Both the position numbers and the translations under genes were made by a program. A stretch of 64,000 nucleotides of DNA from Paracoccus sp. (in: a-proteobacteria). Lineage in GTDB: Bacteria > Pseudomonadota > Alphaproteobacteria > Rhodobacterales > Rhodobacteraceae. The number at the start of each line of letters is the position of its first letter. Within the stretch, counting starts at the first letter, position 1. The DNA lies in NCBI RefSeq assembly GCF_030538755.1, contig NZ_JAUNTJ010000009.1, positions 1-64,000 of the forward strand. The letters run 5' to 3'. Below, in pieces: positions 1 through 64,000 of this stretch. The notes beneath the pieces are model-generated. The model was not told the origin of the DNA, ran no database searches, and was given only the letters and a program-made list of their open reading frames with translations.

Positions 1-629
<629 letters not shown>

Positions 630-644
630 CGGGGGGATTGAAAA

Positions 645-1370
645 ATGGGTATCCTTGACAAGCACAAGATCATTGAAAAGAACGCGACCCTGCTGCTGGT
701 CGGGTCGTTTCTGGTGGTGACAATCGGCGGCATCGTCGAAATCGCTCCGCTGTTCTATCTGCAAAACACCATCGAGCAGGTGGACGGCGTTCGTCCCTAC
801 ACGCCGCTGGAGCTGACCGGGCGCGACATCTATGTGCGCGAGGGGTGCTATGTCTGCCACAGCCAGATGATCCGCCCCATGCGCGACGAGGTGGAACGTT
901 ACGGTCACTATTCGCTGGCGGCGGAATCCATGTATGACCACCCGTTCCAGTGGGGGTCGAAACGCACCGGGCCGGATCTGGCCCGCGTGGGGGGGCGCTA
1001 TTCGGACGAATGGCACTATGACCATCTGGTTAACCCGCAGTCGGTGGTGCCGGAATCGATCATGCCGGCCTATGGCTTTCTGGCCAATCGCGTGATCGGC
1101 CCGGAACATGTCGCGCAGCGTCTGACCGCAGATTCCCGCGTCGGTGTCCCCTATACCGAGGAAATGATCGCCTCGGCCGCGATGGATTTCCGGGCGCAGG
1201 CAGACCCGGATCAGGACGCCAGCGGTTTGCAGGAACGCTATCCGGGGGCGCAGCAGCGCAACTTTGACCGTCAGCCGGAACTGACGGAAATGGACGCGCT
1301 GATCGCCTATTTGCAGGTGCTGGGCACGATGGTCGATTTCTCGACCTTCGAACCGGACCCGACGCGGTAA
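645..1370 (+). CDS. ccoO: cbb3-type cytochrome c oxidase subunit II (mono-heme c)
   Basis: Membrane-anchored c-type cytochrome that passes electrons within cbb3 oxidase to CcoN. The 241-residue protein has one N-terminal transmembrane helix (about residues 15-37) and a single heme-binding motif CYVCH (C68, C71, H72). The likely axial methionine region lies in the C-terminal half (for example IMPAYGFL). Its length is normal for CcoO. The ATG is preceded by a GGGGG-rich stretch 8 bases upstream. It lies between ccoN and ccoQ in the standard ccoNOQP order. Confidence 0.96.
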
Positions 1371-1379
1371 GGGGGCGTC

Positions 1380-1568
1380 ATGGAACGCTATACCTTTCTG
1401 CGCCAACTGGCTGACAGCTGGGTGCTGCTGGCACTGACGCTGTTCTTTGTTGGCGTGATCCTGTTCGTGTTCCGTCCCGGCGCGCGGCGGCTGCAACGCG
1501 ATGCGGCGGAAAGCATCTTCCGTAATGAGAAAAGACCCGCCACGGCGGACAGCAAGGAGGTCAACTGA
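1380..1568 (+). CDS. ccoQ: cbb3 oxidase small subunit
   Basis: Small single-helix subunit of 62 residues that in related bacteria stabilises or modulates cbb3 oxidase. One hydrophobic helix (about residues 13-31) is followed by a basic stretch (RPGARR) and a polar tail, the usual CcoQ layout. The call rests mainly on position between ccoO and ccoP. Its stop codon overlaps the ccoP start (TGATG), which suggests translational coupling. AGGAGG lies just upstream of the ccoP start inside this gene. Confidence 0.88.
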
Positions 1569-2611
1569 TGGCCGGCGAAAAAGACGACGATCACGAAAGC
1601 CCGGCGAACCCGGACAACCAGATCTCGCTGGAGCGTCAGGCTGCCGACGCGGAACACGCCGACAAGATCACCGGCGATCTGCCCCCGCGCCCCGCGCCAG
1701 ATCATCCCGTGGCCCCCGAACGGGCGCGGCATCAGCGCCGCGCGCCGGGTGGTGCCAGCGTGGCCCGGCTGGAAACGCCCTCGACCGGGCATTCCTGGGA
1801 CGGGATCACCGAATACGATAACCCGATGCCGCGCTGGTGGCTGTGGACCTTCTATGTCACCATCATCTGGGCCATCGGCTATATGATCGCCTATCCGGCG
1901 ATTCCGCTGATTAACGGGGCAACGCAGGGTCTGCTGGGCTGGACCGCCCGCAAGGAAGTCGCGGTCGAGATCGAGCGTTTCAATCAGCAGAACGCCGTGA
2001 TCCAGCAGGAACTGGCCAGCGTCGATCTGTTGTCCATTCCGCAGAACCCCGAATTGCTGGCCTATGCGACCAATGCGGGCGGCGCCGTGTTCCGCACCTG
2101 GTGCGCGCAGTGCCATGGTTCGGGCGCGTCGGGTGCGGTTGGCTATCCCAGCCTGATCGACGACAGTTGGCTGTGGGGCGGCTCGCTGGAGGAAATCCAC
2201 ACCACCGTCCAGCACGGTATCCGTGACCCGCAAGACCCCGACACCCGCTATTCGGAAATGCCGCGCTTTGGTGCCGATGGGATGCTGGACAACCAGCAGA
2301 TCGACGAGGTGGTGCAATATGTGCTGTCTCTGTCGGGGGCCGAACATGATGCGGAACTGGCACAGGCCGGTGAGACGGTTTACGTCGACAACTGCGTGGC
2401 CTGCCACATGGAAGACGGCTCGGGCGACCGGATGCAGGGTGCCCCGGCGCTGAACGACCAGATCTGGCTGTATGGCGGCGATGCTGCGACGATTCGCCGG
2501 ATTACCCATGATGGCCCGTTCGGCGTAATGCCGTCGTGGAACAACCGCCTGTCCGAGGCGGACATCCGTGCGGTTGCCACCTATGTCCATAGTCTGGGCG
2601 GCGGTGAATAA
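1568..2611 (+). CDS. ccoP: cbb3-type cytochrome c oxidase subunit III (di-heme c)
   Basis: Di-heme cytochrome c subunit that accepts electrons and delivers them to CcoO/CcoN. The 347 residues contain one transmembrane helix (about 91-116) and two heme motifs, CAQCH (C179/C182/H183) and CVACH (C276/C279/H280). The family-typical segment [18 protein letters not shown] begins near residue 74. About 70 hydrophilic residues precede it, an N-terminus longer than in the usual CcoP. The start at 1568 has a strong AGGAGG site. The ccoGHIS assembly genes do not follow; the next gene is the convergent rlmJ. Confidence 0.96.
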
Positions 2612-2660
2612 ACCGCAGCTTTAACCCAAATTCCGCGCCGGTCATGCTGGCGCGGGATGG

Positions 2661-2705
2661 CACCGGCCCCCCTTCCTGTTCGCGCGTTTCCATGGGGGGC
2701 CGGTG
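2661..2705. other. long perfect inverted repeat downstream of ccoP
   Basis: The arms at 2661-2672 and 2694-2705 are perfectly complementary over 12 bases and enclose a 21-base loop. No T-tract follows on either strand, so this is not a textbook intrinsic terminator. It could protect the 3' end of the cco transcript or act as a pause site. It lies between the convergent ccoP and rlmJ genes. Confidence 0.5.
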
Positions 2706-2809
2706 ATCCGATCTTGCTGCGCAATCGCGGCCAAGACCAGCACAAGAAACGTGCATCAGCCATGCCCAACCGGGCATAAGCTGTGCCGTATTTCCTGCCA
2801 ATACCTGTG

Positions 2810-3601
2810 TTACTGCCGCTTTTGTGCGTGCTTGTCAAAGATCGCCCGCAACTGTGACGCGTGGTCAGACAGGCCAAAGGGCGGGTTCACGATGAACATG
2901 CCTGACCCGACCATCCCGTGCCCCGCACGCGCCGGGGCAAAGCGAACCTCGGACCGCAGGGCGTCGGGATGGGCGGCGGACAGGGCCTCGGCCATGGCGT
3001 GCTGGCGGTTGTCGCTTAGCAGCGGATACCACAGCGCCAGAACGCCGACATTCCACTTGCGCGCGATCCCGGCGATAAAGCCGGGCAGGGCGGTGTAATC
3101 GGATTTGACCTCATAGCTGGGGTCGATCAGCATCAGGCCCCGGCGCGGCTCGGGCGGGCAAAGGGCGTGGGCCATGGTCAGCCCGTCTTGCCGGTGAATT
3201 TTGGCAAAACCGGCAACCTGCGTCAGCGCGGCATGTTCGGCGGGGTGAAGCTCGGCCAGATGGGCGCGGTCGCCGGGGCGCAGGAAATGGGCCGCCACCA
3301 GCGGGCTGCCCGGATAGGCCGTGTCGCCATATTGCCGCCGCACTGCCTGCAAGGCGGCCAGCAGCGGGTGCCCCTTGTCCAGCCAGCCCTGCGCCGTTGC
3401 GCGGGTGATGCCTGCCGCAGCCTCGCCCGTGCGCGTCGCTTCGGCGCTGTCCAGCCGATACAGCCCGCGCCCGGCATGGGTTTCCAGATAAGTCAGCGGC
3501 TTGTCCTTGCGGGTCAGGTAATCCATCGCCGTCGCAAGCAGCGCGTGCTTGTGCAGATCGGCAAGGTTTCCGGCGTGATAAGCGTGCTGATAGCTGAGCA
3601 T
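2810..3601 (-). CDS. rlmJ: 23S rRNA (adenine(2030)-N6)-methyltransferase
   Basis: RlmJ-family enzyme that methylates A2030 of 23S rRNA with S-adenosylmethionine. The 263-residue protein begins MLSYQHAYHAGNLADLHKH, the conserved RlmJ N-terminus, and carries THAGRGLY in the SAM-binding part. The catalytic tetrad usually read as DPPY appears here as DPSY (LIDPSYEVK, near residue 160). The start at 3601 fits the family N-terminus. A longer open frame upstream runs through the RNA hairpin array and is not coding. The gene starts 26 bases beyond the T-tract that ends the array. Confidence 0.93.
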   Translation of the reverse strand: MLSYQHAYHAGNLADLHKHALLATAMDYLTRKDKPLTYLETHAGRGLYRLDSAEATRTGEAAAGITRATAQGWLDKGHPLLAALQAVRRQYGDTAYPGSPLVAAHFLRPGDRAHLAELHPAEHAALTQVAGFAKIHRQDGLTMAHALCPPEPRRGLMLIDPSYEVKSDYTALPGFIAGIARKWNVGVLALWYPLLSDNRQHAMAEALSAAHPDALRSEVRFAPARAGHGMVGSGMFIVNPPFGLSDHASQLRAIFDKHAQKRQ

Positions 3602-3626
3602 TGGCGTGGCATAGCGCGCCCGCGCC

Positions 3627-3673
3627 AAAAATAAAAGCGGCGACGCCCGAGGGGGGAGGAAGGGCGCCGCCGC
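3627..3673 (-). terminator. intrinsic terminator formed by last array hairpin
   Basis: The 12-pair G+C-rich stem (3673-3662 with 3648-3637, one G-U) is directly followed on the minus strand by TTTTATTTTT (3636-3627). This is a strong Rho-independent terminator that would end the DUF1127-array transcript before rlmJ. Confidence 0.85.
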
Positions 3674-3809
3674 AATACGCTGGCCCAAAGGGAGGAGGAG
3701 GGGCCGCGTTAAAAGTGCAATGGCCCTTGGGAGGAGGACGGGCGCATTGCGATCACGGAAGGCCAGGGGAGGAGGAGAGGCCCGCCGAACTGTTTGCCGG
3801 TTTCCCGGC
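3637..3809 (-). repeat. array module 3 (promoter-distal)
   Basis: Third tandem module: small hairpin (arms 3809-3805 and 3800-3796) and four hairpins. The final one (3673-3637) has stem sequence similar to the perfect stem of module 2, but its loop lacks the middle T of the motif and it is followed by a T-tract. Confidence 0.7.
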
Positions 3810-3819
3810 GGAATTCCGG

Positions 3820-3990
3820 GCGGCGGTCCCCTGGGAGGAGGAGCGGGGACCGCCGCGGGTGATACCGGCCGGGAGGAGGAGGCCGTGTATCGGGTTGCAG
3901 CGCGCCCAAGGAGGAGGTGGGGCTGCGCCGCAGGAACGGAGGGCCAGGGGAGGAGGAAGGCCCGCCGATGTCGTTGCCGGTATGCCCGGC
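3820..3990 (-). repeat. array module 2
   Basis: Second tandem module: small hairpin (arms 3990-3986 and 3980-3976), then four loop-motif hairpins ending with a perfect 12-bp stem at 3856-3820. Its first main hairpin (3967-3937) and adjoining spacer are nearly identical in sequence to those of module 3 (3787-3756), which indicates segmental duplication. Confidence 0.7.
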
Positions 3991-3999
3991 GAAATCTCT

Positions 4000-4171
4000 G
4001 GCGACGGCCCCCTAGGGAGGAGGAAAGGGACCGTCGCCGATGCGTTTGCCCGAGGGAGGAGGCCGGGCGCACACGTTTTCGGTAACATCCCCAGGGAGGA
4101 GGAAGAGGCTGTTACCAAGACCCGGATCAGAGGGAGGAGGTCGATCCGGTATTCCATGCCGGCGAACCGGC
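4000..4171 (-). repeat. array module 1 (promoter-proximal)
   Basis: First of three tandem modules. In transcript order it holds a small hairpin with arms at 4171-4167 and 4162-4158, then four CCTCCTCCC-loop hairpins. The matching small hairpins of the next modules lie 182 and 362 bases further on, and the hairpin spacing pattern (about 40, 37, 43 and then 63 bases) recurs. Confidence 0.7.
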
Positions 4172-4201
4172 GGTCGCAAACCGGGCCTGTGGCCCCGCCG
4201 C

Positions 4202-4429
4202 TTAGTTCTGCTTGCCGTAGGCCGCTTCGTTCGCGATGTTTTTAATCATCGAACGATGGATGCCCAGATCTTCCAGATCGCGGTTGGTCAGCGCATTCAG
4301 CTCGCGCAGGGTCTGCCGGTAAACGGCGGCGCGGGCGCGGTTTTCCTGCATCCGCTCAATCGCGGTCATCAGACGCGCGCCGATGCCGTTCTGGCGGGCG
4401 CCGTTCTGGACGTGGTCGATAGCAGACAT
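4202..4429 (-). CDS. DUF1127 small RNA-binding-type protein (CcaF1-like)
   Basis: Small basic protein of 75 residues whose C-terminal part (RQTLRELNALTNRDLEDLG) is the DUF1127 signature. In R. sphaeroides the DUF1127 protein CcaF1 is encoded directly upstream of the CcsR sRNAs and has been described as RNA-binding, and the same gene order is seen here. I chose the ATG at 4429 because AAGGA lies 8 bases upstream of it. An ATG two codons earlier (4435) is only 2 bases from that site. A longer frame upstream has no family resemblance. The stop codon is 30 bases before the first array element. Confidence 0.88.
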   Translation of the reverse strand: MSAIDHVQNGARQNGIGARLMTAIERMQENRARAAVYRQTLRELNALTNRDLEDLGIHRSMIKNIANEAAYGKQN

Positions 4430-4528
4430 TTTCATATTCCTTACATTCTTTGCGTCGGGCGGGCCGTATTGCCCTTTCCGAACTGGCAGGGCGTCATGTT
4501 GTGCCCGTTGCTGCCTTCGAGACCAAAG

Positions 4529-4554
4529 ATGGGGGAAATGCTGCACTTGCACAA
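4529..4554 (-). promoter_or_regulatory. candidate RpoH-type promoter for DUF1127-sRNA transcript
   Basis: On the minus strand TTGTGC (4554-4549) is separated by 14 bases from CCCCAT (4534-4529), close to the heat-shock sigma pattern TTG...CCCCAT. It would give a leader of roughly 90 bases before the DUF1127 start. The R. sphaeroides ccaF1-CcsR locus is known to be driven by RpoHI/RpoHII. Assignment by pattern only. Confidence 0.4.
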
Positions 4555-4664
4555 TGGCGGGTTTGGTCACGCTGCCTTGCGGCAGATGCATAACTGATGC
4601 TGACCTATTTGTGACAAGGCCTCGCAAACTGACGCTCAAATTTGTGATGTGCGGGCTGTTATCG

Positions 4665-4684
4665 GTAACGGTTTTGTAACGGTT
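4665..4684. repeat. direct repeat GTAACGGTT x2, 11-bp period
   Basis: GTAACGGTT occurs at 4665-4673 and again at 4676-4684, offset by 11 bp, about one helical turn, in the divergent region between the DUF1127 gene and mrp. A related GTGACGGTTTT lies near 4747. This may be a regulator-binding site; the regulator is unknown. Confidence 0.4.
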
Positions 4685-4710
4685 ATGCGTTTGACGCAGG
4701 GTCACAAGAC

Positions 4711-4724
4711 TTGATCTATGTCAA
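4711..4724. promoter_or_regulatory. FnrL-like box
   Basis: TTGAT-CTAT-GTCAA fits the FNR/FnrL consensus TTGAT-N4-ATCAA with one change. It lies 72 bases upstream of the mrp ATG and about 160 bases beyond the candidate DUF1127 promoter, so it more likely serves mrp. The oxygen-responsive role is inferred. Confidence 0.5.
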
Positions 4725-4795
4725 ATTGCGGCTGCGGTTGCCGTTTGTGACGGTTTTCTTATGTTTGAGGGCAAATAGATCACAAAGGTGAAAAA

Positions 4796-5890
4796 ATGAG
4801 TTTGTCTCGCGAAGTTGCCCTTAGGGAACTTTCCGAAATCACCAGTCCGCGCGGCGGCACGCTGGTGTCTGACGATCTGATCCGGGCGCTGACGGTCGAA
4901 AACGGAACGGTTCGATTCGTCATCGAGGTGGCCGATGCCGCCGAAGCCGCCGCCATGAAACCGGCCGAGGCCGAGGCGCGCCAGCGGCTGGAGGCATTGC
5001 CCGGCGTGGACTCGGTGCAGATCGTGATGACGGCGCAGGCCGGGGCGGGCGGCCAGGTGGCACGATCTTCGGGCGGCGGGCAGCCGCCCAGTCTCAAGAT
5101 CGGGGGGCACCCCACGCCTCAGGCCGGGCCGCAGGCGATCCCCGGTGTGCGCCATATTCTTGCCATCGGTTCGGGCAAAGGCGGGGTCGGCAAATCCACC
5201 GTGACTTCGAATCTGGCGGTGGCCCTGGCGCGGGCCGGGCGGCGGGTCGGGGTGCTGGACGCCGATATTCACGGCCCCAGCCAGCCGCGGATGCTGGGTG
5301 TCTCGGGCCGCCCCGCCAGCCCCGACGGTCAGCGCATCGACCCGCCGCAGGCGCATGGCGTTACTGTCATGTCGCTGGGGCTGATGATGAAGGAAGGCGA
5401 GGCTGTCATCTGGCGCGGCCCGATGCTGATGGGCGCTTTGCAGCAGATGTTGCAGCAGGTGAACTGGGGCGAACTGGACGTTCTGCTGATCGACCTGCCG
5501 CCGGGCACGGGCGATGTGCAACTGTCGCTGTGTCAAAAAGCGCCGGTCACGGGGGCGATCATCGTGTCGACCCCTCAGGATGTGGCGCTGATCGACGCCC
5601 GCCGCGCGATTGACATGTTCGACAAGCTGAAGACTCCGGTTCTGGGGCTGATCGAGAACATGTCTGTCTATATCTGCCCCAACTGCGGGCATCAGGCGCA
5701 TCTGTTCGGCCAAGGTGGCGTCCGCGCCGAAGCCGACAAGCTGGGCCTGCCGTTCCTTGGCGAGATCCCGCTGGAGCTGGAGGTTCGGATCGCCGGTGAC
5801 GAGGGGCGCCCGGTCGCCATGGGGCAGGGGGCGGTGGCTGATGCTTATGCGCGTCTGGCGCAGCGGCTGGTTTCGGGCGGCATGGCCTGA
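4796..5890 (+). CDS. Mrp/ApbC family Fe-S cluster carrier ATPase
   Basis: P-loop ATPase of the Mrp/Nbp35 family that assembles or transfers Fe-S clusters in the cytoplasm. The 364 residues comprise an N-terminal DUF59-like segment (about 1-80), a Gly/Pro-rich linker, and the ATPase domain. The latter carries the deviant Walker [12 protein letters not shown] (125-135) and the paired-cysteine motif CPNC near residue 290 used for cluster binding at the dimer interface. AAGGTG precedes the ATG. The upstream FnrL-like box suggests oxygen-linked control. Confidence 0.93.
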
Positions 5891-5905
5891 TGTTGCGGTG
5901 CGGCT

Positions 5906-5940
5906 GTGCCCGAAGATGCGTATTTGGGCAAACAGGAAGC
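5906..5940. repeat. dispersed 35-bp intergenic repeat, copy 1
   Basis: The sequence here matches 42639-42673 at 33 of 35 positions (shared core GCGTATTTGGGCAAACAGGA). Both copies sit directly beside the 3' end of a minus-strand gene. Likely a small dispersed intergenic repeat of this lineage. Confidence 0.7.
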
Positions 5941-5941
5941 C

Positions 5942-6631
5942 CTATGCCGTGTTCGGGCGCGGGCTGCGCAGCAGGATTTGCAGCACGATGCCGATCATCA
6001 GCCCGTTCAGCGCGTGCCATATGAAGTGAGTGCCAAGCGGGATCGCGGTGCAGATGTCGCGATCCAGCGTCCGGGCGGTCAGGGATACAAGGAAGACGAC
6101 AAAGCCGGTCAGCGCCCAGTTGCGCATCGGGTGGCGGCGGATTTGCATCAGCACCACAAAGAACAGGAAGGCGATGACCGCAGGCAGGTATTGCAGCGAG
6201 CCGTTGAACGGGTCGGGTTGCGCGGGCTGTGCCGGGCTGGCGGGGCCGCTGTCGCCCATGGCGTTCCAGATCGTGACAGCGGCGATGATGGCGGCGGTGC
6301 CAAGTGCGATGCGCCCCGGCCGAAAGCCGCCCAGCCGGTTCAGCGCCACCAGAACGTAAAGTGCCACGAAAATCCAGATCGGCAGCACATCGGCTAAAGC
6401 CGACCAGCGGTTGGCGAGTGTGTGGAACAGGAACGACCCCACCCCGATCGCTGCCGCCAGTGCGATCAGCACCCAGATCAGCGGGTTCTGTTCGTTGCGG
6501 CGGCGTGCCTCGGACCAGCCCCAGATCGCGGCGAGGATGAAGGAGAGGTTGGTGATCGCGTTTACCGGCTCGGCCCAGAAATGCGGGCCGAGGCGTTCGC
6601 AATAGATATTGACGGGGGCGGTCCAGTCCAT
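5942..6631 (-). CDS. ceramidase-like multi-pass membrane hydrolase
   Basis: Integral membrane protein of 229 residues with about seven hydrophobic segments, resembling the alkaline ceramidase/CREST superfamily. The conserved pattern is present: CE then WAEPVNAITN near the N-terminus (residues 11-28), a Ser/His pair in GSFLFH (about 65-70), and a C-terminal HFIWH motif supplying metal-ligand histidines. The substrate in this bacterium is unknown; ceramide or another amide lipid is possible. It is convergent with mrp and monocistronic. Confidence 0.8.
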   Translation of the reverse strand: MDWTAPVNIYCERLGPHFWAEPVNAITNLSFILAAIWGWSEARRRNEQNPLIWVLIALAAAIGVGSFLFHTLANRWSALADVLPIWIFVALYVLVALNRLGGFRPGRIALGTAAIIAAVTIWNAMGDSGPASPAQPAQPDPFNGSLQYLPAVIAFLFFVVLMQIRRHPMRNWALTGFVVFLVSLTARTLDRDICTAIPLGTHFIWHALNGLMIGIVLQILLRSPRPNTA

Positions 6632-6891
6632 CGGCGGTCTCCGGCTGTGTGGGGGCAGGTTAGGCGCAGCGGGCTTTTCGGGAAAGAGTGGGTGGTATGG
6701 GAATGCACGGGAACGCGGTGCGGGATTTCGTGGGAATGGCGATGACAGCGGTGTGATTCGCTGTGATCTGTGGCTGAATCGGCGTGATATTGCGCCGGGA
6801 TTGCGTGGGTGCCTTGGCTGGATGCGTTGTCAGGTGGTGGATTGTGGGGAAATTGGCGTTTTTTTGCCGCAGAGCCAGCAGCCCCATATGC

Positions 6892-6916
6892 GGTGGTTAA
6901 TGGCCCGTTAACCACC
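6892..6916. promoter_or_regulatory. CtrA-type site upstream of dcw cluster
   Basis: A perfect 9-bp inverted repeat (GGTGGTTAA / TTAACCACC) around a 7-base spacer contains TTAA-N7-TTAA (6897-6911), the CtrA full-site consensus. It lies about 370 bp upstream of the mraZ start, in the position expected for the promoter of the long leader. CtrA binding is inferred from the motif. Confidence 0.6.
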
Positions 6917-6939
6917 ATATAAGTTTTCGTTGTGATACT

Positions 6940-7243
6940 GTTCTGCGCATGTTCCCGTCGGGTTGGGGTGTGGTAGAGCGGCGGGGGGCAGGTTGGCCCG
7001 AATATTTCCGTTGCTTCCCGTGTTTTCCCATGTCACAACCGAATCACGGAAACGGGCAGTGACAGGGGCGACAAGACCCCGACGAAGGCGAAGCAGGCTT
7101 CATACAGGCACCCGTTTTCCAACAACGATCCGGCGCGGCGCGGGCAGCACCTTCCCCAGGTGGCGCCAGAGTCGGACGACCCCAAAGTGGGAACGAGGGC
7201 GGCGGATCGGGCGTGGCAGCGGCCCGATCCGCCCTTTCTCTTT
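6940..7243 (+). ncRNA. long 5' leader of dcw operon, UpsM-like sRNA candidate
   Basis: The 650-bp gap before mraZ holds no convincing gene. In R. sphaeroides the dcw cluster has an unusually long leader whose 5' part is released as the sRNA UpsM by termination ahead of mraZ. Here a strong terminator-like hairpin (7201-7233 plus T-rich tail) sits 40 bases before mraZ and the candidate promoter region lies near 6900-6940, giving a product of about 300 nt. The 5' end is an estimate, and equivalence to UpsM rests on position and architecture only. Confidence 0.5.
7201..7243 (+). terminator. terminator/attenuator before mraZ
   Basis: The arms 7201-7212 and 7222-7233 pair perfectly over 12 bases around a 9-base loop and are followed by CTTTCTCTTT. 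A second 9-bp hairpin (7238-7246 with 7252-7260) begins inside this tail. Because the dcw genes lie beyond it, it must be read through or regulated. Confidence 0.75.
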
Positions 7244-7282
7244 CGGGCGGGCCGAAAGAGACGGACAGTGAGGACGGGCCGC

Positions 7283-7795
7283 GTGGCGCGAAAGTTCAGG
7301 GGCACAGAGACCGTCAAGGTCGATGGAAAGGGGCGGATGTCCGTTCCCGCCCGGCTGCGCCGTGTGTTCGACGCAGGCGACCCGCAATTCGCCGCCAACA
7401 CCGCCGGGCGCACCCAGATCGTGGCTGTTTACGGCCCCGACGACTGGAACTGGATCGAGCTTTACACCATCGAGGCCATCGACGAAATCGACGACCAGAT
7501 CGACCGCCTGGTGCGCGGCAGCCCGGAACGGCGCTGGCTGGAAACGCTGATGAACGGGCAGTCCACCGATCTGGAAATCGACAAGGAAGGCCGTCTGGTG
7601 CTGCCGCAAAAGCTGCGGGAAAAGCTGGGCCTGACCGAAAACACCGAAACCATTTTTGAAAGCCGGGGCGATTACGTTCAGGTCTATCACCCCGATTCCC
7701 GCCCGCATGATTCGCTGGCGCTGGAGGAATTCACCCATCAGCATGGGTCGGGCTTTGATCCGCGCGCCTTCCTTGCGCAGGCGGCCGAGGGCTAG
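7283..7795 (+). CDS. mraZ: transcriptional regulator MraZ
   Basis: First gene of the dcw cluster, a DNA-binding regulator that usually represses its own operon. The 170-residue product has two AbrB-like repeats, visible as VDGKGRMSVPARLRR near the N-terminus and IDKEGRLVLPQKLREK in the middle. I start it at the GTG at 7283, giving V-A-R-K-F-R-G, because GAGGA lies 8 bases upstream and this is the family N-terminus. The longer open frame runs back through the terminator hairpin. rsmH follows after 3 bases. Confidence 0.95.
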   Translation: MARKFRGTETVKVDGKGRMSVPARLRRVFDAGDPQFAANTAGRTQIVAVYGPDDWNWIELYTIEAIDEIDDQIDRLVRGSPERRWLETLMNGQSTDLEIDKEGRLVLPQKLREKLGLTENTETIFESRGDYVQVYHPDSRPHDSLALEEFTHQHGSGFDPRAFLAQAAEG

Positions 7796-7798
7796 GCC

Positions 7799-8767
7799 GT
7801 GGCCGGGGCGCCTCATATCCCCGTGCTGCTGGACCCGCTGTTGCGCGCGGTTCAGCCGGTGCGGGGCGTCTGGATCGACGGCACCTTTGGCGCGGGCGGC
7901 TATGCCCGCGGTCTGCTGGAGGCCGGGGCGGATCAGGTGATCGGGATCGACCGCGATCCGTCGGTCTTTGACATGGCCGCAGGCTGGGCTGGTGCCTATG
8001 GCGACCGGTTGCGGCTGGTTCAGGGGACGTTTTCCGATATGGACGCGCTGGCCGGGCAGGCCGTGGATGGCGTGGTTCTGGATCTGGGCGTGTCCTCGAT
8101 GCAGCTGGATCAGGCGGATCGCGGCTTTTCCTTTCTGCGCGACGGCCCGCTGGACATGCGGATGAGCGGGCAGGGCGACAGCGCCGCCGATCTGCTGAAC
8201 AGCGCGCCCGAAGGCCGGATCGCCGATGTGCTGTATCATTACGGCGAGGAACGCGCCTCGCGCCGGATCGCCCGTGCCATCGTTGCCGCGCGCCCGCTGA
8301 CCCGCACCGCGCAACTGGCCGAGGTGGTGGCATCCCGCCTGCCGCGCCCGAAACCGGGGCAGAGCCACCCGGCCACCCGCGCCTTTCAGGCGATCCGCAT
8401 CTGGGTGAACGACGAATTCGGTCAGCTTGTCGCCGGGCTGTCTGCCGCCGAACGTGCCTTGCGCCCCGGCGGGCGGCTGGCCGTGGTCAGCTTTCATTCG
8501 CTGGAAGATCGCATCGTCAAGCGGTTCCTGCAATCGCGCGCGGGCGGGCAGGGCGGCAGCCGTTACGCCCCCGAGGTGGTGCAGGCCGCGCCCGCCTTTA
8601 CCCTGCCGTTCCGCCGCGCCATCGGTGCCGATGATGCCGAACTGGCAGCCAATCCGCGCGCGCGTTCGGCCTTTTTGCGGGTGGGGGTTCGCACCGATGC
8701 CCCGGCGGCTGCGGTCGATCCGCGTGAGCTGGCGATGCCGTCCTTGCCGCAGGGGGGCGCGCGATGA
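7799..8767 (+). CDS. rsmH: 16S rRNA (cytosine(1402)-N4)-methyltransferase
   Basis: RsmH (MraW) methylates C1402 of 16S rRNA. The 322-residue SAM-dependent enzyme shows H-I-P-V-L at the N-terminus, the SAM-binding segment [12 protein letters not shown] (about 25-36), the [13 protein letters not shown] motif, and [11 protein letters not shown] near residue 235, all conserved in the family. Translation starts at GTG 7799, preceded by a GAGGG site. It overlaps ftsL by 4 bases (ATGA), indicating coupling. Confidence 0.96.
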
Positions 8768-9138
8768 AAACGCTGTTGTATGTCGTCTGTCTGGCGCTGG
8801 TGATGACACTGGCCTTTTGGGCTTATCGCGAAAACTATCGCACGCAATCAGCCATTTCGGAAAAGAACCGCACCGAACGCGAGATCGCGCAACTGCGCGA
8901 GGATCTGGGTGTTCTGCGCGCCGAATGGGCGTTTCTGAACCGGCCCGAGCGGTTGCGCGAACTGGTGGCGCTGAATTTCGATCAGCTTGGGCTGGTGCCG
9001 CTGCAATCGGAGCAGTTTCTGGACCTGAACCAGATCGACTATCCCGTAAACCCGCCGCCCGCCGCCGCCTCTGGCGCGGATGCGCTGGACCCGACCGCCG
9101 ACCGCACCGGCCGCCCGCCGCTGCGCCCTGACCGTTAA
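8764..9138 (+). CDS. ftsL: cell division protein FtsL
   Basis: Small bitopic divisome protein of 124 residues. It has a short N-terminus, one transmembrane helix (about residues 4-20), and a periplasmic coiled-coil-like stretch rich in E/R/L (about 30-65), followed by a Pro/Ala-rich tail. Sequence conservation is low, so the call rests on topology, size and position between rsmH and ftsI. It begins inside the rsmH stop codon. Confidence 0.87.
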
Positions 9139-9148
9139 AGAGGCCGCC

Positions 9149-10978
9149 ATGATCCGCACGCCCCTTCGCCCCTTGGCCCGTATCCTGAACGCCCGTGAAA
9201 AGGGCGAAAACCCCGACGCGATCGAGGCCGAAAACCGCGCGCGCCGACATGCCGAAATTCAGGATGGCGCGCGGCGGCGGGCCGAAGGGCGGCTGGTGGT
9301 GATGGCGGCCTGCTTTGTCATCGCCTTTGGCACTGTCGGGGTGCGCATGGGGATGCTGGCCGCCTCGCAACCGACCGAGCCGGTTTCGGCGGTCACGGGC
9401 ACCGACATCATTTCGCAGCGCGCCGATATTACCGACCGCAAGGGGCGGATTCTGGCGACGAACCTGCTGACCCATGCGCTGTATGCCCACCCTCAGCAGA
9501 TGATCGACCCGATCCGCGCCGCTGACGGGCTGGCCCGCATCTTCCCCGATCTCGACCGCGACAAACTGCGTGCCGATTTCACCGGCGAGCGTAAATTCCT
9601 GTGGATTCGCAAGCGGTTGTCACCCGAACAGATGCAGGCGGTTCACGACATCGGCGAACCCGGCCTGCTGTTCGGCCCGCGCGAGATGCGGCTTTACCCG
9701 AACGGGCATCTGGCCAGCCATATCCTTGGCGGTTCCGGCTTTGGTCAGGAAGGCGTTGCCAGTGCCGAGGTTCTGGGTGTGGCGGGCGTGGAAAAGGCGT
9801 TCGACGGCTGGCTGCGCGATCCGGCCCGCGACGGCGCGCCGCTGCAACTGTCCATCGACCTGACCGCGCAGCAGGCGATGGAGGAAGTGCTGGCATCCGG
9901 CATGAAGGTGATGAACGCCAAGGGTGCCACCGCCGTTCTGCTGGAGGTCCAGACCGGCGAGATCGTCGCCATGGCCAGCCTGCCCGACTTTGACCCGAAC
10001 GACCGCCCGCGCCCGCTGCTGACGGGCGATCCCTCGGACAGCCCGATCTTTAACCGGGCGGTGCAGGGCCAGTATGAGCTGGGGTCCACCTTCAAGATCT
10101 TTCCGGTGGCGCAGGCGCTGGATCTGCAACTGATTAACCCCAATTCGGGCATCAACACCACCAGCCCGATGCAGATCGGCAAATATCGCATCCGCGATTT
10201 CCACAGCTATGGCCGCGAATTGTCGGCGACCGATGTGATCGTAAAGTCCTCGAACGTCGGCACGGTGCGGATCGCGCAGATTCTGGGGGTCGAACGGCAG
10301 CGGGATTTTCTGCAAGATCTGGGCCTGTTCGAGCCGACCCCGATTGAAATGGTCGAGGCGCCGACCGGACGCCCCTTGGTGCCAAGCCGCTGGCCTGCGG
10401 TGACGGCGGCGACGGTTTCCTTTGGCCACGGCCTTGCCGCCAGCCCGCTGCATTTGGCAGCCGCCTATGCGACGATTGCCAATGACGGCAAGCGGGTGAC
10501 GCCGACTCTGGTGCATGGCCGCGCCCGCCCCGAAGGCGAACAGGTGATGTCGCCGCGCGCCGCCAAGATGGCCGTCTCCATGCTGCGTCAGGTGGTGACG
10601 CGCGGCACCGCCCGTCAGGCCGAGGTGCCGGGCTATGAAATCGCCGGCAAGACCGGCACCGCCGACAAGCCGCGCCCCGGCGGCGGCTATTACGATAACA
10701 AGGTGGTGGCCACCTTTGCTTCGGTTTTCCCGGCAAGCGCGCCGAAATATGTGCTGGTGGTGACGCTGGATGAACCCTCGGTCGGGCGCATGGGCGGCGA
10801 AAGCCGCACGGCGGGGGCGACGGCGGTGCCGGTGGCGGCCGAAATGGTGCGGCGTCTGGCCCCTCTGGTCGGGCTGGCCCCGGTGACGGGCGACAAGCTG
10901 CCCACGATCGAGCCGCGCCGCGAAGCGCGTGTTGAACCCGGCCCCGCAGGCGGGCTACAGCGCGTGGCAAGCAACTGA
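9149..10978 (+). CDS. ftsI: septal peptidoglycan transpeptidase FtsI (PBP3)
   Basis: Class B penicillin-binding protein that cross-links septal peptidoglycan. The 609-residue protein has an N-terminal cytoplasmic part, one transmembrane helix (about 50-70), a PBP dimer domain, and the transpeptidase domain. The latter carries the catalytic S-T-F-K (serine near residue 313), the SSN motif (KSSNVG) and KTGTA. I chose ATG 9149 because AGAGG is upstream and it follows the ftsL stop. An earlier in-frame ATG lies within ftsL. Confidence 0.96.
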   Translation: MIRTPLRPLARILNAREKGENPDAIEAENRARRHAEIQDGARRRAEGRLVVMAACFVIAFGTVGVRMGMLAASQPTEPVSAVTGTDIISQRADITDRKGRILATNLLTHALYAHPQQMIDPIRAADGLARIFPDLDRDKLRADFTGERKFLWIRKRLSPEQMQAVHDIGEPGLLFGPREMRLYPNGHLASHILGGSGFGQEGVASAEVLGVAGVEKAFDGWLRDPARDGAPLQLSIDLTAQQAMEEVLASGMKVMNAKGATAVLLEVQTGEIVAMASLPDFDPNDRPRPLLTGDPSDSPIFNRAVQGQYELGSTFKIFPVAQALDLQLINPNSGINTTSPMQIGKYRIRDFHSYGRELSATDVIVKSSNVGTVRIAQILGVERQRDFLQDLGLFEPTPIEMVEAPTGRPLVPSRWPAVTAATVSFGHGLAASPLHLAAAYATIANDGKRVTPTLVHGRARPEGEQVMSPRAAKMAVSMLRQVVTRGTARQAEVPGYEIAGKTGTADKPRPGGGYYDNKVVATFASVFPASAPKYVLVVTLDEPSVGRMGGESRTAGATAVPVAAEMVRRLAPLVGLAPVTGDKLPTIEPRREARVEPGPAGGLQRVASN

Positions 10979-10990
10979 CGGGGGCACGGG

Positions 10991-12481
10991 ATGGCGGCGC
11001 AGCAGATGGAACGTAAACTGTCGGCACTGGGGCTGCGCGCCGCAGGCGGGCGTGATCCGGCTGTCACCGGCCTTGCGCTGGACAGCCGCGCCGTGCGCGA
11101 TGGCTTTTTGTTTGCCGCGCTGCCCGGTTCGGCGGTTCATGGCGGCGAATTCATCCAATACGCGCTGCGGCAGGGCGCGGCGGCGGTGCTGACCGACCGC
11201 ACGGGCGCCGATCTGGCCTCTGATGCGCTGGCGGGCTGGGATGGTGCGCTGATCGTGGCCGAAGACCCGCGCGCCGCGCTGGCCGGGGCGGCGGCGCTGT
11301 GGTTCGGCGCGCAGCCGGAAACCATGGTGGGCGTCACGGGGACTTCGGGCAAGACTTCGGTCGTCAACTTTACCCGGCAGTTGTGGCAGGCGATGGGGGT
11401 TCCGGCGATCAGCCTTGGCACCATGGGCGTTCAGGGTGATTTTCAGGCCAAGCTGGCGCATACCACCCCCGACCCGCTGACCCTGCACCGCCTTTTGGCC
11501 GAGGCCGCGGCGGCGGGCGTCACCCATGCCGCGATGGAGGCATCCAGCCACGGCCTTGACCAGCGCCGTCTGGACGGGGTGCGGCTGGTGGCGGGGGCGT
11601 TTACCAACTTCAGCCAGGACCATCTGGATTACCACGCAAATTTCGATGAATATTTCGCGGCCAAGGCGCTGTTGTTCACCCGGATTCTGGACGAAGGCGC
11701 GGGGGCCGTCATCAACACCGACGACCCGCGCGGCCAGCAGATGGCCGCCATTGCGCTGGAGCGCGGGCTGCGCCTGACCACCGTGGGCCGGGGCGAGGGC
11801 GCTGACCTGCGCATTCTGGGCCAGCGGTTTGATGCCACCGGGCAGGATCTGCGCTTTTCCGTCGATGGGCAGGCGCATCTGGCCCGCCTGCCGCTGATCG
11901 GCGGCTTTCAGGCCGAAAACGTGCTGGCGGCGCTGGGGCTGGTGATGGCGTCCGGCACGGCTTCGGATGATGTCATCCCGCATCTGCCCGCGATCACCAC
12001 CGTGCGCGGCCGGATGGAGTTGGCCGCCCTGCGCGACAACGGCGCGGCGGTGTTCGTCGATTACGCGCATAAACCCGGCGCGGTGATCGCGGCGCTGCAA
12101 AGCCTGCGCCCGCATGTGCTGGGCCGCATCGTTGTCGTGCTGGGTGCAGGTGGCGACCGCGACAAGGGCAAGCGTCCGCTGATGGGCGAGGCCGCGCGCC
12201 AGTTCGCCGATGTGGTCATCATCACCGACGACAACCCCCGCACCGAAGACCCCGCCGCCATCCGCGCCGAGGTGCTGGCCGCTGCCGGTTCCGACGCGAC
12301 CGAGGTTCCCGACCGGGCCGAGGCGATCCTGCGCGGCGTTGACGCCTTGCAGCCGGGCGACGCGCTGTTGATCGCGGGCAAGGGGCACGAAACCGGGCAG
12401 ATCATCGGCACCGATGTTTACCCCTTTGACGATGCGGAACAGGCGTCGGTCGCCGTTGCCGCGCTGGATGGCAAGATATGA
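10991..12481 (+). CDS. murE: UDP-MurNAc-tripeptide synthetase
   Basis: Mur ligase that adds the third stem-peptide residue in the cytoplasm. The 496-residue enzyme shows the ATP-binding GTSGKTS motif (about 117-123) and the DNPR motif in the C-terminal domain (about 416-419) that marks meso-diaminopimelate-adding MurE. The stop overlaps the murF start by 4 bases (ATGA), so translation is coupled. Confidence 0.96.
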   Translation: MAAQQMERKLSALGLRAAGGRDPAVTGLALDSRAVRDGFLFAALPGSAVHGGEFIQYALRQGAAAVLTDRTGADLASDALAGWDGALIVAEDPRAALAGAAALWFGAQPETMVGVTGTSGKTSVVNFTRQLWQAMGVPAISLGTMGVQGDFQAKLAHTTPDPLTLHRLLAEAAAAGVTHAAMEASSHGLDQRRLDGVRLVAGAFTNFSQDHLDYHANFDEYFAAKALLFTRILDEGAGAVINTDDPRGQQMAAIALERGLRLTTVGRGEGADLRILGQRFDATGQDLRFSVDGQAHLARLPLIGGFQAENVLAALGLVMASGTASDDVIPHLPAITTVRGRMELAALRDNGAAVFVDYAHKPGAVIAALQSLRPHVLGRIVVVLGAGGDRDKGKRPLMGEAARQFADVVIITDDNPRTEDPAAIRAEVLAAAGSDATEVPDRAEAILRGVDALQPGDALLIAGKGHETGQIIGTDVYPFDDAEQASVAVAALDGKI

Positions 12482-13860
12482 CGCTGTGGACCGCATCCGA
12501 CGCCGCTGCCGCCACCGGCGGGCGGGTGACTGCTGACTGGGCCGCCACCGGCATCAGCATCGACACCCGCACCATCCGCCCCGGCGATCTGTTCGTCGCC
12601 CTGTCCGCCGCGCGCGACGGCCATGATTTCGTCACCGCCGCCCTTGCGCGCGGGGCCGCTGCGGCGCTGGTGTCGCGCGTGCCCGACGGGGTGCCCGCCG
12701 ATGCGCCGCTGCTGATCGTCGATGACGTCACGGCCGCGCTGGAATCCCTGGGCCGCGCGGGCCGTGCCCGGCTGCGCGGGCGGGTGCTGGCGATCACCGG
12801 ATCGGTCGGCAAGACCTCGACCAAGGATATGGCCGCCGCCGCTCTGGCCGGGCAGGGCCGTGTTCACGCGGCCGAGGCATCGCTGAACAACCATTGGGGC
12901 GTGCCGCTGACGCTGGCGCGGATGCCCGCCGACACCGACTTTGCCATCATCGAGATCGGCATGAACCACCCCGGCGAAATCGCGCCGCTGGCCCGCATCG
13001 CCCGCCCACATGTGGCGATGATTACCACCGTAGCCGCCGCCCATCTTGAGGCATTTGCCGATATTCAGGGCATTGCCCGCGAAAAAGCCGCGATCTTTGC
13101 CGGGCTGGAGCCTATGGGAAGCGCCATCCTGCCCGAGGATCTGGACGTCACCCCGATCCTGCGCGACGGCGCGGATGCGGCGGGTGCGGTGGTCGTCGGC
13201 TTTGGCGCATCCGGCGCGGCGCGGCCCGTCAGCGTGACGCCGGATGGCGACGGCACGCAGGTGCGCGCGCGGGTTCTGGGCGAGACGGTTGATTTCCACC
13301 TTGCCAGCATGGGCGCGCATTTCGTGATGAACGCGGTCGGCGTGCTGGCGGCGCTGGTGCAGCTTGGGGCCGACCTTGGCGCGTCGGCGCGCGGTCTGGC
13401 CGGCTGGCGACCCTATCACGGACGCGGTGCGGTGGAACGGCTGGGGCCGATCACCCTGCTGGACGACAGCTATAACGCCAACCCCGCCAGCCTTGCCGCC
13501 GGTCTGGCCACGCTGGAGCGCCTGCCGCCGGGTCGCCGCGTCGCCATTCTGGGCGACATGCTGGAACTTGGCCCCGACGAGATGACGATCCACCAGCAGA
13601 TCGCAAGCTGGCCGGTGATGGGCGGAATTTCGCTGGTTCACGCCTGCGGCCCTAGAATGCGCGCGATGTTTGACGCGCTTGCTGTTGAAAAACAAGGAAT
13701 TTGGGCCGAAACGGCTGATGGCCTGATCGACCGCGCCGATGCGCTGATCCAGCCCGGCGATGTGGTATTCGTCAAAGGCTCCAAATCCTCGCGCGTGGCG
13801 GCGGTTGTTGACGCCTTGCGCAAAACTTGGCACAGGCCCGCGCCTGACACAAAGGGTTAA
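12478..13860 (+). CDS. murF: UDP-MurNAc-tripeptide D-alanyl-D-alanine ligase
   Basis: Mur ligase that completes the UDP-MurNAc-pentapeptide by adding D-Ala-D-Ala. The 460-residue protein has the P-loop [11 protein letters not shown] near residue 108, the LNNHWGVP segment typical of MurF, and DDSYNANP in the C-terminal half. The start overlaps the murE stop; mraY starts 2 bases after its own stop. Confidence 0.96.
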
Positions 13861-13862
13861 CG

Positions 13863-14945
13863 ATGCTTTACTGGCTCAGCGGGCTGTCCGAAGGCGGCGA
13901 TCTTTTCAACCTGTTCCGCTATATCACCTTCCGGGCGGGTGCGGCCTTTTTCACCGCGCTGCTGTTCGGGTTCATCTTTGGCAAACCGCTGATTAACTAT
14001 CTGCGCCGGGTGCAGAAAAAGGGCCAGCCGATCCGCGACGACGGCCCCGAGGGGCATTTCGTCAAGGCCGGCACGCCGACCATGGGCGGGCTGCTGATCC
14101 TGACGGCGCTGTTCACCTCGACCCTGCTGTGGGCGCGGCTGGATAACGGCTATGTCTGGATCGTGCTGCTGGTGACGCTGGCCTATGCGCTGATCGGCTT
14201 TGCCGACGATTATGCCAAGGTCACGAAACAGCACCACGCCGGCCTGTCGGGAAAGGTCAGGCTGGGCCTGGGCGTTCTGATCGGGCTGGCGGCCTCGGTC
14301 GCGGCGATGATGCTGCACCCCGCCGGGCTGACCGGGCAACTGGCGCTGCCGGTGTTCAAGGATGCGCTGATTAACCTGTCGTTCTTTTTCCCGGTCTTCG
14401 GGATGCTGGTCATCGTCGGTTCGGCCAATGCGGTGAACCTGACCGACGGGCTGGACGGGCTGGCGATCATGCCGGTGATGATCGCCGCCGGAACACTGGG
14501 CGTGATCGCCTATACCGTGGGGCGGGTCGATTTCACCAATTATCTGGGCGTCCACCATGTGCCCGGCACCGGGGAAATCCTGATCTTCGTCTCGGCGCTG
14601 ATCGGCGGAGGGCTGGGGTTCCTGTGGTATAACGCGCCCCCCGCCGCCGTATTCATGGGCGATACCGGCTCGCTGGCCTTGGGCGGTGCCTTGGGCGCGA
14701 TCGCGGTTGTGACGAAACATGAAATCGTGCTGGCCATCGTCGGCGGGCTGTTCGTGGTCGAGGCGCTGTCGGTCATCATTCAGGTGCTGTATTTCAAACG
14801 CACCGGCAAGCGCGTGTTCCTGATGGCCCCCATCCACCACCACTTCGAGAAAAAAGGCTGGGCCGAACCGCAGATCGTGATCCGCTTCTGGATCATCTCG
14901 CTGGTGCTGGCGCTGATCGGATTGGCAACGCTGAAACTGCGGTGA
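13863..14945 (+). CDS. mraY: phospho-MurNAc-pentapeptide translocase
   Basis: Polytopic inner-membrane enzyme that makes lipid I from UDP-MurNAc-pentapeptide and undecaprenyl phosphate. The 360 residues form about ten transmembrane helices. Conserved segments include [14 protein letters not shown] (catalytic DD), [10 protein letters not shown] and the histidine-rich HHHFE near the C-terminus. The N-terminus MLYWLSGLS is typical for alphaproteobacterial MraY. Confidence 0.97.
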
Positions 14946-14954
14946 GGGCGAAAG

Positions 14955-15302
14955 TTGCGCGACCCCATACCACCTAACCGCAACATCGCCTTCCTGTCCG
15001 GGCTTTTCTCTGCCTGCGGTCTGGCGGCGGGGATGATGGCTTTGGCGGGGCTGTGCCTGCATGTCAGCAAAACGCACGCATGGCTGGGCTGGTGTGGAGC
15101 CGTCTTTTTCAGCACCGGCACCGTCGTTGCCCTGCTGCGCCTTGCCGATCTGGTTACGGTGGCGATGATGAACTCGGGCCGCCGGGGCGGCTGGAAATTC
15201 GCGGATGCCGAGGCGCTGATGATCGCTTTCGCCGTAACCCTGCTATGGGCCGCCACAATCGCCGTGGCTGTTCTGGGCATCCCCGGCGTGCTTGCGACAT
15301 GA
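14955..15302 (+). CDS. small membrane protein between mraY and murD
   Basis: I do not recognise the family. The 115-residue product has three to four hydrophobic segments (about 12-35, 42-62, 85-112) separated by short polar links, with a basic N-terminus. It starts at TTG 14955 with GAGGG about 9 bases upstream and follows mraY by only 9 bases, so it is probably co-transcribed. Its place within the lipid-I/murein genes suggests an envelope role, but nothing in the sequence fixes a function. The TTG start is uncertain. Confidence 0.6.
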   Translation: MRDPIPPNRNIAFLSGLFSACGLAAGMMALAGLCLHVSKTHAWLGWCGAVFFSTGTVVALLRLADLVTVAMMNSGRRGGWKFADAEALMIAFAVTLLWAATIAVAVLGIPGVLAT

Positions 15303-15340
15303 CGCGCCCCTTCCTGATCCTGACAAAGCCATGTTGACAG

Positions 15341-15392
15341 GCATCTTTGGTCCCTAAATATCCTCGGGGGGTCCGGGGGGCGAAGCGCCCCC
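15341..15392 (-). repeat. dispersed GGATATTT repeat, copy 1 (reverse orientation)
   Basis: Reverse complement of 15341-15370 reads CCCCCCGAGGATATTT then ACCAAAGATG, the core shared with 16858-16886 and 47165-47192. Beside it lies a hairpin of G and C runs (15376-15382 with 15386-15392). It sits in the gap before murD. Confidence 0.7.
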
Positions 15393-15421
15393 GGCCGGGC
15401 CGCCGCAATCGGAGCCAGCAC

Positions 15422-16819
15422 ATGATCCCCGTCCAAAACGTCACCAACCAGACCATCGCCGTCCTTGGCCTTGGCCGTTCCGGCAAAGCCACCGCAGCCG
15501 CTCTGACTGCGGGGGGGGCGAATGTCATCGCATGGGATGACGGTGTTGATACCCGCGAACAGGCGCAGGCGGACGGGCTGACCATCCGCGATCTGACCCG
15601 CGATGAGGCGTGGCAAGGGGTCGGCGCGCTGATCGTCAGCCCCGGCATTCCGCATCTTTATCCCCGCCCGCACCCGGTCATCGCCAAGGCGCTGGATCTG
15701 GGCATTCCGGTCGATAATGACATCGGCCTGTTCTTCCGCAGCTTTGCGACGGCGGAATGGAACCAGTTCGACCGTATGCCGCAGGTGATCGCCATCACCG
15801 GCAGCAACGGCAAATCCACCACCACGGCGCTGATCCATCATATCCTGCGCGAATCCGGGCGTCCTTGCCAGATGGGCGGCAATATCGGCACCGGCGTGCT
15901 GTCGCTGGACCCGGCCCATGATGGCGAGGTCGTGGTGTTAGAGTTGTCCAGCTATCAGACCGACCTTGCCCGCGCGCTGACCCCGGATGTGGCGGTGTTC
16001 ACCAATCTGTCGCCCGACCATCTGGACCGGCACGGCGGGCTGGGCGGTTATTTCGCGGCCAAGCGGCGGCTGTTTTCCGAGGGCGGGCCGGATCGCGCGG
16101 TGATCGGCGTGGATGAGGTCGAGGGCCGCTTTCTGGCCGGGCAGATGGCGATGGCCCCGGCGGATGACCGGGTGATCCGGGTTTCCGCCGGGCAAAAGCT
16201 GGACGGGCCGGGCTGGTCGGTATTCGCGCGCAAGGGGTTTCTGGCCGAATATCGCAAGGGGCGGCAGGTGGCCTCGGTCGATCTGCGCAGCATCCCCGGC
16301 CTGCCGGGCGCGCATAACCACCAGAACGCCTGCGCCGCCTGGGCCGCCTGCCGCGCTGTCGGCCTGTCCCCCCGCGACATCGAAGAGGCGATGCGCAGCT
16401 TTGCCGGTTTACCGCATCGCAGCCAGACCGTGGCCGAGATCGGCGGCGTGCGTTACGTCAACGATTCCAAGGCAACCAATGTGGACGCCGCCGCCAAGGC
16501 GCTGGCCGCGTTTCCGCGTATCCGCTGGATCGCCGGGGGTTTGGGCAAAGAGGGCGGCATCGCGGCGCTGGCTCCGCATCTGGGATCGGTGGTCAAGGCC
16601 TATCTGATCGGCCATTCCGCCCGCGACTTTGCGCTGGACATCGGTGCGGTGCCCTATGAGATCGCCGAAACGATGGAAGCCGCCGTCGCAAGCGCCAGTG
16701 CCGAGGCCCAGCCGGGCGAGGTCGTGCTGTTGGCCCCTGCTGCCGCCAGTTTCGACCAATACCCCAATTTCGAAAAGCGCGGCGAGCATTTTGCCGCCTT
16801 GGTGCGGGCTTTGGCCTAG
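15422..16819 (+). CDS. murD: UDP-MurNAc-L-alanine:D-glutamate ligase
   Basis: Mur ligase adding D-glutamate to UDP-MurNAc-L-Ala. The 465-residue protein has the N-terminal UDP-binding GLGRSGKA (about 16-23), the P-loop [10 protein letters not shown] (about 128-137), LSSYQTD and the C-terminal [11 protein letters not shown] segment. I start at ATG 15422 with GGAG upstream; the extra open codons before it belong to the intergenic repeat. The 120-bp gap here is one of the few breaks within the dcw genes. Confidence 0.96.
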
Positions 16820-16821
16820 CA

Positions 16822-16886
16822 GGGGGGCTGTCTGCCCCCCATCGCCGTTCCGGCGATTCCCCCCGAGGATATTTTCAAACGAAAGA
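16822..16886 (+). repeat. dispersed GGATATTT repeat, copy 2
   Basis: Composite element directly after the murD stop: a G6/C6 hairpin (16822-16840), a second hairpin ATCGCCG-TTC-CGGCGAT (16841-16857), then CCCCCCGAGGATATTT and a partly changed ACCAAAGA tail. The order and sequence match 47131-47192. It may also act as a transcript 3' end. Confidence 0.75.
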
Positions 16887-17015
16887 CGGGCGCCGGGCTG
16901 ACCCTGCGTGAAAAATGCAGATTGGGTGGTAGCGCGGCGGGTTGTTTCGCGCTATGCTGCCCGGCACGAGACCCGGAAAAACGGGCGAGGCAGAGGCAGT
17001 GACGGCGGTATTCCC

Positions 17016-18176
17016 ATGACCGAGATGGTCTTTGGTGCTGCGCCCGCGCGGGCGGGCGACCCTATTCTTCCGCGTTGGTGGCGCACGGTGGACCGCTGGG
17101 CTTTGGCCTGCGTGTTGGGCCTGTTCGCCATCGGCTTGTTGCTGGGGCTGGCCGCTTCGGTGCCTCTGGCGGAAAAGAACAATCTGCCGCGGTTTTATTA
17201 CGTCAGCCGGCAGGCGTTCTTTGGCGGCGTTGCCCTGGTGGTGATGGTCGTCATTTCCATGCTGAACCCCAAGCAGGTGCGCCGGATCGGGGTGCTGGGC
17301 TTTGTGGCAGCCTTTCTGGCGGTTCTGGCCTTGCCGGTGATCGGCACCGATTTCGGCAAGGGGGCCGTGCGCTGGCTGTCTTTCGCCGGGGTTTCGGTGC
17401 AGCCGTCCGAATTTCTAAAGCCCGGCTTTGTCGCCATGGCTGCGTGGTTCATGGCTTCGGCGCAAGAGGTGGGCGGGCCTCCGGGGCGGTTGTATTCCTT
17501 TTGCCTGACCGTGTTTATCGTGCTGATGCTGGCATTTCAGCCTGACTTTGGTCAGGCCACGCTGATCCTGTTCGCCTGGGGTGTGATGTATTTCGTCGCC
17601 GGTGCGCCGATGATGGTGCTGATGGTGGTGGCCGGGCTGGCGGGTTTGGGCGGCATGTTCGCCTATGGCGCGTCTGAACATTTCGCCCGTCGCATCGACG
17701 GCTTTCTGACCGCCGAGGTCGATCCGCGGACTCAGCTTGGCTATGCCACCAATGCCATTCAAGAGGGCGGTTTCTTTGGCGTCGGCGTGGGTGAGGGGAC
17801 GGTGAAATGGTCGCTGCCCGATGCGCATACCGACTTCATCATCGCCGTTGCCGCCGAGGAATACGGCCTGATTATGGTGCTGGCGATCATCGCGCTGTAT
17901 GGTGTGATCGTGTCGCGGTCGCTGCTGCGGCTGCTGAAAGAGCGTGACCCCTTTACCCGCATTGCCGGAACCGGGCTGGCCTGTGCCTTTGGCGTGCAGG
18001 CGCTGGTGAATATGGGTGTGGCCGTGCGGCTGTTGCCCGCCAAGGGGATGACGCTGCCGTTCGTCAGCTATGGCGGGTCGTCCGTGATTGCCTCGGGCAT
18101 TGCGATGGGGATGCTGCTGGCGCTGACCCGTTCGCGCCCGCAAGGCGGCATCACCGATATTCTGAGGCATCGCTGA
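17016..18176 (+). CDS. ftsW: septal peptidoglycan glycosyltransferase FtsW
   Basis: SEDS-family lipid II polymerase of the divisome, working with FtsI. The 386-residue protein has about ten transmembrane helices and the SEDS signatures KGAVRWL, QPSEFLK and, near the C-terminus, [10 protein letters not shown]. Start at ATG 17016; upstream in-frame codons have no family resemblance. It overlaps murG by one base (TGATG). Confidence 0.95.
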
Positions 18177-19257
18177 TGACCGGCAGGCTGGCCCTGATTG
18201 CCGCCGGGGGGACCGGCGGGCATATGTTTCCCGCGCAGGCCTTGGCCGAGGTGTTGCTGGATCACGGCTGGCGGGTGATCCTGTCCACCGATGATCGCGG
18301 CGCGCGCTATGCCGGGGCGTTTCCCGATGCGGTGGCGCGGCAGGTGGTGGCCTCGGCCACGACGGCGCGCGGCGGGCTGGCGGGCAAGCTGAGCGCGCCT
18401 TTTGTGATTGCGGGCGGTGTGGCGGCGGCGATCCGGCAGTTCCGCGCCGACCGGCCCGATGTGGTGGTCGGCTTTGGCGGCTATCCGACCATCCCGGCGC
18501 TGTCGGCGGCGATTGCGCTGGGTATTCCGCGCATGATCCATGAACAGAACGGGGTGATGGGGCGGGTGAACCGCCGCTTTGCCGCGCGCATGAACCGGGT
18601 GGCCTGCGGCATCTGGCCGACGGCGCTGCCTGCGGGTGTCAGTGGCATCCATACCGGCAACCCGGTGCGCCGCGCGGTGCTGGATTTCGCGGGCGCGCCC
18701 TATACCGCGCCGGGGCAGGGGGGGCTGAACCTGCTGGTCATCGGCGGCAGTCAGGGGGCGCGGGTGCTGTCTGACGTGGTGCCCGCCGCCATCGCCAGCC
18801 TGCCCGCTGATCTGCGCGCCCGGCTGCGCGTGGCGCATCAGGCCCGCCCCGAGGATGGGCCGCGCGTCACCGCCGCCTATGCCGAGGCGGGCGTTCAGGC
18901 CGAGGTGCAGCCCTTTTTCACCGATGTGCCGCAGCGGCTGGCCGATGCGCAGCTTGTCGTCAGCCGGTCGGGCGCATCCTCGATCGCCGATATGACCGCC
19001 ATCGGGCGCCCGGCCATCCTGATCCCCTATGCCGCCGCGGCGGGCGATCACCAATCCGCCAATGCGCGGTCTTTGGCCGATGCCGGCGCGGCCGAGGTCT
19101 TGCCCGAATCGGTGCTTGACGCAGCCAGCCTTGCGCGCGACATCCATGCCATTCTGACCGACCCCGCCCGCGCCCGCCAGATGGCGGCTGTCGCCCTGTC
19201 GCTGGGCCGCCCCGACGCGGCGCTTCGTCTTTACGATCTTGTCACGGAACTCAGCCA

Positions 19258-19261
<4 letters not shown>
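18176..19261 (+). CDS. murG: lipid II synthase (UDP-GlcNAc transferase)
   Basis: Membrane-associated GT28 glycosyltransferase that converts lipid I to lipid II. The 361 residues start with [10 protein letters not shown] (about 11-20), and contain [15 protein letters not shown] and a C-terminal GGSQGA, all MurG signatures. Overlaps ftsW by one base and murC by four, so the three genes are tightly coupled. Confidence 0.96.
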
Positions 19262-20684
<1,423 letters not shown>

Positions 20685-20685
<1 letters not shown>

Positions 20686-20915
20686 TGCCGCCTGTTGCCG
20701 CCCTGCTGGCCAGCGGTCTCTGGCTGCTGATGGCCCTGCTGATCCCGCGGGTGCCGCTGCGTTGGCGCGTGGCGGCGGTCTGGGGGATGGTGCTGACGGG
20801 GGTGCCCATGCTGGGCTGGCTGACGCTGCATTGGGGGCCGGGGCCGGGCATCGCGGGTTTCGTGCTGGGGCTGCTGGCGCTTTACCTGCCGCAGCGGCGA
20901 TGGCGCGATGTCTGA
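20685..20915 (+). CDS. DUF2484-like small membrane protein
   Basis: 76 residues with three hydrophobic stretches (about 5-20, 25-45, 50-67) and a C-terminal basic PQRRWRD. Size, pattern (LWLL..., GVPMLGWLTLHWGPG) and location between murC and murB fit the DUF2484 family found at this place in Rhodobacteraceae; function unknown. The start at 20685 overlaps the murC stop. The product probably sits in the inner membrane. Confidence 0.7.
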
Positions 20916-21351
20916 TCTGGAAAACCTTTATGTGACATGCGCGGCAGTGCTGCTGGGCTTGGGGGCGCTGACGGCCTTGATTCAGGCGCTTTCCGCGCGG
21001 CACTGGCTGGCCGCAGGGTTGATGATAATCCCGCTGCCTCTTGGGTTTTTTCTGGCCAATTTGTCGAGTGACGGGCTGGCGGCGGGGATCGGCTGGGCTG
21101 TGTCTGTCTTGACGGCAATGGGCTTTCTTGGCTGGTGGCTGATGCGCGGCGGTCGTTATCGGTGGTTTGCCGCGCTGGTGGCTGTGGCGGCGGCGCTGCT
21201 GGTGGCTGGGCTGCTTGGCCCGGAACTCGTGCGCTCGCACGGGTTTTTGCCCAATTTCGGCTGGTTTATGGGGGTGTGGCTGGGCTGTGTGCCTGCGCTG
21301 CTGGCGATGATCGTCGGCGGGCTGATCGGCTGGCGCGCAGGCCCGCGTTGA
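20908..21351 (+). CDS. membrane protein of unknown function (dcw-associated)
   Basis: 147 residues with about four hydrophobic segments and an acidic N-terminus (MSDLENLY). I do not recognise the family. It overlaps the preceding small gene by 8 bases, so it is in the same operon. Its N-terminal pattern and the C-terminal VPALLAMIVGG segment resemble the next, frameshifted gene (VYLLSAVGLAAF..., [10 protein letters not shown]), suggesting the two arose by tandem duplication. Confidence 0.65.
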   Translation: MSDLENLYVTCAAVLLGLGALTALIQALSARHWLAAGLMIIPLPLGFFLANLSSDGLAAGIGWAVSVLTAMGFLGWWLMRGGRYRWFAALVAVAAALLVAGLLGPELVRSHGFLPNFGWFMGVWLGCVPALLAMIVGGLIGWRAGPR

Positions 21352-21419
21352 CTGGCCCCGCGCCTGTGCCCAAGCTGTTGGCAGCGCAGCGTTTTGCGCG
21401 AATCTGACACGAAAGGCCC

Positions 21420-21895
21420 ATGATGGATGTTGAATCTGTCTATTTGCTGTCAGCCGTGGGGTTGGCTGCCTTTGGCCTGCTGGGCGCGCTGAGCAGTGTG
21501 CTGACTGCGCCCCCTCGCTGCGGGCGGCGGGGGTCGTGTTTGGCGCATCCTTGCTGTTGCTCGGGGTGATCTGTGCAGCGGCTGTTACTTCCCTCGGCGG
21601 AGGGATCAGGCCGGGCGATCTGTGGATTTCGGCCTGGCTGACCGTGGTGGCGCTGGCCTTTGCGCGGCTGGGCTTTCGCTGGTGGGCGGCGCGGCGTGGG
21701 GCGGCGCTGTGGTTGTTGGCGGCAGCGGCGCTGCATCTGACGCTGGGCTTGACCCTGCCGGATATTGCACCCGGTCGGGGCGGGTTTCTGGTGAACCTTG
21801 GCTATACGCTGGGGCTGATGTTGGCCAGCGTGCCGGCGCTGGTGGGCACGGTTATGGGAATCGCCGCCGCCGCGTGGAGACAGCGCCGGCGTTGA
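21420..21895 (+). pseudogene. frameshifted paralogue of preceding membrane gene
   Basis: The reading frame from ATG 21420/21423 (MDVESVYLLSAVGLAAFGLL...) ends soon after residue 45. The membrane-protein frame resumes at about 21512 and runs to 21895 (PSLRAAGVVFGASLLLLG...). Joining them needs one extra base in the C run at 21510-21514, giving about 158 residues with four to five transmembrane segments. Either a recent -1 frameshift or a sequencing error in a homopolymer. The 119-residue open frame from GTG 21536 alone would lack the N-terminus. Confidence 0.6.
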
Positions 21896-21926
21896 TCCCG
21901 GCGTGCGACGGCGTTATCAGCCGGGT

Positions 21927-22886
21927 ATGACCCTGAACACGCCAACCGCCGCCGCCCTGCCCGAAGTTTCCGGCACCCTGACGCCGAACCGCCCGCTGGA
22001 CGGCCTGACATGGCTGCGCGTCGGCGGTCCGGCGGACTGGCTGTTCCAGCCTGCCGATGGCGACGACCTGACCGCGTTCCTGCGCGCGCTGGACCCTGCC
22101 GTGCCGGTGTTCGTCATGGGGGTGGGCAGCAACCTGATCGTGCGCGACGGCGGGATTCGGGGCGTGGTCATCCGCCTTGGCCGCGCCTTCAACGGCATCG
22201 AGATCGAGGGCGATACCGTCATCGCCGGGGCCGCCGCGCTGGATTCGCATGTCGCGCGCCGCGCCGCCGAAGCGGGGCTGGACCTGACCTTTCTGCGCAC
22301 TATTCCCGGCAGTATCGGCGGGGCGGTGTGCATGAACGCGGGCTGCTATGGTGCTTATGTCGCGGATTATCTGGTCGAGGTGCGGGCGGTCACGCGCGAC
22401 GGGCAGGTGCTGACGATTCCCGCCGCCGACCTGCATCTGGCCTATCGCCAGTCCAGCCTGCCGCAGGGCTGCGTGGTGACTCAGGCGGTGTTTCGCGCGC
22501 CACGGGGCGACAGCGATGCGCTGCACGAAAAGATGGCCGATCAGATCGCCCGCCGCGATGCCAGCCAGCCGACGCGGGATCGCAGCGCCGGTTCGACGTT
22601 CCGCAACCCCGCCGGGTTCAGCTCGACCGGGCAGGCGGATGATACGCATGACCTGAAAGCATGGGCGCTGATCGACGCGGCGGGCCTGCGCGGGCACAGC
22701 TGGGGCGGGGCGCAGATGTCGGAAAAGCACCCGAACTTTCTGGTGAACACCGGCGGCGCCACCGCCGAGGATCTGGAATCACTTGGCGAGCTGGTCCGCC
22801 GCCGCGTGCTGGAACACAGCGGCCACGATCTGCAATGGGAAGTGATCCGCATCGGCGATCCGCTGCCGGGCCATCAACCCGACTGA
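21927..22886 (+). CDS. murB: UDP-N-acetylenolpyruvoylglucosamine reductase
   Basis: FAD enzyme that reduces UDP-GlcNAc-enolpyruvate to UDP-MurNAc with NADPH. The 319-residue protein has the FAD-binding [10 protein letters not shown] (about 30-39) and [12 protein letters not shown] segments, [15 protein letters not shown], and the catalytic-serine region [11 protein letters not shown] 21927 is preferred over GTG 21903; neither has a strong ribosome site. It is the last murein gene here; ddl, ftsQ, ftsA and ftsZ do not follow. Confidence 0.94.
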
Positions 22887-23025
22887 TTCACCCTTTCGTC
22901 TGAATTTCACCGCGCATCGCACCATGTTGCGCCGTCTGATGCCCCACCTTTAGCGCAATCAGGATTTAATCCCTCGCGCAAGCGTGTTCTGGGCGGTTGC
23001 GAGGGCTGAATTTCGCTGCTAATGA

Positions 23026-23043
23026 CCCTTCGAGACCGAAGGG
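23026..23043. other. small perfect hairpin upstream of atp operon
   Basis: CCCTTCG-AGAC-CGAAGGG, a perfect 7-bp stem with tetraloop, lies about 100 bases before atpH. The whole gap 22887-23140 shows no gene. The hairpin may be part of the atp leader. Confidence 0.35.
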
Positions 23044-23140
23044 GGGCATCCGGTTAAGAGGCCCCGCCCGCGACCCGCTTGCCCGTGTCCCCCCTGCCAG
23101 AACCGCAGGTTACGGACCGGACCGGCGCAACGAAAAAAGG

Positions 23141-23706
23141 ATGACCGTGGCACATTCCGCTTCGATTTCCCAAGGTATTGCCGGGCGCTATGCCCAAGCC
23201 GTTTTTGACATCGCCCGTGAAGGTGGCGATCTGGACAAGCTGGCGTCGGAAATCGACGATCTCAGCACCGCGCTGAAAGACAGCGGCGAATTGCGTGATC
23301 TGATCGCCTCGCCGATGTATTCGCGCGACCAGCAGGGCCGGGCCATCGGCGCGATTGCGCAAAAGATGGGTCTGGGCGCTACGCTGTCGAACACGCTGCA
23401 ACTGATGGCGCAGAACCGCCGCCTGTTCGTGCTGCCGCAACTGGCTGCCCGCCTGCGCGACATGATCGCCGACGCGCGCGGCGAAGTGACGGCGGATGTC
23501 ACCAGTGCCGTGGCGCTGACCGATGAACAGAAACAGCGTCTGACCGACACGCTGGCCGAGAAATCGGGCAAGAAGGTCAAATTGAATACGCGCGTCGATG
23601 AAACGCTCATCGGCGGTATGATTGTCAGGCTGGGCTCGCAGATGATCGATTCTTCGGTCCGCTCCAAGCTCGCTTCCCTCCAGAATGCTATGAAAGAGGT
23701 CGGATA

Positions 23707-23707
<1 letters not shown>
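23141..23707 (+). CDS. atpH: ATP synthase F1 delta subunit
   Basis: Delta subunit linking F1 to the peripheral stalk. 188 residues with an N-terminal helical domain starting [18 protein letters not shown] and the conserved C-terminal [20 protein letters not shown]. Start at ATG 23141 directly after AAAAAAGG; a GTG six bases later is an alternative. First gene of atpHAGDC; its stop overlaps the atpA start. Confidence 0.94.
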
Positions 23708-25242
<1,535 letters not shown>

Positions 25243-25245
25243 TGT

Positions 25246-25535
25246 ATGGCGCCCGAACCTTGCTTTCGTTGCGGCGATCCGGTCCTCAGGCAGGACCGGG
25301 CGCTGTGCAGCGACTGCGTGGAACGGGACAAATGGCTGATTTTCGGGCTGATCGTCGCCGGATTGTCGGTCGGGGCGGTGCTGGGCTGGCTGGTCTGGAA
25401 CTGGACCGGCGGACATCCGGGGGTATCGTTCGTCGCCGCCATGTTCGGGTTCGGCACGACGTATCTGGGCACCGCCATCGCCATTCACAAATTCGGGCCG
25501 GATCAGGCACAACGAAATCGCAAGGGTGAGGGATA

Positions 25536-25536
<1 letters not shown>
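25246..25536 (+). CDS. zinc-ribbon small membrane protein inside atp operon
   Basis: 96-residue protein not recognised as an ATP synthase subunit. The N-terminus carries two CxxC pairs (C6/C9 and C21/C24, CFRCGDPV...LCSDC), a likely zinc ribbon, followed by two hydrophobic segments (about 31-52 and 58-80) and a basic tail. It starts 3 bases after the atpA stop and its stop overlaps the atpG ATG (TAATG), so it is built into the translational coupling of the operon. A role in F1 assembly or regulation is only inferred from position. Confidence 0.75.
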
Positions 25537-27859
<2,323 letters not shown>

Positions 27860-27868
27860 GGGGGCGGT

Positions 27869-28318
27869 ATGGCTGACACGATGCAGTTCGATCTCGTCTC
27901 GCCCGAACGGAGCCTTGTCTCCGTTCCGGTGCGCGAGGTCCGTATGCCCGGAACCGAGGGCGATCTGACCATCATGCCGGGACATGCGGCCTGCATGGTC
28001 AGCCTGCGCCCCGGTATGGTTACGGTTGTCGATGCTCAGGGCAATTCGGTGGAATTCGCTGTCACCGGCGGCTTTGCCGAGGTGAACAACGAATCCGTCT
28101 CGCTGCTGGCCGAACGTGGCCATGCGCGGACCGATCTGACGCAGGACATCTATAACGAGATGCTGCGCGATGCCCATCGCAAGCACCGCGCCGCCGAACA
28201 AAAGGCCGGTTCCGCTGGCGAAGAATTCGTAACGGCGGCGGCCAAGATGCTGGCCGATATGCAGGCGCTTGGCACGCATGTCGGGCTGGACCCGAATCAG
28301 GCGAACTTCCCTGAGTAA
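27869..28318 (+). CDS. atpC: ATP synthase F1 epsilon subunit
   Basis: Epsilon subunit, which couples and inhibits F1. 149 residues; beta-sandwich signature LVSPERSL...MPGTEGDLTIMPGHA in the first third and GGFAEVNNESVSLLAE. The C-terminal helical part is present. Last gene of the operon, 9 bases after atpD, followed by a strong terminator. Confidence 0.95.
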   Translation: MADTMQFDLVSPERSLVSVPVREVRMPGTEGDLTIMPGHAACMVSLRPGMVTVVDAQGNSVEFAVTGGFAEVNNESVSLLAERGHARTDLTQDIYNEMLRDAHRKHRAAEQKAGSAGEEFVTAAAKMLADMQALGTHVGLDPNQANFPE

Positions 28319-28346
28319 TCGGGCCGCCGTGCTGGCAGGCCAAGGC

Positions 28347-28373
28347 AAAGCCCCGGTTCGCCGGGGCTTTTCT
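28347..28373 (+). terminator. intrinsic terminator of atp operon
   Basis: AAAGCCCCGG-TTCG-CCGGGGCTTT with further T residues: a 10-bp perfect stem with TTCG tetraloop, 28 bases after the atpC stop. Confidence 0.92.
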
Positions 28374-28420
28374 CATCGCCCCGGCGGCATCAGGGTCGCG
28401 CAGCGGATCAGGAGAAGGGA

Positions 28421-28768
28421 TTGCTAAGGATTTCTCATCACGCGGTCGGGGTCACGCGCGGATCTGCCGTGCTGTTTTCCGCATATGAGGATGGCGGCCT
28501 GATGTGGACCGGCGAAGGCCCGCGCATGGAACGGCAGCGGATCAGCTTTGACGAGCCGTTTCTGGCGCCGCCGGTGGTGCATGTGTCCATCGCCATGTGG
28601 GACATCGAGGGCGGCACCAATCAACGCGCCGATATTTCCGCCGATCAGATCACGCCCGAGGGCTTTGACATCGTGTTCCGCACATGGGGCGACACCCGCG
28701 TCGCCCGCATCCGGGCCGACTGGCTTGCCATCGGGCAGGTGCTGCATGACGAAGACTGGGACATCTGA
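28421..28768 (+). CDS. H-type lectin domain protein
   Basis: 115-residue protein consisting of one H-type lectin-like beta-sandwich. The segments VHVSIAMWDIEGGTNQRADI and GFDIVFRTWGDTRVARIRADW match the pattern of the domain as found in marine alphaproteobacteria. No signal peptide, so probably cytoplasmic or non-classically exported; ligand unknown. It starts at TTG 28421, about 10 bases after AGGAG. Lone gene between the atp terminator and a minus-strand pair. Confidence 0.75.
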   Translation: MLRISHHAVGVTRGSAVLFSAYEDGGLMWTGEGPRMERQRISFDEPFLAPPVVHVSIAMWDIEGGTNQRADISADQITPEGFDIVFRTWGDTRVARIRADWLAIGQVLHDEDWDI

Positions 28769-28825
28769 CGCCCGCCGCTGCTGATCGGGTTGGTGCCCTG
28801 ACCTTGGCCGGCCCCTTGGCGCGGC

Positions 28826-29578
28826 TCAGGCCCGGTCCAGATTGACGGCAATCAGACCGGCGACCTGATCGGGATGGGTCATCGGTGCCATATGCCCCGC
28901 CCCCGGCACGGTGGCCACGCCCACATCCGGCAGCCGCGCTGCCAGATTTTGCGCGATGGTGTGGATGATCGGCGGCGAATCCTGACCCGAGATCAGCATC
29001 ACCGGCGCGTCGATCGCCTCGATCCCGCCGGGGCGCAGGGTGCGCGCGCTATCGTCGTTCAGCACCGGCGCGGTGTCGGCCACCAGCCAGATTTGCCGTC
29101 GCACCGCAGCCTGCGCCGTGGCGGGCAGATTATCGTAAGACTGCGCCCCCCACTCGCCCAGAAAGATGCGGGCGGCGGCGGCTTCATCCTGGGCCGGGTC
29201 AATGTCGCGCGCCCATCCACCGGCAGCGGCGAACAGCACCGGCTCGATCAGGGTCAGGCTGCGCACGGCCTCGGGCGCGGCGACGGCGATGCGCAGGGCG
29301 ACGGTCGCGCCGATGGAATGACCGATCAGGTCCAGCGGACGGTCGATGGCTGCGGCGGCGATACGGGTGATGGTGGTGTGAAAATCCAGCCCGCCCGATT
29401 GCCAGTCTGCGCTGCGGCCATGGCCGGGCATGTCAAAGGCGCGCAGATCGACGCGCCCATCCAGCCGCCCCGCCACCGCGCCCCAATATGCGGCGCTGGC
29501 CATCATGCAATGCAGCGCCAGAGCGGGGCGGTCGGCATGGCCCGGCCAGTGGCGCCAGTGAACGTCGGGCAGGCTCAC
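28826..29578 (-). CDS. alpha/beta hydrolase
   Basis: 250-residue alpha/beta-hydrolase fold protein. The nucleophile elbow is GHSIG (serine near residue 87), preceded by MPGHGRS; a late Asp (near 200, ISGQDSP) and His (GAGHMAPM) complete a catalytic triad. Substrate unknown. Translationally coupled to the upstream isomerase-like gene by a 4-base overlap (29575-29578). Confidence 0.82.
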   Translation of the reverse strand: MSLPDVHWRHWPGHADRPALALHCMMASAAYWGAVAGRLDGRVDLRAFDMPGHGRSADWQSGGLDFHTTITRIAAAAIDRPLDLIGHSIGATVALRIAVAAPEAVRSLTLIEPVLFAAAGGWARDIDPAQDEAAAARIFLGEWGAQSYDNLPATAQAAVRRQIWLVADTAPVLNDDSARTLRPGGIEAIDAPVMLISGQDSPPIIHTIAQNLAARLPDVGVATVPGAGHMAPMTHPDQVAGLIAVNLDRA

Positions 29579-30171
29579 AGGCTGGCCAGATGGCTGTCGA
29601 GAAACGCCAGCCGATCCTGCCCCCAGAACCGCTGGCCGGTTTCCCGCACGATATAAAAGGGCAGGCCGAACACACCGGCATCGACAGCCTGTTCCAGATT
29701 TCGGCCATAGATTTCTGCCCCGACAAACAGCCCGCTGTCGGCCAGCTTGGGGTCAAAGCCCTGCGCGTGCAGGATGTCGCGGATCACGGCGTCATCGGCA
29801 ATGTCGCGGTTTTCCACCCAGACCGCGCGCAGGAACGCCCGCACCAGCGGCCCGACATCCGCGCCCGATTCCTGCGCCGCGATGATCGCATAGGATGAGG
29901 GCGCGCAATTTGCCGGGAAAAAGGTCGGGTGCAGGTTCAGTTCCATATCCAGATGCGCCGACCAGCGCGTCAGTTCCTGAAGCCGGTAATCCTTGCGCGC
30001 CTGTGGCCGGTCGGCCAGCGGCTGCCCGCCGCTGCGCTGAAACATCTGCATCGGGTCCAGCGGATGATAGCTGATGCTGGCCCCGTGCCGGGCGGCGATC
30101 TGTTCCAGCCGGTCGCCCGCCAGATAGCACCAGGGGCTGATTGTCGCCAGATAATAGTCGATATGCGCCAT
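29575..30171 (-). CDS. 2-hydroxychromene-2-carboxylate isomerase family protein
   Basis: 198-residue DsbA-fold protein of the HCCA isomerase/kappa-class GST family. The N-terminus IDYYLATISPWCYLAG places a serine/cysteine segment at the family's glutathione site. LNLHPTFFPAN and the late GVFGLPFYIV (with the cis-Pro FGLPF) fit the fold. Probably glutathione-dependent; the natural substrate is not evident. First gene of a two-gene operon with the hydrolase. Confidence 0.82.
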   Translation of the reverse strand: MAHIDYYLATISPWCYLAGDRLEQIAARHGASISYHPLDPMQMFQRSGGQPLADRPQARKDYRLQELTRWSAHLDMELNLHPTFFPANCAPSSYAIIAAQESGADVGPLVRAFLRAVWVENRDIADDAVIRDILHAQGFDPKLADSGLFVGAEIYGRNLEQAVDAGVFGLPFYIVRETGQRFWGQDRLAFLDSHLASL

Positions 30172-30255
30172 CGCATCACCCCTTCACAGTTTACGGCCAC
30201 GCTAACGTGGTGCTAAGCCCTTCGCAATCACACGAATCTGACAAGGCCGCACCCC

Positions 30256-31275
30256 ATGCCCGCCATGACCGAACCCAAGCTGATCGCCGGTAACGCCAAC
30301 AAGCCGCTTGCGCTGGCGATTGCCCGCCGCATGTCCATGCACCGCGGCATGAACGTCGTGCCGGTGGATGCGCGGGTCGAACGGTTCAACGATCAGGAGA
30401 TCTTTGTCGAAGTGTTCGAAAATGTGCGTGGCGAGGATATGTATATCATCCAGCCCACATCGAACCCGGCCAACGACAACCTGATGGAACTGCTGATTAT
30501 GACCGACGCGCTGAAACGCAGCTCGGCGGCGCGGATCACGGCGGTGATCCCCTATTTCGGCTATGCCCGGCAGGATCGCCGTGCCAAGGCCCGCACGCCG
30601 ATCAGCGCCAAGCTGGTCGCCAACCTGCTGACCGAGGCGGGCATCGACCGGGTGCTGACGCTGGATCTGCATGCGACCCAGATTCAGGGCTTTTTCGATG
30701 TGCCGGTCGATAACCTTTATGCCGCGCCGGTCTTTGCGCTGGATGTGCAGCATCATTTCCGGGGGCGGATGGATGATCTGATGGTCGTGTCGCCCGATGT
30801 CGGCGGCGTGGCGCGGGCGCGCGAACTGGCGCAGCGGATCGGTGCCCCCCTGTCCATCGTGGACAAGCGCCGCGAAAAGGCGGGCGAGGTCGCAGAGATG
30901 ACCGTGATCGGCGACGTGACCGGCAAGACCTGCATCATCGTCGATGACATCTGTGACACCGCCGGCACTCTGGTCAAGGCGGCGCAGACCCTGATCGACA
31001 GCGGCGCGACCGAGGTTCACGCCTATATCACCCATGGCGTTCTGTCCGGCCCGGCGGTCGGCCGAATCACCAAATCGGTGATGAAATCGCTGGTCATCAC
31101 CGATTCGATCCAGCCCACCGAAGAGGTCAAGAACGCCGCCAATATCCGCATCGTTCCCACCGCGCCGATGTTTGCGCAGGCAATCCTGAACATCTGGAAC
31201 GGCACTTCGGTGTCGTCGCTGTTCGAGGTGGACGTGCTGGGGCCGATCTATGAGGGGCTGTATAACGGCGGCTGA
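30256..31275 (+). CDS. prs: ribose-phosphate pyrophosphokinase
   Basis: Makes PRPP from ribose 5-phosphate and ATP for nucleotide, His and Trp synthesis. The 339 residues include [20 protein letters not shown] (catalytic flexible loop region) and the PRPP-binding [13 protein letters not shown]. Start ATG 30256 or 30265 ([10 protein letters not shown]); no clear ribosome site separates them. Convergent with xseA, only 9 bases apart. Confidence 0.96.
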
Positions 31276-31284
31276 TCCGCCGCT

Positions 31285-32844
31285 TTACAGCAAGGTCGGC
31301 TGATCCGGTTTTTTCGGCTTGCGCGCCGGTTTCGGTGCGCTGGCCGGGCGGACAGTGGTTTGGCCATCCGCAAATTGCACCTGCATTTCGGGCGTGCGCG
31401 CGGCCTCGGTCGCGGTGGTAATCACCCCGTTTGGCCCCTTTACCACGGCAAAGCCGCGCCGCAGCGTTTCCATATAACCCAGCGTTTGCCGGGTCCGGTC
31501 CAGCCGGGCCAGAGCTTGGGTGCGCGTGGCGATCATGCGCGCAGGCGCGGCATTCAGGCGGCGGCTCAGGTCATCCAGCCGCCCCGTCTGCTGGGTGATG
31601 GCGCGGCGCGTGGTGGCCAGCACCCGCGCCAGCGAGGCGCTCAGCCGTTCGCTCATGCCGGTGATGCGATCCGCGCGCCGCTCGATCCGGCGGATCAGGG
31701 CGGGGTGCAGCTTGGCCGCGGTCGATTCCATCCGCTGACGTTTGACGGCCAGAAAGTCGCGCAGGCTGGGCACGGGTGCGGCGGTCAGCCGCTGCCGCGC
31801 GGCGGCAATGCGGCCGCGCAGGGCAGGGGCCAGCCGCGCGCCGGTCAGGTCCAGCCGCTGCCCGGCTGTTTCGGTCAGCGTGCCGGGGCGGCCCATGGCG
31901 CGCGCCAGATCGCGCAGCCGCTGACGCGGGCGGTCTATCCGCGCGCTGCTGGCGCGCGTCATCCGCGCCCCGGCCTCGGCCAGACGAGCGGCCAGATCGG
32001 CGCGCACCGGCACCGCCAGTTCGGCGGCGGCGGTAGGGGTGGGCGCGCGCATATCGGCGGCGTGGTCGATCAGCGTGGTGTCGGTTTCATGGCCGACAGC
32101 GGAAATCAGCGGAATGGTGCTGTCCGCCGCTGCGCGCACGACGATTTCTTCGTTAAAGCCCCACAGATCTTCCAGACTGCCGCCGCCGCGCGCGACGATC
32201 AGCAGATCAGGGCGCGGCATCGGCGCATCGGGGGGCAGGGCGTTAAAGCCATGAATCGCCGCAGCCACCTGCCGCGCGCAATCCTGCCCCTGCACGGCAA
32301 CCGGCCAGATCAGCACATGCACCGGAAAACGGTCGCGCAGCCGGTGCAGAATGTCGCGGATCACCGCCCCCGAAGGCGAGGTCACGACACCGATCACGCG
32401 CGGCAGATAGGGCAGAGGGCGCTTGCGGGCGGGATCGAACAGCCCCTCGGCGGCCAACGCCTTGCGGCGGCGTTCCAGCATCGCCATCAGCGCGCCTTCG
32501 CCTGCCGGTTCGATCTGATCGACGATCAGTTGATATTTCGACTGGCCGGGAAAGGTGGTCATGCGGCCGGTGGAGATCACCTCCAGCCCTTCTTCGGGGC
32601 GTTGTGCCAGCCGCGCGGCCTGCCCCTTCCATGCGATGGCGGCCAGAACGGCGCGGTCATCCTTGAGATCGAAATACAGATGCCCCGAAGACGGGCGCGA
32701 CACGCGGCCAATTTCGCCGCGCACCCGAACACGACCGAACTGGTCCTCTAATGTGCGTTTCACCGCGCCCGAAATCTCGGACACGGTGAATTCATGGGCG
32801 TTTGTGCCGGGGGCCTGCTGTGGGCCGTCGTCGATCAGATCCAT
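31285..32844 (-). CDS. xseA: exodeoxyribonuclease VII large subunit
   Basis: Large subunit of the single-strand-specific exonuclease VII. 519 residues: N-terminal OB fold ([17 protein letters not shown]... [18 protein letters not shown]), a catalytic domain with [15 protein letters not shown] and [16 protein letters not shown], and a long C-terminal coiled coil. I start at ATG 32844 (MDLIDDG); the open frame extends further but without family similarity. Confidence 0.96.
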
Positions 32845-32875
32845 GGCCCAGCTATGACCGGGCCATGGCGCGGGA

Positions 32876-33490
32876 TCAAGCCTGCGCGTCTTGCTTGCGC
32901 TTGCGCGCGATGGCCAGGCCGCCAAGCGCGGTCAGCAGCAGCACACCGCCCGCAGGCAGCGGAATCGGTGCGATGGTGACGGTGGTGGTCAGGTTGGCAT
33001 ATTCGAACGAGATGCGGGGCGTCGAAAAGCGCATCCCGTCAAAGACGCCGCCCGCGATGTTGCTGAACACCGCCAGCGCGGCACCATTGCGGCGGCTGGC
33101 CGGTCCCAGATCGTTCCGCGCCGTCAGCTGAAAGCTGTCCACAACCGTGTCGCCCAGCAGGAACTCGACCCGGTTATAGAAATCCGGCGTGCCCCAGACG
33201 AACGAAGCGCCGTCCGACAGATCAAAGGCATAGGTCGCGCTGCTGTTGGGGCCAAGGCCGGTGAACCACGCGGTCGGGTCTTTGTTCGGATCGACGCCTG
33301 CGGTGGGCCAGGGGTTGGAATACCACGACCAGGTGCGGGTCGCATTCTGACGCGCGGTGCCGGTGGTTTCAACGGCCACGGGGTTCATCATTCGCGTATC
33401 GGGCAGATCAAAAAATTGCACCGTTGCAGCATTTGCCACTGGCACGGCAGCAAATGAAAGGGCAATTACGGGCACGAGATGGCGCAGCAT
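32876..33490 (-). CDS. VPLPA-CTERM sorting-signal surface protein
   Basis: 204-residue exported protein with an N-terminal signal peptide (ending about AVPVANA, residue 21) and a C-terminal tripartite tail, [19 protein letters not shown] followed by ARKRK. This is the VPLPA-CTERM signal processed by a dedicated exosortase in Rhodobacteraceae. The body is beta-rich and has no recognised domain. ATG 33490 has GGAGG 8 bases upstream. Such proteins often associate with exopolysaccharide; capsule genes lie 2 kb away. Confidence 0.82.
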
Positions 33491-33708
33491 TTTTATTCCT
33501 CCGTCAAAAGACTTCTCTTTGCGCTGATATGAATTGTCGCACAGCCTGCGGCGCCCTGTCGCACGCGAGTTCTGAGCATTCAATTCAATTTTTACGCGAC
33601 TTAAGGTCAATTTGCGCAATAAGTCTGAACTGCGTTTTTCTTGCCACAGCCGTTGCGCGGCGCCACGCTGACGCCTAGAACGACCGGAAACACAACCAGA
33701 GGTGCGGC

Positions 33709-34992
33709 GTGAATATCCTGATCCTTGGCAGCGGCGGGCGTGAACATGCGCTGGCCTGGGCCTTCCGGCAGAATCCGAAATGCGATCAACTGTTCGTGGC
33801 ACCGGGCAATGCGGGCATCGCCGAGATCGCGGAATGCGCCGCCATCGACATCCTGTCGCGCGCCGCTGTGCTGGAATTTGCACAGGAAAACGCCGTTGAT
33901 TTCGTCGTCATCGGCCCCGAGGCCCCTTTGGCCGCAGGGGTGTCCGACGCGCTGCGCGAGGCCGGTTTTCTGGTGTTCGGCCCGTCACAGGCCGCCGCGC
34001 AGCTCGAGGCCAGCAAGGGCTTTACCAAGGAAATCTGCGACGCCTGCGACGCCCCGACGGCGGCTTGGGCGCGCTTTGACGATGGGGCTGCGGCGCGCGA
34101 CTATGTGCTGGCGCAGGGCGCGCCGATCGTGGTCAAGGCCGATGGCCTTGCGGCGGGCAAGGGGGTGACGGTGGCCGAAACCGTGCCCGAGGCTTTGGCG
34201 GCGATTGATGCGATTTTCGATGGTGCCTTTGGGGAACCTTCTGTTGTCATTGAAGAATTCATGTCCGGCGAGGAGGCAAGCTTTTTCGTTCTATGCGACG
34301 GCGACACCTGCCTGCCCATCGGCACGGCGCAGGATCACAAGCGCGTGGGCGAGGGCGACACCGGCCCCAATACCGGCGGCATGGGCGCCTACAGCCCCGC
34401 GCCGGTGATGACGGATGCGGTTCAGCAGCAGGTCATGGACCAGATCGTGCGCCCGACCATGGCTGAAATGGCCGCGCGGGGCACGCCGTTTCAGGGGGTG
34501 CTGTTTGTCGGGCTGATGATCGAAAACGGGCGCGGGCGGCTGGTCGAATACAACGTCCGCTTTGGCGACCCGGAATGTCAGGTGCTGATGATGCGTCTGG
34601 GCGCTCAGGCGCTGGATCTGATCCATGCCTGCGTCGAAAATCGGCTGGATGGGATCACCGTCAACTGGGCCGACGATCATGCGCTGACTGTCGTCATGGC
34701 CGCCGACGGTTATCCGGGCGACTATCAGAAAGGTAGCCGGATCAACGGGTTGGATGCGCTTCCGGCCGATGGCTTTAACATGGTCTTTCACGCCGGCACC
34801 GCCGCGCGCGATGATGCAGTGATCGCCACCGGCGGACGGGTTCTGGCCTGCACCGGACGCGGCGAGACGCTGGAACAGGCCCACGCCCGCGCCTATGCGC
34901 TGGTCGATGGGGTGGACTGGCCGCAGGGCTTTTGCCGCCGTGACATTGGCTGGCGCGCGCTTGGGCGGGGCGGTTCGCCTGTTTCGGATTAA
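33709..34992 (+). CDS. purD: phosphoribosylamine-glycine ligase
   Basis: GAR synthetase of purine biosynthesis, an ATP-grasp enzyme. The 427-residue protein begins NILILGSGGREHALAW, the PurD N-terminus, and shows VVKADGLAAGKGV, ATP-grasp IEEFMSGEEASFF and HKRVGEGDTGPNTGGMG. Starts with GTG 33709, AGAGG upstream. Full length. Confidence 0.97.
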   Translation: MNILILGSGGREHALAWAFRQNPKCDQLFVAPGNAGIAEIAECAAIDILSRAAVLEFAQENAVDFVVIGPEAPLAAGVSDALREAGFLVFGPSQAAAQLEASKGFTKEICDACDAPTAAWARFDDGAAARDYVLAQGAPIVVKADGLAAGKGVTVAETVPEALAAIDAIFDGAFGEPSVVIEEFMSGEEASFFVLCDGDTCLPIGTAQDHKRVGEGDTGPNTGGMGAYSPAPVMTDAVQQQVMDQIVRPTMAEMAARGTPFQGVLFVGLMIENGRGRLVEYNVRFGDPECQVLMMRLGAQALDLIHACVENRLDGITVNWADDHALTVVMAADGYPGDYQKGSRINGLDALPADGFNMVFHAGTAARDDAVIATGGRVLACTGRGETLEQAHARAYALVDGVDWPQGFCRRDIGWRALGRGGSPVSD

Positions 34993-35603
34993 CAGCCTTA
35001 TCGGGCCAAGTGCGTTGTGTTTTCAAATGAGCGCATTTGGCCTGAACTGTTCTGTTCTATTTTTGAGGTGCCAGGTTTTTGATCCGTGCGAGTTATTGGC
35101 CTCGCTACGCCGCGCTGGTCAGGGTTGATGGGTGCTCTGCCACAATTATTAATGATTGGTTAATTTGCGTTATCTGCAAGCGGGTTTTCTGTGGTCGTGC
35201 AGATGTGATTTGCAGACGATTTCTTTAAAATAAGAAAAAAATTGTTTCAGGCGGCGCGATTGCCGATTATTCCCAGACTGCAATGTGTGGCTTGCGGCGG
35301 GTTTTAACGGCGCCATACCTTAAGTTGACGCTGCGTTATTTAAACTGGTCATTCTACTGCCCTATAGTAAGGTCCGTGCCCCCGAATGTGTCTTCAGGAA
35401 CAATCGACCCCGGCACTTGGAACGGCTCTGGCCGTATCAATGCCGCCCGCAGAGCAAGCGCCCCCTTATGCCGGGCTTGGACAGGATGTTGGTCCGACCC
35501 GGCTGCCAAGACGATGCCTATTCTTGCGCGGTCTTGCTGGTCAGGTTTGCTTCACCGGGCCGCGATCAGCCTGATGGTGCCACACTGGCAGGGCCAGCGG
35601 CGA
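34993..35603. other. AT-rich gene-free gap between purD and kdsA
   Basis: The 611-bp convergent gap has no convincing gene. Its first 370 bases are clearly richer in A+T than the rest of the window, with T- and A-runs (for example around 35220-35250), and contain a TTAA-N7-TTAA site. No hairpin with T-tract was seen that would end purD. It may hold a promoter for an unannotated short transcript, or be a remnant of acquired DNA. Confidence 0.5.
35149..35163. promoter_or_regulatory. CtrA-type site in orphan gap
   Basis: TTAA-TGATTGG-TTAA fits the CtrA full-site consensus and differs by one base from the site upstream of nrdJ. Neither flanking gene starts nearby (both point towards the gap), so any promoter here would drive an unknown transcript. 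Confidence 0.5.
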
Positions 35604-36449
35604 TCAGACCCGCAGCGGATCAGACTTGGCCAGCGCGTCAAAGCGCATCAGCGATTCGATCAGCCGGGGCATCTGGTCCAGCGGGATCATGTTCGGCCCG
35701 TCCGAGGGGGCGTTGTCTGGGTCTTGATGCGTTTCGATGAACACCCCGGCAACGCCCAAAGACACGGCGGCGCGGGCCATCACCGGCGCGAATTCGCGCT
35801 GACCGCCGGAACTGCCGCCCTGACCGCCGGGCTGCTGCACCGAATGGGTGGCGTCCATGATGACGGGATAGCCGGTGCGCGCCATGATCGGCAGCGACCG
35901 CATGTCGGCGACCAGCATGTTATAGCCAAAACTGGCGCCGCGTTCGGTCAGCAGGATCTTGTCATTGCCGGTCGAGGCGACCTTGTCGGCGACGTTGGGC
36001 ATATCCCACGGTGCCAGAAACTGGCCCTTTTTGACGTTAACCACCGCGCCGGACTGGCCAGCGGCCAGCAGCAGGTCGGTCTGACGGCACAGAAAGGCCG
36101 GGATCTGGATCACATCCACCGCCTGCGCCGCCTGCACGGCCTGTTGGGCGTCATGCACATCGGTCAGCACCGGGCAGCCAATGCGGCTGCGGACGGTGGC
36201 CAGCATCTCCAGCCCCTCGTCGATGCCGATGCCGCGCCGCCCCTTGAGAGAGGTGCGGTTCGCCTTGTCATAGCTGGCCTTGAACACAAAGCCCGCCCCG
36301 GCGGCCTGACAGGCGGCCGCCATGGTTTCCGCGATCATCAGGGCGTGATCCAGCGTTTCAAGCTGGCAGGGACCGGCGATCACCGTCAGCGGCAGATCAT
36401 TGCCGCAGGTCAGGGGGCCGATGGCGACGTGATGTGGATTCTGGGTCAT
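35604..36449 (-). CDS. kdsA: 3-deoxy-D-manno-octulosonate 8-phosphate synthase
   Basis: Condenses PEP and arabinose 5-phosphate to KDO-8-phosphate, the precursor of KDO for LPS or capsule. The 281-residue enzyme shows VIAGPCQLE near the N-terminus, FKASYDKANRTS, VLTDVH and DATHSVQQPGG, all KdsA signatures. It overlaps the upstream export gene by 4 bases, tying KDO synthesis to capsule export here. Confidence 0.96.
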   Translation of the reverse strand: MTQNPHHVAIGPLTCGNDLPLTVIAGPCQLETLDHALMIAETMAAACQAAGAGFVFKASYDKANRTSLKGRRGIGIDEGLEMLATVRSRIGCPVLTDVHDAQQAVQAAQAVDVIQIPAFLCRQTDLLLAAGQSGAVVNVKKGQFLAPWDMPNVADKVASTGNDKILLTERGASFGYNMLVADMRSLPIMARTGYPVIMDATHSVQQPGGQGGSSGGQREFAPVMARAAVSLGVAGVFIETHQDPDNAPSDGPNMIPLDQMPRLIESLMRFDALAKSDPLRV

Positions 36450-38230
36450 GAGGATACCTGTTCACGCAGGATCGAGGCCGTCAAGGACAACATCAGATAA
36501 ATGCCCGCGAAAATCAGAAGGGCGACAAAGGTGTTCTGCACCGCCTTGGGATAGGTCGCCTCGTCCGGGGCGACGGGTTCGACCACCACCGACAGGTAGC
36601 GCACTTGCTTGTTCGCCTCGACCCGCGCGACCTCGACCTGTTCGGCGGCGGTCGCCAGCAGGGCCTGCCGCGTGGCCAGATCGCTTTCGGCGATCCGCAA
36701 CTCGCCCGAGATCGAGGCCAGCGACGCGCGCTGTTCGCTGCCTTGGGTCAGTTGCAGCCGGGTTTCGTCGATCATGGCTTGCAGCCGCGTGATGTCGCCG
36801 CGGATCGTTTCGACGCGGCTTTGCTGTGGACGCGGGTTGGCAAGGATCTGCCCCAGTTCCAGTTCGCGTTGCGACAACTGGCTTTCCAGATTGGCGACGC
36901 GGCCCATGACGACGCTGCCTTCGGCCTGCGGGTCCAGCACGCCCAGCCGTTCCTGAAGATCCAGCACCCGCTGTTGCGCCAGCAGCACCTTTGCCTCGGC
37001 GTCCTCGTAATTGTTGATCGAGCCGCGCATCTGGTCGTCACGCAGCCGGGCGGTCAGCTGATCGACCTGACCTTCGGCATAACCGATCAGCGCCAGCGAA
37101 AAATCCTGGCTCAGCTGCGGGTTGGGGGCGATGACCTCCATCTTGATGACGCCCTCGGTCGGGTCATAGCCGATTTTCACCGAATCCTTATAGACGCGAT
37201 AGGTTGCTTCGTTCGTGGCGTCGGGGGCAAGGCGCTTTACCGGGTCGATTGCGCTGTCCTGATAGGTCTGGCGAAAGCTCATGTCCCGGTCCAGCCGCAG
37301 CATCGCATCGCGCGAGGTCAGATAGCTTTGCACCGCCACCGAATCGTTGTTCATCGCCAGTTGTGTGCCGGAAAACAGTCCGCCCAGCCCGCTGCCGCCG
37401 CCGGCATCGGCCTGCTGGATCAGGAACTGGGTATAGGTGGCATAGAGCGGCGTGGCGACGCGGAAGTAATACCACCCCATGATCGCCGTGGGCAGAAACA
37501 CGAACACCATCAGCCGCGCCACCAGCATCACCATGCGGCGGCGGCGGCGGGCGGCGATTTCCTGCTGAATACGACGAATCTCGGCGGCCCGGCGTTCTTC
37601 GGTCATTTCCTCGCGCGAGGGCAGCGGCTTTGGCGCTGCCGCCGGGGCGACCGCCGGGCTGGGCAAGGGCGCGCGGGGCAGGGGCACCGGCGTATTGGCG
37701 GCGGGGGCGGCCTGCGCCTTGCTCCCCTCGGCTGACAGGATGCGCCCGACAGCGGCCCGGTGCGATGGGTCGATGCCGCGTTCGCGCAGGCGCAGCACGG
37801 CCTCTTCGTCCGATGCGACGCTGATCTGGTGCATGGTTGCGATGCGGCGGGCGATGCGCAATTGCCGTTCGGTCAGCTTTTCGGCCCGGATCGCGGCCAG
37901 CTTGGCCTCCAGATCATTGCCAGCGGCGGGGGGCGGCGTGTCTGACGGGGCCGGTTTGGGTTCGGCACCGGGAAAGCGCATGTCGCCAAAGCCATCCTCG
38001 ACCTGATCGGTCTGCATCATCCGGTCGCGCGCCGTCTGATCGTCCGCCACAGGCCCCGCGACGCCCGACAGAGGCCGCGTAAAGCGCGGAGGCTGATCCG
38101 TCTTGCGATGCACCTCGACCCGGATGCCCGGGGTGGCGGCGTCTGGCGGCGTTTCCTGCCCCGGCGCCGCGCCAGTTGCAGATTCGCTGCGGGTCAGGTG
38201 AAAGCGACGGGCCTTAGGCGGTGTAGTCAT
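36446..38230 (-). CDS. capsule polysaccharide export inner-membrane protein (KpsE/RkpR type)
   Basis: 594-residue polysaccharide co-polymerase-type protein. A long Pro/Ala-rich cytoplasmic N-terminus (about 1-230) precedes a first transmembrane helix (233-256). A large periplasmic part with predicted coiled coils (about 400-540) follows, then a second helix near 567-588. This is the KpsE/CtrB/BexC layout with an unusually long N-terminal extension. ATG 38230 lies inside the end of the ABC ATPase gene (17-base overlap). Translationally coupled to kdsA downstream. Confidence 0.85.
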   Translation of the reverse strand: MTTPPKARRFHLTRSESATGAAPGQETPPDAATPGIRVEVHRKTDQPPRFTRPLSGVAGPVADDQTARDRMMQTDQVEDGFGDMRFPGAEPKPAPSDTPPPAAGNDLEAKLAAIRAEKLTERQLRIARRIATMHQISVASDEEAVLRLRERGIDPSHRAAVGRILSAEGSKAQAAPAANTPVPLPRAPLPSPAVAPAAAPKPLPSREEMTEERRAAEIRRIQQEIAARRRRRMVMLVARLMVFVFLPTAIMGWYYFRVATPLYATYTQFLIQQADAGGGSGLGGLFSGTQLAMNNDSVAVQSYLTSRDAMLRLDRDMSFRQTYQDSAIDPVKRLAPDATNEATYRVYKDSVKIGYDPTEGVIKMEVIAPNPQLSQDFSLALIGYAEGQVDQLTARLRDDQMRGSINNYEDAEAKVLLAQQRVLDLQERLGVLDPQAEGSVVMGRVANLESQLSQRELELGQILANPRPQQSRVETIRGDITRLQAMIDETRLQLTQGSEQRASLASISGELRIAESDLATRQALLATAAEQVEVARVEANKQVRYLSVVVEPVAPDEATYPKAVQNTFVALLIFAGIYLMLSLTASILREQVSS

Positions 38231-38867
38231 AATATTGCTTGGCCTCGTCCAGAGTTTCAAACATATACAGCCGCCCGTCGCGCATGATCGCGGCCGAGCG
38301 GCAGAATTTTTCGATCGTCGAAGGCTGGTGTGACACGACGATCACCGTCGATTTGCGCAGCCGTTCATACAGAACGGCCCCGGCCTTGCGGTTGAATTCG
38401 GCATCGGTGCTTTGCGGCATCCCTTCGTCGATCAGGTAGATGTCGAATTCCAGCGCCAGCAGCAGCGACAGCGTAAAGCGCGACCGCATCCCCGCCGAAT
38501 AGGTGCCCACCGGCATGTCGTAATATTCACCAATGTCGGTCAGCCAGCGGCAGAAGGCCGACACATAGTCCGGGTCCAGCCCATAGATGCGGGCGATGTA
38601 GCGGGCGTTTTCATGCGCCGAGTGCCGGGCCACCACCCCGCCCATGAACCCCAGCGGAAACGACACCCGGCAGGTGGTGCGGATGTCGCCCTCGTCCGGT
38701 TTTTCCAGCCCGCACATCATGTTGATAAGCGTGGTCTTGCCGGTGCCGTTGGGTGCCAGAATCCCCAGCGAGTTCCCCAGTTCCACCCGGAACGAGGCAT
38801 CGTCGAGAATCACCTTGCGTTGTGTGCCGGTCCAAAAGGATTTGGACACGCTGTCAAATTCCATCAT
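38214..38867 (-). CDS. capsule export ABC transporter ATPase (KpsT type)
   Basis: 217-residue ABC ATPase matching the KpsT/CtrD/BexA group that powers export of group 2 capsules. Walker A is APNGTGKTT (about 38-46), the signature motif is YSAGMRSR (instead of LSGGQ, as is usual for KpsT), and Walker B is IYLIDEG. First gene of the operon with the KpsE-like gene and kdsA. A permease (KpsM) gene is not next to it. Confidence 0.88.
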   Translation of the reverse strand: MMEFDSVSKSFWTGTQRKVILDDASFRVELGNSLGILAPNGTGKTTLINMMCGLEKPDEGDIRTTCRVSFPLGFMGGVVARHSAHENARYIARIYGLDPDYVSAFCRWLTDIGEYYDMPVGTYSAGMRSRFTLSLLLALEFDIYLIDEGMPQSTDAEFNRKAGAVLYERLRKSTVIVVSHQPSTIEKFCRSAAIMRDGRLYMFETLDEAKQYYDYTA

Positions 38868-38981
38868 GGACGACAGATTGCCTTTCTTGAATGGTTGCAG
38901 CTAGATAAAGCCGGGCCGCGATCCTGTCCACCTTGGCATGATTTTCCTTAGATTTCGTTACCGGCACCCTATCTCGGGATC

Positions 38982-39560
38982 ATGAGTGATCTGACCGATG
39001 ACATAAGTGCCTGCCGCCTGTGCGCGGATCGCTTTGCGCTGACGGCGACCGCCCATGCGCCGCACCCGGTTGTCTGGTTCCGGCCCGGTGCGCGATTGCT
39101 GATCGCCGGGCAGGCGCCGGGGATGCGGGTGCATCTGGCGGGGCGGCCCTTTGCCGACCGCTCGGGTCAGCGGTTGCGCGACTGGATGGGCGTGGACGAG
39201 ACGACCTTTTACGACCGCGACCGCATCGCCATCGTGCCGATGGCCTTTTGCTTTCCGGGCTATAACGCGCGCGGGGCCGATCTGCCGCCGCCGCCGCTCT
39301 GCGCCGCGACATGGCGGGCGCGGGTCATGGCGGAACTGTCGCCGCGCCTGACGCTGCTGGTGGGGGGCGCGGCGATCCGCTGGCATATGGGCGCGCGCGA
39401 TGTGACGGCGACCGTGGCGGCGTGGCGCGATGCCCCGGCGGGCATGTTTCCCTTGCCTCACCCCAGTTGGCGCAATACGGGCTGGCTGAAACGTAACCCG
39501 TGGTTCGGTGCCGATCTGCTGCCGGACCTGCGGCAAGCCATCAAAGAGGTTCTGCGATGA
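38982..39560 (+). CDS. uracil-DNA glycosylase superfamily protein
   Basis: 192-residue protein of the UDG fold. LIAGQAPGMR (about 38-47) matches motif 1 with the catalytic water-activating position, and FPLPHPSWRN (about 153-162) matches the HPS-containing motif 2. It has only two cysteines near the N-terminus, so the Fe-S cluster of family 4/5 is not evident. Whether it excises uracil is unproven. Coupled to the next gene by ATGA overlap. Confidence 0.8.
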   Translation: MSDLTDDISACRLCADRFALTATAHAPHPVVWFRPGARLLIAGQAPGMRVHLAGRPFADRSGQRLRDWMGVDETTFYDRDRIAIVPMAFCFPGYNARGADLPPPPLCAATWRARVMAELSPRLTLLVGGAAIRWHMGARDVTATVAAWRDAPAGMFPLPHPSWRNTGWLKRNPWFGADLLPDLRQAIKEVLR

Positions 39561-40285
39561 CCGCGCTGGATGATCTGTGCCAGACCCCGTTCCACGATGC
39601 CGATGCGCCCGCCCGCGCGCGGATTCTGTCGCGCCTGGCCGATACCGAATTATCTGTGGCGCTGATGGCCGAGCCTGCGGGCGATACCGTCGATCTGCGC
39701 ATCTTCGATCTGCCGGGCGCGCGCGTGGCCTTGGCCGCGGACGAGGAATCGCGGCTGGCCGGGTTTCTGGGCGGCCCGGTGGCCTATGCCGCGCTGCCGG
39801 GGCGGGTGCTGGCCGCGATGCTGCGGGCCGAGGGCGTGGGCCTGCTGCTCAACCCCGGCGCGCCTTCGGAAATGCTGTTGGATGCGCAGACGCTGGGTTG
39901 GCTGGAAACCGCGCTGGCCAGCGCGCCGGTGCCGGACGAGGCGCGGCTGGCGGCTGGTCCGCCGCGCTCTGACACCGTGGCCGCGCTGGCCGGTCCGCTG
40001 GCCGAGCGGCTGGCCGATCTGCGCGGGATGATTGCGGGTGCCGCGCTGGCCGGTGCAGGCGAGGGCCATGTGCTGCTGATCGCCGGGGCCGAGCCTGCGC
40101 GCCAGCCAGCCATCGCCAAGGCGCTGTCGGAAACGCTGGCTTTTCTGCCGCCGCAGCCGGGCGGGGTGGACATCGGCTTTGCCGAAACGCCGCCCCCCGC
40201 CGGTGCGCTGCTGTTCGATCTGACCCCGCCGCCCGAACCTGCCCCTGCGCCCAAACCGCCCAAAGGGCCGCCGATCCTGCGTTGA
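39557..40285 (+). CDS. SseB-like N-terminal domain protein
   Basis: 242-residue soluble protein rich in Ala, Leu and Pro. The N-terminal half (FHDADAPARARILSRLADTEL... YAALPGRVLAAMLRAEGVGLLLNPGAPSE) resembles the SseB domain found in proteins of unknown role. A Pro-rich tail (PPPEPAPAPKPPKGPP) ends it. ATG 39557 overlaps the stop of the UDG-like gene. Function unknown. Confidence 0.7.
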   Translation: MTALDDLCQTPFHDADAPARARILSRLADTELSVALMAEPAGDTVDLRIFDLPGARVALAADEESRLAGFLGGPVAYAALPGRVLAAMLRAEGVGLLLNPGAPSEMLLDAQTLGWLETALASAPVPDEARLAAGPPRSDTVAALAGPLAERLADLRGMIAGAALAGAGEGHVLLIAGAEPARQPAIAKALSETLAFLPPQPGGVDIGFAETPPPAGALLFDLTPPPEPAPAPKPPKGPPILR

Positions 40286-40328
40286 CGTGCCGCCTTGCAG
40301 CGCGGGGCGCAACCTGCGAAAAGGCCGG

Positions 40329-41021
40329 ATGCACCTGCGTTTCAAGGCATTGTCCGTTCACCTGCTGACCGCCACCGGAGCGGTTCTTTCGATGTTGGCC
40401 ATGCTGGCCGCGGTTCAGGAAAACTGGTCGCTGATGTTCTGGTGGCTGGTCGTGGCGCTGGTCGTGGACGGGATCGACGGCCCTCTGGCGCGCCGATACG
40501 AGGTCAAGCAGAACTGGCCGACCTATGACGGCGTGCTGATGGACCTTATCATCGACTATCTGACCTATGTGTTCATCCCGGCCTATGCGCTGTTCAAATC
40601 CGGGCTGCTGGATGGCTGGACGGGCTGGGTGGCGATCATCGTGATCGTTTACGGCAGTGTCATATATTTTTCAGATACGCGCATGAAAACGCGGGATAAT
40701 TCCTTTGCGGGCTTTCCCGCTTGCTGGAATATGGTCGTGTTGGTGCTGTTTGCGCTGCACCCGCATTGGACGATCAGCCTGCTGGTGATCGTGGTGCTGG
40801 GCGTGACCATGTTTACCAATGTGAAATTCGTGCATCCGGTCCGCACCGAACGCTGGCGCGCGGTAACGCTGCCGATGGCGATTGCATGGGTCGTGTTTGC
40901 GCTGTGGGCGGTGATCGTCGATTTTCACGCCGCAAGCTGGGCGCATTGGGGGCTGATGATAACCTCGCTGTGGCTGACGCTGGCGGGTGCGGTGCAGCAA
41001 TTCCTGCCTGAAAGGGCTTGA
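40329..41021 (+). CDS. pcs: phosphatidylcholine synthase
   Basis: Integral membrane CDP-alcohol phosphatidyltransferase that condenses CDP-diacylglycerol with choline, the alphaproteobacterial route to phosphatidylcholine. 230 residues, about seven transmembrane helices. The catalytic motif is visible as DGIDGPLARR then GVLMDLIIDYL (pattern DG-x2-DG-x2-AR-x8-9-G-x3-D-x3-D). Start at ATG 40329 with AAAAGG upstream. It is probably expressed independently of the 44-bp-distant SseB-like gene. Confidence 0.9.
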   Translation: MHLRFKALSVHLLTATGAVLSMLAMLAAVQENWSLMFWWLVVALVVDGIDGPLARRYEVKQNWPTYDGVLMDLIIDYLTYVFIPAYALFKSGLLDGWTGWVAIIVIVYGSVIYFSDTRMKTRDNSFAGFPACWNMVVLVLFALHPHWTISLLVIVVLGVTMFTNVKFVHPVRTERWRAVTLPMAIAWVVFALWAVIVDFHAASWAHWGLMITSLWLTLAGAVQQFLPERA

Positions 41022-41070
41022 TCGACGCTGCGCTGCGGCTAAGGTTCCTCGCATCAGTCAGGGGGGAACC

Positions 41071-42543
41071 ATGCTGGATCTGTTGAAATCTTCGGCGCTT
41101 GCGCTGGTGCTGACCGCCGGGGCGGCGCTGGCCGCGCAGGATACAATCACACTGGGCATGGTGCTGGAGCCGCCGAACCTTGACCCCACCAGCGGTGCCG
41201 CCGCCGCCGTGGACGAGGTGGTTTACGCCAACCTGTTCGAGGGGTTGACCCGCGTTGGTCCAGATGGCGCCATCCTGCCCGGTCTGGCGACAAGCTGGGA
41301 TGTGCAGGACGATGGGCGCGTCTATGTGTTTCATCTGGCCGAGGGGGTGAAATTCCACGACGGGGCCGATTTCGACGCCAGCGACGTGGTGTTCACGCTG
41401 GATCGCGCCCGTGCCGCCGATTCGACCAATGCGCAAAAGGTGCTGTTCGAAGGGATCGAAAGCGTCGAGGCGGTTGACCCGCTGACCGTGCGCATCACCT
41501 TGTCGCAGCCGGACGGGAGCTTTCCGTTCAAGATGTCATGGGGCGATGCGGTGATGCTGGACCCGGCCTCGGTCGATCGGATCGCGACGAATCCGGTCGG
41601 GACCGGGCCGTTTCGGCTGGCCGAATGGCGTCAGGGGGATCGGGTCGTTCTGACGGCTTTTGACGATTATTGGGGGGAAAAGCCGGCGCTGCGTCAGGCG
41701 ACGTTCCGCTTTATCAGCGATCCGACGGCGGCCTATGCCGCGTTGATGGCGGGGGATGTGGATGTGTTCCCCAACTATCCCGCGCCGGAAACTCTGCCGC
41801 AGATCGAGGCCGATCCGCGCTTTCAGGTGATCGTCGGCACCACCGAGGGCGAGACGATTCTGGCGATGAACAACGCCAAAGCGCCGCTGGATAATGTGCA
41901 GGTGCGCAAGGCGATTGCCCATGCGATCAACCGTCAGGAAATCATCGACGGTGCCATGTTCGGGCGCGGCACGCCCATCGGCAGCCATTTCGCGCCGCAT
42001 AACCCGGATTATGTCGATCTGACCGACCGTTCCGTCTATGACCCGGATCAGGCCCGCGTGCTGCTGGCTGATGCCGGGGTGGATGGTCTGCGGCTGCGGC
42101 TGGCCCTGCCGCCCCCGACCTATGCCCGCCGTGGCGGCGAGATTCTGGCCGCGCAGTTGCGCGCCGTCGGGATCGAGACCGAGATCACCAATATGGAATG
42201 GGCGCAATGGCTGGAAACCGTGTTCAAGGGCGGCGACTTTGATCTGACCATCGTCGCCCATACCGAGCCGATGGACATAGATATCTACGCCCGCGAGGAT
42301 TACTATTTCCGCTATGCCCGGCCCGAGTTCGTGGCGCTGATGGATCAGTTGGCGCAAACCGTGGATGCCGGACAGCGCAGCGCCTTGTTGCGGCAGGCGC
42401 AGGAAATGATCGCGGATGATTACGTCAACGCCTTTCTGTTCCAACTGGGCAAGACCGGCGTGGCCGATGCCCGCATTCAGGGGCTGTGGGCGAACAGTCC
42501 GAACCAGTCGAACGATCTGACCGCCGTGCGCTGGACTGATTGA
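41071..42543 (+). CDS. ABC transporter periplasmic solute-binding protein (peptide/nickel family)
   Basis: 490-residue family-5 solute-binding protein. A signal peptide (residues 1-21, ending ALAA) is followed by the typical LEPPNLDPTSGAA opening, WDVQDDGRVYVFHLAEGVKFHDG and NPVGTGPFRLAEW. No permease or ATPase genes are adjacent, so its transporter partners must lie elsewhere. Substrate is probably a peptide or similar ligand. GGGGGG-AACC precedes the ATG. A terminator follows. Confidence 0.92.
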   Translation: MLDLLKSSALALVLTAGAALAAQDTITLGMVLEPPNLDPTSGAAAAVDEVVYANLFEGLTRVGPDGAILPGLATSWDVQDDGRVYVFHLAEGVKFHDGADFDASDVVFTLDRARAADSTNAQKVLFEGIESVEAVDPLTVRITLSQPDGSFPFKMSWGDAVMLDPASVDRIATNPVGTGPFRLAEWRQGDRVVLTAFDDYWGEKPALRQATFRFISDPTAAYAALMAGDVDVFPNYPAPETLPQIEADPRFQVIVGTTEGETILAMNNAKAPLDNVQVRKAIAHAINRQEIIDGAMFGRGTPIGSHFAPHNPDYVDLTDRSVYDPDQARVLLADAGVDGLRLRLALPPPTYARRGGEILAAQLRAVGIETEITNMEWAQWLETVFKGGDFDLTIVAHTEPMDIDIYAREDYYFRYARPEFVALMDQLAQTVDAGQRSALLRQAQEMIADDYVNAFLFQLGKTGVADARIQGLWANSPNQSNDLTAVRWTD

Positions 42544-42576
42544 GCGGCGCTTTTGGTTTGATGTGACGCGGCGTGG

Positions 42577-42603
42577 AAAGCCCGGTTCGCGCCGGGCTTT
42601 TTG
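42577..42603 (+). terminator. intrinsic terminator after solute-binding protein gene
   Basis: AAAGCCCGG (42577-42585), 6-base loop, CCGGGCTTT plus TT: a 9-bp perfect stem with T-tract, 33 bases after the stop codon. Confidence 0.9.
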
Positions 42604-42638
42604 CTGTTTGGGCGGCGCTGCGGGGGCGGCATGGGATC

Positions 42639-42673
42639 GTGCCCAAAGGTGCGTATTTGGGCAAACAGGAAGC
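42639..42673. repeat. dispersed 35-bp intergenic repeat, copy 2
   Basis: Matches 5906-5940 at 33 of 35 positions. It lies just beyond the terminator of the solute-binding protein gene and next to the 3' end of the ubiH-like gene. Confidence 0.7.
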
Positions 42674-42720
42674 GGGGCGGTTGTGCTGTCGGGCGGCGGC
42701 GCGCGTTTACCGGGGGCGTG

Positions 42721-43914
42721 TCAGCGCACGCCCAGACCGGCGCGCATCATCATCCGCCGCACCGGGGCGATGCCATACAGCCCGCCCAAGGCGGCTGCGC
42801 GCAGGTCGCGCAGGGGGCGCAGGCTGACCATGCTGGCGCGGTTCAGCGCGTCGATGCCGGTCAGGCGGGCCAGTGCCTCGGGGCGGCGGCTGCGGTGATA
42901 GCGGGTCAGGCTGTCGGGGCTGCCGGGGTCGTTGCGCGACAGCTCGATCAGTGCGGCCAGATCGGCAAGGCTCATGTTCAGGCCCTGTGCGCCGATGGGC
43001 GGGACGACATGTGCCGCTTCGGCGATCAGGGCGGTGCGCGGGGCGCTGAAGCGGTCGGCGATCTGGCTGATGATCGGCCATTCGGTCAGTCGCGTGGCCT
43101 GGCGCAGGTGCCCCAGAACCCCGGCAGAACGGGCGTTCAGTTCTGCCTCGAAATCGGCGGCGGGCAGGGCGCGCAGGCGGGCGGTTTCGCTGCCGTGTTC
43201 CATCCAGACCACGGCCGAGCAGGGTTTGCCCTCGCGGTCGGGCAGGGGGACCAGCGTGAAGGGGCCGCCCCAGCGGTGGATCTCGGTCGAGACGTTGTTG
43301 TGCGGGGTGTCGTGGGTGACGGCAAAGGCCAGTGCCTTTTGGCCATAGCGGATGGTGCGCACGCCGATGCCCATGGCCTGACGCACCGGCGAGTTGCGGC
43401 CGTCGGCGGCGATCACCAGCCGGGCGCGGGCGCGGCTGCCGTCGGTCAGGGTGGCAAAGGCCGCTTCGTCGCGGACGGTCAGTGCGGCGGTGCCGGTGCC
43501 GGGCAGAAAGCGGGTGTTCTGCAACTGATCCAGCCGGGCGACGATTTCGCGCCGGATCAGCCAGTTGGGCAGGTTCCAGCCGAACGGCGCATCGCCCAGT
43601 TCCGCAGCATCGAAATCGCGGGTCAGCCGGGCGTCGGGATGGGTGCCGCCGGCATCGACGATCCGCATCACCTGAAGCGGCATGGCATGAGGGGCAAGGC
43701 GCGGCCACAGCCCGACACGGTTCAGCAGATCGACCGAGGGCGTCAGAAAGGCGGTGGTGCGCAGGTCGGACCCCTGCGTGCCCTCGTCTGTGATCGGTGG
43801 AGCGGGATCGACGCAGAGCACCGAAAACCCCTCGGCCCCAAAGGCGGTGGCGGCGATCAGCCCGGCTGGGCCGCCGCCGGATACCAGAATGTCAACGTCG
43901 TGATCTGTCTGCAT
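42721..43914 (-). CDS. UbiH/UbiF/VisC-family FAD monooxygenase
   Basis: 397-residue flavin-dependent hydroxylase, most likely acting in ubiquinone biosynthesis. N-terminal dinucleotide fold VSGGGPAGLIAA (about 10-21), the second FAD motif VIAADGRNSPVR (about 170-181) and the late AEAAHVVPPIGAQGLNMSL (family DAAH...P..GQG.N region, here with E for D). Other ubi genes are not adjacent, so the hydroxylation position cannot be assigned. Confidence 0.88.
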   Translation of the reverse strand: MQTDHDVDILVSGGGPAGLIAATAFGAEGFSVLCVDPAPPITDEGTQGSDLRTTAFLTPSVDLLNRVGLWPRLAPHAMPLQVMRIVDAGGTHPDARLTRDFDAAELGDAPFGWNLPNWLIRREIVARLDQLQNTRFLPGTGTAALTVRDEAAFATLTDGSRARARLVIAADGRNSPVRQAMGIGVRTIRYGQKALAFAVTHDTPHNNVSTEIHRWGGPFTLVPLPDREGKPCSAVVWMEHGSETARLRALPAADFEAELNARSAGVLGHLRQATRLTEWPIISQIADRFSAPRTALIAEAAHVVPPIGAQGLNMSLADLAALIELSRNDPGSPDSLTRYHRSRRPEALARLTGIDALNRASMVSLRPLRDLRAAALGGLYGIAPVRRMMMRAGLGVR

Positions 43915-43940
43915 CGCGCACCTTGCCTGTGACGCCCGCC

Positions 43941-44159
43941 CTATTTCCCGGCGGTAAAGGCCAGCATCACGATAAAGAACAGCACCGTCCCGGCCAGACC
44001 GATAAAGCCCAGCATCTGCGGCCCGACGATGAACACCAGCAACGCCAGCACGATCACGATGCCCGCGATGCAGGCGAAGATGACGGCGGCCAGACGGTTT
44101 TCGGCGCGGTTCTGCGCGGCCAGTTCTGCGGGGGTCATCGTGGTTTCGTTATCGCTCAT
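43941..44159 (-). CDS. small two-helix membrane protein (DUF5337-like)
   Basis: 72 residues: polar N-terminus (MSDNETTMTPAELAAQNRAE) then two adjacent hydrophobic helices (about 24-44 and 48-68). Size, composition and position beside the ubiH-like gene resemble the DUF5337 family of Rhodobacteraceae. Function unknown. Probably co-transcribed with the ubiH-like gene, 26 bases away. Confidence 0.6.
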   Translation of the reverse strand: MSDNETTMTPAELAAQNRAENRLAAVIFACIAGIVIVLALLVFIVGPQMLGFIGLAGTVLFFIVMLAFTAGK

Positions 44160-44199
44160 TCCTTGGTCCTTTCCTTGGTGTGGCGTGGTGGCCGCCCGG

Positions 44200-44880
44200 T
44201 TATCGTTCGGGCATCGTTGCGCCGATGGCCAGCAAAAAGGCGGTCAGATCCTGTGTCTGATGCTGCACATGTTTGCCGTGGATCGTGCCGGGGGTCAACT
44301 CGTCCGGGCCGTGGCGGCCGTTGCCGACCAGCACGGTTGCCATGCCCAATTCGTGCGGAATCATCAGATTCCGGGGGTCGTCCTCGAAAAAGGCGGCTTT
44401 GGCGGGGTCGATCCCATGCGTTTCCAGAACTGCGGCATAAGCGCGCGGGTCGGGCTTGGGGTGAAAGCCGGTTTCGGCGACGCCGTAGATCGCCTCGAAC
44501 ACGGGCAGGTCGCGGTGGGCCAGCACGCGCCCGGCATAGGCGGCGTCGGCGTTGGTATGCACGATCTTGCGCCCCGGCAGCGCGGCGATGGCGGCGGCAA
44601 GGCCGGGATCGGGCGACAGGCCGGAAAAGTCGATGTCATGCACCTCGTCCAGATAGGCGTGCGGGTCGATGCCATGTTCGGCCATCAGCCCGGCCAGCGT
44701 GGTGCCGTGATGGCGCCAGTAATCCTGCCGCAACTGGCTGGCCTGATGTTCGGGCAGGTTCAGCAGCCGCATGACATAGGCCGTCATCCGCTGTTCGATC
44801 TGGCTGAACAGGCGGACATCGGGGTGATACAGGGTGTTGTCCAGATCAAAGATCCAGAACTCGACGCGGGCGAAATCCAT
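44200..44880 (-). CDS. HAD-superfamily pyrimidine 5'-nucleotidase
   Basis: 226-residue haloacid dehalogenase-fold phosphatase. Motif I WIFDLDNTLYHP (nucleophile D11 with D13), motif II VHTNADA, motif III lysine in GFHPKPDPRAY, and motif IV FFEDDPRNL. The pattern matches the SDT1/PHM8-type pyrimidine 5'-nucleotidase group, which dephosphorylates UMP/CMP. Located 40 bases downstream of the small membrane gene on the same strand order. Confidence 0.85.
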   Translation of the reverse strand: MDFARVEFWIFDLDNTLYHPDVRLFSQIEQRMTAYVMRLLNLPEHQASQLRQDYWRHHGTTLAGLMAEHGIDPHAYLDEVHDIDFSGLSPDPGLAAAIAALPGRKIVHTNADAAYAGRVLAHRDLPVFEAIYGVAETGFHPKPDPRAYAAVLETHGIDPAKAAFFEDDPRNLMIPHELGMATVLVGNGRHGPDELTPGTIHGKHVQHQTQDLTAFLLAIGATMPER

Positions 44881-44944
44881 GCCTTGTGCTTAGGCGGGTG
44901 GACGGCGGGTTGCAATCGCGGTTGTTCGGGCGGAATGTGCCGGG

Positions 44945-45571
44945 ATGAAAGATGCTTACACTCTGATCCTGTCCGCGATTGATGCGGGGCATTACCGGCC
45001 CGGCGACCGGCTGGTGGAATCGGAACTGGCCGAGCGGTTTGGCGTGTCGCGGACCCCCGTGCGCGAGGCGCTGCAACGGCTGGAAACGCAGGCGATGCTG
45101 GTGCGCGACGGGCGTAGCCTGATCGTGGCGACGCTGGATCACAACCAATTGGCCGAGCTTTATACCGTCCGCGCCGAATTAGAGGCGCTGGCCGCGCGTC
45201 TGGCCGCCCGCCACGCCACCCCGGAAGAAGTCCGGGTGCTGGCGCAGATGGTGGCCGAAGATCACGCCGCGGTCGATAACCCCGAGGCGCTGGCGCGGGC
45301 CAACCGGCGGTTTCACCGGCAGATTCATCTGGCCTCGCATAACCGTTATCTGGTGCAGCAGCTTGATCTGGTGCATCGGTCGATGGCGCTGATGGCGCGC
45401 ACGTCGCTGGCGGCGGCGGGGCGCGGCATTGCGGCGCTGGATGAACATCAGGCCGTTGTCGATGCGATTGCGGCGGGGGATGCGGCGGGGGCCGATGCGG
45501 CGATCCGCGCGCATATTTCGAGCGCATGGGAAACGCGGCTGCGGCTGGAGGCGACGGAATATCATGGCTGA
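44945..45571 (+). CDS. GntR-family transcriptional regulator (FCD type)
   Basis: 208-residue regulator with an N-terminal winged helix (RPGDRLVESELAERFGVSRTPVREALQRLE, positions about 17-46; key residues are the SRTPVREAL recognition helix) and a C-terminal all-helical FCD ligand-binding domain with metal-type histidines. It leads a tightly overlapping operon with a 98-residue protein, an AlkA-like glycosylase and an esterase. Effector unknown. Confidence 0.9.
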   Translation: MKDAYTLILSAIDAGHYRPGDRLVESELAERFGVSRTPVREALQRLETQAMLVRDGRSLIVATLDHNQLAELYTVRAELEALAARLAARHATPEEVRVLAQMVAEDHAAVDNPEALARANRRFHRQIHLASHNRYLVQQLDLVHRSMALMARTSLAAAGRGIAALDEHQAVVDAIAAGDAAGADAAIRAHISSAWETRLRLEATEYHG

Positions 45572-45860
45572 ACCGCTTGATCTGATGCGTGCCGACCCAA
45601 AGGGGCTGATCCGCGAAAGTTTCCGCATCGAGGGGATCACCGCAGCCGAATGCCGGTCGATCTTTGTCGATTGGGCGCTGTCGTTGCCGGATGGTGTCGA
45701 TGCCGCGGCGGCGATGCGGCTGGTCATCGACAGCTATGCCCCCAAGGCCCGGCCTGCCGCTGCGGCGCATCCCATGGTTGCCGTGCTGACCGAAGGCGTG
45801 GCGGCCAAAGCGGCCCCGCCGCAACGGCGCGGCGGACGGGCCGGGCGGTTCCGCCGATGA
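45564..45860 (+). CDS. conserved hypothetical protein, 98 residues
   Basis: Not recognised. The N-terminal two thirds (LDLMRADPKGLIRESFRIEGI...CRSIFVDWALSL) look like a compact helical domain; the C-terminus is Ala/Gly/Arg-rich (AAPPQRRGGRAGRFRR). It overlaps the GntR gene by 8 bases and the glycosylase gene by 4, so it is a coupled member of the operon. Confidence 0.72.
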   Translation: MAEPLDLMRADPKGLIRESFRIEGITAAECRSIFVDWALSLPDGVDAAAAMRLVIDSYAPKARPAAAAHPMVAVLTEGVAAKAAPPQRRGGRAGRFRR

Positions 45861-46480
45861 GGATCATCGCCGCGCAGGCTGATCTGGACGAGGGTTGCGC
45901 ATATCTGGCGAGGGTTTGCCCGGTCTGGGCGCGGGTGTTGCTGCAGCTTGGCGCTTTGCCGTTGCGGCGGCGGGCCGATGGGTTCGGGGCGATTTGCGAT
46001 GCGGTGGTCGGCCAGCAGATTTCTGTTGCCGCTGCGGCAGCGATCACCGCGCGGATGCAGGCGGCGGGCTTGCTGGATCAGGCCGCGATTGCGGTGGCGA
46101 CCGAGGATGAGCTGCGCGCCGCCGGCCTGTCGCGGCCCAAGGCGCGTTATCTGAAAGGGATCGCGGCGGCGGGGGTGGATTGGCGCAGCTTGCGCGATCT
46201 GCCCGACGATCAGGTGATGGCTGCGCTGGTCGCCTTGCCGGGTGTCGGACGCTGGACGGCCGAGATTTACCTGAAATTCGCGCTTGGCCGGGCGGATGTG
46301 ATCGCCTCGGGCGATCTGGCGCTGCAAGAGGCGGCGCGGCTGATGTATGACCTGGCCGCCCGCCCGACGCCTGCGGCGCTGATCGCCATGGCCGAACCAT
46401 GGCGCCCGTGGCGCGCGGTTGCGGCGCGGGGGCTGTGGGCCTATTACCGGCTGGCAAAAGGCCGCGAGGGGGTGACATGA
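45857..46480 (+). CDS. DNA-3-methyladenine glycosylase II (AlkA-like)
   Basis: 207-residue HhH-GPD glycosylase for excision of alkylated bases. The helix-hairpin-helix LPGVGRWTAEIYL (about 126-138) is followed by ASGDLALQ, which holds the catalytic aspartate. The upstream VGQQISVAAA segment is also typical. It lacks the N-terminal AlkA domain, a compact form. Couples by ATGA to both neighbours. Confidence 0.9.
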   Translation: MRIIAAQADLDEGCAYLARVCPVWARVLLQLGALPLRRRADGFGAICDAVVGQQISVAAAAAITARMQAAGLLDQAAIAVATEDELRAAGLSRPKARYLKGIAAAGVDWRSLRDLPDDQVMAALVALPGVGRWTAEIYLKFALGRADVIASGDLALQEAARLMYDLAARPTPAALIAMAEPWRPWRAVAARGLWAYYRLAKGREGVT

Positions 46481-47130
46481 GCCGGGATCTGAAATTTGCG
46501 CGCAAGGGACCGGCGGATGCCGATGCCGTGGTGGTGTTCCTGCATGGTTACGGCGCGGATGGTGCCGATCTGCTGGGGCTGGCCGATCCGCTGTCGCCGC
46601 ATCTGCCGGGCGTGGCCTTTTATGCCCCTGACGCGCCGGAACCCTGTGCCAACAACCCGATGGGCTATCAGTGGTTTCCGATCCCGTGGCTGGACGGATC
46701 GTCCGAAGATCAGGCCCGCGCGTCGATGGAACAGTCTGTCGCCGATCTGAATGCCTTTCTGGACAAGGTGCTGGCCGATGAGGGGGTGACGGCAGATCGC
46801 ATGGCGATCATCGGCTTTTCTCAGGGCACGATGATGGCGCTGCATGTGCTGCCGCGCCGCGATCAGGCGGTGGCCGGGATCGTCGGCTTTTCCGGGCGGC
46901 TGCTGGTGCCCGAGCAACTGGGTGACGTGATGGTGAAGCCGCCGGTTCTGCTGGTCCACGGCGATCAGGACCCGGTGGTGCCCTTTGCCGATATGGGATT
47001 GGCGGGGGATGCGCTGACCGGGGCGGGCTTCACGGTTTACGGCCATGTGATGAAGGGCACCGGGCATGGTATTGCGCCCGACGGGCTGTCGGTGGCGCTG
47101 TCGTTTCTGAAGGATGTGCTGGGGAAATAA
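46477..47130 (+). CDS. phospholipase/carboxylesterase family hydrolase
   Basis: 217-residue alpha/beta hydrolase of the YpfH/carboxylesterase type. FLHGYGADGADLLGL near the N-terminus (oxyanion HG motif), nucleophile GFSQG (serine near residue 113), Asp in HGDQDPVVP and His in GTGHGI. Substrate unknown. Last gene of the GntR operon; a composite intergenic repeat follows at once. Confidence 0.88.
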   Translation: MSRDLKFARKGPADADAVVVFLHGYGADGADLLGLADPLSPHLPGVAFYAPDAPEPCANNPMGYQWFPIPWLDGSSEDQARASMEQSVADLNAFLDKVLADEGVTADRMAIIGFSQGTMMALHVLPRRDQAVAGIVGFSGRLLVPEQLGDVMVKPPVLLVHGDQDPVVPFADMGLAGDALTGAGFTVYGHVMKGTGHGIAPDGLSVALSFLKDVLGK

Positions 47131-47192
47131 GGGGGCCAGCCCCCTCGCGCCGTTCCGGCGCTCACCCCCGGGATATTTGCGGACCAAAGATG
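47131..47192 (+). repeat. dispersed GGATATTT repeat, copy 3
   Basis: Directly after the esterase stop: G5/C5 hairpin, GCGCCG-TTC-CGGCGC hairpin, then CCCCCGGGATATTT and GGACCAAAGATG. Same composite order as 16822-16886. Confidence 0.75.
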
Positions 47193-47252
47193 CCGGCGGG
47201 TTTTGTCGGGGGTGGGCGTTGACTTTTCGTGATGCGCGCACACCTTTGCGCC

Positions 47253-49439
<2,187 letters not shown>

Positions 49440-49466
49440 GGGAAATCTGGCCGCAGATCATTCCTG

Positions 49467-49484
49467 ATGTGAAAGGTTTCACAT
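49467..49484. promoter_or_regulatory. 18-bp perfect palindrome
   Basis: ATGTGAAA-GG-TTTCACAT, a perfect 8-bp inverted repeat with 2-base centre, like a dimeric repressor operator. It lies 28 bases after uvrB in a convergent gap; no T-tract follows, so it is not a terminator. Confidence 0.35.
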
Positions 49485-49629
49485 GGGGTTCATCGGCGAT
49501 GTGGGGCTGGTTCTGCCGATCCGGCGGTGGCGGCAGGAACTGGTGTGCAACGTGGTTTTCGCGTGGCTGCGCCTTGGCGGCGGGGTCGCAGGCGGGCTGT
49601 TGCGGCCATGGCCGCCGACCGATCCATGA
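49483..49629 (+). CDS. possible 48-residue small protein
   Basis: Short open frame starting at an ATG preceded by AAAGG (7 bases), beginning MGFIGDVGLVLPIRRW and ending PWPPTDP. No recognisable domain; hydrophobic middle. It may be non-coding. Listed because the 255-bp gap after uvrB is otherwise empty. Confidence 0.2.
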   Translation: MGFIGDVGLVLPIRRWRQELVCNVVFAWLRLGGGVAGGLLRPWPPTDP

Positions 49630-49694
49630 ACGGGGCAGCGGCTGCGGTGCTGCCTCGGGCAATCTGCCCCCTGCTGATGCCGGTCTGATGCGCC

Positions 49695-49970
49695 TCAGCG
49701 GCACTCGGCGCGGCCGATCCAGCCTTTGTCATCGACAAAGACGACCAGACGGCCCGGCCTGTAATCTGTCGGGGCATTCTGGCCCGGCGACACGATGACC
49801 ATGCGCTGGCCGGTGCCTGCAAAGACTTCGCCGACATTCATGCCGGTGACGGCGGGCGGCGCGCCGGTGTTGCAGGTGTCGGCTGACAGGGTGATGCGCG
49901 GCGGCCCCGAGGGGGCGGCGCAAGCGCCAGCGATCATGACAAGGGGCAGGGCGCGCAAGGCCGGGTGCAT
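49695..49970 (-). CDS. I78-like peptidase-inhibitor family lipoprotein
   Basis: 91 residues. A signal peptide with a lipobox-like IAGAC (cysteine near residue 17) suggests a lipoprotein. The C-terminal DYRPGRLVVFVDDKGWIGRAECR-type end (key features RPGRL, D-x2-G, final C-R) resembles inhibitor I78 proteins, which block serine peptidases. It is followed upstream by a second such gene, 62 bases away. The match is weaker than for its neighbour. Confidence 0.6.
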   Translation of the reverse strand: MHPALRALPLVMIAGACAAPSGPPRITLSADTCNTGAPPAVTGMNVGEVFAGTGQRMVIVSPGQNAPTDYRPGRLVVFVDDKGWIGRAECR

Positions 49971-50032
49971 TGGGTTTCCTTTATCCTGGGGGCAGGGCGG
50001 GCAAAGGCTGCCCGCCCCGGTTCAGATCATCA

Positions 50033-50332
50033 TCAGCCGCATGTCACGGCGGTCAGCACGCCCCGGCGGTCGTATTCAAAGTTCAGCCGGGTCGGCACGT
50101 TGTCCATCGTCACCGGATCGCCCGAGCGATAATGCCGGAACTCGGTCCCCGCAGGCAGGCTGACGGCAGGCGACCGCTGGCCGACGAAGGCCTGATAGGC
50201 GGCGGCATTGCAGGTGTCGCCCGCAGGCGTAACGGTAACGGGAACCACCACCGGCTCGACCGGCTGGACCACGGTGCAGGCGGCCAGCAGGGCAGGGGCA
50301 GCGATGAGGGGCAGCAGCTTGGCGGTCTTCAT
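50033..50332 (-). CDS. I78 family peptidase inhibitor lipoprotein
   Basis: 99 residues with signal peptide and lipobox LLAAC (cysteine near 19). The mature part has CNAAAYQAFVGQ, FRHYRSGDPVTMD and RLNFEYDRRGVLTAVTCG, the pattern of the I78 inhibitor fold. Probably periplasmic, protecting against peptidases. Tandem with the similar gene downstream. Confidence 0.82.
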   Translation of the reverse strand: MKTAKLLPLIAAPALLAACTVVQPVEPVVVPVTVTPAGDTCNAAAYQAFVGQRSPAVSLPAGTEFRHYRSGDPVTMDNVPTRLNFEYDRRGVLTAVTCG

Positions 50333-50388
50333 GTCTTACTCCCTTTCAGATGTTTCACAGCGGCCTAACGCGCAAACCGCGTCAGAGT

Positions 50389-50916
50389 TCAATTTTCCAC
50401 CGCAGCAAATACGCCGCAGCCGATCCGGTCGCCCGCATTACCGGCAGGCTGGCCGCTGTAATCATCCGCCTGCGCATGGATGACAAAGGCGGCCCCGTCG
50501 GCATCGGTCAGCATCTCGGTGGTGATGCCGGGGGCGAACAGCTCCAGCCGGACCTCGCCACTGTCGGGGACATGGATGTTGGGCAGATCGCCGGGATGCG
50601 GGCCTGCCTCGGCCATGATGCCGTGGTCATGGCCATTGGCCAGATGCCCGCCGGCGGATTGGAAATCGGGGCCGTCGCAGGCGCCGGTTTCATGGATGTG
50701 GATCGCGCGGATGCCCGGCTCCAGCCCTTTCAGAAAGACGGTCAGCAGCATGGTGCCAGACGGGGTGGGCGCGGCGGTGACGCTGCCCATATCGGTGCCG
50801 TCAGCCGATGCGACCTGCGCCACCAGACCTTGCGGTTCTGACGGGGTATCCGACTGGGCAAGGGCGGGGGTGGCCAGCAGCAGGGCAGCGGGGATGGCAA
50901 GGAATGTGCGTTTCAT
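50389..50916 (-). CDS. sodC: periplasmic Cu/Zn superoxide dismutase
   Basis: 175 residues: signal peptide (1-20, ending PALA), then the Greek-key SOD. Metal ligands are visible as HIHETGAC (two copper His and the disulfide Cys), GGHLAN, HG-x-GPH-type spacing and D-LPN-IHV, plus a late GDRIGCGVF with the partner Cys and the active-site Arg. Removes superoxide in the periplasm. ATG 50916 follows GGAG. Confidence 0.95.
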
Positions 50917-51044
50917 GGTCTCCTCGGGGTTCGGCTGTGGGTTGTGCCAAGGCAACGACTGGCGCGGCAAATTGTTCCGGGGGCTTGATCCGCGTGCCCG
51001 CTTTGGCGATAAACTGCGGGTCCGCAAGCCAAGGGAATATCGCC

Positions 51045-51356
51045 ATGCGCGTTCGCATCTATCAGCCCGCCCGCAATGCCATGCAATCGGGCACTGCCCG
51101 CACCAAAGGGTGGGTGCTGGAATTTCCCCATGCCGATGCGCGCGACATCGACCCGCTGATGGGCTGGACCAGCAGCGACGATACCCAAAGCCAGGTGCGG
51201 CTGAAATTCGAAACCCGCAAGCAGGCCGAAGATTATGCCCGCGAACACGGGCTGGATTATGTTGTGCGCAATTCGCATCCGCGCGCGGCCAATGTGCGCC
51301 CGCGCGGCTATGGCGAAAACTTCGCCACCGACCGGCGCGCGCCTTGGACGCACTGA
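51045..51356 (+). CDS. NADH dehydrogenase accessory subunit (NDUFS4-like, complex I)
   Basis: 103 residues matching the alphaproteobacterial/mitochondrial 18-kDa complex I subunit. [39 protein letters not shown] and the late [15 protein letters not shown] are the family hallmarks. Soluble, expected on the peripheral arm. Other nuo genes are not adjacent. AAGGGAATATCGCC precedes the ATG. Confidence 0.93.
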
Positions 51357-51808
51357 CGATCACGCGCGAGGACCCTTTGGCCGGGGATCTGGCGCTGCTG
51401 TTCGACCGGCATCATCTGGCCTGCACGGCAGACACGCCGCCCGAATCGAATCACATGCTGGATCGTGGTGAACTGGTTGCGCCGGACATCGCCTTTTATG
51501 TGCTGCGCGATGCCGGGCAGCCGCTGGGCATGGGCGCGATCAAGCGGATCGCCCCCACCCATGGCGAGATCAAATCCATGCACATTCTGGCCGAGGCGCG
51601 CGGGCGCGGCCTGTCGCATCGCCTGCTGGCCCATCTGATGGATCAGGCGCGCGCCGCCGGTCTGCTGCGCCTGTCGCTGGAAACCGGGGTGCAGCCCACC
51701 TTTGACGCGGCGCGGGTGCTGTATGCGCGGGCCGGTTTTCAGGAATGTGATCCCTTTGGCGATTACCGGGCCGACCCGAACAGCGTATTCATGACGCGGG
51801 CGCTGTGA
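51344..51808 (+). CDS. GNAT family N-acetyltransferase
   Basis: About 154 residues with the acetyl-CoA-binding core [20 protein letters not shown] (key: RGRGLS) and a final [20 protein letters not shown]. The start is set at TTG 51344, overlapping the end of the NDUFS4-like gene by 13 bases. A later ATG (51451) would remove the first strand, so the early start is preferred. Substrate unknown. Confidence 0.82.
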
Positions 51809-51841
51809 CCGATGCAGCAGCTTGCCAGAAGGACGCAACAC

Positions 51842-52207
51842 ATGACCGCACGCTTTTTCCTTGCTGTCGCCTTGTTGGGCGCGGCCCCCGCGCTGGCGCA
51901 ACAACAGACCAACCGGCCCGAGGACGGGGCGTTTATATCGCAGGTCACGTTCACATGCGAACGCGGGGTGCAGGTGCCGGTGGCCTATGTGACGGTGCCG
52001 ACAGGCGAATCCTTTGCCGTTGCCCATATCGACGGCCAGCAGATCGCCATGATTCAGGTCGTGTCGGGGTCAGGCACCCGCTATCGCTCGGTCGATGAGG
52101 CGCGCCCGTATGAACTGCACGCCAAAGGCAGCGACGGGATGTTCTTTTACGGCCCTGACGGCGATGCGGCTGATCTGCTGTCGGATTGCACCGTAAGCGA
52201 CACTTGA
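51842..52207 (+). CDS. MliC-like lysozyme inhibitor family protein
   Basis: 121 residues with a signal peptide (1-19, ending PALA) and a small beta-barrel domain: VTFTCERGVQVPVAY, AMIQVVSGSGTRYRS, LHAKGSDGMFFY and a final cysteine pairing with the first. This is the MliC/PliC pattern of periplasmic inhibitors of c-type lysozyme. ATG 51842 chosen because it opens the signal peptide; an earlier frame start at 51812 is less likely. Confidence 0.8.
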   Translation: MTARFFLAVALLGAAPALAQQQTNRPEDGAFISQVTFTCERGVQVPVAYVTVPTGESFAVAHIDGQQIAMIQVVSGSGTRYRSVDEARPYELHAKGSDGMFFYGPDGDAADLLSDCTVSDT

Positions 52208-52241
52208 TCCCGCCCCGCGCTTGGCGCAAAAGCGGCACAGC

Positions 52242-52318
52242 GGTCCCGTAGCTCAACTGGATAGAGCAGCCGACTTCTAATCGGCAGGTTGAGGGTTCGA
52301 TTCCTTCCGGGATCGCCA
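52242..52318 (+). tRNA. tRNA-Arg (anticodon UCU)
   Basis: Complete cloverleaf: acceptor GGTCCCG pairs with CGGGATC (one G-U), D arm GCTC...GAGC, anticodon stem GCCGA/TCGGC with loop CTTCTAA (anticodon TCT at 52276-52278), T arm with GGTTCGATTCC, discriminator G, and an encoded CCA end. It reads AGA (and AGG) codons. Confidence 0.96.
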
Positions 52319-52376
52319 TATTCCATTATTAATCAAAGGCTTGCCGGGGCGCTTGCAGCCTGCATTAACCAACGAA

Positions 52377-52404
52377 AAAGGCCGGGCATGTGGCCCGGCC
52401 TTTT
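52377..52404. terminator. bidirectional intrinsic terminator
   Basis: AAAGGCCGGG, 7-base loop, CCCGGCCTTT with T-tracts on both strands; it can end both the tRNA transcript (plus) and the BI-1 gene (minus). Confidence 0.88.
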
Positions 52405-52423
52405 GGTCTGTATGGGGCGGCGA

Positions 52424-53170
52424 TTATTCGCGGTTGCCCATGAATTGCAGCAGGAACATGAACAGGTTCAGGAAATCCAGATACAGTTTCAGCGCACCCA
52501 TGATCGCGGTCTTGCCTACGAATTCATCGCCGCTGTCGCGCATTTGCAGATAGGTGTTTTTGATGTTCTGGGTGTCATAGGCGGTCAGACCGGCAAAGAT
52601 CAGCACGCCCAAAATCGAGATGGCGAACTGCATCCCCGACGATTGCAGGAAGATGTTCACGATCGAGGCGACGATCAGGCCGATCACGCCCATAATCAGG
52701 AAGCTGCCCCAGCCCGAGATGTCTTTCTTGGTGGTATAGCCCCACAGCGACAGGCCGGCAAAGGCGATGGCCGTCACAAGGAAGGTCTGCACGATGGACG
52801 TGCCGGTGAACACCAGAAAGATCGAGCTGATCGACACGCCCATGATGGCGGCGAAGGCATAGAACAGCACGGTTGCGCCCTGAACCGACAGCCGGTTCAG
52901 CGCCGCGCCAAAGGCAAAGACCATAATCAGCGGCGCGAACATCACCAGCCATTTCAGCGGGCTGGTATACAGCGCGACACCCAGCGGCGACAGCGTGCCG
53001 TTGGCCGACACCGCAGCCTGCGAAATGCCATAGGCGGCCACTGCGGTCACGCCCATGCCCACCGACATCAGCCCATAGACGCGGTTCATGTAGGAACGCA
53101 GGCCCTCGTCGATTGCGGCCTGTTGTGCCACACCGCTCTGGGCCGTGCGGAAGGTGTTGTATTCTGCCAT
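52424..53170 (-). CDS. Bax inhibitor-1 (YbhL/YccA) family membrane protein
   Basis: 248 residues with seven transmembrane helices after a soluble N-terminus (MAEYNTFRTAQSG). The family patterns MNRVYGLMSVGM, SSIFLVFTGTSI and LTAYDTQNIK, LYLDFLNLF are present. Members are inner-membrane proteins linked to FtsH or ion flux; function here unproven. ATG 53170 with GAGAGTC upstream. Confidence 0.92.
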   Translation of the reverse strand: MAEYNTFRTAQSGVAQQAAIDEGLRSYMNRVYGLMSVGMGVTAVAAYGISQAAVSANGTLSPLGVALYTSPLKWLVMFAPLIMVFAFGAALNRLSVQGATVLFYAFAAIMGVSISSIFLVFTGTSIVQTFLVTAIAFAGLSLWGYTTKKDISGWGSFLIMGVIGLIVASIVNIFLQSSGMQFAISILGVLIFAGLTAYDTQNIKNTYLQMRDSGDEFVGKTAIMGALKLYLDFLNLFMFLLQFMGNRE

Positions 53171-53283
53171 ATGACTCTCCCGTAAATCCGTATCGGCGTA
53201 GGGGGATGCCCCCGTTCGTTGCAAGGCAATATTGTCCGGCCGGGCCATTTTTTCAATGCCGTAACTGCGTAAAATGCCGCATC

Positions 53284-54243
53284 TCACAGGGTAATGACCA
53301 CCTTTCCGGTCGAGGCGCGGTCGCGCAGCCGGGCAAAGCCGTCGGCCACGCGGTCAAGGGGCAGGGTTTCCTGCGTCAGCGGCGGCAGGCGTCCGTCGGC
53401 GGCCATGGCGAACAGCTCGGTCAGGCTGGCGCGCAGGGCGGTGCTGTCCAGCTTGCGATAGCCGCCCCAGTAAAAGCCGTGGATGGCGATGTTCTTGACC
53501 AGCGCGTGGTTCAGCGGCAGGGCAGGCGGCCTGCCCCCGGCAAAGCCGATGACCAGATGCCGCCCGCCCGGACGCAGCGCGCCAAAGGCCGCCAGCCCCG
53601 GCGCATCGCCGACCGGATCATAGACGACATCGACCCCGCCCAGATCGCGCAGCGCCTGTTTCAGATCACCGGTGCTGCTGCTGTCGATAACCTCATGCGC
53701 ACCGGCGGCGCGCACCGCCGCCAGCCGGTCGGCACCACGGGCGATGCCGATGACCCGCGCGCCCATGGCCGCGCCGATCTGCACCGCCGTCAGCCCCACA
53801 CCACCTGCCGCGCCCAGAACCGCCAGCGTTTCGCCCGCCCGCAGGTCGCCGCGCAGGGTCAGGGCCAGATGGCTGGTGCCATAGGCGATCTGGAACCCGG
53901 CGGCCTGCTCATCGCTGACCGCATCGGGGATCGGAACGCAGGCACTGGCCGGTGCCAGCATCTGCTGCGCCAGCGTGCCGGGAAAGTTCACCGCAACCCG
54001 CATCCCCGGCGTCAGCCCGCTGTCACCCGGCGCGCTGATGACCACGCCCGCGCCCTCCAGCCCCGGCGTAAAGGGGAACGGCTCGGCTTCCTGATAGCGG
54101 CCCTGCGCCTTGAGAAGATCGGCAAAGTTGAGCGCGGCGGCTTTCATCTGCACCAGAACGTCACCGGGACCGGGAACCGGGGCGGCAATCGCAATCAGGC
54201 GTGGAGCGGCGCCCTGTGATTCTATCTCGGCTGCCTTGAGCAT
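53284..54243 (-). CDS. NADPH:quinone reductase (zeta-crystallin-like MDR)
   Basis: 319-residue medium-chain dehydrogenase/reductase without catalytic zinc ligands. N-terminal GroES-like domain with LNFADLLKAQGRY and FTPGLEGAG, then the Rossmann motif VLGAAGGVGLTAVQIGAA (about 142-159). Resembles NADPH-dependent quinone/enone reductases. Single gene, divergent from the XRE regulator. Confidence 0.88.
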   Translation of the reverse strand: MLKAAEIESQGAAPRLIAIAAPVPGPGDVLVQMKAAALNFADLLKAQGRYQEAEPFPFTPGLEGAGVVISAPGDSGLTPGMRVAVNFPGTLAQQMLAPASACVPIPDAVSDEQAAGFQIAYGTSHLALTLRGDLRAGETLAVLGAAGGVGLTAVQIGAAMGARVIGIARGADRLAAVRAAGAHEVIDSSSTGDLKQALRDLGGVDVVYDPVGDAPGLAAFGALRPGGRHLVIGFAGGRPPALPLNHALVKNIAIHGFYWGGYRKLDSTALRASLTELFAMAADGRLPPLTQETLPLDRVADGFARLRDRASTGKVVITL

Positions 54244-54425
54244 GGTTTATTTCCTGCCTTTGTTTCCAGACGGATAGTAACGGACCGGCCGATCCGCTGC
54301 AAATTTGCATGATGTGCAGTAAATGACCTGTCTTTTTGGTCAGGATGGGGCTTATTAACCATATTGGCGCTCGAAAATTGCAATTTGCTGGGGTAGGCCG
54401 ATTATAGATTGAATAAGGGGTTGTC

Positions 54426-54785
54426 ATGAAACACGGTGTCGATGTTCATGTTGGTAAGCGTATCCGTCATCGTCGGTGGATGATCGGGATGACACAACAA
54501 CAGCTGGCCGAAAAGGTTGGCATCAAGTTCCAGCAGATTCAAAAGTATGAAACCGGGATGAACCGCGTTTCTGCCTCGCGTTTGTGGGATATTTCTCGGG
54601 CGGTTGACGTGCCGGTCAGCTTTTTCTTCGACGGCCTGAACGAAGGCCAGATCATGGAGCAGATCGAAGGCGACATCATCGCCGACAAAGAGGCGCTGCA
54701 ACTGGTCCGGGCCTATTACGCCATGCCCGCCGCGCAGCGTCGGCAGATTTTCGAACTGGCGCGGGTGCTGTCTGACGCCGCCTGA
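54426..54785 (+). CDS. XRE-family helix-turn-helix regulator
   Basis: 119 residues. Helix-turn-helix MTQQQLAEKVGIKFQQIQKYETG (about 22-44; recognition residues KFQQIQKYE) after a basic start, then a C-terminal helical part (QRRQIFELARVL). Similar small XRE regulators are common in Rhodobacteraceae. The upstream gap is A+T-rich. A terminator follows 100 bases after the stop, so it is probably monocistronic. Confidence 0.9.
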   Translation: MKHGVDVHVGKRIRHRRWMIGMTQQQLAEKVGIKFQQIQKYETGMNRVSASRLWDISRAVDVPVSFFFDGLNEGQIMEQIEGDIIADKEALQLVRAYYAMPAAQRRQIFELARVLSDAA

Positions 54786-54886
54786 GGGGGCGTTAATCAA
54801 ATACCGCTTTACTCTCCTTAAGCGAGTAAATGCACATAATGCAGAGTGGGCGGCAGATCCACCTGTCAAAAAACACACGGGGAGGA

Positions 54887-54913
54887 GGGGCGCGGATCGA
54901 ACCGCGCCCCTTT
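54887..54913 (+). terminator. intrinsic terminator after XRE gene
   Basis: GGGGCGCGG-ATCGAA-CCGCGCCCC, a 9-bp perfect stem, followed by TTTCCCTTT. Immediately upstream the strand reads GGGGAGGA. Confidence 0.82.
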
Positions 54914-54994
54914 CCCTTTGTCCCTCATGCTGGCACAAGGTTGCCAAATCCACGCGGGCGTCCCTGTGCCCGGCGCAGACTTTGGGATACAGCC

Positions 54995-55789
54995 ATGCCA
55001 CAGCACGATCACCGCGCCATCATCGACACGGCCCATGCGCTGGCCGATCAGGCGGCCCAGGCCATCCTGCCCTTGTTCCGCAGCCCGCTGACGGCGGAAA
55101 ACAAGCTGGCGGGCGGGTTTGATCCGGTAACGGCGGCGGATCGCGCCTCGGAACAGGCGATGCGGGCCATCCTGGCCGAGCGCCGCCCCGATGATGCGAT
55201 TCTGGGCGAAGAATTCGGTGCCCAACCCGGCCGGTCGGGGCTGACATGGGTGCTGGACCCTATCGACGGCACCCGCGCCTTTATCTGCGGTGCGCCGACA
55301 TGGGGCGTGCTGATCGGGCTGCGCGATGAAACCGGCCCGCTCTATGGGGTGATCGACCAGCCCTATACCGGCGAACGGTTCGAGGGCGGCCTTGGTCTGG
55401 CGCGCATGACGGGTCCGCGTGGCGAAACCGCGCTGGCGGTGCGTCAGACAACCGATCTGGCGCAGGCGACGCTGATGTCCACCTACCCCGAGGTCGGCAG
55501 CCCCGCCGAAGCCGCCGCCTTTCACCGCGTGGCCGGGCAGGTGCGGCTGACCCGCTATGGCATGGATTGCTATGCCTATGCGCTGCTGGCGCTGGGGCAT
55601 GTCGATCTGGTGATCGAGGCCGGTTTGCAGGCTTATGACGTGGTGGCGCCGATTGCCGTGGTGCGCGCGGCGGGCGGGATCGTGACCGACTGGCAGGGCG
55701 GCGACCCGTCCGGCGGCGGGCAGATCATCGCCGCCGCGACGCCCGAACTGCATCGCGCGGCGCTGGCGCTGCTGAACCAAACGGCCTGA
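54995..55789 (+). CDS. hisN: inositol monophosphatase-family histidinol-phosphatase
   Basis: 264-residue metal-dependent phosphatase. Signatures: GFDPVTAADRASE, the metal-binding WVLDPIDGTRAF (about 87-98), EEFG at about 70, and the late AYDVVAPIAVVRAAGG. The DP..DGT pattern and context fit HisN, which finishes histidinol formation, but a general inositol-phosphatase role cannot be excluded. ATG 54995 chosen; upstream codons cover the terminator. Confidence 0.85.
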   Translation: MPQHDHRAIIDTAHALADQAAQAILPLFRSPLTAENKLAGGFDPVTAADRASEQAMRAILAERRPDDAILGEEFGAQPGRSGLTWVLDPIDGTRAFICGAPTWGVLIGLRDETGPLYGVIDQPYTGERFEGGLGLARMTGPRGETALAVRQTTDLAQATLMSTYPEVGSPAEAAAFHRVAGQVRLTRYGMDCYAYALLALGHVDLVIEAGLQAYDVVAPIAVVRAAGGIVTDWQGGDPSGGGQIIAAATPELHRAALALLNQTA

Positions 55790-55801
55790 CAGGGGGCGCC
55801 G

Positions 55802-57247
55802 ATGACCGACGACAGCCGCAAGCACGACGATGACACCGCCGCGCCGATCCTGACCGAACCGGCCGAACCTGCTGCGCCCGCCGAACTGGACGATGACGAC
55901 GATTTCCTGCCCCGGCGCGAATTGCTGGCCCAGATCAATCAGGCCATCGTCGATCAGGACGCCGCCCGGCTGGAAGAACTGCTGGAACCGATGCACGGCG
56001 CCGACATCGCCGACATCATCGAGCGGCTGACCCCGGCGCAGCGCCGCGTCTTTCTGGACCTCTATTCGATCGAGATCGACGGCGAGATCCTGTCCGAAAT
56101 CGACGAGGCCGTGCGCGATCAGGTCATCGACGCGCTGCCCCCCGAGGTGCTGGCCGAGGCCGTGCGCGAGATGGACAGCGACGATGTTGTCGATCTGGTC
56201 GAGGACATGGACGAAGGCGAGCGGCAGGAAATTCTTGCCGCGCTGGACGAATCCGACCGGGCGGCGGTGCAGCAGTCGCTGACCTATCCCGAATATTCCG
56301 CCGGTCGTCTGATGCAGTCCGAGGTGGTGACAGGGCCGGAGCACTGGACAGCGGGCGAGGCCATCGACTATCTGCGCCGGCACGAAGACGACCTGCCCGA
56401 ACAGTTCTATCACATCATTCTGGTGGACCCGCGCCACCAGCCCATCGGTTATGTGACGCTGGGCCGGCTGCTGTCCAGCGGGCGCGACGTGCCGCTGCGC
56501 GATCTGGCCGAGGACAGTTTCCGCACCATCAGCGCCACCGCCGACGAAAGCGATGTGGCCTATGTGTTCAACCAGTATCACCTGATTTCCGCCCCGGTCG
56601 TGGATGACGCCGACCGGCTGGTGGGGGTTATCACCATCGACGACGCCATGTCGGTTCTGGACGAAGAACACGAGGAAGATATCCTGCGTCTGGCAGGGGT
56701 TGGCGACGAAAGCTCGATTTCGGATACGGTGCTGGAAACCGTGCGCCAGCGGGTGCCGTGGCTGGGCGCGAATATCTTTACCGCGCTGCTGGCCGCCGCC
56801 GTTATCGCTCTGTTCGAGGATTCGATTGCCCGTATCGTGGCGCTGGCGGTGCTGATGCCCATCGTCACCTCGATTGGCGGTAATGCGGGCACACAGACGC
56901 TGACGGTCGTGGTGCGCGGCCTTGCCACCAAAAGCCTGACCGCCGCCAATATGTGGCGCATCGTCATGCGCGAGGCGACCGTGGGCGTGGTCAACGGCGC
57001 GACCTTTGGGGCCATTATCGCGGCGGTGGCGTGGATCTGGTTCCGCGATCCGGCGCTGGCCGGGGTGATCGGCGCGGCGATGATTATCAACCTGACGGTC
57101 GCGGCGGTGGGGGGCATTCTGGTGCCGCTGGCGCTGGACAAGCTGGGGGCGGACCCGGCGCTGGCCTCGCCCACCTTCGTCACCACGCTGACGGATGTGA
57201 TCGGCTTTTTTGCGTTTCTGGGGCTGGCGACGGTGGTTTTGCTGTGA
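55802..57247 (+). CDS. mgtE: magnesium transporter MgtE
   Basis: 481-residue Mg2+ channel. Acidic N-terminus, MgtE N domain with HGADIADIIERL (about 62-73), tandem CBS domains (about 170-300, including VGVITIDDAM), and a five-helix membrane domain with GGNAGTQTLTV, the Mg2+-pore motif. Overlaps the next gene by 4 bases (GTGA). Confidence 0.95.
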   Translation: MTDDSRKHDDDTAAPILTEPAEPAAPAELDDDDDFLPRRELLAQINQAIVDQDAARLEELLEPMHGADIADIIERLTPAQRRVFLDLYSIEIDGEILSEIDEAVRDQVIDALPPEVLAEAVREMDSDDVVDLVEDMDEGERQEILAALDESDRAAVQQSLTYPEYSAGRLMQSEVVTGPEHWTAGEAIDYLRRHEDDLPEQFYHIILVDPRHQPIGYVTLGRLLSSGRDVPLRDLAEDSFRTISATADESDVAYVFNQYHLISAPVVDDADRLVGVITIDDAMSVLDEEHEEDILRLAGVGDESSISDTVLETVRQRVPWLGANIFTALLAAAVIALFEDSIARIVALAVLMPIVTSIGGNAGTQTLTVVVRGLATKSLTAANMWRIVMREATVGVVNGATFGAIIAAVAWIWFRDPALAGVIGAAMIINLTVAAVGGILVPLALDKLGADPALASPTFVTTLTDVIGFFAFLGLATVVLL

Positions 57248-57783
57248 CCGACAAGGCGGCATTACGGGCGGCGGCGCTGGCTGCGCGGGCCGAACAGGGC
57301 GGCGATGCGGCAGTGGCGGTTGCGCGGCTGCGCGCGGCGCTGGCCCCCCATGCCGGGCAGGTGCTGGCCGGATACTGGCCCATGCGGGCCGAGGCCGACC
57401 CGCTGCCTGCCATGGCCGCGCATGACGGGCCGTTGTGCCTGCCGGTGGTGCCGGGCCGCGATGTGCCGCTGATCTTCCGCGCATGGGCACCCGGTGCGGC
57501 GCTGGATGCCGGGCCGTTCGGCACTCGGCACCCGCCCGAATCAGCGCCGGTGCTGGTGCCGCAGGTGCTGATCGTGCCGCTGGCCGCTTTTGACCGGGCG
57601 GGGCAGCGGATCGGCTATGGCGGTGGTTTCTATGACCGCACGCTGGCGCAATTGCGCGCCGCCGGGCCGGTGACGGCCATCGGTTTTGCCTTTGCCTGCC
57701 AGCAGGTTGCGGCGGTGCCGGTTGGCCCGTTCGATCAGCCGCTGGACCTGATCGTGACCGACCGCGACACCATTCACCCCTGA
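57244..57783 (+). CDS. 5-formyltetrahydrofolate cyclo-ligase
   Basis: 179 residues. Converts 5-formyl-THF to 5,10-methenyl-THF using ATP. N-terminal LRAAALAARAEQ and the diagnostic RIGYGGGFYDRTLA (about 121-134) with a late DLIVTD. Starts at GTG 57244, overlapping the mgtE stop, so it depends on mgtE translation. Short but complete. Confidence 0.9.
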   Translation: MTDKAALRAAALAARAEQGGDAAVAVARLRAALAPHAGQVLAGYWPMRAEADPLPAMAAHDGPLCLPVVPGRDVPLIFRAWAPGAALDAGPFGTRHPPESAPVLVPQVLIVPLAAFDRAGQRIGYGGGFYDRTLAQLRAAGPVTAIGFAFACQQVAAVPVGPFDQPLDLIVTDRDTIHP

Positions 57784-57792
57784 GCCAAGGTC

Positions 57793-57814
57793 GCGCCGAA
57801 AATTTTTTCGGCGC
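57793..57814. other. hairpin with A/T-rich stem base after cyclo-ligase gene
   Basis: GCGCCGAAAA-TT-TTTTCGGCGC, a perfect 10-bp inverted repeat 10 bases after the stop. The T run lies inside the arm rather than after it; it may still act as a weak bidirectional terminator. Confidence 0.4.
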
Positions 57815-57934
57815 AGGTGTCGCGCGCCGAACACGCCGCCCATGCGCCGGATTCTGCGGATAAACCGGGGAAAAACCCGGTGGAAAACTGGTGAATCCCT
57901 GCCCCGAACCCTGCCGGATCATTCGGGAAATCCC

Positions 57935-57959
57935 ATTCGTTAATGATTTGTTAACGAAT
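57935..57959. promoter_or_regulatory. CtrA-type site upstream of nrdJ
   Basis: A perfect 9-bp inverted repeat (ATTCGTTAA / TTAACGAAT) with a 7-base spacer contains TTAA-N7-TTAA (57940-57954). It lies about 310 bp before nrdJ in a 480-bp gap with no gene of its own. CtrA control is inferred from the motif. Confidence 0.55.
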
Positions 57960-58094
57960 TGACTCGCCGCGCTGCGGCATTTGGGGGCGGCAAATCGGGG
58001 GCGCTCTGTCAACGTGAAAAGAGGTTACGAAACCGTAAAAATTTGGTTGAAAGCCGCGACGGATCACGGCAGGTAGTGGGGCACGGTCCCGGCG

Positions 58095-58110
58095 ACACAA
58101 TATCTGGTGG
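58095..58110 (+). promoter_or_regulatory. candidate NrdR box
   Basis: ACACAATATCTGGTGG matches the palindromic NrdR-box pattern ACACAATATATTGTGT at 13 of 16 positions and lies about 155 bp upstream of a ribonucleotide reductase gene. A second box at the usual 31-bp spacing was not seen. A TATAAA element follows at 58114. Confidence 0.4.
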
Positions 58111-58263
58111 CACTATAAAGACCACCGACCTCGCGGCAGGATCAGATTTTGGGCTAGTCAGGACTGGTGGTTTCGGCCTTCTCCGCGCGCGTCACGCTGC
58201 GCGGTCCTGTTCCGACTGGCTGCGTAGAATCCCCCGTGGCGGGGCACGGACATGAGGGCAGGC

Positions 58264-61200
58264 ATGAAGATCGAACGTCGTTTTACCACCGAAGCTGCGG
58301 GTGCCTATGGCGGCATCGCGTTCACCACCACGACCAGCGAAATCCGCAATCCTGACGGAAAGATCGTGTTCCGCAACGATCAGGTCGAGGTGCCCAAAGG
58401 GTGGTCGCAGGTCGCCAGCGACGTGATCGCGCAGAAATACTTCCGCAAGGCGGGCGTGCCTGCCGTGCTGAAACGGGTGCGTGAAAAGGACGTGCCGGAA
58501 TTCCTGTGGCGCGCCGTCCCCGACGAGGCCGCGCTGGCCGAACTGCCCGAAGATCAGCGTTTCGGCGGCGAAACCAGTGCCCGTCAGGTGTTCGACCGGA
58601 TGGCCGGTGCCTGGGCCTATTGGGGCTGGAAGGGCGGCTATTTCAGCACTGAATCCGATGCCCGCGCCTATTACGACGAGATGCGGCACATGCTGGCCCG
58701 TCAGATGGCCGCGCCGAACAGCCCGCAATGGTTCAACACCGGCCTGCACTGGGCCTATGGGATCAACGGGCCGTCGCAGGGCCATTTCTATGTCGATTAC
58801 AAGACCGGCAAGCTGGTCAAATCCGACAGCGCCTATGAGCACCCGCAGCCGCACGCCTGCTTTATCCAGTCCGTCGCTGACGATCTGGTGAACGAAGGCG
58901 GCATCATGGATCTGTGGGTCCGCGAGGCGCGCCTGTTCAAATATGGCAGCGGCACCGGCACCAACTTTTCCAGCCTGCGCGGCGAGGGCGAAAGCCTGTC
59001 GGGTGGTGGCAAATCCAGCGGCCTGATGGGTTTCCTCAAGATCGGCGACCGCGCGGCGGGCGCGATCAAATCGGGCGGCACCACGCGCCGGGCGGCGAAA
59101 ATGGTGATCTGCGACATGGATCACCCCGATATCGAACAGTTCATCAACTGGAAGGTGATCGAGGAACAAAAGGTCGCCTCGCTGGTGGCTGGTTCCAAGG
59201 CGCATGAAGCGCATCTGAACGAAATCTTCGCCGCGATCCGTGCATGGGATGGCGCCATCGAAGGCGCCACCGACCCGGCGCAGAACGAGGCGCTGAAAGC
59301 CGCGATCCGCGCCGCGAAAAAGGCGATGATCCCGGAAACCTATGTCAACCGCGTGCTGCAATACGCGCGGCAGGGCTTTGATTCGATTGAATTCCCGACC
59401 TATGACACCGATTGGGATTCCGAGGCCTATATCAGCGTATCGGGCCAGAACTCGAACAACTCGGTCCGGGTGACGGATGCCTTCCTGCGTGCCGTGCGCG
59501 AGGATCAGCCGTGGGAGCTGTTGCGCCGCACCGACGGCAAGGTCGCCAAGACCGTTTCCGCACGCGAGTTGTGGGATCAGGTCGGCCATGCCGCATGGGC
59601 CTGCGCCGATCCCGGCATCCAGTTCCACGATACGGTGAACGCCTGGCATACCTGCCCCGAGGACGGCGCGATCCGCGGGTCGAACCCGTGCAGCGAATAC
59701 ATGTTCCTTGACGACACGGCCTGCAACCTTGCGTCGATGAACCTGCTGACCTTCTGGGCCGATGGCCGGCTCGACGCTGATGCCTATATCCACGCCACCC
59801 GGCTGTGGACGGTGACGCTGGAAATCAGCGTGCTGATGGCGCAGTTCCCGTCCAGGGAAATCGCGCAGCGGTCCTATGATTATCGCACGCTGGGTCTGGG
59901 CTATGCGAATATCGGCGGTCTGCTGATGAACATGGGCCTTGGCTATGACAGCGATCAGGGCCGCGCGCTGTGCGGGGCGCTGACCGCGATCATGACCGGC
60001 GTATCCTATGCCACCAGCGCCGAAATGGCGGGCGAGCTTGGCCCGTTCCCCGGCTATGCCCGCAACGCCGATCACATGCTGCGGGTGATCCGCAACCACC
60101 GCGCGGCGGCGCATGGCAGCGGCGATTATCAGGACGTCAACGTCGCCCCGGTGGCGCTGGACGCGGCGAACTGCCCGGATCAGCGGCTGGTCGATCTGGC
60201 CCGCAGCGCATGGGACGACGCGCTGACCTTGGGTCAGGCGCACGGCTATCGCAACGCGCAGGCAACCGTGATCGCGCCGACCGGCACCATCGGTCTGGTG
60301 ATGGATTGCGACACCACCGGCATCGAACCCGACTTTGCGCTGGTGAAATTCAAAAAGCTGGCGGGCGGCGGTTACTTCAAGATCATCAACCAGTCGGTTC
60401 CGGCGGCGCTGACTGCGCTTGGCTATGGCTCGGCCCAGATCGAGGAAATCATCGCCTATGCGGTCGGCCACGGCAGCATCGGCAATTGCCCCGGCATCAA
60501 CCACACCGCGCTGGCTGGCCACGGCTTTGGCCCGGCCGAGATCGAAAAGGTCGAAGCGGCACTGGCCTCGGCCTTTGACATCCGCTTCGTGTTCAACCAG
60601 TGGACGCTGGGCGAAGATTTCTGCAAAGGCACGCTGGGCATCCCGGCTGACAAGCTGGCCGATCCCGGCTTTGACCTGCTGCGCCATCTTGGTTTCAGCA
60701 AGGCGCAGATCGACGCCGCCAACGACCATGTGTGCGGCACCATGACGCTGGAGGGCGCGCCCTTCCTGAAACCCGAACATTACGCGGTGTTCGACTGCGC
60801 CAACCCCTGCGGCAAGCGCGGCACCCGCTATCTGTCGGTGGACAGCCATATCCGCATGATGGCGGCGGCACAGTCGTTTATCTCGGGCGCGATTTCCAAG
60901 ACGATCAACATGCCCAACGACGCGACCATTGCTGACGCTCTGGCGGCTTATGAACTGTCGTGGTCGCTGGGGATCAAGGCGAACGCTCTGTATCGCGACG
61001 GGTCGAAACTGTCGCAACCGCTGGCCGCCGCGCTGGTCGAGGACGACGACGAAGCCGCCGAGATTCTGGAAACCGGCAGCCCGCAGGAAAAGGCGGCGGT
61101 GATCGCGGAAAAGGTGGTCGAAAAGATCATCGTCAAGGAAATGGTCCGCAGCCACCGCGAAAAGCTGCCCGCGCGCCGCAAGGGCTATACGCAAAAGGCC

Positions 61201-61914
61201 GTTGTCGGTGGCCACAAGGTCTATCTGCGCACCGGCGAATACGACAGCGGCAGCCTTGGCGAGATTTTCATCGACATGCACAAGGAAGGGGCCGGCTTTC
61301 GCGCGATGATGAACAACTTTGCCATCGCTGTCTCGGTCGGTCTGCAATACGGCGTTCCGCTGGAAGAATTTGTCGATGCCTTCACCTTCACCCGGTTCGA
61401 ACCGGCGGGCATGGTGCAGGGGAACGACAGCATCAAGAACGCCACGTCCATTCTGGACTATGTGTTCCGCGAACTGGCCGTATCCTATCTGGACCGCACC
61501 GATCTGGCGCATGTAAAGCCGAACGGCACCAGCTTTGACGATCTGGGCGGCGGCGAGCAAGAGGGCCAGAATAACGTCGCCCCGGTCAGCGAGAATGCCG
61601 AGTTGAAATCGCTGACCATGCTGAAACAGATCAGCTCGGCCGGCTATCTGCGCAAGCGGTTGCCGCAAGAACTGATGGTGCTGCAAGGCGGTGCCTCGCA
61701 GATGGCGATTGCGGTGGGCATGGCCGAGGATGCGGCGGTCTTTCAGGCGGCGGCCAGCGTGACCAGCACCGCAACCAGCATGGATGCCCGCACCAAGGCG
61801 CGGATGCAGGGATACGAAGGCGATCCCTGCGGCGAATGCGGCAACTATACGCTGGTGCGCAACGGCACCTGTATGAAGTGCAACACCTGCGGCGGCACCT
61901 CTGGGTGCAGCTGA
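58264..61914 (+). CDS. nrdJ: adenosylcobalamin-dependent ribonucleotide reductase (class II)
   Basis: 1216-residue enzyme that reduces ribonucleotides using a B12-generated thiyl radical, independent of oxygen. Active-site elements: HACFIQSV (one redox cysteine, near 199), GSNPCSEYM (catalytic Cys with Asn and Glu, near 476), and VIAPTGTIG. The C-terminus ends with a cysteine-rich CxxC zinc/redox tail (CGECG...CMKCNTCGG). Start ATG 58264; an ATG 12 bases earlier is also in frame. Candidate CtrA and NrdR sites lie in its long leader. Confidence 0.97.
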
Positions 61915-62041
61915 TCCAGATCGGGGCCGGTCTTGCGCTGGCCCCACCTTGTTTGTCAGGCCGGCTGCGCGGTCCCCATGTTCCGGCCGCGCCCTATCCG
62001 AGCAGCAGCCAGCGCCCCGGCAGAAGGCGCGCCTGACATCA

Positions 62042-62080
62042 GCCCCCCGTGCGTGGCAGCGTGCGGGGGGCATTTTCTTG
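62042..62080 (+). terminator. intrinsic terminator downstream of nrdJ
   Basis: GCCCCCCG (62042-62049) pairs with CGGGGGGC (62064-62071), followed by ATTTTCTTG. It lies 127 bases after the nrdJ stop. Confidence 0.8.
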
Positions 62081-62173
62081 TGCCGGGTTGGGTGAAGGTC
62101 GTTGCGGCAGCGCGTAATTCAGTTTCCTGGCGCTGGGGCAGATGTGGTGTTGGCATGATGGTTTAATCAACGA

Positions 62174-62665
62174 TCATGGGCAGGGGCACAGCTTTGGAAA
62201 CCTCCACGCTGGATCATATGGTGATTGACGCGGTTCCGTTGGTGGCGGTCGGGAAACCAGCAGCCATGGGCACCAAGGCCTCGGTCGCCTGCCTGTTCCG
62301 ATGAGGGCGGGATTGCCCAGAATGGCGACCGTGCCTGAATTGATCTCGGAGATCAGGACTTTACGGATGCAGGCGGCGAAGGCCGGACCGGCCTTCGCCC
62401 CTTTGATGCACCACGGGGCGATCAGCGCGTCATGGGGCAGACCCGCGATCAGCGTTTGCGTTCCCCATCTGCCGAACGCTGTATCCATCTTCAGGCGCGT
62501 GCCGCGTGGGGTACGGCCCGGCAGGCGGATCAGGTTGGTTATCATCGCCGTTTCATAAGGAAAAACAACGTATTCCGGGTTATTGGCGATGGCGGGCAGC
62601 CGGTGTTCGAACCAATCTGCGTGCTGCCGCCTTAACCGACGAATATCGCCTCGGTCGGCCCGCAC
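62174..62665 (-). pseudogene. IS630-type transposase remnant (minus)
   Basis: The conceptual product contains ADWFEHRLPAI, TNLIRLPGRTPRGTRLKM, FGRWGTQTLIAGL, HDALIAPW and GPAFAACIRKVLIS, the pattern of IS630 DDE transposases. The catalytic positions are lost: the usual VFLDET reads VFPYET and the usual VILDN reads AILGN. After that the family sequence continues in another frame (AHGCWF) and then decays. Start and inverted repeats are missing. It is clearly not functional. Confidence 0.75.
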
Positions 62666-63290
62666 GGTATCGGACGATCAGGTAGCCGAGATGATCGAGC
62701 GGAGGCTGAACACGACGCCGAAGGCGCCACCCATTGGTCGATCCGCTCGATGGTGGCGACGACGGGCCTGTCGCACAGCACGATCCGCCGGATCTGGACT
62801 GCCTTCAGCCTGCAACTGCATCGCAGCGAGACCTGCAAGCTGTCCACTGATCCGCAGTTCGTCGACAAGGTGCAGGATATTGTCGGCCTTTACATGGCCC
62901 CGCCTGACCGGGCCATCATGTTGTGCGTGGACGAACAATCTCGGATACAGGGGCGGTGATCGGCAAATGCGACAAGCGCCATCGGGCGACCGGGTTCCTG
63001 AAGCGGAGTGACGCAGCGGTGCCGCGAAGAAAGGGCGTGCATCTGGTGATGGCAACTACGCCACGCACAAGCCCCCGAAGATCAAGGCCTGTCTGGCACG
63101 CCGGTTCGCGGAACCGACCCGCAAGCAACTGCAACGGAGTCCACCGCTCCGCCGCCCTGGAGGCTGACATCATCGCCTTCATCGACGCGCACAACCAAAA
63201 CCCCAAGCCCTGCCGATGGGACAAATCCGCCGACGAAATCCTCGCGTCGGTCAAACGCTTCTGCCCGAAACACAGCAGAACCTGTGTCGA
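62660..63290 (+). pseudogene. IS630-type transposase remnant (plus), multiply broken
   Basis: Family segments occur in order but in different frames: DDQVAEMIERRLNTTPKA, ATHWSIRSM, GLSHSTIRRIWTAF, STDPQFVDKVQDIVGLYMAP, CVDEQSRIQ, then TGAVIGKC, HLVM, YATHKPPKIKACLARR and VHRSAALEADIIAFIDAHN with ADEILASVKRFC. At least three frame changes are needed, and two stretches (between SRIQ and TGAV, and between LARR and VHRS) are deleted relative to intact family members. Its N-terminus abuts that of the minus-strand remnant, so the two lie head to head. Confidence 0.78.
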
Positions 63291-63328
63291 GAACTACAGT
63301 TCCGTGGGAACAGGCGGCCCGTCAGAGG

Positions 63329-64000
63329 TTATCCACGCAATGGCACGAGGGCGCCGAACCGGGCGATGACCTGGCTTGCGACGGCATGGCCTTCCCGCAA
63401 CGCGTCATCGCAGCCCTGTCCGGTCAGCCGACCCGCCAGATAGGCGCCGTTGAAACTGTCGCCCGCGCCGGTGGTATCGACGGGCTTCAGCATCTCTACC
63501 TCGACTTCTCGATAATCGTCCCCGGCAAGGTATCCCATCGTGCCTCCGCCGTTCTTGACGACGATCTCTTCTGCCCCGGCGGCCTGCCAGCGCGCGGCGC
63601 AGGCCAGAAGTGAGTCGTCACCGAACCAGTTGGCATCATCCTCGAAACTGGGCATCAGGATCCGCGCGCCTTTGGCGGCGGCGGTCAGCCAATGCCGCAT
63701 CGCCTCGGGGTTTTCCCACAGATTCGGGCGCAGATTGGGGTCGAAGGCGGTCAGCTTGCCTTGTGCGCGGGCGTGAGCCAGACGCGAGAGCAACGCCTCG
63801 CGCCCAGCGTCCGGCAGAATGGCGAGCGTGATACCCGAGAGATAGATCCCATCCGCAGCGGCAAAGGCCGCGTCCAGATGGGCGTGGTCTTCGGCCAGCA
63901 GACGGGCGGCTGATTGGCCGCGCCAATAGGCGAAGCTGCGCTCTCCGTCCTGTAGCTCAATGGCATAGAGGCCTACAGAGCGGATGGGATCCCGCGTGAT
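63329..64000 (-). CDS. kdgK: 2-keto-3-deoxygluconate kinase (PfkB family), C-terminal part
   Basis: The frame is open to the window end, so about 223 C-terminal residues are seen and the start is outside. PfkB features: FDPNLRPNLW (sugar/phosphate region), the nucleotide site KNGGGTMG and the catalytic DTTGAGDSFNG with its aspartate. Phosphorylates KDG in hexuronate/galactonate breakdown in this family; other sugar kinases of the PfkB group are possible. Its stop is 40 bases from the IS remnant. Confidence 0.85.
   Translation of the reverse strand: MTRDPIRSVGLYAIELQDGERSFAYWRGQSAARLLAEDHAHLDAAFAAADGIYLSGITLAILPDAGREALLSRLAHARAQGKLTAFDPNLRPNLWENPEAMRHWLTAAAKGARILMPSFEDDANWFGDDSLLACAARWQAAGAEEIVVKNGGGTMGYLAGDDYREVEVEMLKPVDTTGAGDSFNGAYLAGRLTGQGCDDALREGHAVASQVIARFGALVPLRG

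Follow-up and report, generated by a model that had tools for sequence, protein, structure and literature searches.

A CIN1-type locus of Paracoccus sp. with twelve stem-loops behind a ccaF1-type DUF1127 gene

The window analyzed here, 64,000 nucleotides from the beginning of contig NZ_JAUNTJ010000009.1 of Paracoccus sp. (assembly GCF_030538755.1), contains on its minus strand a short DUF1127 gene followed by an array of twelve stem-loops. Judged by its sequence, this is a CIN1 locus, a known kind of locus in which a ccaF1-type gene is combined with cuckoo (CcsR) RNAs. The locus is real and conserved, and it is probably a functional RNA locus of this kind. As an explanation of the whole, we consider it quite probable that the gene and the array are co-transcribed from an RpoH-like promoter, that the transcript is cut in the linkers of the array, and that the exposed loops block Shine-Dalgarno sites of the GGAGGAG type. 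All features described below lie on the minus strand unless stated otherwise.

The stem-loops (H1 to H12) occupy positions 4149-3637, 3' of the DUF1127 gene. Folding a 36- to 44-nt segment around each motif gives the stem-loop as the minimum-energy structure, with the motif in the loop; a single fold of the entire 611-nt region keeps 11 of them, and H1 pairs otherwise. The core loop motif, CCUCCUCCC, is carried by ten loops, and CCTCCTCCC is present in ten of the twelve; the variant loops are CCTCCTCCT in H6 and CCTCCCCCC in H12. The whole assembly (3.01 Mb) contains 15 exact copies of CCTCCTCCC, 10 of which are within the array. When a 529-nt region was shuffled 200 times with dinucleotides preserved, at most 2 motifs (10 observed) and 3 hairpins (12 observed) appeared. 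The fold energy of the array region has a z-score of -8.0 against 100 shuffles, and after the 3' arms are swapped among the hairpins the mean energy is -9.8 instead of -17.1 kcal/mol. The folds and shuffles thus bear out a first-pass annotation of the same DNA, which had described twelve hairpins after a DUF1127 gene, ten with the motif in the loop and two with variants. It had placed them in 535 bp; the count is right, and the span from H1 to H12 is 513 bp.

The loop-to-loop distances fall into two classes, 25-30 and 53-55 nt, which split the array into 4+4+4. Block 1 (4000-4149) comprises H1 to H4 (4149-4122, 4116-4081, 4074-4042 and 4038-4000), identified by short-segment folds and with counterparts in the Paracoccus genomes G018 and G117. 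It is followed by linker 1 (3968-3999), a 32-nt gap of equal length in G018 that contains a small GC hairpin (3990-3976) and that is presumed, from the reported processing of CcsR RNAs, to be a cleavage region. Block 2 (3820-3967), likewise defined by folds, comprises H5 to H8 (3967-3937, 3932-3896, 3891-3861 and 3856-3820), and linker 2 (3788-3819), recognized by the spacing, contains another small GC hairpin (3809-3796) and is a second presumed cleavage region. Block 3 (3637-3787), backed by folds and by covariation on H10-H12, comprises H9 to H12 (3787-3756, 3750-3717, 3709-3677 and 3673-3637). Together with the T-rich tract TTTTATTTTT, H12 forms a probable intrinsic terminator (3627-3673); a T-rich tail comes after many homologous arrays, and several are without one. 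Beyond this tract lies a gene with the start MLSYQHAYHAGN, which we take to be rlmJ; this start or a close form of it was found within 700 nt of 72 of the 93 Paracoccus arrays tested.

Because of the 4+4+4 spacing, three RNAs of four hairpins each are likelier than twelve RNAs, and the earlier suggestion of many processed sRNAs fits less well. Note that the number of four hairpins per predicted RNA derives from the spacing in the sequence, which gives putative RNA ends. The cuckoo RNA family is described as having 2-4 hairpins per RNA (PMC4504443). The arms of the hairpins are 36-80% alike overall, with one pair at 94% (H5/H9); H6/H12 are 80% identical, and H4, H8 and H12 mutually 68-79%, so the stems are not "all different", as had been stated, where these near copies are concerned. 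Over all pairs, hairpins at the same place in their blocks average 64% arm identity vs 55% at other places, a modest difference. These sequence comparisons suggest that the array arose by duplication of a four-hairpin unit, followed by drift.

At the Rfam gathering thresholds, only a tRNA is matched in the window, and the array was matched by a permissive search. In this search, CcsR1 (RF02791) gives five array matches (40.4, 34.8, 34.3, 20.2 and 19.4 bits; best E-value 3.3e-8), all under its gathering threshold of 65.3, and ar14 (RF02344) gives three (46.5, 46.5 and 37.0 bits; best E-value 3.7e-7), all under 58.8. In Cereibacter johrii and L. azotoformans, which we take to be close relatives of R. 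sphaeroides, CcsR1 has four matches each: the first unit passes the gathering threshold, and the other six score 39.4-54.1 bits. The best unit here (40.4 bits; 3889-3821, in block 2) is therefore inside the range of the known sister units, and the others are weaker. By sequence, we assign the array to the cuckoo/CIN1 kind and to neither RF02791 nor RF02344. The features that mark cuckoo RNAs are present, namely a constant CCUCCUCCC loop on variable helices (exact in 10 of 12 loops) and an adjoining short DUF1127 gene (PF06568, E-value 5.9e-12), a gene often found beside cuckoo RNAs according to PMC10253847. The covariance-model search that the first-pass annotation had proposed as a check thus agrees, at sub-gathering scores in both models, with the membership it had suggested.

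Among known systems, R. sphaeroides CcsR1-4 with ccaF1 (RSP_6037) is similar in that a DUF1127 gene is followed by hairpins with CCUCCUCCC loops and by linkers between blocks. The promoter block can be compared through C. johrii and L. azotoformans and is like theirs, whereas the blocks have four hairpins here and two in those species, that is, 12 hairpins versus 8. S. meliloti ar14/NfeR1 (RF02344) likewise combines identical CCUCCUCCC loops on several hairpins with stems that vary, and its silencing at start sites is described as redundant (PMC10746234); however, NfeR1 consists of three hairpins under its own sigma-70 promoter (PMC10746234, PMC7143759), whereas the twelve here come after an RpoH-like promoter and a DUF1127 gene. 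SmelA075 and SmelA099 of Rhizobiales, with three and four hairpins, the same loop and variable stems, are a further parallel, the four-hairpin form resembling one block here, but they are described as single RNAs, not as three blocks in tandem (PMC3927594). As for Paracoccus itself, the main text of the Paracoccus denitrificans sRNA paper mentions neither DUF1127 nor cuckoo RNAs (PMC5107571).

The array itself is ordinary for the genus. Among 96 Paracoccus loci, the numbers of loci with each hairpin count are: 0 hairpins, 2 loci; 2, 1; 4, 4; 5, 4; 6, 2; 8, 13; 9, 2; 10, 23; 11, 2; 12, 25 (the present locus included); 13, 1; 14, 14; 16, 2; and 20, 1. These are counts of loci rather than genomes, some genomes supplying more than one. 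Loci that failed a DUF1127 filter were left out, 7 of 103 from Paracoccus (L039-L141) and 8 of the 80 named ones (L142-L221). The hairpin counter makes small errors, such as one array scored as 13, and some arrays are cut at contig ends or by N. The same counter finds 2+2+2+2 hairpins in both C. johrii and L. azotoformans. This result acts as a positive control, since it fits four CcsR RNAs with the two stem-loops each that are described for RS0680a (PMC3927594). From this distribution, twelve hairpins are usual for the genus: 12 is the commonest count (25 of 96 loci), and 18 of the 96 loci exceed it. The proposed counting of hairpins in related genomes thus finds that the arrays recur, with 0-20 hairpins per Paracoccus locus, and the view of this array as an expanded family member is not supported.

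The nearest named loci are those of Paracoccus, and the longest array seen among the named relatives is that of Loktanella atrilutea (L209), with 23 hairpins in one unbroken array. Some Paracoccus have a second type of CIN1 copy (L049, L050, L071 and L097; similar in L069, L070 and L079), in which four hairpins begin 93 nt past the DUF1127 stop codon, or one hairpin is followed by four. This type has no gene with the MLSYQHAYHAGN start within 700 nt, and G003, G021 and G054 carry it off the contig of the main array. In G070, an eight-hairpin copy (L104) lies on a contig of 149,225 bases that matches the Paracoccus jeotgali plasmid record NZ_CP025584.1 in size, and another copy lies on the largest contig (L103). 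A search of plasmids returned two Paracoccus records and one Limimaricola record.

The putative promoter is located at 4526-4554 and is of the RpoH type, with TTG at -36 to -34, A at -12, T at -11 and T at -9, as judged from a conserved block and its spacing; the predicted start is near 4518. The upstream block consists of a palindrome, then ATTGTGCANNNGCAGCA and then CCATCTT, and recurs from Paracoccus to Cereibacter johrii. Its anchor, TTGTGCANNNGC, occurs in 138 of 168 loci, the other 30 being without it in the stretch searched. The first T of TTG and the A of CAT are 24 nt apart, a spacing that agrees with the positions described for RpoHI/RpoHII (TTG at -36 to -34, A at -12, T at -9; PMC3441632). 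An RpoHI/RpoHII promoter is reported for R. sphaeroides ccaF1 (PMC10253847, PMC3320616), and the maturation of CcsR RNAs in this organism is attributed to RNase E and CcaF1 (PMC10253847, PMC8625941). In the mechanism that we propose, this stress-type promoter would produce one transcript covering the DUF1127 gene and the twelve hairpins, and by analogy with R. sphaeroides the transcript would probably be cut in the two linkers into three RNAs of about 150 nt. Their loops, which expose CCUCCUCCC or a near variant, would pair with GGAGGAG-type Shine-Dalgarno sites and block translation. Many of the loops would be redundant, and their number would set the dose rather than the specificity.

As targets, this mechanism predicts periplasmic solute-binding proteins along with pdhA and some genes of sugar catabolism. 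The exact nine-base complement of the loop, GGGAGGAGG, occurs five times outside the array in this genome, and only the copy in front of iolC has a long ORF at start-codon distance. Because this site stands alone, the target search was moved to the seven-base site GGAGGAG. The pattern GGAGGAGN3-9ATG has 28 matches in this genome, leading to 24 distinct ORFs of at least 50 aa, of which 8 encode solute-binding proteins by Pfam (two DctP, Peripla_BP_4, three SBP_bac, NMT1_3 and TctC, the last two being counted as such). The others include PdhA (NCBIfam TIGR03182), IolC, a permease, an ABC ATPase, UxuA and protocatechuate dioxygenase. The control pattern was AAGGAGGN3-9ATG, another strong site with lower complementarity to the loops, and it yields solute-binding proteins in 0 of 25 cases vs 8 of 24 (Fisher p 0.0016); this control excludes four proteins found in both sets, PdhA included, and if they are kept it becomes 2 of 29 (p 0.03). 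In G053, the first 30 of 84 target sites and the first 30 of 70 control sites, without three sites inside the array and ORFs below 50 aa, give 5 of 24 vs 0 of 21 (p 0.051), nine target proteins and one control protein being checked by Pfam and the others by eye from 60 residues. Pooled over the two genomes, the figures are 13 of 48 vs 0 of 46 (p 1e-4). A PdhA-like E1 protein is in the G053 set too.

The enrichment concerns solute-binding proteins only; permease and ATPase genes of this genome are found in 2 of 24 vs 2 of 25 cases, each set having a single permease and a single ABC ATPase. Note that solute-binding genes may carry a GGAGGAG site for reasons of expression alone. In published work, CcsR1-4 are described as affecting the pyruvate dehydrogenase complex (PMC8307010, PMC8625941), and S. 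meliloti NfeR1, which has the same loop motif, as silencing ntrB through pairing at the start site, with most of its target candidates encoding ABC transport systems (PMC10746234). On contig 22 (L238), where iolC is located, the genes with the seven-base site include those for a sugar-binding protein, a permease and a thiamine-pyrophosphate enzyme, the last of which is taken for IolD. Within the window, an isolated GGGAGGAGG at 54880-54888 runs into a GC-rich inverted repeat and then T's; it is probably part of a terminator rather than a target site.

Alternatively, the array could be a sponge whose loops titrate GGAGG-containing RNAs or compete with the 3' end of 16S rRNA, so that translation would drop globally rather than at chosen targets. 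The core of the 16S tail, CCUCCU, is present in the loops, and the copy number is high and variable, as a sponge would allow. A search for the 16S 3' end pattern gave no match in this assembly, which is 86.8% complete. We consider a sponge unlikely, since several relatives keep three hairpins only, few for bulk titration, and the enrichment of GGAGGAG start sites in solute-binding genes suggests selectivity.

The DUF1127 gene (4202-4429) encodes a ccaF1-type protein of 75 aa that is 93% identical in G117 and G018, two close Paracoccus. Its stop codon is 52 nt before the trimmed H1, and in most Paracoccus loci this distance, as given by the hairpin counter, is 0-47 nt. Such closeness would suit hairpins that are mainly a 3' UTR device of the DUF1127 mRNA, acting in its stability or as binding sites through which the protein regulates itself, and CcaF1 is reported to bind RNA and to affect CcsR maturation (PMC10253847). 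This reading is slightly more doubtful than the sponge. Against it, at least seven Paracoccus genomes (G002, G013, G019, G020, G041, G048 and G062) have the promoter and then an array of 3 to 9 hairpins with no DUF1127 gene between them: the 27-100 nt from the promoter TTG to the array are too short for such a gene. In a survey of 125 Paracoccus genomes, 110 have a DUF1127 match at an E-value of 1e-3 or better, some of these matches being weak, and none was found in these seven. Hence, the array is not merely the tail of a DUF1127 mRNA. Also against such a device, 899 of the 983 hairpins detected in Paracoccus keep CCTCCTCCC, although the detector itself needs part of this motif. The arrays directly after a promoter, without a DUF1127 gene, are at loci L258, L260, L264, L265, L280, L285 and L027; G060 (L263) looks the same and has a weak DUF1127 match on another contig. 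Promoter-and-array loci without an intervening DUF1127 gene may be new.

Our preferred reading, a locus of structured cuckoo RNAs, is also supported by covariation. The alignment covered H10-H12 in 69 of 82 distinct Paracoccus sequences, 13 being left out, three of them irregular; the three nearest genomes were aligned as well, and of this the part with the promoter and the gene was used. Compensatory changes across Paracoccus support these stems: in 12 of the 25 pairs there are changes on both sides with pairing kept (95 cells in total), a level reached in none of 500 shuffles, which ignore relatedness, and sliding the partner by 1-3 columns lowers the paired fraction from 99.5% to 33-59%. 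The loop is the most conserved part of the array. The stem of H11 (3677-3709) is near-invariant in Paracoccus, unlike the preceding stem, the commonest pair being kept by 65-69 of 69 sequences at each of its eight pairs, which indicates that some stems are constrained in sequence too. Variable stems under a constant loop, on which the first-pass annotation had based its case for selection, are thus found inside the array, but between species some stems, H11 above all, hardly vary. Its other concern, that relatives might lack these hairpins, is answered by the covariation and by recurrence across Paracoccus and other genera. Both strands have long ORFs running through the region, but a tandem repeat rich in C or a piece of an ORF is a very improbable account of the array in view of the covariation, the non-chance folding, the differing arms of neighbors and the presence of such arrays in other genera after a gene and promoter of this kind. 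Because of the covariation we rejected these ORFs as coding.

The palindrome of the upstream block, TGCCGCAAGGCAGCG (4570-4584), lies upstream of the -35 element, agrees with TGCTGCN3GCAGCA at 10 of 12 fixed positions and is a candidate operator of the PhaR type. The promoter scan covered 61 Paracoccus genomes (vs 125 in the DUF1127 survey). A palindrome with at least 10 of 12 positions occurs at this place in 95 of 106 unique promoters vs 24 of 2760 background 40-mers. The exact 15-mer is found before a phasin gene beside phaR in this genome and in three of five others searched, the phasin being confirmed by Pfam in the two genomes tried, and this resemblance suggests control by PhaR. It is also found before a gene for a MaoC-type dehydratase in this genome (by Pfam) and in G015 (by likeness). 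Eight genomes have 3 to 10 exact sites each, and only four of these genomes (G005, G015, G063 and G114) have one at the CIN1 promoter. When 20 further palindrome sites were read by eye, only two, those before the MaoC-type dehydratase genes, preceded a storage-type gene and some were inside other genes, which weakens the motif as proof of PhaR.

Published PhaR sites include TGCRNYGCASMA (PMC6201568), and S. meliloti PhaR is described as recognizing a palindrome with the core YGCRNYGCR, two copies of which flank the -35 element at phaP1 and at phaP2 (PMC12542648). The usual ATG center of the palindrome here differs from the published sites, TGCRNYGCASMA included, at one position, and if the TTGTGCANNNGCAGCA block is read as a PhaR site, its spacer is one base longer than in the published motif. 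Another RNA with an anti-Shine-Dalgarno motif, MmgR, is described as being repressed by PhaR (AniA) (PMC7143759, PMC12542648). Based on the sites in the sequence, the carbon-storage sensor PhaR may control the cuckoo array, which would possibly be new. A wider proposal, which we put forward tentatively and consider less likely than its opposite, is that PhaR controls the array across Rhodobacteraceae, so that when PHB fills the cell PhaR leaves the promoter and the loops shut down the translation of genes for carbon uptake and pyruvate entry, in some Paracoccus without a DUF1127 protein.

If this is true, it would constitute a feedback loop from storage granules to nutrient import through RNA. 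A widespread RNA regulator would gain, if the PhaR link holds, a named input, carbon storage, beside the stress signals already reported. In addition, the loci form a comparative set: within one genus they carry between 0 and 20 hairpins each, some species have no DUF1127 partner before the array, and this natural variation makes the dose, the redundancy and the need for the protein testable.
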